DNA of 28,874 nt from a virus. Shown one piece after another: positions 1 through 28,874 of the stretch (positions are counted from its first letter, which is position 1; every line of letters starts with the position of its first letter). Under the pieces are notes generated by a model, which saw nothing but the letters and a program-made list of their open reading frames with translations, made no database searches and was not told the DNA's origin. The translations under genes and the position numbers were made by a program. The DNA lies in the IMG/VR virus record IMGVR_UViG_3300025276_000157, positions 1 through 28,874 of that record; one strand, 5' to 3'.

Positions 1-299
1 GGAATACAAGTTTGGTAGACCAAGTAGTTAAAGTAAGTGCTAGCGCTACTGGTCGAAGAACAGACGATGGAGAGTTTGCAGCATACAAGATTGTAGCTTT
101 GTTTAAAGTAGTTGGCGGCACATTAGCTCAGGTAGGTTCGACAGTAACTGAGTATGCCATTGAGAGCGACACAGGCTGGACAGGCATTACATTTGACACC
201 AACTCAAACGATATATTTTTAGACATACAAGCCGAGTCTGGTGCTATTAACTGGACATATCAAACTGAGTTTGTGTCTAGCACTGACGCAACACTATAA
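1..299 (+). CDS. Tail fibre / appendage protein, C-terminal part (5' end outside window)
   Basis: The reading frame is open from the first bases, so only the last 98 or so residues are present; the TTG at 12 is not a convincing start because it has no ribosome binding site. The residues VSASATGRRTDDGEF, the beta-rich middle and the ending INWTYQTEF resemble the C-terminal beta domain found on many phage tail fibres and head appendages (a GRRTD box followed later by NW). This domain type usually sits at the fibre tip or a trimerisation end. It lies directly upstream of a second small fibre-like gene and the holins, as expected at the end of a tail fibre gene. The family call is from pattern memory; the exact protein cannot be named without the missing 5' part. 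Confidence 0.6.
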   Translation, partial: NTSLVDQVVKVSASATGRRTDDGEFAAYKIVALFKVVGGTLAQVGSTVTEYAIESDTGWTGITFDTNSNDIFLDIQAESGAINWTYQTEFVSSTDATL

Positions 300-311
300 T
301 AGGAGGGCATT

Positions 312-644
312 GTGCCTACTAACTTAATTATTAAAAACAGTACAACAGGTGGTTCTGCTCCTTCTGCTGGAGATTTGGAAACAGGTGAACTAGCTGTCAA
401 TCTTATAGACAAGAAAGTATATTCAAAAGACAATTCTAATGCGATAGTAGAGCTAGGCACTAACCCGTCAACCATTACACTTGGTGGTGCTGTTACTATT
501 ACAACAGGCTCAACAACACCTAACGGAAACACTACAGGTACCATAGGTTCGTTGTACTTGAGAACTGCCTCTAATTCTGAGGGAAACTTGTACGTTAAAA
601 CAACAGGCACTGGCAACACTGGATGGACAGCACTAACTAACTAA
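312..644 (+). CDS. Small tail fibre-like / appendage protein (110 aa)
   Basis: It starts with GTG at 312 behind a textbook AGGAGG at 301-306. The N-terminus contains GDLETGELAVNLIDKKVYSKD, a box (GELAVN...KxYxKD) that recurs at the start of many phage tail fibre and appendage proteins. The rest is rich in Thr, Gly and Asn (TITTGSTTPNGNTTG) and ends NTGWTALTN, which looks like a beta-structured, trimer-forming tip. It probably adds a small module to the adsorption apparatus encoded just upstream. No enzymatic motif is visible. The function is inferred from composition, the N-terminal box and position, not from a full domain match. Confidence 0.65.
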   Translation: MPTNLIIKNSTTGGSAPSAGDLETGELAVNLIDKKVYSKDNSNAIVELGTNPSTITLGGAVTITTGSTTPNGNTTGTIGSLYLRTASNSEGNLYVKTTGTGNTGWTALTN

Positions 645-660
645 CTAAAAGGATTTAATC

Positions 661-825
661 ATGGTAGAGGAGACTAAAGAAATGTTAGATATAGCAGCAG
701 TGTCAACGGGTGTGTTGTCCTTAGCTGCTTGGCTGCCGCCAGTCGCATCTCTGTTCACAATTGTTTGGATGGGTTTACGCATTTGGGAATCAGACACAGT
801 TATGGAACTTAGAGGAAGAAAGTAA
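661..825 (+). CDS. Putative small holin, single membrane segment (54 aa)
   Basis: ATG at 661 follows AAGGA at 649-653; the stop overlaps the next start as TAATG at 823-827. The protein has a charged N-terminus (MVEETKEMLD), one hydrophobic stretch of about 25 residues with an LPP kink (LAAWLPPVASLFTIVWMGL) and a short basic tail ending LRGRK. This layout fits the small holin-like proteins of podoviruses, which assemble in the inner membrane and time lysis. It is coupled to a second holin-like gene directly downstream. A holin is the most economical reading, but any small membrane protein would look the same. Confidence 0.55.
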   Translation: MVEETKEMLDIAAVSTGVLSLAAWLPPVASLFTIVWMGLRIWESDTVMELRGRK

Positions 826-1208
826 TGTCAATCATTCGTGCGCTTATAGAGCCGGTAACAACTATACTAGACAAGGTAATCCCTGACGCTGATACTAAGC
901 AACGTATAGCGCACGAGATTGCAACACAAGCACACACGATAGCACAGGCACAGATAGAGGTAAACAAGGTTGAAGCAAAGCATGATAGCTTCTTTGTCGC
1001 AGGTTGGAGACCGGCTGTTGGTTGGACGTGTTGTTTGGGCATGGCCGGTAACTTCTTGGTTATACCGATGGCAAACTTTGCGCTTGCTTTATCCAGTTCT
1101 CCAATCACTATACCCCTTGTAGACTTATCTACTATGATACCTGTTCTTATGGGTATGCTTGGTTTAGGTGGTTTACGTACATACGAAAAGACAAAGGGAG
1201 TTAAGTAA
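825..1208 (+). CDS. 3TM-type holin family protein
   Basis: This 127-residue protein has an N-terminal amphipathic helix (about residues 1-55), then the signature WRPAVGWTCC near residue 62, two or three hydrophobic segments (about 66-90 and 100-120) and a basic end (RTYEKTKGVK). The WRPxxGW box after a helical stretch is characteristic of the three-transmembrane holin family found in gene transfer agents and many proteobacterial phages. It starts inside the stop codon of the preceding small holin-like gene and its own stop overlaps the next start (TAATG at 1206-1210). Family membership is recognised from the motif; its role in membrane permeabilisation is inferred. Together the two genes may form a holin pair, while the endolysin lies far away at 24569. 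Confidence 0.7.
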   Translation: MSIIRALIEPVTTILDKVIPDADTKQRIAHEIATQAHTIAQAQIEVNKVEAKHDSFFVAGWRPAVGWTCCLGMAGNFLVIPMANFALALSSSPITIPLVDLSTMIPVLMGMLGLGGLRTYEKTKGVK

Positions 1209-3187
1209 TGGCTACAGGTTTAGAAAGTGCCTTTGACCAAGAAGAAGAAAAAGATGTCTTTGCATTAGAAACAGCCCCTGCTGAGCTTGGGGCAGGTTCT
1301 GGATACCGTGGAGAACCTGTAGTAGAGCCTGTAGTAGAGGCTGACCCTTTTGTTGGTTTTAATCGCAGTAGTATATCAGGACAAGACATAGATGTAACGT
1401 ATAGTGATGACCCATCATTAAATCAAGACCAACGGAGTGCTAGTGATTTAGAGTACAAGGAGTACACTGATGATGTGGTGGCTGACGTTACCTTCGATAC
1501 GGTAGAAGCTAGAGGTGGAGATTATAGTAACTTTGGTAGTCGTTTAATTAGTGGCGAGACTGATGAGTACGATAACGTTTATTCCTACAACAATATGCTT
1601 AGCAGAGGTCTTGACGTAGAAACGGCCAATCAGTGGCAGGAAGAGGGTGGTACTGCTCAAGACGCTAACAACCTTATTGCTAATAAATTTTTAACAGATA
1701 AAGATTCCTTTACTAATGCTTTTGATTCTTTTAGAACCGAAGGGGACATGGTAGGTTTTAAAAACCAATGGGGACAAGCCGATTTTAATGGAAAGGTAGC
1801 ATACTTAGAAAATCTAAACGCTAACGGAGAGCTTGAAGACGAACAATATAAAAAGGCTTGGAGAGACGAATGGAATCGTTCGCAAGAAGGCAACCCTAAC
1901 GCTACTTATATTATACCCATAAAAGCTCCTAGAGATTTCGACCCTAATGAATCAACATATAATGCACCGGACACCCTTGAATATAAAGCAGGCGATACAG
2001 TATATGTAACTTACACGCCTAATGGGATTAACCCTGAAGGTAACATGGGTGTGGTGCAAAATAACACATACTTTCCCAATAAAAATTCAGAAGGTTTAGA
2101 GTTACAGTACCATGATAACATAGGGCCAAAAACTACAAACTTGGCGGAGGCTTCGACTTGGTTACAATTTAGGGACGAGTTTGTAATTCCTGCGGCAAGG
2201 ACAACATTAGCAGCAGCTACGGGGGGGCTGTCTGAAGCCGCTGTGGTAGCCGTTAAAGGTCTTTCAGGTGAAACGCTAAAAGGTTCTGATTGGGCAACCT
2301 TAGCTATGGCAGGCGCTAACCTGTCAGGAATAACTACTCCTCCAACTGAAGTACTTGACCCGTCTACAGGTCAAATGGTAATGTCAGCAGGCACAGGAAT
2401 AGGTGGCTTATCCTACGCCCAGACAAACAGTTTAGTAAACGCTCTTGGGACAGGCAATCCTACTTCTTTTCTTTTACAAGAGTTTGGTGGAGATTTCATA
2501 GCTTCAACCTTAGACAAAATGGGCATTAATTCTGACAACATGTCACCTGAAGTTTTAGCAGGGGTTGGTAGAACTGTAGATAAACTAATCTTAGGTGAAG
2601 ACTTTGACAAAGCTCTTCAGTCTGGTGTCGGTGAGTGGGCAAGAGAGTCAGGCATTGGGGACGAACTAGAAGGTACGCTTAGAACAGTAGGTAGAGATTT
2701 AGATGATAAATACTTACAACCTATTAAAGAAGCATTGCCTGAAGGTGCACGCCTTCCCGATACGCCTGAAGATATTAAAGCTATTGAGGACGCAGTTAAA
2801 GTCGCAGGTTCTTCCGTTGGTGATGTAACTGACCCTCTCTTTTCAACAGTAGGTGACGTAGGTTCTGCTGTAGAAGACATAGCAAGACCTGTGGGTTCTG
2901 TTGTAGAAGACTTAGCAAGACCTGTGGGTTCTGTTATAGACGACTACTTACTACAGCCTGCTAAAACTCTCTTAGGTGTGGGAGCAGGTCTTCTTTTAGG
3001 AGGAGGAGGTGGGTTGTCAGGCACTAGAACTACAGACAGTTTGTTCAGAGATGAGTTGTTTAAGTTTAAAGAGAAAGATTTTGGATTAGTAGAACGTGTT
3101 ACACAGGATGCACCAAAAGAGCAACTAGCTGATTTTAACGACGACCCTTTCGCAAGCGATTTTAATAACAGGAACCTATTCGGATGA
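1208..3187 (+). CDS. Large virion-associated protein of unknown function (659 aa)
   Basis: I do not recognise a named family. The first 60 residues are acidic and low complexity (QEEEKD, EPVVEPVVEADPF) and contain GAGSGYRG at residues 28-35, a peptide repeated near the N-terminus of the protein at 5812. The middle (about 70-290) is Asn/Asp-rich and looks globular. Residues about 330-430 are Ala/Gly-rich helices. Near 545-580 there are tandem 11-residue repeats of the form VGSVVEDLARP, followed by a glycine-rich hydrophobic run (LLGVGAGLLLGGGGG) that could contact membrane. Its position between the holins and tail tubular protein A, and its size, suggest a structural or ejected internal virion protein. 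Both ends overlap neighbours (TAATG upstream, ATGA downstream). Confidence 0.7.
   Translation: MATGLESAFDQEEEKDVFALETAPAELGAGSGYRGEPVVEPVVEADPFVGFNRSSISGQDIDVTYSDDPSLNQDQRSASDLEYKEYTDDVVADVTFDTVEARGGDYSNFGSRLISGETDEYDNVYSYNNMLSRGLDVETANQWQEEGGTAQDANNLIANKFLTDKDSFTNAFDSFRTEGDMVGFKNQWGQADFNGKVAYLENLNANGELEDEQYKKAWRDEWNRSQEGNPNATYIIPIKAPRDFDPNESTYNAPDTLEYKAGDTVYVTYTPNGINPEGNMGVVQNNTYFPNKNSEGLELQYHDNIGPKTTNLAEASTWLQFRDEFVIPAARTTLAAATGGLSEAAVVAVKGLSGETLKGSDWATLAMAGANLSGITTPPTEVLDPSTGQMVMSAGTGIGGLSYAQTNSLVNALGTGNPTSFLLQEFGGDFIASTLDKMGINSDNMSPEVLAGVGRTVDKLILGEDFDKALQSGVGEWARESGIGDELEGTLRTVGRDLDDKYLQPIKEALPEGARLPDTPEDIKAIEDAVKVAGSSVGDVTDPLFSTVGDVGSAVEDIARPVGSVVEDLARPVGSVIDDYLLQPAKTLLGVGAGLLLGGGGGLSGTRTTDSLFRDELFKFKEKDFGLVERVTQDAPKEQLADFNDDPFASDFNNRNLFG
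2858..2947 (+). repeat. Tandem 33-bp coding repeat (about 2.7 copies)
   Basis: Units at 2858-2890 and 2891-2923 differ at only a few bases, followed by a partial diverged unit at 2924-2947. They encode VGSAVEDIARP, VGSVVEDLARP and VGSVIDDY. The 11-residue period with alternating hydrophobic and acidic residues fits an undecad coiled-coil or an amphipathic helix repeat next to the glycine-rich segment of the virion protein. Confidence 0.85.
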
Positions 3188-3825
3188 TGACATATTTAGA
3201 CGCAATAAACAGAGTACTACGTAGGTTACGTGAGGATGAAGTAGCTTCCGTCACTTCTACCACGTATGCTAAACTCGTAGGAGATTACATTAATGACGCT
3301 GTACGTCTTGTAGAAGACTCGTGGGATTGGTCAGCACTACGTACAACAGTAAGCATTGCCACCGCCCAAAGTCAATTTTCGCTCCATGGTGTTACTTCTC
3401 AATTTAAGACTCTTAACGTAATTAATGAGACTGAGAAGTGTTTTATGAACTTAGGAACACAGACAGAGTTACAGAAAGTTAAGTATATTGACCCCGTAAC
3501 ACCGTCAGCACCTACGCACTACGTTTATGGTGGGGCTTTTAGTCACGGAGTTCTTGTTGACGTATATCCTGTTCCTGATAAAACATACACTTTACAGTTT
3601 AACATTGTTAATAGGTCAGACGAGCTAACGGATAGAAATGACAATATCATGGTTCCTTACCTGCCAGTGATTCAGTTTGCTACGGCAATGGCCGCAGAGG
3701 AACGTGGTGAGACTGGTGGTGCTTCTGCTCAGGCTTTGTATAGTATGGCTAAGTCTACCTTGTCTGATGCTATCTCTATGGATGCGGCGCGCTTCCCTAC
3801 AGAAACTATATGGTATTCCGTATGA
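3184..3825 (+). CDS. Tail tubular protein A (T7 gp11-like)
   Basis: The 213-residue protein opens with YLDAINRVLRRLREDEVASV, then a helical segment ending in VEDSWDWSALRTTVSI. This arrangement (an AINxxLxxLGE-like start and a D-W-W pair about 50 residues in) is the hallmark of T7 gp11-type gatekeeper/tail tubular A proteins, which form the dodecameric ring between portal and nozzle. The length is close to T7 gp11 (about 196). It is followed immediately by the tail tubular B gene, as in T7. The start ATG at 3184 overlaps the preceding stop (ATGA), and its own stop overlaps the next start in the same way. Confidence 0.85.
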   Translation: MMTYLDAINRVLRRLREDEVASVTSTTYAKLVGDYINDAVRLVEDSWDWSALRTTVSIATAQSQFSLHGVTSQFKTLNVINETEKCFMNLGTQTELQKVKYIDPVTPSAPTHYVYGGAFSHGVLVDVYPVPDKTYTLQFNIVNRSDELTDRNDNIMVPYLPVIQFATAMAAEERGETGGASAQALYSMAKSTLSDAISMDAARFPTETIWYSV

Positions 3826-5345
3826 GTAAACAACTACAAGCGTTATCAGTTGCGGCTCCTGCTTTTTTTGGTTTGAACACACAGGATTCCCCTGTCGGTA
3901 TGTCAGCCAACTTTGCTAAGGTAGCTGACAACTGTGTGATTGACACGCAGGGTCGTATTGGTGCCAGACAGGGATACACGCAGGTCTCTACAGCTTTCCC
4001 TTCTGCTCCTAACGCCCTTGGTGCTAACCCTATCGAGGCTTTACACGAACACGTAGCGTATAACGGAACAAAGACTGTATACTCAGCAGGTAACAATAGA
4101 CTTTACACAGGTACTACAACCTTAACTCTTTTAGCTTTCCCTAATGGTTATCAATCAGTTACTGCAAACCATTGGAAGATTGTAAGTTTTAATAACAGTG
4201 TGTATTTCTTCCAACGTGGCTATGTCCCACTAAAGCAAACAAACGGCACAGGAGTTTTAGCCGCGTTTCCTGATAGTACTACTGCCACACCTACGGGTAA
4301 TGAAGTACTGGCGGCTTTAGGCCGTATATGGGTTACGGATGAGACAGCTAACAAGTACGTTGTTTATTGGTCGTCCGTCGGTACTGACTCTTTTAAGGAC
4401 GGAAGTTCTGGTTCTTTAGACTTAACTAAAGTATGGCGTTCGGATGAGACAGTTGCTCTTGCAGAGTTCAATGGTTCCTTGGTTATCTTTGGTAAGCGTC
4501 AGATTGTTATATACAGTGGAGCCGCAGCACCTGCCGACGCTCTTAGTTTGACTGACATTATTAATGTAGGTTGTATTGCTAGAGACTCCGTACAGGCAAC
4601 AGCGGATGACTTAATCTTCCTGTCTGACCAAGGTGTTATGTCACTACGTCGTTTGATTCAGGAGAAGTCACAGCCACTACGTGACATTAGTAAGAATGTA
4701 CGCTCTGACCTTATGTCGGATGTACCTTCAGACACTATAAGCGTTAAGTCTGTATACAGCCCTGAGAATGCTTTTTACTTATTGTCCTTACCTACTGTTA
4801 ATAAAGTCTATGTGTTTGACTTACGAGGTGCTTTAGAGGATGGAGCCTATCGTGCAACCAAGTGGACAAGAATAGCCCTTACAGCCTTTTCTAGGCTTTC
4901 TAGCGGAACCCTATACATGGGTAAGGATACATTAGGTATCGTCCAGTACGGAGGCTTTCAGGACGCAGGAAACAGCTATCGTGTGAACTACTTTAGTAAT
5001 GAGCAAGACTTTGGCTCTCCTGCTAATGAGAAGTTCATAAAGAAGATGCGTGTTACTGTTATTGGTGGTGCTTTAGCTACTGCTGACTTAAAGTGGGGTT
5101 ATGATTATGAAGAAAGTTACTCTAAGCAAACATTTACATTTGGTTCTTCAACAATAGCACAGTTTAATGTAGCAGAGTACAACACAACAGCAGAGTACAG
5201 CGCAGGTATTACTGTAAACAGACCCTCAGTAAACGCTAGTGGTTCAGGTACTAGCCTTTCCTTTGGTGTTGAAACAATAATTAACGGCAGTAACTTTGCT
5301 ATTCAAAAAATTGACATACTAGCTCTAATCGGGAGACTACTTTAA
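3822..5345 (+). CDS. Tail tubular protein B / tail nozzle (T7 gp12-like)
   Basis: The start is taken at ATG 3822, which overlaps the upstream TGA (ATGA at 3822-3825); the frame extends to 3810 but without a better start. The N-terminus APAFFGLNTQDSPV followed by ADNCVIDTQGRIGARQGY is the conserved opening of gp12-type nozzle proteins of T7-like and marine podoviruses. The 507 residues are beta-rich (propeller-like), shorter than T7 gp12 (794), a common size in marine relatives. It forms the distal tail tube through which DNA leaves the virion. The recognised N-terminal box plus adjacency to tail tubular A make the call strong. Confidence 0.88.
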   Translation: MSKQLQALSVAAPAFFGLNTQDSPVGMSANFAKVADNCVIDTQGRIGARQGYTQVSTAFPSAPNALGANPIEALHEHVAYNGTKTVYSAGNNRLYTGTTTLTLLAFPNGYQSVTANHWKIVSFNNSVYFFQRGYVPLKQTNGTGVLAAFPDSTTATPTGNEVLAALGRIWVTDETANKYVVYWSSVGTDSFKDGSSGSLDLTKVWRSDETVALAEFNGSLVIFGKRQIVIYSGAAAPADALSLTDIINVGCIARDSVQATADDLIFLSDQGVMSLRRLIQEKSQPLRDISKNVRSDLMSDVPSDTISVKSVYSPENAFYLLSLPTVNKVYVFDLRGALEDGAYRATKWTRIALTAFSRLSSGTLYMGKDTLGIVQYGGFQDAGNSYRVNYFSNEQDFGSPANEKFIKKMRVTVIGGALATADLKWGYDYEESYSKQTFTFGSSTIAQFNVAEYNTTAEYSAGITVNRPSVNASGSGTSLSFGVETIINGSNFAIQKIDILALIGRLL

Positions 5346-5812
5346 TGAGTAACTATTCGTACACAACTGACTACCTTGCCAAAGATTCCTTACCCTCTGG
5401 TAACTCAGGTAAGATTATTAAAGGTGCTGACTTTGATTCAGACTTTACTGCTGTTGCATCGGCTATTGCTTCCAAAGTAAACCTTGCAGGTGATACAATA
5501 ACTGGAGACCTGTTGTTTAACGACAACGTAAAAGCTAAGTTTGGAGCAGGTAGTGACTTGAGTATCTACCACACAGGTGCAAACTCATACATTGATGACA
5601 CAGGCACTGGCGGTTTAGTTATTACAGGCGCTACTACTTTGACATTAATGCAAGCAGCTCAAGGAGCTAATGCAGAGAAATACATAGAGTGTACTGCAAA
5701 CGCCGCTGTAGACCTTTACTACAACAACGGTAAGAAACTAGAGACAACTAACACAGGAGTTACTGTGGCAGGAGAACTTGTGGCAACAACTATTAATGGA
5801 GGTACGTACTAA
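5345..5812 (+). CDS. Short tail fibre / receptor-binding-type protein (155 aa)
   Basis: The N-terminal 60 residues (YLAKDSLPSGN, KIIKGADFDSDF, then AIASKVNLAGDTITGDL) match the attachment module that begins many marine phage tail fibres. The C-terminal half carries DLSIYHTGANSYIDDTGTG and later VDLYYNNGKKLETTNTGVTV, the beta repeat (IYHxGxNSYIxDTGTG...LYYxxxKKLxTTxTG) widespread in cyanophage and marine phage fibres and appendages. It is therefore probably a small trimeric fibre attached near the nozzle. Start and stop both overlap the neighbouring genes as TAATG. Confidence 0.75.
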   Translation: MSNYSYTTDYLAKDSLPSGNSGKIIKGADFDSDFTAVASAIASKVNLAGDTITGDLLFNDNVKAKFGAGSDLSIYHTGANSYIDDTGTGGLVITGATTLTLMQAAQGANAEKYIECTANAAVDLYYNNGKKLETTNTGVTVAGELVATTINGGTY

Positions 5813-7071
5813 TGAGTCAACGACCCGCTTTAGAAGGTGAAAGAGATTACATGAGAGAAGCCAGTGATGCTCGGTACGGAGCAGGCTCAGGATACCGAGG
5901 TATAGACCTTTTACAACCCGCTGGCGGTTATAAGATGCCTACTCAGCCGTTTGACCCTAACGCTAATAATTACACTCTTGACCCTAACCTTCCTGCTTAC
6001 ACTCCTACCCCTAATGAGTCAGGTAATGGTTCTGGGTTTAATATGGGAAATATTTTAAACACTGGTTTAGATTATTACCAAAACCAACAGGGTGTTGATG
6101 CCGCTAGAGCCGCAGGAGAAAGGGCTTTAGGAACAGCAGTGGGTATAGGAGAACAAGCCGCAGGGCTGGCTGAGTTCAAACCTTACACAGTGACTAGCGG
6201 TTTAGCCACAGGAACTACTACTCCCGAAGGTGGTTTAGACTTACAACTGTCTGCTGAAGAACAAGCACGACAGAATCAGTACTTAGGTCAATCACAGAGT
6301 ATGTTCGGTGGTCTTAGCGGTGACGTAGCCGGAGGTTCACAGGCTATCTATGAGCAGATGAGAGCCGCACAGCGACCTGAAGAAGAACGTCAGCGCCTGC
6401 GTATGCAGGAAGGCTTATTTTCTAGTGGTCGTGGTGGTTTACAAAGTGGTATGTACGGTGGTGGCAATGCTGAGACATTTGGCTTTGAGCAAGCACGTCA
6501 AGAAGCTATGCTTAATTCTCAGTTAGCGGCACGAGGTCAGTTTGGTAAAGAACAAGCTCAAATGTTACAATCAGCTCAAGGCTTACAGACAGCAGGCTAT
6601 AACCCACAACGACAGGCTCTTGATTTGTTCGCTGGGGCTAATGCTCCTGCTTCCTATGCTGATGCAGCGCGTAGACAGCAAGGTTCTCTTTTCGGCAACG
6701 CAGCTATAAGTGGAGTTGAGGGGTTCCTACAAGGTGAAGACTTGGCTAATCGTTTATCACAACAACAAATGGATGCTCTACGGACATCCGTAATGGGCAC
6801 TGGTGGTGCTGAGAGTCTGTTTGGCTACGGTATGGACGCAGCGCAGGGCTTATGGGATGAGTATGGATTTGGCGGTACCTTTTATGACAGACCTAGTAGC
6901 TCTAACAGCACTATCGGAGGCACTGGTATGACATCAGGTGGTAATAGCGGTTCTTCTCAAGCAGGCTCTTATACAGGCGGTGGTACAGGTATGTCACGCG
7001 GTGGTGATGCCGACGGTGACGGTGTACTTAACGTCAGCGACAGATACCCCCTTGACAAAACCCGTTCTTAA
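5812..7071 (+). CDS. Putative internal virion protein with C-terminal DxDxDG calcium-type loop (419 aa)
   Basis: No named family is certain. Residues 1-30 include RYGAGSGYRG, sharing GAGSGYRG with the protein at 1208. Residues 40-70 are Pro/Asn-rich, 80-360 are Gln/Ala/Gly-rich helices (AARAAGERALGTAVG, AEEQARQNQYLGQ), and the tail is Gly/Ser-rich. The last 23 residues contain DADGDGVLNVSD, a DxDxDG loop as in thrombospondin type 3 or dockerin calcium sites. Position after tail tubular B and before two larger internal proteins matches the internal/ejection protein block of T7-like phages. The helical Ala/Gln-rich composition fits a small ejection protein. Function is inferred from location only. 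Confidence 0.65.
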   Translation: MSQRPALEGERDYMREASDARYGAGSGYRGIDLLQPAGGYKMPTQPFDPNANNYTLDPNLPAYTPTPNESGNGSGFNMGNILNTGLDYYQNQQGVDAARAAGERALGTAVGIGEQAAGLAEFKPYTVTSGLATGTTTPEGGLDLQLSAEEQARQNQYLGQSQSMFGGLSGDVAGGSQAIYEQMRAAQRPEEERQRLRMQEGLFSSGRGGLQSGMYGGGNAETFGFEQARQEAMLNSQLAARGQFGKEQAQMLQSAQGLQTAGYNPQRQALDLFAGANAPASYADAARRQQGSLFGNAAISGVEGFLQGEDLANRLSQQQMDALRTSVMGTGGAESLFGYGMDAAQGLWDEYGFGGTFYDRPSSSNSTIGGTGMTSGGNSGSSQAGSYTGGGTGMSRGGDADGDGVLNVSDRYPLDKTRS

Positions 7072-7086
7072 CAGGAGATTAATATA

Positions 7087-8154
7087 ATGGCACAATCAGA
7101 ATTAACTGGCCTACTTACAGGCATTACACAGGCTCCTATTGACCCTAGAGACATGATGACTAATGAGCAAGCCGCTCTAACTAGGGGCAGAAGACTTAGC
7201 AATAGTTTACGTAAGAATATCGGCTCACTTACTGGTACTGATACTCGAACTATATCTGAGAGAGCGCAAGAGGCTTTAGCACAGCTAGACCCTGCTAAGA
7301 AGGAAGACCGTCAACAGATTTTAGAAATTGTTTCAAGAGTATCTCCTGATAAGGTTTCCGCTTTACGTCAGGGTTTTGCAGAGCAAGATGAGAAAGAGCG
7401 AGCAACAGGTGTTACTGAGGGTCAAACACAGGAAAGTTTAGACATTCGACGTATGCAGGCCAAAGCCTCTCAACTAAGCGCAGATGCCTCTATGATAGCC
7501 GCAGGTGGCGGTAGTAAACTAAGTGTATCCTCCGAAAAAGCAATACGTGCCGCAGAAACAGCGGCGGCAAAGAGTGAGGGTCAAAAAGACTTGGCTCTGG
7601 GTATGGCGGCTAGATACTCTCGATTAAAACCGACAGGCGGTGCGGGCGGTAAGGCTATTGAGAATTTTAAAACGTTTATGGGCGGTCAGGACGCGGTATC
7701 TAGTCTAAAGACGCAGTTTGAGGGTTTGGTAGCCACGGGTATTATTGGCGCTCTCCCGCCCGGAGTTGCATCTGATAAAGACATTGAAATGGCAAAAAGT
7801 GGCTTCCCTAACTCTGGTTGGAGCGCAGAAGAAATCGAGAGTTGGCTACTAGGAAGAGCTAAACTACAGGCTTTTCATTCAGAGCGTAGTCGATTTGAAT
7901 CTCAATGGATTAGTGAAAATAGAGGGGATGCTTCCGGTTGGAACAATGCTTGGGATGCACTTAGAAAAACCGAAGGCTTTGCACAGTCGATTGTAGATAA
8001 ATACAACCTTCCTGCTTTGGATTTGCCTAAAGAAGACTTATCTTTCGATGAGGCGGCTTTTGCAGCTATAGCGGAAAGGAAAGCACAGGCGGCGCAGAAC
8101 CAAGCGCAAGGCAGAATCGCTGGAGCAACCGGTAGCTCTTACACTTCAAATTAA
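7087..8154 (+). CDS. Putative internal virion protein (355 aa)
   Basis: ATG at 7087 is preceded by AGGAG at 7074-7078. The protein is helical and charged in its first half (TRGRRLSNSLRKN, DPAKKEDRQQILEIVSRV), Ala-rich in the middle (KAIRAAETAAAKSE) and contains SGWNNAWDALRKTEGFAQ near the C-terminus, a Trp-rich patch. No signal peptide, membrane segment or enzyme motif is visible. It lies between the DxDxDG protein and the glycine-zipper ejection protein, so it is probably one of the proteins stored in the capsid and ejected with the DNA. It is not assignable to a particular T7 internal protein by sequence. Confidence 0.65.
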   Translation: MAQSELTGLLTGITQAPIDPRDMMTNEQAALTRGRRLSNSLRKNIGSLTGTDTRTISERAQEALAQLDPAKKEDRQQILEIVSRVSPDKVSALRQGFAEQDEKERATGVTEGQTQESLDIRRMQAKASQLSADASMIAAGGGSKLSVSSEKAIRAAETAAAKSEGQKDLALGMAARYSRLKPTGGAGGKAIENFKTFMGGQDAVSSLKTQFEGLVATGIIGALPPGVASDKDIEMAKSGFPNSGWSAEEIESWLLGRAKLQAFHSERSRFESQWISENRGDASGWNNAWDALRKTEGFAQSIVDKYNLPALDLPKEDLSFDEAAFAAIAERKAQAAQNQAQGRIAGATGSSYTSN

Positions 8155-8166
8155 CAGGATACTAAA

Positions 8167-10353
8167 ATGGCAGATAAAACATTACCAAACGGTCAAGTAA
8201 TTAGAGGTGTTCCTGATAATATAAGCAATGCAGACCTCAAAGAATACGCTATTATGACAGGGGCAGCTACGGAGGCTGACTATAATAGAGACCAACAAAC
8301 TAAGGCTGACTATTTGTCCACCGTCGGTGAAATAGGTGGAGGTGTTGCAGGTGCTATGATTGGCGCTTCCATCGGTTCCGTTATTCCTGTAGCCGGCACA
8401 GCTATTGGTGGTCTTGTAGGCGGTGCTATCGGTACAGCCGTAGGTTACTTCGGAGGCGAGGCGGTTGAGTCTTTTGTTGAGGACAGAGACTTTGACGTTG
8501 AGCAAGCTACTGATGAGTCTATTAAAGCAGGTATGACGGACGCGGCATTTAGTGGTGCTTTCGGTGTCTTAGGTAAAGCCTTTAAGACAATCTATCAGCC
8601 TGCTCGTGCTTTGTTCCAACCTAAGTACTTTGCAACACCAAGAGACGCAGGGGCTGCTGAGACAGCCATGGCGATACAGCGTGGTGAGACTACCCTAGAG
8701 GAAGTAATACAGAAAGGTAACTACGGTGAAGAGTACATTCAAGAGATTACTGAGCAGTTAGGTAGGCGTTTTGAAGAGCTTGTTACGACAGAAAGACTTC
8801 AGGGGAAACTCACAGCTATGGGAGGCACTATGCTTCCTGCTCAGGCGGCTAAGGAGTATGGTACTTATGCTCAGGATTACGCCTCTTCGTCTTACTTTAT
8901 GAAAGGTATCTATGACGATATTCTTGCTAAACAGGACAACTACATAACTAAGCAGTTTAAAGAGATTCTAGGTAAAACAACTGACGACAAAACTAGACAG
9001 GAGACAGGAGAAGCTATTTCAGGGCTTGTTAGAGACTCTGAGAGAGCTTTACAGGTTGTTGTTGACCCTATCTACAAGGCTATTGACAAGGAAGGCGCTA
9101 TTAACTTAGCTACTGGCAATATAAAGAACAGAGCGATGCGTTCCTTTAAGTCTATCTCTAATCCCAGTTCTACAGCAAAAACTATAATGAACAGGATTAA
9201 CGCTATTGACACTTCGTTGACCCCTGCTCAGGTATACAAGGAGATGAGAGCTTTACGTCAGTTATCTAAGAACATTGCACCTAATGATGCCGTTTCCAAA
9301 AAGCTATTGAAGAGTGCTATGAACAACCTTAAAGGAACTCTCAAAGGTAAGCGTTTTGTCCATCCTACCTCTACTATCAAAAAGGGTCAGGAAGCTCTTG
9401 ACACTATTATTACTAAGGAAGGCACTACAGGTATTCTAGGAGCGCATAAGAAGATTGCCAACAAACTAGCTAATATGCGAGAGAATATGAGTTTCTCGGA
9501 GGCTCACGTAGAGTTGTCGGAACTTAAAGCCTTGCAGAGAGATATGGTAGCTTCTGTTGGTACTAAGAATAGCAAAGCTGAGAGGTTAATTGGCGACTCT
9601 ATTGGCGAGCTGGAAAAATCTATGGACACAGCGTCTAAGAACTTTAACCCTGCTCTTAAAAAGAAGTATGATGACGTTAAGGAATTGTACAAAGACGGTA
9701 TCAACACTATCAACGGTGAGTGGATTGTAAAGTCTTTGAAGAAGGACAATATTGCTGACGTAGGACAGTACTTAGTTAAGGCAGGCGAATCGTTAGGTGT
9801 TCAGGACGTTAAGAAGTTACTTGCTAAAGCTAAGGAGCTAAAAGTAGACACCAATGGTAACAACATCTTGGAGAGCATTGAGAAGGAGTTTATCAATAAC
9901 TTATTCCCTACTGGTTCTGCTCAGAGTGGTTTGAAGTTTATGGAAAAGATGCAGTCTGCTAAGTTTGCTGATACGTTTGGTGCTATTGTCGGAAAGGAAA
10001 AAGCAGCGAAGCTAAAGGAACTTGGTAAAGAGATTCAGATACTATCTAGAGGTATTGAAGGGTCGGAGACAGCCTTGTCGCTATCTATCCGTAGTGGTGA
10101 GATTGGTGCGGTACGTGACCCCTTCACACTCAAAACTCTAGCTTATCCAATCTTAGGTGCAGTGGCTAGAGGACAGCTTAAAGGTAAATCTATTACTAAA
10201 AAGGTCAATGCTTTGAAAGCTGCTAACGCTCAGATGCTGGCAGGCAATCCAATATCTAAGGGAACTATGGATGCTCTCATGGATGGGCTACCTACCGCCT
10301 ATGCTTACGCAGGTGGTCTTGTAGGTAAAGTAACTGTAGACCAAGACGAGTAA
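8167..10353 (+). CDS. Large internal virion / DNA ejection protein with glycine-zipper segment (728 aa)
   Basis: The N-terminal 25 residues (LPNGQVIRGVPDNISNADLK) match a short domain seen at the start of many phage ejection proteins and tape-measure-like transglycosylases (LPDGxxxxVPxxxTxxxL). Residues about 54-97 form an extended glycine zipper (GGGVAGAMIGASIG, GGLVGGAIGTAVGYFGG), suited to insertion into a membrane. The rest is long, Lys-rich and helical (about 150-700). I see no clear lysozyme or SLT catalytic motif. Its size, its place last in the structural block and the membrane-active segment argue that it helps build the trans-envelope channel during infection. The SD is weak (AGGA at 8156-8159). 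Confidence 0.72.
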   Translation: MADKTLPNGQVIRGVPDNISNADLKEYAIMTGAATEADYNRDQQTKADYLSTVGEIGGGVAGAMIGASIGSVIPVAGTAIGGLVGGAIGTAVGYFGGEAVESFVEDRDFDVEQATDESIKAGMTDAAFSGAFGVLGKAFKTIYQPARALFQPKYFATPRDAGAAETAMAIQRGETTLEEVIQKGNYGEEYIQEITEQLGRRFEELVTTERLQGKLTAMGGTMLPAQAAKEYGTYAQDYASSSYFMKGIYDDILAKQDNYITKQFKEILGKTTDDKTRQETGEAISGLVRDSERALQVVVDPIYKAIDKEGAINLATGNIKNRAMRSFKSISNPSSTAKTIMNRINAIDTSLTPAQVYKEMRALRQLSKNIAPNDAVSKKLLKSAMNNLKGTLKGKRFVHPTSTIKKGQEALDTIITKEGTTGILGAHKKIANKLANMRENMSFSEAHVELSELKALQRDMVASVGTKNSKAERLIGDSIGELEKSMDTASKNFNPALKKKYDDVKELYKDGINTINGEWIVKSLKKDNIADVGQYLVKAGESLGVQDVKKLLAKAKELKVDTNGNNILESIEKEFINNLFPTGSAQSGLKFMEKMQSAKFADTFGAIVGKEKAAKLKELGKEIQILSRGIEGSETALSLSIRSGEIGAVRDPFTLKTLAYPILGAVARGQLKGKSITKKVNALKAANAQMLAGNPISKGTMDALMDGLPTAYAYAGGLVGKVTVDQDE

Positions 10354-10364
10354 ACAACAGACGT

Positions 10365-10389
10365 AAAAAAGGGGGTCGCAATGACCCCC
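10365..10389 (-). terminator. Rho-independent terminator for the leftward operon
   Basis: GGGGGTC at 10371-10377 pairs with GACCCCC at 10383-10389 around a 5-base loop. Read on the - strand the stem is followed by six T (10370-10365), the classical form. It lies 54 bases past the stop of the ribonucleotide reductase gene. In the + direction only a weak AAGTTT follows, so it probably stops rightward transcripts less well. Confidence 0.85.
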
Positions 10390-10442
10390 AAGTTTACTAA
10401 AGTTGCTGTTTAGGTACTAATACGCCGTATACAGCTATTGTT

Positions 10443-12323
10443 TTAAACTATCTCACAAGCACCACCGGTACACGCTAGTTCCTGTGAGCCGGTGGTGTTA
10501 TCTTCCTGCTCAAAGTATTGTAGGTCATTCCAATTAATATCTTTAGGCATTGATGCTAGTAGTTTATCATATTCCTCAGCACTGATGTCCTCATAAGGAG
10601 CTTGCTGATACGTATGTTCACTTACTGGCAACAAACTAATACCACTACACAAGTCAAAGTTATCCCATATCCACTGAGCTACCTGAAGGAACTCGCTGTC
10701 AGTGTAGTATACTGTGATACTTGGCTTATGCTCACACCAACTATTCTGGTACATCTTCCAAAGCTCTAGCTGATGCATTGCACCTACATCACTGACCGTC
10801 ACACTGGTCTCTGGTGCTTTGACAGGAAAGCTGAACACTGATGAGGAGTCAGACATAACGTCATCCTCTACAGGGAACCCTGCTGTCTTCATAAAGACTG
10901 CAAGCGGGTCTTTCTTGTCTGAACGTACTCGGCGAATATAATGCTTAGAGAAGCGAGGATGAATGCCACTAGCACTGTCAACAAGCTGAGAAACAGTACC
11001 ACTCGGCTTAACAGCAGTAACGGCAGTAGACTGATTGATACCGAGTTTCTTAGCCCACTTCTTATTTGTTGCAATAGCGACATCCCGTACAGCCTCCAAG
11101 ACTACTTCACAATGCGGTGAGTTAGGTGTGCTTAACAGTTTGTTGTCCATGATACCTGTCATGCTTACGCCTAGCAACGCCTCTTCCTCTGTGTTCTTCT
11201 TCCAGATGTTACGTAAGTATCTGAAGTCAGTCAAGGTCGCCTGTAGTGTGCCGATGATGGCTGCTACTTCCGCCTTAGCTTTCAACGTCTCTTCCGTGTC
11301 ATCCTCTCGTACTACAATCTCTGACAAGTTACAGAACTGATTACTGCGTAGGATAATCTCAGAGCAAGGGTTAGTACCAAAGTCATAAGTAGGGTCTCGA
11401 CGACCATTCCTAGCTGCAATCTTCTGTGCTGCTATACGACTAAACAAACCACGTTCACCTGACTTAGACTCATACAACGTCTGCATCTCGTTGAGGAACG
11501 CTTGGAAGTCTGGCTTCTCTGTGTACGCTACGCTGTTGTTAGCCAGTCTACGGTGTCCGTCATTCTCCCACCACGCCCCTGACTTAGCCTTAGCCATACG
11601 GCCATCGGAGAGGTTTGACAAGCTAATCAAAGCTGAACGTCTAACACCACCAACAACTACAATGTCTGCAACCTTACATACTACATCGTGACACTCAATG
11701 GATGTCAGCTTACGTCCCTCTGCCTTACGGAAGACATCAACACAGAAGTGGAACAAGTCATCGAGAGGCTGTGGGCCTGACGCTCGACCACCAAAGGTCT
11801 CTAAGCGTTCGCCTGCACCACGTACCTGACTCATATCCCACTTAGGTATCTTACCTGCGTACAGCATAGCGATAAGCTCACGGAACGCTGATGCCCATCC
11901 TACCTTACTGTCTCCTACCACAATTGTTGTGTCAGTCTTGTGGAATGACTCTGCAACTACAGGCAGTTTAGTAATGAAGTTACGTTCAACACTGAACCCT
12001 ACACCAGTACCGCACATCAGCACGTACATAAGCTCGTCAAAGCTACGTGGTGAGTCAATGGCTAGGTAACTACAGTTGAAACCGGCTACGTTGTCCTTGT
12101 CTAGTGCTACACCGGCTGTCATTAAGCAGCGCATTGATGGCATGACTTCCAAGTTGACAATAGAGTTATACAGTTTCTTGGCCACTTTACTGTCAATCTG
12201 TCCACGTTTTGTCCAGAAATCGACATAACGTTGCACTGTTTCTTCCCACGTCTCCCGACGACCTTCTTCCTTCATCCATCGTGCGTAACGTGACTTGTGT
12301 ATAAACTGTTGGTACTTATCCAT
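10443..12323 (-). CDS. nrdJ: Adenosylcobalamin-dependent (class II) ribonucleotide reductase, monomeric type
   Basis: It reduces ribonucleoside triphosphates to deoxy forms for phage DNA synthesis. The start is ATG at 12323, preceded by GGAGAAGG and overlapping the upstream stop as TAATG; a TTG further upstream is less likely. Seen in the 626 residues: C84 in GFNCSYLAID (N-terminal redox Cys), NPCSE with C320 (thiyl radical Cys) and E322, FCNL with C331 (partner redox Cys), and a C-terminal CTGGAC pair (C618, C623) that would re-reduce the active site. These match the Lactobacillus leichmannii enzyme (C119, C408, C419, C731/C736), which is longer (739). No small subunit gene is present, as expected for class II. 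It is the last gene of the leftward operon. The enzyme needs B12 from the host or medium. Confidence 0.93.
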   Translation of the reverse strand: MDKYQQFIHKSRYARWMKEEGRRETWEETVQRYVDFWTKRGQIDSKVAKKLYNSIVNLEVMPSMRCLMTAGVALDKDNVAGFNCSYLAIDSPRSFDELMYVLMCGTGVGFSVERNFITKLPVVAESFHKTDTTIVVGDSKVGWASAFRELIAMLYAGKIPKWDMSQVRGAGERLETFGGRASGPQPLDDLFHFCVDVFRKAEGRKLTSIECHDVVCKVADIVVVGGVRRSALISLSNLSDGRMAKAKSGAWWENDGHRRLANNSVAYTEKPDFQAFLNEMQTLYESKSGERGLFSRIAAQKIAARNGRRDPTYDFGTNPCSEIILRSNQFCNLSEIVVREDDTEETLKAKAEVAAIIGTLQATLTDFRYLRNIWKKNTEEEALLGVSMTGIMDNKLLSTPNSPHCEVVLEAVRDVAIATNKKWAKKLGINQSTAVTAVKPSGTVSQLVDSASGIHPRFSKHYIRRVRSDKKDPLAVFMKTAGFPVEDDVMSDSSSVFSFPVKAPETSVTVSDVGAMHQLELWKMYQNSWCEHKPSITVYYTDSEFLQVAQWIWDNFDLCSGISLLPVSEHTYQQAPYEDISAEEYDKLLASMPKDINWNDLQYFEQEDNTTGSQELACTGGACEIV

Positions 12324-12475
12324 TAACCTTCTCCGTTGCAAGCGTCACACGGTACATATAATTGATGTGCTTTTTCACACTCAGGGTCGAAACCTAGTAA
12401 GCCTGAGCCGTGACAAGCGGTACATCCCTCTATTAAGTCACCACCTTCGTCTAGTATTTTATACCAATCAGTCAT
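12323..12475 (-). CDS. Small DnaJ-type zinc-ribbon protein (50 aa)
   Basis: Its stop overlaps the reductase start (TAATG). An upstream in-frame ATG at 12529 exists, but the ATG at 12475 fits the tiling better because the previous gene ends at 12468. Two CxxCxGxG-like knuckles are visible, CTACHGSG and CDACNGEG, about 25 residues apart, as in the zinc-binding domain of DnaJ. No J domain is present. Such mini proteins could chaperone or act as a thiol partner; the direct coupling to the reductase makes a redox or metal-delivery role worth considering, but that is inference. Confidence 0.7.
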   Translation of the reverse strand: MTDWYKILDEGGDLIEGCTACHGSGLLGFDPECEKAHQLYVPCDACNGEG

Positions 12476-12605
12476 TCTTCTTTTTATCCTTATCTTGTTT
12501 GTCTTTGCTCTTCTTACCGAAGATAGCATCGAAGTTGTTTTCGTATTTCTTCTTGTCGGTAGGTCTCACTGTTGAGCCTTTACCACCGTGGGTTTGTCCC
12601 TGCAT
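12468..12605 (-). CDS. Conserved micro-protein with RPTDxxKYxxNFDxIFGK motif (45 aa)
   Basis: ATG at 12605 follows GGAG about 11 bases upstream. The sequence runs GKGSTVRPTDKKKYENNFD, then AIFGKKSKDK, and ends in a lysine/aspartate-rich tail. The pattern KGxxxRP...KYxxNxDxIFGK is one I recognise as a very widespread small phage protein of unknown function. It overlaps the upstream membrane gene by 40 bases and the downstream zinc-ribbon gene by 8 bases. Confidence 0.75.
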   Translation of the reverse strand: MQGQTHGGKGSTVRPTDKKKYENNFDAIFGKKSKDKQDKDKKKND

Positions 12606-12775
12606 TTTTGTTTTTTCTCCATTTGTGGGTAGGTGCCGATTGCTATCTGCCAGCAGGACACGTAGAAGTCTATAATCTCGTCTTTGTGTTCCCAGCAGAT
12701 AACCGCAGGGACATAGACAGGAGAGACAAGGAAAGTCAGTAAGGCGTAAAACCTCATCTTATTGTTTTTTGACAT
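12566..12775 (-). CDS. Small membrane protein, unknown (69 aa)
   Basis: It starts at ATG 12775 within the stop of the upstream gene (TAATG). Residues 7-28 (MRFYALLTFLVSPVYVPAVICW) form one membrane segment after a basic N-terminus; the tail is basic and Cys-containing. The last 40 bases overlap the next gene. No family is recognised. Confidence 0.6.
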   Translation of the reverse strand: MSKNNKMRFYALLTFLVSPVYVPAVICWEHKDEIIDFYVSCWQIAIGTYPQMEKKQKCRDKPTVVKAQQ

Positions 12776-13107
12776 TACTCTACCTCCTCAGTCAGTCGTT
12801 CTAAGTACCACTGTGCTTTCTTTAAGTCTTCTACAGGCTTACCCTTGTAGTCATAACGCCAAAGGTACTTCATAGCGTTACCCTTCAGGTAGCCTTTGAA
12901 CTCTGTGTCAGACATGCTGGCTTCAATAGCTTCGATACATTCCACAGAACCAGCGTTGTAATGCATTGGGCTTTCTACAGGGTCATCGACTGAGGGATAC
13001 TCTAAGCGTTCATTCCAGTCGTCATCCTTTAGTTCTTGCTCTGCCATTGCACCGTACTTCTTACGTAACATGTCCCACATCTCGGGTGTTGCTTTATTAA
13101 TGCTCAT
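12775..13107 (-). CDS. DUF3310 family protein (110 aa)
   Basis: The start is placed at ATG 13107, preceded by AGAGGA; an in-frame ATG at 13164 would give 129 residues but lies inside the upstream gene. The C-terminal half SPMHYNAGSVECIEAIEA, then GNAMKYLWRYDYKGKP and DLKKAQWYLERL is the DUF3310 (SaV-like) signature: a HY..G..E..... start, K.YLWR.. middle and DL.KA.WYL end. The family is common in phage replication modules and includes T7 gp1.7-like proteins connected with nucleotide metabolism. It sits between nucleases and ribonucleotide reductase, consistent with a nucleotide-related role. The family call is strong; biochemical activity is not established from the sequence. Confidence 0.82.
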   Translation of the reverse strand: MSINKATPEMWDMLRKKYGAMAEQELKDDDWNERLEYPSVDDPVESPMHYNAGSVECIEAIEASMSDTEFKGYLKGNAMKYLWRYDYKGKPVEDLKKAQWYLERLTEEVE

Positions 13108-13243
13108 AAGAATCCTCTCTATGTCTAAGTAGTCTATCTTCAAATGCTTCCAGTAAGTCTTCACCGTTTATCTCCAGCACTTCCAGTATTAGTATCTCGT
13201 CGTGGTCACGTAGGAACTGTTCCTTGTATTCTTCAAATGACAT
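13097..13243 (-). CDS. Small acidic protein, unknown (48 aa)
   Basis: It overlaps the endonuclease gene upstream by 11 bases and the DUF3310 start downstream by 11 bases. The protein is acidic and helical with a C-terminal LEINGEDLLEAFEDRLLRH stretch. A similar LxIxxEDLLxAFxDR pattern occurs in many small phage proteins of unknown role. No catalytic motif is seen. Confidence 0.7.
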   Translation of the reverse strand: MSFEEYKEQFLRDHDEILILEVLEINGEDLLEAFEDRLLRHREDSYEH

Positions 13244-13610
13244 TTTTATCTCTCACATACTGTAATAGTTCAGTCGTAGTTTTTACAGTGTAGCACTTGA
13301 AGCCTTCCTTCTCGCACCACTGCCCCATGTTCATCTTGCTGCCCTTCCGTACCTTCTTTAGAGGGTCTGACAAAACAAACACTAACTCCCACTCTGGCAT
13401 TGAATCTCGGATGGCGGTGTACTTTTGTGTGTCGCCTACCCTGAAGTATCCCTTAGCCTCAATGAGTATTTTCTTTTTGTTGTGTACAAAGTCTGGCACA
13501 TACTTACGGTGTATTGTATACGGTAAACGAAACGGTTCGTATTCAAACTCGTCGCTAAGTTTATCGTTTAGTGCCGACTCTAAGCCTGACCTGAATTTCT
13601 TCTTAGCCAT
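13233..13610 (-). CDS. Endonuclease I-like Holliday junction resolvase (T7 gp3 family)
   Basis: It cuts branched DNA, resolving replication intermediates before packaging and helping degrade host DNA. The 125 residues align by eye with T7 endonuclease I: FRSGLE near the N-terminus (E11), YEPFRLPY, then YVPDF (D40) and ILIEAKG (E51, K53). These correspond to the T7 catalytic set E20, D55, E65 and K67. The match to T7 SGLE, YTPDF and FVETKG is close. It is shorter than T7 gp3 (149), losing the basic C-terminal tail. The start overlaps the exonuclease stop (TAATG at 13608-13612 on the - strand), so the two are translationally coupled. Confidence 0.9.
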   Translation of the reverse strand: MAKKKFRSGLESALNDKLSDEFEYEPFRLPYTIHRKYVPDFVHNKKKILIEAKGYFRVGDTQKYTAIRDSMPEWELVFVLSDPLKKVRKGSKMNMGQWCEKEGFKCYTVKTTTELLQYVRDKNVI

Positions 13611-14473
13611 TAGATTTTAACCTCTCGAACATTAGGTTCCTTGACTACCTTACACAAGTACTTAGGTGCGTAGGAGTAAGTAAACAATCTAAGGTCTGGA
13701 TAACAATGCTTCTTGTACTGACAGTAAGAACAACCCATAGCCAATCTCATGTTGCCTGACTTACCCTCTGGCTCTGGTTGGTGACAAAGGTAATTAGGCT
13801 CTGGCTTTTTTACCATTTCCTTTAGGTGTAGCACCCTCTCCTCAATCGTACCGTTGAAATCCATTACGTTCTTAATCTTAGGGTCTGCTAGGTCGTACTT
13901 GAGGTATGTCAGATGTCCACCTACTTTATCCATAGCCAGCCAACCAATCTCTGTCTCACCTTCTGAGTGTGCGTAGGCTTTAATCTGGTCAACGTAACCG
14001 AAAGGGTCGTCATGTAGTATCTTGCCTTCCTTAAACTTCTTAAACCCATAAGGGCTTGCTGACTTAACGTCTGTCACTACACCATCTATCTTGCAATCCA
14101 TTGAGCCTCGGATGCCCAACACTTCACACCTCTTCTGCTCGTCGGTAACTGTGTGTCCTGACAATCGTGTTAAGAACAAAAGCATCTCTTCCACTAGATG
14201 TCCGTACATAAACTTAACATACGTTGCACCGTCTATCTTCTCTTTCTCTGTGCCTGCTACTACGTTCCAAAGGTATCGGTCTGTGCGACCAATGTTTGAC
14301 AATCTAAGTGTGCGTTTATCCTGTCGCTTCTCCCTGCCGAACTCTGTACGCATAAGCTCCTTAACATTCTCTCCGAACTTCTCAATCTCTGCCTCTACGT
14401 CTACGTTCGGGTCAGCATCTTTGGATTCCATCATGGCGTAGATGTCTTTAACTAAAGTCTTAGTCGTCTTCAT
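13610..14473 (-). CDS. Cas4/RecB-like PD-(D/E)XK exonuclease with a likely 4Fe-4S cluster
   Basis: The start ATG at 14473 follows GGAG with 7-base spacing and overlaps the upstream gene by 14 bases; a longer frame to 14512 lacks support. In the 287 residues I see the nuclease core: GSMDCKIDG (D126 or D130), TDVKSAS (D135, K137) and QIKAY (Q163). Cysteines C230, C248, C251 and C257 (the last three as GCSYCQYKKHC, CX2CX5C) match the iron-sulphur clamp of Cas4 and AddB-type nucleases. Phages commonly use this family where T7 uses its gp6 exonuclease, to digest host DNA and to recombine ends. Position between two other nucleases supports this. There is no CRISPR array nearby, so an adaptation role is not indicated. 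Confidence 0.85.
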   Translation of the reverse strand: MKTTKTLVKDIYAMMESKDADPNVDVEAEIEKFGENVKELMRTEFGREKRQDKRTLRLSNIGRTDRYLWNVVAGTEKEKIDGATYVKFMYGHLVEEMLLFLTRLSGHTVTDEQKRCEVLGIRGSMDCKIDGVVTDVKSASPYGFKKFKEGKILHDDPFGYVDQIKAYAHSEGETEIGWLAMDKVGGHLTYLKYDLADPKIKNVMDFNGTIEERVLHLKEMVKKPEPNYLCHQPEPEGKSGNMRLAMGCSYCQYKKHCYPDLRLFTYSYAPKYLCKVVKEPNVREVKI

Positions 14474-14876
14474 CAGGTAACTCCTTGAAGCTAGTGATAG
14501 TAGCCGTCTCAAACAACTTCTTTAAAGGTATCAAGTGCATCCTACTTGCATTGTTGTCACCACCTGAGACTGACCTAAACTTATTAGCTTTGATTATCTT
14601 ACGAAGTACTGAAGTCTCGAACACTAAGGTACAGTACTCTTCCTCTCCAACACACAGGTTGTGGAACCAGTAGTCAGACTCTGTGGCTTCAATCCCTGAC
14701 GGCTTACCCCACGACTGATACTCGATACAGATGTTACCAGTCTTCTGCCACATCTCCTTTTCCGACTTAACTTCTATCTTCTTGTTCTGTAGCATATCGG
14801 CAATCTTATCTTCCCGTACCTCACCGTATGCTAAATCTAAGTCGAACTTCTTCCTGTCAGCTTTTGCTGGCTTCAT
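14460..14876 (-). CDS. Putative PD-(D/E)XK-type endonuclease (138 aa)
   Basis: ATG at 14876 has GGGAG 5-6 bases upstream. The N-terminal third reads KFDLDLAYGEVRED (Asp/Glu before and after a helix) followed by KIEVKSEKEMWQKTGNI and EYQSWGKPSGIEATESDYW. ExK (E35, K37) after an acidic residue in a helix (E19 or E22) is the PD-(D/E)XK layout, and KPSGI..T.SDYW is a box I associate with a group of small phage nucleases. It may be a nicking or resolvase-like enzyme. It directly precedes and overlaps the Cas4-like exonuclease. Fold assignment is from motif spacing only. Confidence 0.65.
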   Translation of the reverse strand: MKPAKADRKKFDLDLAYGEVREDKIADMLQNKKIEVKSEKEMWQKTGNICIEYQSWGKPSGIEATESDYWFHNLCVGEEEYCTLVFETSVLRKIIKANKFRSVSGGDNNASRMHLIPLKKLFETATITSFKELPDEDD

Positions 14877-14877
14877 G

Positions 14878-15129
14878 TTAGCTCCCTATTGTAAGTGCAA
14901 GAATAAGACCAACAATAGCGATGCCAAATATAACGCTAGTCCAAGGGAAGTCTTGGTCTTCTACTGTAGCTTCTGGCTCAACTTCAACCAAACCCATAAT
15001 CTCAACCACTGCCTCAATACCGTGCTCCTTATATAGGTCGTGATGAGGGTGGCTAGGATTGCCTGCGCGATACCGCTTACCGTTGATTGTCAATCGTGTT
15101 TTATCTTCTAACTTTCTATAATAGTTCAT
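14878..15129 (-). CDS. Small C-terminally anchored membrane protein (83 aa)
   Basis: ATG at 15129 follows AAAGG at 8 bases. Residues 1-60 are soluble with an RYRAGNPSHPHHDLY His-rich patch; residues 62-82 (WTSVIFGIAIVGLILALTI) form one C-terminal membrane segment. It sits between DNA polymerase and the nucleases. I do not recognise it; a tail-anchored accessory or membrane tether of the replisome would be speculation. Confidence 0.65.
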   Translation of the reverse strand: MNYYRKLEDKTRLTINGKRYRAGNPSHPHHDLYKEHGIEAVVEIMGLVEVEPEATVEDQDFPWTSVIFGIAIVGLILALTIGS

Positions 15130-15143
15130 CGTGTGTACCTTTA

Positions 15144-16874
15144 TTAGTGTGTTTCCGACCAGTCGCTTCCGACTTGATACTCTCCTGCCAATGGGCAGTT
15201 GAGTTTGTAGTGGTTTCCTGCCGCTTCAATGCAAGCAGTTGCGAGCCATCCAAACCTTTCTGCGTCCTTCTCTGCGACCTCCGTCTGGATTTCATCGTGT
15301 ATGTTGCCTATAAATTTATAATCAAGTTTATGTGCAGTTGCGTACTCGTCTAACAGAACCAGTGCTTTCTTCATAACGATAGCCCCTGCGCTCTGTAGTA
15401 GTGTATTCAACGCCGCGTGTTCTGACCGTACAGCGACCCTTCTTCCATCCAATCCAAGAAGGAAACCTCTTCGACTAGCAACTGCAACTCGTTCTCGTAG
15501 CTTTCTAAGAGCTGGCGTATTGTTAAGGAACTTTTCTTTAAGTCGCTTACCAGCGCCTGCACTTCCTCCAACGATACTTCCGATTTTACTATCTCCTGCT
15601 CCGTACAGGAAAGCGTAGATAAAAGTCTTTGCTTGGTCTCTAGTTGCAATGCCCGCAGCCAACTGGTTTGCCGTGTGAATATCTCCATTGAGAATTTCAT
15701 TAGTGTATCCCTCGTCATTCATGTAATGAGCAAGCATACGTAACTCTAAGCCGCTTGCATCCATACCTACTAACTTGTAACCTTTAGGTACTATCCATAC
15801 CTCTCGACACTCTTTGCCGTAGGGTGAATACCCTGCCGGAACCTGACCCATGTTTGGGCTAGAGTGTGTCATCCTGCCGGTTACTGCGCCATTGGGATTA
15901 ACATAACCATGTACTCTACCATCATCCTTAACAGCGTCTAACCAGCTCTGAACCTGTGCAATCCGCTTCTGTACCATAAGGTACTCACCTATCAGCTCCG
16001 CTTCCGGTATACCCTTTACCTTTCTAAGAACGCCTTCGTCAACGATTGGCTGTCCTTTCTCTGTAAAGGTCTCTGGAACCCATCCGAAATATTGTAGGTA
16101 ACGTCCTATCTGTTGACGTGAGCCTAAGTTAAACTCTGGATAATCCAGTCTGCTGAATGGTGCTGTTGCTGTTGTCCACTGTTCCCCCAAGAACTTCAGG
16201 CCGACTATTGAGTAACTGCCGTCCTTCTTTACCTTGGGTGTTATCTCCTTAATGAATGTAGGTAGCGGTGTAAACTTCTCATGTACCTTATCCTCTAAGT
16301 CGAACTTCTTTTCCTTTAGCTTGGCTAGAAGTACAAACGATTTCTCTTGGTCTAAAAGCCATCCGTTTTTAACTTGATTGCTAATAATTGCTTGTACCGC
16401 ACTTTCCAAATCAAGGCTGCTAGTTCTAAAATCAGCAAGCGCTCGAAGTAACTTCTGGTACACCAATTCATTAACCCTAACATCTTGCTTACAATACTCC
16501 ACCATGTCCTGCGAAAAATTAAGCCAATCACTGTGTTCTCCTTTCGGTTGTTGTAACAACTGTCCCCAGTTAGCCAATGAATGACCGCCTTGAAGTGATG
16601 GCTCTGCCAGTCTGGACATAACTAATGTGTCAGTTACTTTACACTTACTGAAGTCTACCTTGAGCAGCTTCTCTAGTACTGGTATGTCGTAACCAATAAT
16701 GTTATGGCCGATAACTTCCAGTTCTTCCTGCTCTTCAATCCAATCCTTGAAACTAGATATGCTGTCTCCTGTCCACTCAATGTACTCCTTAGAGTGACGC
16801 TCATAAGCTATGATACACCATATCGTATCTGGGTCTAAACCGTTAGCTTCAATGTCAAAGACTATCTGCTTCAT
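15144..16874 (-). CDS. Family A DNA polymerase with 3'-5' exonuclease (T7 gp5-like)
   Basis: Replicative polymerase of the phage. N-terminal proofreading domain: FDIEANGL (D7, E9), HNIIGYD (D63) and YCKQD (Y127, D131). Polymerase domain: motif A GMDASGLELRMLAHYM (D372), motif B RDQAKTFIYAFLYGAG (K416, Y420) and motif C HDEIQ (H526-E528). These are nearly identical to the T7 motifs. Y420 is the counterpart of T7 Y526 and E. coli Pol I F762, the residue that affects discrimination against dideoxynucleotides. At 576 residues it is about 130 shorter than T7 gp5 (704), so the long thumb loop that binds host thioredoxin in T7 is probably missing. It abuts the primase-helicase gene without a gap. 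Confidence 0.96.
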   Translation of the reverse strand: MKQIVFDIEANGLDPDTIWCIIAYERHSKEYIEWTGDSISSFKDWIEEQEELEVIGHNIIGYDIPVLEKLLKVDFSKCKVTDTLVMSRLAEPSLQGGHSLANWGQLLQQPKGEHSDWLNFSQDMVEYCKQDVRVNELVYQKLLRALADFRTSSLDLESAVQAIISNQVKNGWLLDQEKSFVLLAKLKEKKFDLEDKVHEKFTPLPTFIKEITPKVKKDGSYSIVGLKFLGEQWTTATAPFSRLDYPEFNLGSRQQIGRYLQYFGWVPETFTEKGQPIVDEGVLRKVKGIPEAELIGEYLMVQKRIAQVQSWLDAVKDDGRVHGYVNPNGAVTGRMTHSSPNMGQVPAGYSPYGKECREVWIVPKGYKLVGMDASGLELRMLAHYMNDEGYTNEILNGDIHTANQLAAGIATRDQAKTFIYAFLYGAGDSKIGSIVGGSAGAGKRLKEKFLNNTPALRKLRERVAVASRRGFLLGLDGRRVAVRSEHAALNTLLQSAGAIVMKKALVLLDEYATAHKLDYKFIGNIHDEIQTEVAEKDAERFGWLATACIEAAGNHYKLNCPLAGEYQVGSDWSETH

Positions 16875-18506
16875 TTAAAACTCCACGTTATCCTCTGTGG
16901 GGCAAGCTGTCTCAATCATACGTCCAGACTCTGCGTCATAGTACAGGTAACAAGCCGCGCCAGTTAAGCCTACAAACCGATTCTTCATTACCCTAACGCA
17001 CGTAGTATTTCTAGTCTGCTCGTCTGAGTGTTGCTGATTACGTTCTAAACCGATAACCATGTCACTCAACTGCGCAATGCTCTGGCTACCACGTAAGTCT
17101 GCTAGACTAATCTTACCACCGTCCTCGTGTGCTATGCCTGACGAACGCTTAAGATGTGAGACTAAGAACATACCAACACCAGTCTCTTGAACTATCGAAC
17201 GTAGGTTAGTCATAATACGGTCAATGGCTTTACGCTCGTCGCCGTTCTCCTGACTAGATACCACGATACTCAAATGGTCTAGGATAATCCACTTACAATC
17301 TAAGCCTTTAGCCATGTAACGTATGCGAGACATTAGGTGGTCTTCCTGAGCACTACCAAAGTGGTCTAACAAATGGATGCGGTCTAAACCGAAAGTGCGT
17401 TCCCAATAACCCCGCTCTTCTTCGTCTGTTACAGTCTCTGCTACGTCTGGCTTATGTAGTAACTTGTTAGCTTCAACAGACATAATACCTACAGTGGTCT
17501 TAGGGATGTTTTCCTCTAACGCTAGGATGCCTATCTTATCCTCTGTGTTCATCAACAGGTAATGTTGTAGCTCTCTCATTATCTGAGACTTGCCCATGCC
17601 AGAGCCTGAAGTAAAGGTAACTAGCTCTTGCCGTCTGAATCCATAGGTGAACTCATTCAGACAAGCCCACGGATAAGGTATAGAGGTTACTTTCTTCTGC
17701 TCTTTAAGCATCTTCCATGTATCGAGACCTGAGACAATGCCGTCCGGTCGATAGGGTTTAGCATCCCACCACGCTCTAGTGAACTCCTGTATCTTCTTGG
17801 CCTTGAGCATATCCCCTGCGTCCTTCACGGACAGTACTACGTTCTTAGCCTTGTTAGGTGTGAACAAACCAAGCACTGCTGATGCTGCTTCCTGTCCCGC
17901 TTTGTCATTATCGAAACAGATGACTACGTTCTCAAACGACTCTAGCCATTCCAAGTTAGCTTTAATATCCTTGCTGGCTCCTGATGCGCCCGACCTGATA
18001 GACACTACAGGCCACTTGCCGTCGAACATCTCACTGACTGCTAGTGCATCCGCTTCGCCTTCCGTGATAGTAATGTACTTACCACCTTCCCTGAATGCCT
18101 GCTGTCCGAACAACCCTACGTTATCAAAGTTACCTGTCGCATAGAAACCTTTCGTCTCTACCTGTCTAACCTTCGTCCCTGTCGGCTTGTTACTATCTTT
18201 ATCATAGTAGGGATAGTGGTGCTTGACAATTTTACCCTCTGGTGAGAACTCCACAGTAACACCAAACTTCTGTGCTATACCCTGTGAGATTCTACGGTCT
18301 GGAATTGCCGCTATAACTCCCGTCATTTCAAATGCCCTTGCTGTTGTACGTGGTGCAAAGTCAGGGGCAGTTCCGTTGCCCTGCTCGTGGTGCCCACAAC
18401 CTGCTGAGAAACAGTAGGCGTGGCCATCAGAGTACCTTGCTAGATTGTTAGCTGAGCCACACGCTGGGCATGACTCATGCTTTACAAAGGTAGACTCGTC
18501 CGTCAT
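16875..18506 (-). CDS. Bifunctional primase-helicase (T7 gp4-like)
   Basis: It unwinds the duplex and makes RNA primers at the fork. Domains in order: zinc ribbon with C13, C16, C32 and C37 (CPACGS ... YCFSAGCGHH); TOPRIM primase core with ITEGEADAL (E149, E151) and VICFDNDKAG (D199, D201); linker around 245-290; DnaB/RecA-type helicase with Walker A SGSGMGKS (301-307), Walker B CKWIILDHLS (D410), and LRGSQSIAQLSDMV (471-484). The length of 543 is close to T7 gp4 (566). The start overlaps the SSB stop as TAATG with GAGG 7 bases upstream, so primase-helicase and SSB are co-translated. Confidence 0.95.
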   Translation of the reverse strand: MTDESTFVKHESCPACGSANNLARYSDGHAYCFSAGCGHHEQGNGTAPDFAPRTTARAFEMTGVIAAIPDRRISQGIAQKFGVTVEFSPEGKIVKHHYPYYDKDSNKPTGTKVRQVETKGFYATGNFDNVGLFGQQAFREGGKYITITEGEADALAVSEMFDGKWPVVSIRSGASGASKDIKANLEWLESFENVVICFDNDKAGQEAASAVLGLFTPNKAKNVVLSVKDAGDMLKAKKIQEFTRAWWDAKPYRPDGIVSGLDTWKMLKEQKKVTSIPYPWACLNEFTYGFRRQELVTFTSGSGMGKSQIMRELQHYLLMNTEDKIGILALEENIPKTTVGIMSVEANKLLHKPDVAETVTDEEERGYWERTFGLDRIHLLDHFGSAQEDHLMSRIRYMAKGLDCKWIILDHLSIVVSSQENGDERKAIDRIMTNLRSIVQETGVGMFLVSHLKRSSGIAHEDGGKISLADLRGSQSIAQLSDMVIGLERNQQHSDEQTRNTTCVRVMKNRFVGLTGAACYLYYDAESGRMIETACPTEDNVEF

Positions 18507-18880
18507 TAAAAATCCTCATTCGAGTCTGTCTGTTCCGCTACCTCTAATACTTTGACCTTGTTGAGGTATGTGCTAGTGCCGTGTACTGGGTGTGGTGAAC
18601 CTTCCTGCCAGAGGATACGTACCTTAGAACCCCGTGGTACCCGACCAACGAACGGTGAGCCGTCTGCATTCTGAATGCCTACCTCAAACTTACTAGCGAA
18701 CTTCCGCTGCTTGACACCTTCGTACTCCCGTAGCTTGACACCTCGTGCGTCTAGGTCGCTTGCTTTCTCTTCATCTAATGACAACACCAAAGAGAACTTA
18801 CCAGTTGACTGACCGTTATACATTTCATGCTCGGTTAGATTCTCGAACGCTACTAAACCTTCCAATACTTCTGCTGACAT
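18506..18880 (-). CDS. Single-stranded DNA-binding protein (T7 gp2.5-like role)
   Basis: The 124-residue protein is beta-rich with conserved-looking aromatic and basic positions (YNGQSTGKFSLVLSL, GVKQRKFASKFEVGI, VPRGSKVRILWQEG) and an acidic C-terminus ending TDSNEDF, typical of phage and bacterial SSBs that recruit partners through an acidic tail with a terminal Phe. It is the first gene behind the consensus promoter at 18978-19006 and precedes primase-helicase and polymerase. ATG at 18880 has AAGG 8 bases upstream. The overall fold is inferred (OB fold), but the tail and context make the call good. Confidence 0.8.
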   Translation of the reverse strand: MSAEVLEGLVAFENLTEHEMYNGQSTGKFSLVLSLDEEKASDLDARGVKLREYEGVKQRKFASKFEVGIQNADGSPFVGRVPRGSKVRILWQEGSPHPVHGTSTYLNKVKVLEVAEQTDSNEDF

Positions 18881-18910
18881 ATCTATTACCTTTTATTTAT
18901 TAATTAAAGT

Positions 18911-18943
18911 GTTACTACTTAAGTATACCTTAGTTAGTTACTT
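18911..18943 (-). promoter_or_regulatory. Composite leader motif, copy 1 (replication operon leader)
   Basis: On the - strand, AAGTAAC (18943-18937) is followed after 11 bases by TACTTAAGTA and then directly by GTAAC (18915-18911). The motif lies about 30-60 bases after the predicted start of the SSB transcript and upstream of the SSB ribosome binding site. TATACTTAAGTA is half of a near-palindrome, GTATACTTAAGTATAC. The same elements recur at 23875 and 24102. Confidence 0.6.
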
Positions 18944-18977
18944 TTAAGTTTATTATAAAAGAACATAACATAAGTAT

Positions 18978-19006
18978 ATTATAGCATTAATTGTTACTCT
19001 TGTCAA
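18978..19006 (-). promoter_or_regulatory. Consensus sigma70-type promoter for SSB-primase-polymerase genes
   Basis: TTGACA (19006-19001) and TATAAT (18983-18978) on the - strand are both perfect and separated by 17 bases; TGC before the -10 gives an extended -10 (TGCTATAAT). The -35 lies within the last codons of the upstream zinc-ribbon gene. The start would fall near 18971, leaving a leader of about 90 bases before SSB. Confidence 0.9.
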
Positions 19007-19199
19007 ACCCTAATGACTCTAAGTCTAAACTTTCTTCGTTATCCTGCCAACCTAATGACGCACCTTCGAACGAAAGTGCCGCACTGGTTGAAATACTCAT
19101 ACAATTATAACACAAGTCTAAAGGTTTGTCTGTATTATAATCCGTCCTCTTTAGCTCTGATTCCGTCATAATGGTGTCACACGCTTTACATCTGCTCAT
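18987..19199 (-). CDS. Small C4 zinc-ribbon protein (70 aa)
   Basis: It begins MSRCKACDTIMTESEL and has LCYNCM 24 residues later, giving CxxC...CxxC, followed by an acidic, Ser/Leu-rich tail (EESLDLESLGFD). This N-terminal ribbon with a T-E-xE-L helix is common in small T7-like and marine phage proteins of unknown role. Its start overlaps the upstream stop as ATGA and the -35 box of the replication promoter lies in its final codons. Confidence 0.75.
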   Translation of the reverse strand: MSRCKACDTIMTESELKRTDYNTDKPLDLCYNCMSISTSAALSFEGASLGWQDNEESLDLESLGFDKSNN

Positions 19200-19420
19200 T
19201 TTATATGCACTCCTATCGTGTCATAGTGTACCTTTTCGAAGTCACTTCGGGCCATGGTGTACAGGTCATGCTGTATGTGCCGCGCTGCGGCCTGCTGCAT
19301 CTCTGACACGCTCATGGTGTACATCAGGTACGCTGTAACCTCTGAAACTTTAACGTGGTCATCGTCGCCAATCCAGTCATTCCCACCATAGCCTATAAGT
19401 TGTGCTTTAATCTTACTCAT
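19196..19420 (-). CDS. Hypothetical protein (74 aa)
   Basis: The start is ATG at 19420 with GAGG 9 bases upstream; the longer frame to 19441 enters the upstream micro-gene. It has a Gly-rich acidic N-terminal part (GYGGNDWIGDDDH) and a helical half with MSVSEMQQAAARHIQHDLYT. No family is recognised. Its stop overlaps the zinc-ribbon start (ATGA). Confidence 0.7.
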   Translation of the reverse strand: MSKIKAQLIGYGGNDWIGDDDHVKVSEVTAYLMYTMSVSEMQQAAARHIQHDLYTMARSDFEKVHYDTIGVHIK

Positions 19421-19490
19421 TATCAAAAACCTCATTTGCACAATAAATTAAACCTAGTATAACTCCAGTTCCTAATATAGCTAATATCAT
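19413..19490 (-). CDS. Micro membrane peptide (25 aa)
   Basis: ATG at 19490 overlaps the stop of the upstream gene (ATGA), and its own stop lies 8 bases inside the next gene. The product is MILAILGTGVILGLIYCA plus NEVFDNE: a single hydrophobic helix with an acidic tail. Tight coupling on both sides argues that it is translated; the small size keeps confidence moderate. Confidence 0.5.
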   Translation of the reverse strand: MILAILGTGVILGLIYCANEVFDNE

Positions 19491-19690
19491 TCGTCTTCCT
19501 CTACTTCCCAAACGTTCCCCAGTGTAACAATAAAGAAGGGTATAAGCAACACTAAACCATCAAAGGCCATCACACTCATCTCATCCTCTCTAACTGTCCA
19601 CACTGGGCGACTAGCTACGCTCTCTATGTCAAAACCAAACCCGAACCTCGGTTCTACGTTTAAAAACATTCCAAAAATATTAGTTTGCAT
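19487..19690 (-). CDS. Small membrane protein, unknown (67 aa)
   Basis: ATG at 19690 overlaps the MazG-like gene stop by 11 bases, with GGAAG about 8 bases upstream. Residues 1-40 are soluble (FGFGFDIESVASRPVW); residues 42-62 (AFDGLVLLIPFFIVTLGNVW) are hydrophobic and the end EVEEDE is acidic. No family is recognised. Confidence 0.65.
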   Translation of the reverse strand: MQTNIFGMFLNVEPRFGFGFDIESVASRPVWTVREDEMSVMAFDGLVLLIPFFIVTLGNVWEVEEDE

Positions 19691-20012
19691 CTTTAATCTT
19701 CCCGCTGTCGTCTATTAAATCCTTCACGAATACCCCATCAACCATCTTGCCCGTTCGATACTTAATATCATTGTATGCGTGATACATACACTCAAACAGC
19801 GTCAGATTGTTCCTGTGGGCGATGTTAATAAGCACCACTAGTATATCACCTATATCGTCAATCGGCGTTAGGTCGCCATCTAATGACAATCTAAGCTCCT
19901 CTACCTCCTCTAGTAACTTACTAAACTGCGCTATATCTGTACTACCCTCAATAAGGTTGCGTGCTTTGTGCCAGTCTAAGATTTTTTCTTCGATGTTCAT
20001 TATTACTGCCAT
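19680..20012 (-). CDS. MazG-like nucleotide pyrophosphohydrolase (110 aa)
   Basis: All-alpha NTP pyrophosphatase signatures are visible: W14 in DWHKARNL, the ExxE motif in KLLEEVEEL (E35, E36, E39) and a second metal motif in DDIGDILVVLINIA (D52, D56). Such enzymes hydrolyse (d)NTPs or related nucleotides to monophosphates, and phage members have been linked with nucleotide-pool cleaning and with lowering host alarmone signalling. ATG at 20012 has GAGG 9 bases upstream. It lies in the early leftward cluster, as in other podoviruses. Substrate cannot be told from sequence. Confidence 0.85.
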   Translation of the reverse strand: MAVIMNIEEKILDWHKARNLIEGSTDIAQFSKLLEEVEELRLSLDGDLTPIDDIGDILVVLINIAHRNNLTLFECMYHAYNDIKYRTGKMVDGVFVKDLIDDSGKIKDAN

Positions 20013-20013
20013 T

Positions 20014-20118
20014 TTAACAACCCTCTATTATCCCTGCTAATTTTAGTATACCAGCTACAAATACAAAGCCGCAGCCAAGTACCCACAATGTAACCATTAA
20101 GTGTCCGAAAGTATCCAT
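20014..20118 (-). CDS. Micro membrane protein (34 aa)
   Basis: The frame encodes MDTFGHLMVTLWVLGCGF and VFVAGILKLAGIIEGC, essentially one membrane helix with a C-terminal Cys. It fits exactly between the stop of the upstream gene (20120) and the MazG-like start (20012). No family is known to me. Confidence 0.5.
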   Translation of the reverse strand: MDTFGHLMVTLWVLGCGFVFVAGILKLAGIIEGC

Positions 20119-20119
20119 C

Positions 20120-20251
20120 TTAATCTTCGCCTCTGTAGTTTACCTGCTGTTTAATGTCTGCAATCACCTGCTGTAACTCCGTCAGGCTTTGCCCTAGCTC
20201 CTCTATTGTCTCTGCTAATAGGTCGTTCTCTGTACTGTTGTCTGTAATCAT
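20120..20251 (-). CDS. Small coiled-coil protein (43 aa)
   Basis: ATG at 20251 overlaps the upstream TGA (ATGA). The product is an uninterrupted acidic helix, with heptad-like spacing in LLAETIEELGQSLTELQQVI and ending KQQVNYRGED. It probably oligomerises. The function is unknown. Confidence 0.55.
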   Translation of the reverse strand: MITDNSTENDLLAETIEELGQSLTELQQVIADIKQQVNYRGED

Positions 20252-20490
20252 AGCTTTTTTACCTTCTCATAGTATTTTAATTCGCTGTGTAAATGCTCTA
20301 GGGCGTATAGGTCGTCCTCGTCCGGCTCAAAGTTTTCATCCCTAAACAGTTTCTCTGTCATTAAGGTGACTTCTAGCATCATAGCACCGAACCTATCCCG
20401 AACCTCACCCACGTCTACATCCGATTCTTTTTTGTTAAAATGTGGGTCTCTTCTATCCTCATCGCTTACTCTGCACCCGTTTATATTCAT
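20248..20490 (-). CDS. Hypothetical protein (80 aa)
   Basis: Charged and helical, with KESDVDVGEVRDRFGAMML and an acidic stretch (NFEPDEDDLYALEHLHSEL). There is no membrane segment. It overlaps the upstream gene by 32 bases and the downstream one by 4 (ATGA). The ribosome binding site is weak. No family is recognised. Confidence 0.6.
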   Translation of the reverse strand: MNINGCRVSDEDRRDPHFNKKESDVDVGEVRDRFGAMMLEVTLMTEKLFRDENFEPDEDDLYALEHLHSELKYYEKVKKL

Positions 20491-20632
20491 TATAGTGTCG
20501 CCCGTAGTGTTTTTGGTTGTCTAAGCGTAATCGCTCTAATTGTTCGACTAGTATATCAGCTTGCTTTGTCTCTGTAAATATAATATTGCATATCAGTTTA
20601 CCATGCTCTTTTTTAAACTCTGTATACGTCAT
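20459..20632 (-). CDS. Hypothetical protein (57 aa)
   Basis: ATG at 20632 directly adjoins the upstream stop. The sequence has EFKKEHGKLICNIIFTETK, an Arg/Leu-rich helix (LERLRLDNQ) and a basic end (KRVQSKR). The final 32 bases overlap the next gene. It could bind nucleic acid given the charge, but nothing specific is visible. Confidence 0.5.
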   Translation of the reverse strand: MTYTEFKKEHGKLICNIIFTETKQADILVEQLERLRLDNQKHYGRHYNEYKRVQSKR

Positions 20633-20761
20633 TTAAAAACCCCCTGTATATATAATTTTGTGTACACCGTCCACAGAGGACGCTTGAAAAGTTAAACCCT
20701 GAGCCACAGCCATATAAACCATAGCTTGAAACTCTTTTATGTCTAATGTTGTATAATTCAT
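20633..20761 (-). CDS. Hypothetical micro-protein (42 aa)
   Basis: The product begins MNYTTLDIKEFQAMVYMAVA and ends GVHKIIYTGGF. It is mildly hydrophobic without a clear membrane helix. It tiles between two neighbours with 0-1 base gaps. No family is recognised. Confidence 0.5.
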   Translation of the reverse strand: MNYTTLDIKEFQAMVYMAVAQGLTFQASSVDGVHKIIYTGGF

Positions 20762-20762
20762 T

Positions 20763-20879
20763 TTAAAACCCCGCGGCTGCGTTATATGTCAACTTTACAA
20801 GGGTGACTACTAACCCGCCACCTACAATGCCCGCTGAAAATAACAGAACCAGTTGCAATAATCTTTTATATTTATTCAT
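20763..20879 (-). CDS. Micro membrane protein (38 aa)
   Basis: Basic start (MNKYKRLLQ), then one hydrophobic helix (LVLLFSAGIVGGGLVVTLV) and a short tail. It overlaps the upstream gene end by 8 bases. It resembles a small inner-membrane peptide; the role is unknown. Confidence 0.5.
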   Translation of the reverse strand: MNKYKRLLQLVLLFSAGIVGGGLVVTLVKLTYNAAAGF

Positions 20880-20997
20880 TATATAGCGCCTTTATTACGT
20901 CTAAGGGCATAACGCCCTCCAGTAGTTCTAAAAGTAATAAATCAGCCTCTCGATTGCGTTTCTTTTGTTCTTCTTCTTCTTCTGTTTGTTTGTTCAC
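20872..20997 (-). CDS. Small acidic helical protein with poly-Glu start (41 aa)
   Basis: GTG start at 20997 is fixed by GGAGG 8 bases upstream. The product begins MNKQTEEEEEQKKRNREADL and continues LLLELLEGVMPLDVIKALYNE, an amphipathic helix. The strong ribosome binding site supports translation. Function unknown. Confidence 0.6.
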   Translation of the reverse strand: MNKQTEEEEEQKKRNREADLLLLELLEGVMPLDVIKALYNE

Positions 20998-21012
20998 TGT
21001 TAAAGCCTCCAA

Positions 21013-21168
21013 TTAACTGTTTAACCATTCATCATAGGTTTTTAACGGCTTTCCGGTGGTGAAGTCTAAGCCGTTACCATCATTCGCACAAGATAGATAT
21101 ATATGATACTCGCTATCATTATCGCCGCGCGCTTGGGTTCGCCAGTCTTGATTGTATTCAAGTTCCAT
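21013..21168 (-). CDS. Hypothetical protein (51 aa)
   Basis: ATG at 21168 has a perfect AGGAGG 6 bases upstream, one of the best in the early region. The protein is soluble and polar: YNQDWRTQARGDNDSEYHIY, then SCANDGNGLDFTTGKPLKTY and a DEWLNS end. The GNGLDFTTGKPLKTYDEWLNS ending is compact and probably folded. The gene has no recognised family. Confidence 0.65.
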   Translation of the reverse strand: MELEYNQDWRTQARGDNDSEYHIYLSCANDGNGLDFTTGKPLKTYDEWLNS

Positions 21169-21178
21169 TTTTAACCTC

Positions 21179-21325
21179 CTATAGAGTCATAATTGTAATA
21201 ATAAACCATTTAAACACTGGTAGGCAAACCGCTACGCCTAACAGTACCACAGACCCGCAAAAGATGTTCGCTTTTAAGGTCTCCCGCGCCTCTGTTTCTA
21301 ATTGTCTACGCTTTGCACTATTCAC
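21179..21325 (-). CDS. Small membrane protein (48 aa)
   Basis: GTG at 21325 overlaps the preceding stop as GTGA. A basic/charged N-terminus (MNSAKRRQLETEARETLK) precedes one hydrophobic helix (FCGSVVLLGVAVCLPVF) and WFIITIMTL. Unknown function. Confidence 0.5.
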   Translation of the reverse strand: MNSAKRRQLETEARETLKANIFCGSVVLLGVAVCLPVFKWFIITIMTL

Positions 21326-21534
21326 GATATAAGCCCCTTTTGAATTGTCACGCCTAGTACGTCGCTATCTGTTCTTTCTTGCCCGCAAAATGGGTGAGTG
21401 GCTACATAGCGTGTCTTTATATGTTCACCTGCGCTATTATAAGTCTTTAAAATATCCGTTACAGTCTCGACGCGCTCATTATTGGTCAGTTTGCCGCGCT
21501 GCTTAATAAACTTTGTACCGATTGCAATTGTCAT
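21322..21534 (-). CDS. Conserved phage hypothetical protein (70 aa)
   Basis: The sequence TKFIKQRGK, then VTDILKTYNSAGEHIKTRYV and ATHPFCGQ ending in VTIQKGLI follows a pattern I know from many small phage proteins (ILKTYNSKGE..KTRYVATH.F.GQ...V....V.I..GLI). Its role is not known. It is the first gene behind the consensus promoter at 21567-21596, with AAGGA upstream of the ATG at 21534. Confidence 0.75.
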   Translation of the reverse strand: MTIAIGTKFIKQRGKLTNNERVETVTDILKTYNSAGEHIKTRYVATHPFCGQERTDSDVLGVTIQKGLIS

Positions 21535-21566
21535 AATGTTTTAATCCTTTTGTGTGTATGTCCGCT

Positions 21567-21596
21567 ATTATAAGTTAATAGCTACAATACTGTCAA
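21567..21596 (-). promoter_or_regulatory. Sigma70-type promoter (18-base spacer)
   Basis: On the - strand TTGACA (21596-21591) and TATAAT (21572-21567) are perfect hexamers, 18 bases apart. Both lie in the final codons and stop of the GP88-like gene. It would drive the small genes from 21534 leftward. Confidence 0.85.
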
Positions 21597-22233
21597 CATG
21601 TTTTAGCATCTTTTTTCCGTGGGCAGGATATGCCACGACAGCTACATTTTTAGACCAACAAAGTCTACAGGTCGCGCATTTGCCGCCCCTGTCGTACGCC
21701 TCACAGACTGACATATTAGGCAGGCTATGCGATACCGTGGGAATGATAGTCGAACTGTTGGCCGCTCCCTGTACTGTCTCACCTGTTACGCTATCACTAG
21801 ATAGGCGAACAACCACGTTGGGTAATGCATTCATAGTGTCCAATATAGAAGCGAACTTCTCAAATTTATGCATACGAGTTGGCAACCAGTGGTTACACCA
21901 CGGCGTTCGCTTCATAACTTCGAGAACCTTCTCTGCTAGTGCTAGGCTGTACAGGTCGCCGCTATCAAACCACCTAAAGTATCTGTCATTGTCTAGCTCT
22001 GCCGCCATAACATCAACCCAGTCACTCTGTTTCCAATCCTCTCGGTTATGCTCTCTCGGCGCTTTAACACTGCCCATGGAATAGAATCCGGTCGTCGCGT
22101 AGCAACCCTTGCAGGCGTCAACTAGTTCACCATCCGGCTTTGTACTAGCGGGGCAGGTGTCCAAAGCTTGTAGAGACCAGCTACGACAAGGCATTTTACT
22201 AGGCTTAGAGAATCTCGGTTTGGCTTGTGTCAT
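21568..22233 (-). CDS. GP88 family protein (221 aa)
   Basis: The layout matches the phage GP88 family: an N-terminal CPAS..K..GEL..ACKGCYA box (C27, C41, C44), FRWFDSGDLYSLALA with a later WLPTR, VVRLSSD, and a C-terminal cysteine knuckle CEAYDRGGKCATCRLCW (C177, C186, C189, C192). The ordered Cys sets suggest bound metal or an iron-sulphur cluster. The barrel-like pattern FRWxDSGD...PTR recalls radical-SAM proteins, but the canonical CxxxCxxC is not evident (CKGC is CxxC), so radical chemistry is unproven. It has its own promoter with an operator-like inverted repeat. AAGGTGA precedes the ATG at 22233. Biochemical role unknown. Confidence 0.8.
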   Translation of the reverse strand: MTQAKPRFSKPSKMPCRSWSLQALDTCPASTKPDGELVDACKGCYATTGFYSMGSVKAPREHNREDWKQSDWVDVMAAELDNDRYFRWFDSGDLYSLALAEKVLEVMKRTPWCNHWLPTRMHKFEKFASILDTMNALPNVVVRLSSDSVTGETVQGAANSSTIIPTVSHSLPNMSVCEAYDRGGKCATCRLCWSKNVAVVAYPAHGKKMLKHVDSIVAINL

Positions 22234-22267
22234 GATATCACCTTGTTTAGTTATTAATTGTTTTTAG

Positions 22268-22295
22268 TATACCGGCTATTATATACACCGGTATA
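22268..22295. promoter_or_regulatory. Operator-like inverted repeat centred on a -10 box
   Basis: TATACCGG at 22268-22275 and its exact reverse complement CCGGTATA at 22288-22295 flank a 12-base loop that contains the -10 hexamer of the - strand promoter (22278-22283). A dimeric regulator bound here would block or alter polymerase access. Confidence 0.6.
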
Positions 22296-22305
22296 ATTAA
22301 AGCAA
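22278..22305 (-). promoter_or_regulatory. Probable promoter of the GP88-like gene
   Basis: On the - strand TTGCTT (22305-22300) and a perfect TATAAT (22283-22278) are 16 bases apart, about 45 bases before the GP88-like start. The -35 is imperfect (4 of 6), so it may be weak or regulated through the flanking inverted repeat. Confidence 0.6.
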
Positions 22306-22313
22306 CTAATTAT

Positions 22314-22529
22314 TTACGCCAGTATAAAATCGACGGCGCGGATTAGGTAGCTATTGTTTCCATTCATAGCCTGTAGGAATAATACTCCGTTTTTATTGGT
22401 CACTTCATAACCACTAGGAATTTTAGTTACTATTAAACCGGCGTTTCTGAAGTCTTTTAAAACCGATTGCGTAACCTTCTTAGACCAGATACGGGTTTGG
22501 GTAGTGTGTCGCTTTTGGAATTTTTTCAT
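22314..22529 (-). CDS. Small conserved hypothetical protein (71 aa)
   Basis: Basic N-terminus (MKKFQKRHTTQTRIWSKK) followed by VLKDFRNAGLIVTKIPSGYE and FLQAMNGNNSYLIRA. The FRNAGLxVxKxxxGYEV...FxAMNG..YLxR pattern occurs in small phage proteins of unknown function. It may be a compact nucleic-acid or protein binder (antirepressor-like size), but no specific fold is claimed. It lies downstream of a GNRA hairpin. Confidence 0.65.
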   Translation of the reverse strand: MKKFQKRHTTQTRIWSKKVTQSVLKDFRNAGLIVTKIPSGYEVTNKNGVLFLQAMNGNNSYLIRAVDFILA

Positions 22530-22546
22530 AATATTTTAATCCTAGT

Positions 22547-22577
22547 GGTTGCCCCTTTCGGGGCGTTTGGTTTGTTT
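22547..22577 (-). other. Intercistronic RNA hairpin A, repeated sequence
   Basis: On the transcribed - strand GCCCC-GAAA-GGGGC (22564-22551) is a five-pair stem closed by a GNRA tetraloop. It sits within a roughly 30-base sequence that is repeated at 22989-23018. It lies between the stop of the gene at 22576 and the start at 22529. No U tract follows, so a simple terminator is unlikely. Confidence 0.7.
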
Positions 22578-22965
22578 AGCTGTTACGTTCTGCGCGGGCT
22601 GCTCTGCGCGACTCTGTAAGCTGCTCTGTCCACGTGTTTAACGATTCTTGCGCATCGTTTACTTTGACTTTTTCCAATTCAATTTGCGCGCGCCTTACTG
22701 CCGCTTGTGCTTTATCGTATGCGCTCCCGTCGCTTAGGGCATTCCATGCTTTATGCTTTGCTGTTTCATATGCCACGCCTAGCTGCGCATTCAATACCCT
22801 GTATTCCTCGCGCTGTACTGCTATACGGTCAAAGTCTACTGCTGGAGTCTGCGCCCCGTGTAGCTCCCAGTATTCAGAGTTTAAGCTACTGATTTTCTCC
22901 AATAGTGCTATTTGCATAAAGTTGATAGATTTTTGGTCGTTTAAGTCGATTTTGTAGTTGTTCAT
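22576..22965 (-). CDS. Coiled-coil protein, unknown (129 aa)
   Basis: The start is placed at ATG 22965, with AAAGG 8 bases upstream; an in-frame GTG at 22974 is less well placed. The protein is almost wholly helical, with ALLEKISSLNSEYWEL, VQREEYRVLNAQLGVAYETA and QAAVRRAQIELEKVKV and an Arg-rich end (ESRRAARAERNS). It is probably an elongated coiled coil. It is flanked on both sides by the repeated GNRA hairpins. No family is recognised. Confidence 0.75.
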   Translation of the reverse strand: MNNYKIDLNDQKSINFMQIALLEKISSLNSEYWELHGAQTPAVDFDRIAVQREEYRVLNAQLGVAYETAKHKAWNALSDGSAYDKAQAAVRRAQIELEKVKVNDAQESLNTWTEQLTESRRAARAERNS

Positions 22966-22986
22966 TTTATACACCTTTTAGTTTGT

Positions 22987-23018
22987 TTGGTTGCCCCTTG
23001 CGGGGCGTTTGGTTTGTT
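22987..23018 (-). other. Intercistronic RNA hairpin B, repeated sequence
   Basis: On the - strand GCCCC-GCAA-GGGGC (23006-22993), again a five-pair stem with a GNRA tetraloop. About 29 of 30 bases match hairpin A. It lies between the stop of the first early gene and the start of the coiled-coil gene. Confidence 0.7.
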
Positions 23019-23178
23019 ATAGTGCCGCTCTGATTGCTGTGAGAGTCGCTACGCTTCGCTTGTTAGCACCGCGAACCATTGAGTCGATAGCGCGATAGTT
23101 ACCATTAGTGGCGTGTATGATAGCCATTTTAACGTTGCGTTGGTCTATCTTGCTTAGCTTGTTGATTAGGTCTGTCAT
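23017..23178 (-). CDS. First early leftward gene, small basic protein (53 aa)
   Basis: ATG at 23178 is preceded by AGGCGG 6 bases upstream. The product (MTDLINKLSKIDQRNVKMAI, then IHATNGNYRAIDSMVRGANK and RSVATLTAIRAAL) is basic and helical and begins about 40 bases after the predicted start of the leftward transcript. First genes of early operons in phages often encode host takeover or regulatory peptides; that is context only. No family is recognised. Confidence 0.65.
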   Translation of the reverse strand: MTDLINKLSKIDQRNVKMAIIHATNGNYRAIDSMVRGANKRSVATLTAIRAAL

Positions 23179-23223
23179 AATGTGCCGCCTTTTTGTTTGT
23201 GTGTTTGTTGTCTTGATGGGTTC

Positions 23224-23251
23224 ATTATATACCAGTGCAAACTATTGTCAA
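23224..23251 (-). promoter_or_regulatory. Main early leftward promoter
   Basis: On the - strand TTGACA (23251-23246) and TATAAT (23229-23224) are perfect, 16 bases apart. It is the promoter nearest the control region and fires into the first early gene, with a leader of about 40 bases. Confidence 0.88.
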
Positions 23252-23501
23252 CACTTATTTTCATTTATTTTAAATTAATTTTCACAACCTAGGGATAAGG
23301 AGCGGGCGCGCGAATATCACAGATAAGACACAAAGTCAATATAACTTTTAGCTATAAGAATGCTACAGGTATATAACCGTTATAGGTAGTGCCGCTACAG
23401 GCCAGTGATAGCAAGGGATACAGAGGAATCGACGTTCGCCCCTTGACCCTTGTAATGATATAGGTACAGCTTGAACGCCCTTAGAACGCAATACAGAGCC
23501 C

Positions 23502-23530
23502 TTGATAACTATAGAACTATTAGTTATAAC
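23502..23530 (+). promoter_or_regulatory. Possible secondary rightward promoter
   Basis: TTGATA at 23502-23507 and TATAAC at 23525-23530, 17 bases apart, each one base from consensus. There is no gene for 630 bases downstream, so it may make a leader or origin-priming transcript, or be chance. Confidence 0.35.
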
Positions 23531-23874
23531 CCATGTAATCTATATGCTAATTGAGTATATAACATATGTTGACAGTAGTATGATAACTGTGGTAGGTATC
23601 CTGTAGGTATCCACAAGCATACTCTTACTCCCCTTGTCAAGTAAATAAATGACCCTAATGTTTTTCTTGGTCACAGTTATTACTTGCGTTTGACCCGTGG
23701 CTATGCTATGGCTTTACCCGTGACTACATCTGACCATCGGGTCACAGATTCCCCTTGACTCATCGGGCTGGGTGTGGTATAGCTGAGAATCCAGAGGGGG
23801 CGGGGGGCCGCTGGTATATTTCCTACTCTTCACGGTACCCGCATGTATACAAAAAAAGACCAAAAGTAGGATAA

Positions 23875-23911
23875 AAGTAACAATAAGCTGTGTATACTTA
23901 AGTAGACGTAA
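23875..23911 (+). promoter_or_regulatory. Composite leader motif, copy 3 (control region)
   Basis: AAGTAAC (23875-23881), 13 bases, then TACTTAAGTA within GTATACTTAAGTA, then GTAA (23908-23911), the same order as at 18911 and 24102. The core here is the best palindrome of the three (one mismatch to GTATACTTAAGTATAC). No clear promoter precedes it on this strand. Confidence 0.5.
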
Positions 23912-24009
23912 GTCATTGATTTCATTGGGAGTTCGCGGGTACATTTGTGTACATTAAATTAGCCTGTAATGCTGACACAATATAGTTAAGCAATTAGTTA
24001 AAATAGTTC

Positions 24010-24038
24010 TTGACTTTTGCTTTAAAGTATGGTATAAT
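24010..24038 (+). promoter_or_regulatory. Main rightward (late/structural) promoter
   Basis: TTGACT at 24010-24015 and a perfect TATAAT at 24033-24038 with a 17-base spacer; TGG before the -10 gives an extended -10 (TGGTATAAT). Start predicted near 24045, leaving a leader of about 120 bases before the small terminase. Confidence 0.9.
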
Positions 24039-24041
24039 ATA

Positions 24042-24053
24042 TAGTATATACTA
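24042..24053. promoter_or_regulatory. Palindrome TAGTATATACTA at the predicted start site
   Basis: A perfect 12-base palindrome covers the predicted transcription start of the rightward promoter. This is a position where regulators commonly block initiation. Being AT-only in composition apart from the G and C, chance is not excluded. Confidence 0.45.
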
Positions 24054-24065
24054 AAGAGTTATTTA

Positions 24066-24116
24066 GTTAGTTGTTTTGTTACTGACTAAAGACTATAAAC
24101 AAAGTAACAACCTAAC
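24066..24116 (+). other. Stem-loop in the late operon leader
   Basis: GTTAG (24066-24070) pairs with CTAAC (24112-24116) and TTGTTACT (24076-24083) with AGTAACAA (24103-24110), giving a two-part hairpin around a 19-base loop. It overlaps the AAGTAAC part of the leader motif, so folding could expose or hide it. Confidence 0.45.
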
Positions 24117-24151
24117 AAGGTCTAAGACATACTTAAGTATACTTAGGTAAC
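24102..24151 (+). promoter_or_regulatory. Composite leader motif, copy 2 (late operon leader)
   Basis: AAGTAAC (24102-24108), 21 bases, TACTTAAGTATAC (24130-24142), then GTAAC (24147-24151), ending just before the AGGAG of the small terminase. Same order of elements and same orientation to transcription as in the SSB leader. Confidence 0.6.
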
Positions 24152-24165
24152 CAAAGGAGAGTTTT

Positions 24166-24576
24166 TTGTCAGATTTAAAAAACGACGATTCGCCACCTAA
24201 GCGTAGAGTGGGTCGTCCGAAGAAGTCAGATATGGTCAACCGCAAGAGAGGGTCAGTCGGTACGAGAGGTCGCCCCAAAGGTGATGCTGCCATTATTAAC
24301 GAATACAAGACACGTATGCTAACGTCTCCTAAGTCTGCTCGCGTCTTAGAGTCTATATTCGATGCAGCTCTTAACGATGACCATAAGAATCAAGCAGCCG
24401 CTTGGAAGCTAGTTATTGATAGGGTCTTACCAGCGAGCTACTTTGAGAAGGATAAAGCAGGTGGCAGCAAAGGTGGGATTAACATATCAATTACTGGAGT
24501 GGGTGGAGAGACTACTGTCATCTCCGAAAGCAGCAACGAAGAGCAAGCTATTGACGGAGAGTACACCGATGTATAA
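24166..24576 (+). CDS. terS: Probable small terminase subunit with tandem AT-hooks (136 aa)
   Basis: The start is TTG at 24166, fixed by AGGAG at 24155-24159; there is no closer ATG. It would recognise phage DNA for packaging and recruit the large subunit. Residues 11-40 carry two AT-hook cores, RRVGRPKKSD and TRGRPKGDA (GRP at 16-18 and 35-37), which bind the minor groove of AT-rich DNA. The middle is helical (LTSPKSARVLESIFDAALND, then AAAWKLVIDRVLP), matching the small-terminase-like helical part of related marine podoviruses, and the C-terminal 35 residues are Gly/Ser/acidic. It is the first gene of the late operon, next to the terminase large subunit, with the endolysin gene between. No known family is certain; the call rests on position and the DNA-binding N-terminus. 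Confidence 0.7.
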   Translation: MSDLKNDDSPPKRRVGRPKKSDMVNRKRGSVGTRGRPKGDAAIINEYKTRMLTSPKSARVLESIFDAALNDDHKNQAAAWKLVIDRVLPASYFEKDKAGGSKGGINISITGVGGETTVISESSNEEQAIDGEYTDV

Positions 24577-24934
24577 CCCTAAGTACTTCGCCCTGAGCGA
24601 GTTCAACTGTCAAGAAACAAATCAAAATGAAATGCAACCAGAGTTCCTAGAACGTTTGGATGCTCTGCGTGAAGCCTGTGGTTTTCCCTTTGTGATTACT
24701 AGCGGCTTCCGTAGCCCTAATCACAGTAACGAAAGACATAAGGAGAAAGCAGGAACTCATGCCCAAGGTATTGCAGCAGACATCAAAGCTATTAGCGGAG
24801 CACAAAAGTACGAGATTGTTAAACAGGCGCTCTTGCTTGGGTTTGGCGGTATTGGAGTGGCTAGTTCATTTATCCATGTGGATGACCGGAGCAATTCTAA
24901 TTCTAACTCTACACCCGTAATGTGGACATATTAA
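24569..24934 (+). CDS. Endolysin, peptidase M15-type (D-Ala-D-Ala endopeptidase/carboxypeptidase)
   Basis: The true start is ATG 24569 (GGAG 9 bases upstream), 8 bases inside the small terminase gene; the longer frame from 24416 is a shadow. The 121 residues show the M15 zinc peptidase set: TSGFRSPNHS (44-53), THAQGIAADI with H64 and D71, and FIHVD with H103. H64, D71 and H103 are the zinc ligands. It cuts peptide cross-links in peptidoglycan to release progeny. There is no signal peptide, so it needs the holins at 661-1208 to reach the wall. Its stop (24932-24934) adjoins the large terminase start, an unusual place for an endolysin. Confidence 0.9.
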   Translation: MYNPKYFALSEFNCQETNQNEMQPEFLERLDALREACGFPFVITSGFRSPNHSNERHKEKAGTHAQGIAADIKAISGAQKYEIVKQALLLGFGGIGVASSFIHVDDRSNSNSNSTPVMWTY

Positions 24935-26188
24935 ATGACTGACTTAAAGGTAGAACTACTACCATGGCAGCAGGAGGTCTTTAACGACCCCTCACGCTTT
25001 AAAGTCATCGCAGCAGGTCGTCGTACAGGTAAGTCACGTCTAGCGGCTTGGATGTTAATTCTAGAAGGTTTACAATGTAAGAAAGGCCATGTCTTTTATG
25101 TCGCACCCACACAGGGTCAGGCTAGGGACATCATGTGGCAGACATTGCTAGAGGTAGGTAATCCTGTCATATCGTCTAGCCATATCAACAACCTACAAAT
25201 AAAGCTAGTCAACGGTGCAACCATCGCCCTCAAGGGTGCTGACAGACCAGAGACTATGCGTGGTGTCTCCCTTAGCTTCCTCTGTATGGATGAGTACGCC
25301 GATATGAAGCCGGAGGTCTGGGAGCAAATCCTACGACCTGCCCTAGCTGACCAGAAGGGTGATGCCATGTTTATTGGTACACCTATGGGTCGTAACCACT
25401 TCTATGACTTGTTCCAGTACGCTAGTATCGCAGAGGATGACCAATGGAAGGGTTGGCACTTTACATCATACGATAACCCCTTGCTAGACCCAGAGGAGAT
25501 TAATGCGGCTAAGAAGTCGATGTCAGCCTTCTCCTTCCGACAGGAGTTCATGGCATCCTTTGAGGCAGCCGGTGGTGAACTGTTTAAGGAGAAAGATGTT
25601 AAGTTCTCCGAGGAAGAGCCTGAACACGGTCAGTTCTACATTGCAGTCGATTTGGCAGGATTTGCGGAAATTGAAAAAGCTACAACTAAAACAAGCCGAC
25701 TTGACCAAACGTCAATTGCGGTGGTTAAGGCGAATGAAGACGGGTGGTGGGTTGCCGACATTATCCATGGTAGATGGGGAGTCGAAAAGACAGCAAGGAA
25801 AATCTTCGATGCCGTCAGAGACTACCAACCAGTCGCAGTAGGGATTGAGAAAGGTGCGTTGAAGAATGCTGTCTACCCCTACTTGAATGACATAATGAAA
25901 AAGAATCAAAGGTTCTTCCGTATCGAGGAGCTTACCCACGGCAACAAACGTAAGATTGACCGTATTGTCTGGGCGTTACAAGGTAGGTTTGAACACGGTA
26001 ACATTAAACTAAACAAAGGTGACTGGAATGCGGAGTTCCTAGATGAGCTGTTTCAGTTCCCTAACAAACTTGTCCACGATGATTTAATTGATTCGTTGGC
26101 CTACATTGACCAATTAGCTAAGATAGCCTATGCTATTGACTACGAGGAAGAAGAATATGAACTCACTGACTTTTACGCAGGGTATTAA
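24935..26188 (+). CDS. terL: Terminase large subunit
   Basis: Packaging motor and headful/end nuclease. ATPase domain: Walker A AAGRRTGKS (26-34), preceded by the Q-motif-like LLPWQQEVF; Walker B LSFLCMDE (113-120, D119 and catalytic E120); coupling GTP near 148-150. Nuclease domain (RNase H fold): FYIAVDLAG (D239), VGIEKGA (E305) and HDDLIDSLAY (D382/D383, D386). At 417 residues it is complete but compact (T7 gp19 is 586). It begins immediately after the endolysin stop and is followed two bases later by the portal gene. Confidence 0.95.
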   Translation: MTDLKVELLPWQQEVFNDPSRFKVIAAGRRTGKSRLAAWMLILEGLQCKKGHVFYVAPTQGQARDIMWQTLLEVGNPVISSSHINNLQIKLVNGATIALKGADRPETMRGVSLSFLCMDEYADMKPEVWEQILRPALADQKGDAMFIGTPMGRNHFYDLFQYASIAEDDQWKGWHFTSYDNPLLDPEEINAAKKSMSAFSFRQEFMASFEAAGGELFKEKDVKFSEEEPEHGQFYIAVDLAGFAEIEKATTKTSRLDQTSIAVVKANEDGWWVADIIHGRWGVEKTARKIFDAVRDYQPVAVGIEKGALKNAVYPYLNDIMKKNQRFFRIEELTHGNKRKIDRIVWALQGRFEHGNIKLNKGDWNAEFLDELFQFPNKLVHDDLIDSLAYIDQLAKIAYAIDYEEEEYELTDFYAGY

Positions 26189-26190
26189 CT

Positions 26191-28236
26191 ATGTATGAAC
26201 AAAACGATGACTACAATTTTGAGACCCTAGAAGGTTGGGTGTCCTCTAAATGTAGTGACTGGCGTGACCATTTTGAAGCTAACTACGCCCAAAGGTTTGA
26301 TGAGTACTATCGCCTGTGGCGTGGACAGTGGGCTGCTGAGGATGCTACACGTCAATCAGAGCGTTCTAAGATTATCTCCCCTGCCTTGCAACAAGCTGTA
26401 GAGTCATCCGTAGCTGAGCTAGAGGAAGCTACCTTTGGTCGTGGCAAATGGTTTGATATTGAGGATGATGCTGCTGACCCAGAGAATGGGGACATTCAAC
26501 TACTCCGTAATCAGTTAGAAGCTGACTTTAAACGCAACATGGTACGTAAAGCCACCGCTGAGTGCCTTATTAACGCCGCTGTGTTTGGTACTGGTATTGC
26601 TGAAATAGAACTAACTACCGAGAAAGAGTTTAAACCGGCCACGCAACCGGTCATGGGTGGTGAATTAACAGCAGTTGGTGTCACTATTGAAGACCGTACC
26701 TGCGTTAAGATGAACCCTGTCATGCCACAGAACTTTCTTATCGACCCTGTAGCTACTTCCATTGAGAATGCGCTAGGTGTTGCTGTAGATGAGTTCGTAT
26801 CGTCTCACATTGTAGAACAATTGCAGGAACAAGGCGTATATCGTGACATCGCTCTAGGCTCTGCTGCCTCAGACTTTGATATTGAGCCTGACCACGACAT
26901 TTTGGATTCCTATAGCGACGATAAAGTACGACTGACTAAATATTATGGTTTAGTACCCCGTCATTTGCTAGAAATAGCTATGAAAGACCCAGATGCAGAG
27001 GAAGAAGCTGTATCCCTGATGGGAGAAGATGATGATGAGGACAGTGGTAGCTACTATGTAGAGGCTATTGTTGTAACCGGCAACGGTGAGTTACTAAAAG
27101 CGGAAGAGAACCCTTACATGATGGGTGACAGACCTGTCGTAGCATTCCCTTGGGATGTCGTTCCTAGCCGTTTCTGGGGTCGAGGCGTATGTGAGAAAGG
27201 GTATAACTCTCAAAAGGCGTTAGACGCAGAACTACGCGCTCGTATCGACGCTCTAGCACTAACTGTACACCCTATGCTTGCTATGGATGCTTCTCGTATG
27301 CCAAGAGGCTCTAAACCAGAGATTCGTGCAGGTAAGGTTATCCTAACTAACGGTAATCCTTCGGAAGTGCTACAGCCGTTTAACTTTGGTAATGTACAGA
27401 ACATTACCTTTACACAAGCCGCTGCCCTACAGCAGATGGTACAGACCGCTACAGGCGCTATTGACTCAGCGGGTATAGCAGGTAGTGTTAATGGAGAAAG
27501 TACAGCAGCGGGCATCTCTATGGGCTTAGGAGCTATCATTAAGCGCCACAAGCGTACTTTGATTAACTTCCAAGAAGCCTTTGTTATCCCGTTTGTTACT
27601 AAAGCTGCCCATCGCTATATGCAGTTTGAGCCTGAGAAGTACCCTGTTGCTGATTATAAGTTTAACGTATCAAGTTCTCTGGGCATTATTGCTCGTGAGT
27701 ATGAGGTTACACAGCTTGTACAGTTACTACAAACTATGTCTCCAGAGACACCGATGTACCCTGAGCTAATCAAGTCTATTGTTGATAACATGAACTTGGC
27801 TAACCGTGAAGAACTGATTGCTAAGCTAGACCAGTCTAATCAGCCTAACCCAGAAGCACAGCAGGCGCAGCAGCAAGCACAAGCACAGCAAGCTGAGTTC
27901 CAAGCGTCACAGACTAATGCACTTAATGGACAGGCTAAAGAGTCTGAGGCTCGTGCTATGAAGGCCATGGCTGAAGCACAGGCCGTACCACAGGAGCTTG
28001 AGATTGACCGTATTAAAGCTGTTACGGCTAACCTGAGTGCAGGAGATAGGGACGACAAGGAGTTTGAAAAGCGACTTAAAATCTCTACACAGTTACTTAA
28101 GGAACGTGAAATAGCTGTTAAGGAAGAACAAGGTAACGTAGAAGCGACACCAGAGCCGACGGCTATGCCACAGCCTCCTATGATGCAACCTGAACCACAA
28201 GGACAATTGCCTAATGATACTACCCAGCCAGTTTAA
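26191..28236 (+). CDS. Portal protein (head-tail connector)
   Basis: Forms the dodecameric ring through which DNA is packaged and ejected. The 681-residue protein follows the large terminase by two bases, the standard order. Its N-terminal part (WVSSKCSDWRDHFEANYAQR, then FDEYYRLWRGQW and SERSKIISPALQQAVES) and central stretch (FPWDVVPSRFWGRGVCEKGY, then NSQKALDAELRARIDALALT) fit the podovirus portal family. The C-terminal 110 residues are a Gln/Ala-rich helix (QAQQQAQAQQAEFQASQ) ending in a Pro/Met/Gln-rich tail, as in many marine podovirus portals, and may form the barrel inside the capsid. The last 23 bases overlap the next small gene. Confidence 0.9.
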   Translation: MYEQNDDYNFETLEGWVSSKCSDWRDHFEANYAQRFDEYYRLWRGQWAAEDATRQSERSKIISPALQQAVESSVAELEEATFGRGKWFDIEDDAADPENGDIQLLRNQLEADFKRNMVRKATAECLINAAVFGTGIAEIELTTEKEFKPATQPVMGGELTAVGVTIEDRTCVKMNPVMPQNFLIDPVATSIENALGVAVDEFVSSHIVEQLQEQGVYRDIALGSAASDFDIEPDHDILDSYSDDKVRLTKYYGLVPRHLLEIAMKDPDAEEEAVSLMGEDDDEDSGSYYVEAIVVTGNGELLKAEENPYMMGDRPVVAFPWDVVPSRFWGRGVCEKGYNSQKALDAELRARIDALALTVHPMLAMDASRMPRGSKPEIRAGKVILTNGNPSEVLQPFNFGNVQNITFTQAAALQQMVQTATGAIDSAGIAGSVNGESTAAGISMGLGAIIKRHKRTLINFQEAFVIPFVTKAAHRYMQFEPEKYPVADYKFNVSSSLGIIAREYEVTQLVQLLQTMSPETPMYPELIKSIVDNMNLANREELIAKLDQSNQPNPEAQQAQQQAQAQQAEFQASQTNALNGQAKESEARAMKAMAEAQAVPQELEIDRIKAVTANLSAGDRDDKEFEKRLKISTQLLKEREIAVKEEQGNVEATPEPTAMPQPPMMQPEPQGQLPNDTTQPV

Positions 28237-28372
28237 CTCAGCACTAGAACAGATTAACAATGGCTTTGCTGAAATCAACAAACGTGTTGACGAACTAGAA
28301 GCAAAGGTAAACAAACCAGTTGACTCTAAGGAGAAACCTAGTGGCAAAAAAGCCAGACCCAAGACTAGCTAG
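28214..28372 (+). CDS. Small overlapping coiled-coil protein (52 aa)
   Basis: ATG at 28214 has AAGGA at 28199-28203 and lies 23 bases inside the portal gene; its end overlaps the next gene by 32 bases. The product is MILPSQFNSALEQINNGFAE, then INKRVDELEAKVNK and a basic tail. The heptad pattern I..F..I..RV..LE.KV suggests a short parallel coiled coil. It resembles small proteins that sit between portal and capsid genes; no function is known. Confidence 0.6.
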   Translation: MILPSQFNSALEQINNGFAEINKRVDELEAKVNKPVDSKEKPSGKKARPKTS

Positions 28373-28631
28373 GGCAGGCGTAACGGGGTTCAATAAGCCA
28401 AAACGAACCCCTAGTCACCCTAAAAAAAGTCATGTAGTTGTTGCTAAGGAAGGCGACAAAATTAAAACTATACGTTATGGTGAGCAAGGCGCTAGTACAG
28501 CAGGTAAGCCTAAAGCAGGTGAATCAGATAAGATGAAAGCTAAGCGCAAGTCTTTTAAAGCACGTCACGGTGCGAACATAGCTAAAGGTAAAATGTCAGC
28601 AGCTTACTGGGCTGATAAATCTAAATGGTAA
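28341..28631 (+). CDS. Conserved small basic protein of marine podoviruses (96 aa)
   Basis: The start is GTG at 28341, fixed by AAGGAG at 28328-28333; the frame is open further upstream but has no ribosome binding site there. The sequence contains RAGVTGFNKPKRTPSHPKKS, IRYGEQGASTAGKPKAGESD and KAKRKSFKARHGANIAKGKM, ending SAAYWADKSKW. I recognise the GEQG..TAGKP..GES...KAKR.SFKARH..NI.KGK.SAAYWA block from many marine phage genomes, always near portal or capsid genes and without assigned function. It is strongly basic and could bind DNA in the capsid or condense scaffold. Confidence 0.85.
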   Translation: MAKKPDPRLARAGVTGFNKPKRTPSHPKKSHVVVAKEGDKIKTIRYGEQGASTAGKPKAGESDKMKAKRKSFKARHGANIAKGKMSAAYWADKSKW

Positions 28632-28641
28632 GGAGAACACT

Positions 28642-28758
28642 ATGAACTATGGTAAAGCTAAGCCTAAATCAACACCTAAGCCTAAGCGTGGTGCAAGAGC
28701 AGCCACTAACAAGAAGAAGAAGAAAAAGAATACAATGTCTGTAAGAAGCGGGTACTAA
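28642..28758 (+). CDS. Very basic micro-protein (38 aa)
   Basis: ATG at 28642 follows AAGGAG with 7-base spacing. About half of the residues are Lys, Arg or Pro (KAKPKSTPKPKRGARA, then six consecutive Lys). This is probably a nucleic-acid-binding peptide, perhaps packaged. No family is recognised. Confidence 0.6.
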   Translation: MNYGKAKPKSTPKPKRGARAATNKKKKKKNTMSVRSGY

Positions 28759-28759
28759 T

Positions 28760-28874
28760 ATGAAAGGTGTAAAGCACTATAAGAAAGATGGTACTGCACA
28801 TACAGGTAACTCACATAAGATGGCTGACGGCAGTTTACACAGTAACAAGTCTCACACTAAGACAAGCCAGAAGC
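28760..28874 (+). CDS. Small His/Lys-rich protein, 5' part (3' end outside window)
   Basis: ATG at 28760, one base after the previous stop; the frame stays open to the window end. The visible 38 residues (MKGVKHYKKDGTAHTGNSHK, then MADGSLHSNKSHTKTSQK) have regularly spaced His and Lys (KHYKKDG, NSHKMADGSLH, SHTKTSQK). A similar start is known to me from small proteins of marine podoviruses near the capsid genes. Role unknown. Confidence 0.7.
   Translation, partial: MKGVKHYKKDGTAHTGNSHKMADGSLHSNKSHTKTSQK

Follow-up and report, generated by a model that had tools for sequence, protein, structure and literature searches.

The early mRNA of phage T7 is polycistronic, and its RNase III sites are hairpins that lie between the early genes. 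Phages of the T4 type are said to carry PeSL (promoter early stem-loop) cassettes, which Arbiol et al. reportedly described in 2010 as a stem-loop combined with an early promoter, placed at gene boundaries and seemingly mobile together with genes. In 1988, Tuerk et al. reportedly dealt with the CUUCGG hairpins that lie between cistrons in T4 and other phages. According to the accessible part of one account, such hairpins are short, extra-stable and mostly intergenic, and a 5' CUUCGG hairpin is reported to stabilise the T4 gene 32 mRNA (PMC8948821). The role of stable tetraloop hairpins between phage genes has been debated since these T4 elements.

A further system of gene-boundary repeats comes from the cluster K mycobacteriophages. 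As far as the available text of the source goes, their start-associated sequences (SAS) and extended SAS (ESAS) are repeats at the start codons of non-structural genes of various families; the defining elements are a 13-bp sequence, GGGATAGGAGCCC, near the start codon and 17-bp imperfect inverted repeats, and half have inverted repeats just upstream (PMC3203893). In the same text, the authors find little support for RNA hairpins at the ESAS, given that departures from the repeat break the pairing (PMC3203893).

Here we describe two small hairpins in the early genes of an uncultured marine phage and the cassette to which they belong. Within the listed titles and abstracts of the open-licence literature, no description of GNRA cassettes of this kind was found.

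Results

Gene order and the paired hairpins

The window, by which we mean the whole stretch of DNA analysed, is a 28,874-base viral record from an uncultured marine phage, the DNA polymerase of which best matches those of Pelagibacter phages HTVC103P and HTVC104P (51.6%). Early and replication genes occupy the minus strand leftward of about 23,180, as far as a ribonucleotide reductase gene (10,443-12,341; Pfam); rightward genes, including those for terminase and portal, begin at 24,166 and end at 10,353. From its position, we infer that the 136-aa gene at 24,166 encodes the terminase small subunit. It is conserved: of 599 candidate stretches in contigs of uncultured viruses, 553 are relatives, and the best 80 were kept. 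A search of 50,697 phage records returned no match to it, and its pattern matched 64 stretches of genome contigs, none of which was a relative. The features of the early region that concern us are the following, all on the minus strand.

23224..23251, minus strand: promoter-like site before gene A, TTGACA-16-TATAAT, 12 of 12 consensus matches (in a scan with no overall excess over shuffles)
23017..23178, minus strand: gene A, 53 aa, the first early gene
22963..23019, minus strand: cassette from the stop codon of A to the ATG of B, 51 nt between them
22988..23018, minus strand: copy of the 31-nt repeat in the A-B gap, from a direct-repeat finder
22993..23006, minus strand: hairpin 2, GCCCC(GCAA)GGGGC, in the A-B gap, by pattern and fold
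22576..22965, minus strand: gene B, 129 aa, between both hairpins; no family match; a 69% homologue in contig L003
22527..22578, minus strand: cassette from the stop codon of B to the ATG of C, 46 nt between them
22546..22576, minus strand: copy of the 31-nt repeat in the B-C gap, from a direct-repeat finder
22551..22564, minus strand: hairpin 1, GCCCC(GAAA)GGGGC, in the B-C gap, by pattern and fold
22314..22529, minus strand: gene C, 71 aa; no family match; homologues in 8 contigs
22253..22310, minus strand: class 2 (longer) hairpin in the C-GP88 gap, fold z -2.32, p 0.007
21568..22233, minus strand: gene with a GP88 domain (Pfam PF17338), the next early gene past C
10365..10389, minus strand: terminator-like hairpin with T6 past the last leftward gene, identified from sequence, a contrast to the cassettes

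An initial annotation of this DNA had reported two copies of a roughly 30-base sequence in the gaps on either side of gene B. They correspond to the 31-nt repeats, a two-copy family 442 bases apart and 97% identical (30/31), both members of which run over the stop codon of the respective upstream gene. The minus-strand fold that had been proposed for them, GCCCC-GNRA-GGGGC with GAAA in one loop and GCAA in the other, was borne out by the pattern and by folds tested against shuffles. From stop codon to ATG, the gap of hairpin 1 folds with a minimum free energy of -12.3 kcal/mol (z -2.26; 7/200 shuffles as good) and that of hairpin 2 with -11.8 kcal/mol (z -3.28; 0/200), whereas the complementary strands of the two gaps score z -0.38 and -0.96. 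The pattern GCCCCGNRAGGGGC matches twice in the whole 28,874-base record, at the two hairpins, and the recommended search for further copies found no third in the window. With up to three mismatches, CGCCCCGNRAGGGGC has four matches, one of which is the same site read on the opposite strand, against 0.80 expected; none of 100 shuffles reaches four.

Other sequence elements lie nearby. The palindrome TACTTAAGTA, possibly an operator, occurs at 18916-18925, 23895-23904 and 24130-24139, and again at 24140-24149 with one mismatch; its copies are found close to the divergent promoter region and ahead of the gene at 18506-18880. A stretch of 53 bp at 23989-24041, which includes a rightward promoter-like site (TTGACT-17-TATAAT), is 92.5% identical to positions 57870-57922 of Pseudoalteromonas phage vB_PtuP_Slicky01, where it is unannotated; the remainder of the query has no match in that phage. 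In four related contigs (L206, L294, L296 and L297), the leader of the first early gene holds a small GCGC(AGCGA)GCGC hairpin that is absent from the leader in the window.

The cassette in related phages

Relatives were scanned for a stem, with any loop sequence, between a stop codon and a Shine-Dalgarno sequence and ATG, which gave 50 distinct gaps from 63 rows. We gathered 21 distinct cassettes from related viral contigs, counting the two in the window; the first set was found by a scan that required a stem. Duplicates or near-duplicates of retained cassettes were removed before any counts: L128 (of L003); L059, L127 and L207 (of L126); L082 and L291 (of L135); L049 (of L130); L079 (of L107); L101, L205, L208 and L299-L301 (of L133); L090 (of L085); L210 (of L132); L293 (of L204); L305 (of L142); and L306 (of L282). 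Five of 20 contigs with the GNRA pattern (L010, L012, L025, L029 and L036) were judged to lie outside the group and were not added.

The layout is constant: a stop codon, an A/C-rich spacer, a G+C stem of 5-6 bp with a mostly GNRA loop, a second A/C-rich spacer, a Shine-Dalgarno sequence and an ATG. A recurrent form, seen for example in L126, is TAA-ACCAAAC-GCCCC(GCAA)GGGGC-AAACCTAAGAGGTGATTGAG-ATG. In all 21 cassettes the stem starts 5-11 nt past the stop codon; the distance from its end to the ATG is 19-27 nt in 19 of them, the exceptions being L085 (11 nt) and L209 (12 nt). Spacers are poor in U (11/184 bases upstream of the stem, 14/210 downstream), and the first eight sense-strand bases past the stem hold 0-1 T in every cassette. 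The sole UUCG loop, closed by U-A, is in L152.

The initial annotation treated the pair as flanking one gene; we find instead a gene-independent cassette in many relatives. Together with L296 and L298, which were found later and enter this count only, the resulting 23 cassettes precede genes of 15 families (blastp, single linkage). The cassette also follows the gene A homologue in L206, and in L282 two tandem cassettes flank one small gene, as in the window. A covariance model built from 15 copies and run over 97 sources gave 19 matches at E<0.01 in 17 sources, 15 of them the training copies and the other four in L135, L130, L003 and L132.

Searches with simpler queries returned little. A long exact pattern had no match in viral contigs; a loose pattern matched at least 119 stretches, with many chance matches expected from the pattern length, and most of these loci are seemingly unrelated. 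Used as a DNA query against a phage collection, the cassette gave short, weak matches only. Rfam had no match at the gathering score in the window and none at E<=0.5 in L147, L263, L239 or L126; two sub-threshold matches fall elsewhere within 21000-24200.

Pairing is preserved while stem letters change

Selection on RNA structure had been suggested from the loops of the two copies, with covariation in relatives as the proposed check, and that comparison did reveal two-sided stem changes in homologous gaps. The stems there take the forms GCCCC/GGGGC, GGCCC/GGGCC and GGCCA/TGGCC. Upstream of gene C, which is 72% identical between the two, the window has GCCCC(GAAA)GGGGC and L263 has GGCCC(GCAA)GGGCC. 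Before a gene beginning MRASDQI, the hairpin is GCCCC(GCAA)GGGGC in L133, GCCCC(GAAA)GGGGC in L282 and GGCCA(CGGA)TGGCC in L142; before another, beginning MLTLKK, it is GCCCCC(GUCGAAA)GGGGGC in L003 and GCCCTC(GAAA)GGGGGC in L132.

Since L003, L132, L142 and L152 were misplaced when the 21 cassettes were first aligned, pairs were counted on equal-length 14-mers, a choice that omits the 6-bp stems of L003 and L132. In the five distinct 14-mers, which come from the stem-requiring scan, all 25 of 25 cells pair and two of five pairs show a two-sided change. They score 0.520 for covariation, compared with 0.137 for shuffles, none of 500 being as high. These five short rows are nevertheless thin on their own, since 128/500 shuffles show at least as many pairs changed on both sides.

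In nine sequences, protein homology led us to the gap after gene C. The canonical stem is present in three (L291, L293 and L296) and GGCCA(CGGA)TGGCC in L298; the window, L294 and L295 carry the class 2 hairpin, and L292 and L297 have weak 4-bp stems only. Seven of the nine fold better than shuffles (p 0.005-0.020), L292 (p 0.21) and L297 (p 0.40) not significantly so; the combined p is 3e-8 for sequences that are related and thus not independent. In L135 and L204, no such hairpin lies upstream of gene C, which is there the first gene of the operon, right behind a promoter-like leader. It is likewise missing before homologous genes in L107, L136 and their kin, where the gap is closed.

As judged from these alignments, homologous gaps keep the hairpin or swap in a longer hairpin of a covarying class. 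We consider the structure very probably real and selected.

Early gaps in general and a second hairpin class

Between gene A and the polymerase gene, 16 of 21 junctions in a hand-chosen gene list from the ORF tables overlap or are no more than 10 nt long. Among the five longer ones, three carry hairpins (A-B, B-C and C-GP88), the 33-nt junction after the GP88-domain gene has none, and the last, a 106-nt junction ahead of the gene at 18506-18880, has a fold of -16.5 kcal/mol. A survey of 91 non-redundant loci out of 167, covering intervals of 25-110 nt that separate mechanically called ORFs, yielded 200 unique early and 33 late cores. Folding at p<=0.05 against shuffles was seen in 70/200 early cores (mean z -1.38) versus 4/33 late cores (mean z -0.69; Fisher p 0.008).

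The class 2 hairpin of the window is too conserved for a covariation test, as there are no two-sided changes among its seven closest copies. Relatives have a two-helix form of similar layout, TAGTTG ... CATTC-loop-GAGTG ... CAACTA, aligned as A6 from L133, L142, L144, L136, L211, L263, L132, L236, L239 and L147. Here 188/188 cells are paired and 9 of 19 pairs change on both sides; each of the 500 shuffles and every slide scores lower. This form matches no Rfam family. Run over 96 sources, its model, R1, gave 17 matches at E<1e-5, located in 16 of these sources; eight of the 17 are training sequences. Run on the window's own class 2 hairpin, R1 did not recover it at E<=0.1, and for this reason we do not claim a single family for both forms.

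Additional hairpins were seen in passing. Gaps in contigs that carry the GP88 gene (L285, L283, L288, L250, L248 and L289) contain further classes, AAGCCCATGG..CTGTGGGCTT and CTTGACTAATCG..GAGTCAAG, with apparent compensatory changes. On the minus strand of L122 (Slicky01), at about 2730-3510, repeated intergenic hairpins of the form CGAAGCCCTTAAA...GGGGCTTC or similar directly follow the stop codon in several small early genes; T-runs come after some of these hairpins.

Discussion

A hairpin at the seam between cistrons

The sequences directly show that the cassette has this layout and a fixed position, that it recurs before unrelated genes and that pairing survives letter changes in homologous gaps. 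With moderate confidence, we propose that the hairpin is an intercistronic boundary element in polycistronic early mRNA. Ribosome footprint sizes allow the stem to be placed between two ribosomes: its start would lie close to the leading edge of the ribosome that terminates at the stop codon upstream, and its end close to the trailing edge of the ribosome that initiates at the following ATG. The hairpin could then stay folded while both genes are translated, as neither ribosome would have to melt the stem. Such a persistent boundary may slow exonucleolytic decay into the upstream cistron and may block ribosome run-on, with the result that neighbouring early genes would be expressed as separate, stable units; the cassette would travel with genes as a module. 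A persistent boundary is favoured because the placement is constant, in the seam between two ribosome footprints. Stabilisation of mRNA, which the initial annotation had listed among its options, is plausible. Counting against the boundary reading are the modest barrier that a stem of 5 bp presents to exonucleases and the homologous genes that lack the hairpin.

A 2025 review states, in its available part, that translational coupling works best over short distances and that RNA structure affects it (PMC12548453). In the cassettes, forbidding the hairpin pairs in silico shifts Shine-Dalgarno accessibility by no more than 0.06 in 19/21, with rises in L085 and L209. As in-silico blocking barely alters accessibility, we draw no direct link to initiation, and protection of the Shine-Dalgarno sequence from pairing was rejected as the main role on the same 19 of 21 cassettes.

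Contigs outside the group speak to the generality of the arrangement. Among the matches listed to the stem pattern, those with GNRA or UNCG loops have a Shine-Dalgarno sequence and ATG next in 8/10 cases on the sense strand and 0/10 on the antisense strand, as against 10/92 and 12/92 for other loops (8/10 vs 10/92, p 7e-6), in a sample that is partly redundant and was split into family and others by judgement. This loop pattern is consistent with a general role.

Alternative explanations

Termination was the function that the initial annotation had thought less likely, citing the missing U-tract, and this holds for the transcribed strand: a sense U-tract occurs in 0/21 cassettes, while at another site this genome does carry a stem with T6. 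Sense termination is unlikely on account of this absence, and a sense-strand intrinsic terminator was rejected. The plus strand has a T-rich stretch past the stem (GTTTGGTTTGTT), such that an intrinsic terminator in that direction would halt antisense transcription on its way into the early operon. A simple consensus scan does call both window sites terminator-like on the plus strand, and all 21 cassettes have 4-5 T, broken by GG, in the eight plus-strand bases past the stem; but terminator-like sites are not in excess (5 found vs 4.6 expected), the A/C-rich spacers flank the stem on both sides and would be unneeded for such a function, and the GNRA loops and the better fold z-scores belong to the sense strand. 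Further, the rightward genes end far off, and the terminator-like hairpin close behind them has its T-run on the opposite strand. We regard antisense termination as unlikely, though a weak form of it may occur. Processing by RNase III or RNase E to separate the cistrons, also put forward in the initial annotation, would suit an intergenic place in an early operon, as with the T7 sites, and the next gap does hold a longer, class 2 hairpin. RNase III, however, acts at long double-stranded stems of around 20 bp, well above the 5-6 bp found throughout the 21 cassettes, which led us to reject it for the mini-hairpin, and RNase E prefers AU-rich sites whereas the spacers are U-poor. We give a processing site little credence.

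Binding by a phage or host protein that regulates the early genes, another of the original suggestions, would account for the high conservation of GCCCC(GNAA)GGGGC in most copies, and several copies before different genes could make a regulon. A sequence-specific site sits poorly with relatives in which both stem and loop vary: the letters of the two change together in L142/L298 and in L152, and the same gap can hold a hairpin of another class. We think such a protein site quite improbable. Nor do we expect, other than as an outside chance, that the repeat serves purely at the DNA level, aiding gene exchange by homologous recombination with no RNA function. The same cassette does stand between unrelated genes (15 downstream families for 23 cassettes), and near-identical copies do occur inside one record (the window; L282), but recombination needs neither pairing kept under letter change nor a fixed position between stop codon and Shine-Dalgarno sequence. 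Chance or recent shared ancestry of a functionless sequence might be entertained from the window record, with only two copies and a short stem; it is contradicted by the comparative data, namely its reappearance in many relatives at one and the same position, together with the statistics of the early gaps, and is very improbable.

Implications

If the intercistronic boundary reading is extended to the whole group, it would imply that the early operons of a large group of uncultured marine phages use gene-independent RNA punctuation. Hairpins, either the GNRA mini-hairpin or an undescribed covarying two-helix RNA, would sit in the ribosome seam at uncoupled junctions, the classes would interchange at homologous junctions, and unrelated phages would have converged on the layout of stop codon, stable-tetraloop hairpin and Shine-Dalgarno sequence. 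We advance this broader proposal tentatively. The fixed layout, the repetition before unrelated genes and the compensatory change make the cassette a compact, testable module. The findings also suggest that marine phages have a covarying class of RNA that has yet to be described, and the longer two-helix RNA may deserve separate study.

Comparison with known systems

Relative to the RNase III sites of T7, the cassette differs in its stem of 5-6 bp, the class 2 hairpin alone being comparable in size. The cassettes share with PeSL elements, as these are reportedly constituted, a location at gene boundaries and an apparent movement with genes. PeSL is said to include a promoter, and identity with it was rejected: none of the 14 promoter-like sites of the window scan lies inside 22527-22578 or 22963-23019.

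In relation to the cluster K repeats, as they appear in the accessible text, the cassettes are similarly tied to the starts of different gene families. The 21 cassette sequences contain neither GGGATAGGAGCCC nor the 17-bp imperfect inverted repeats given there, and pairing is preserved in them, unlike in the ESAS. The T4 CUUCGG hairpins, to the extent that the available account describes them, are like those of the window in being intergenic in phage mRNA and in having an extra-stable tetraloop. They differ in that their loop is UUCG closed by C-G, whereas the window has GAAA and GCAA, and in that the cassettes have a fixed layout of stop codon, hairpin and Shine-Dalgarno sequence, repeated before unrelated genes. 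On this partial account, hairpins of the T4 CUUCGG type are most likely the nearest known kind, and the cassette hairpin is most likely their cousin.
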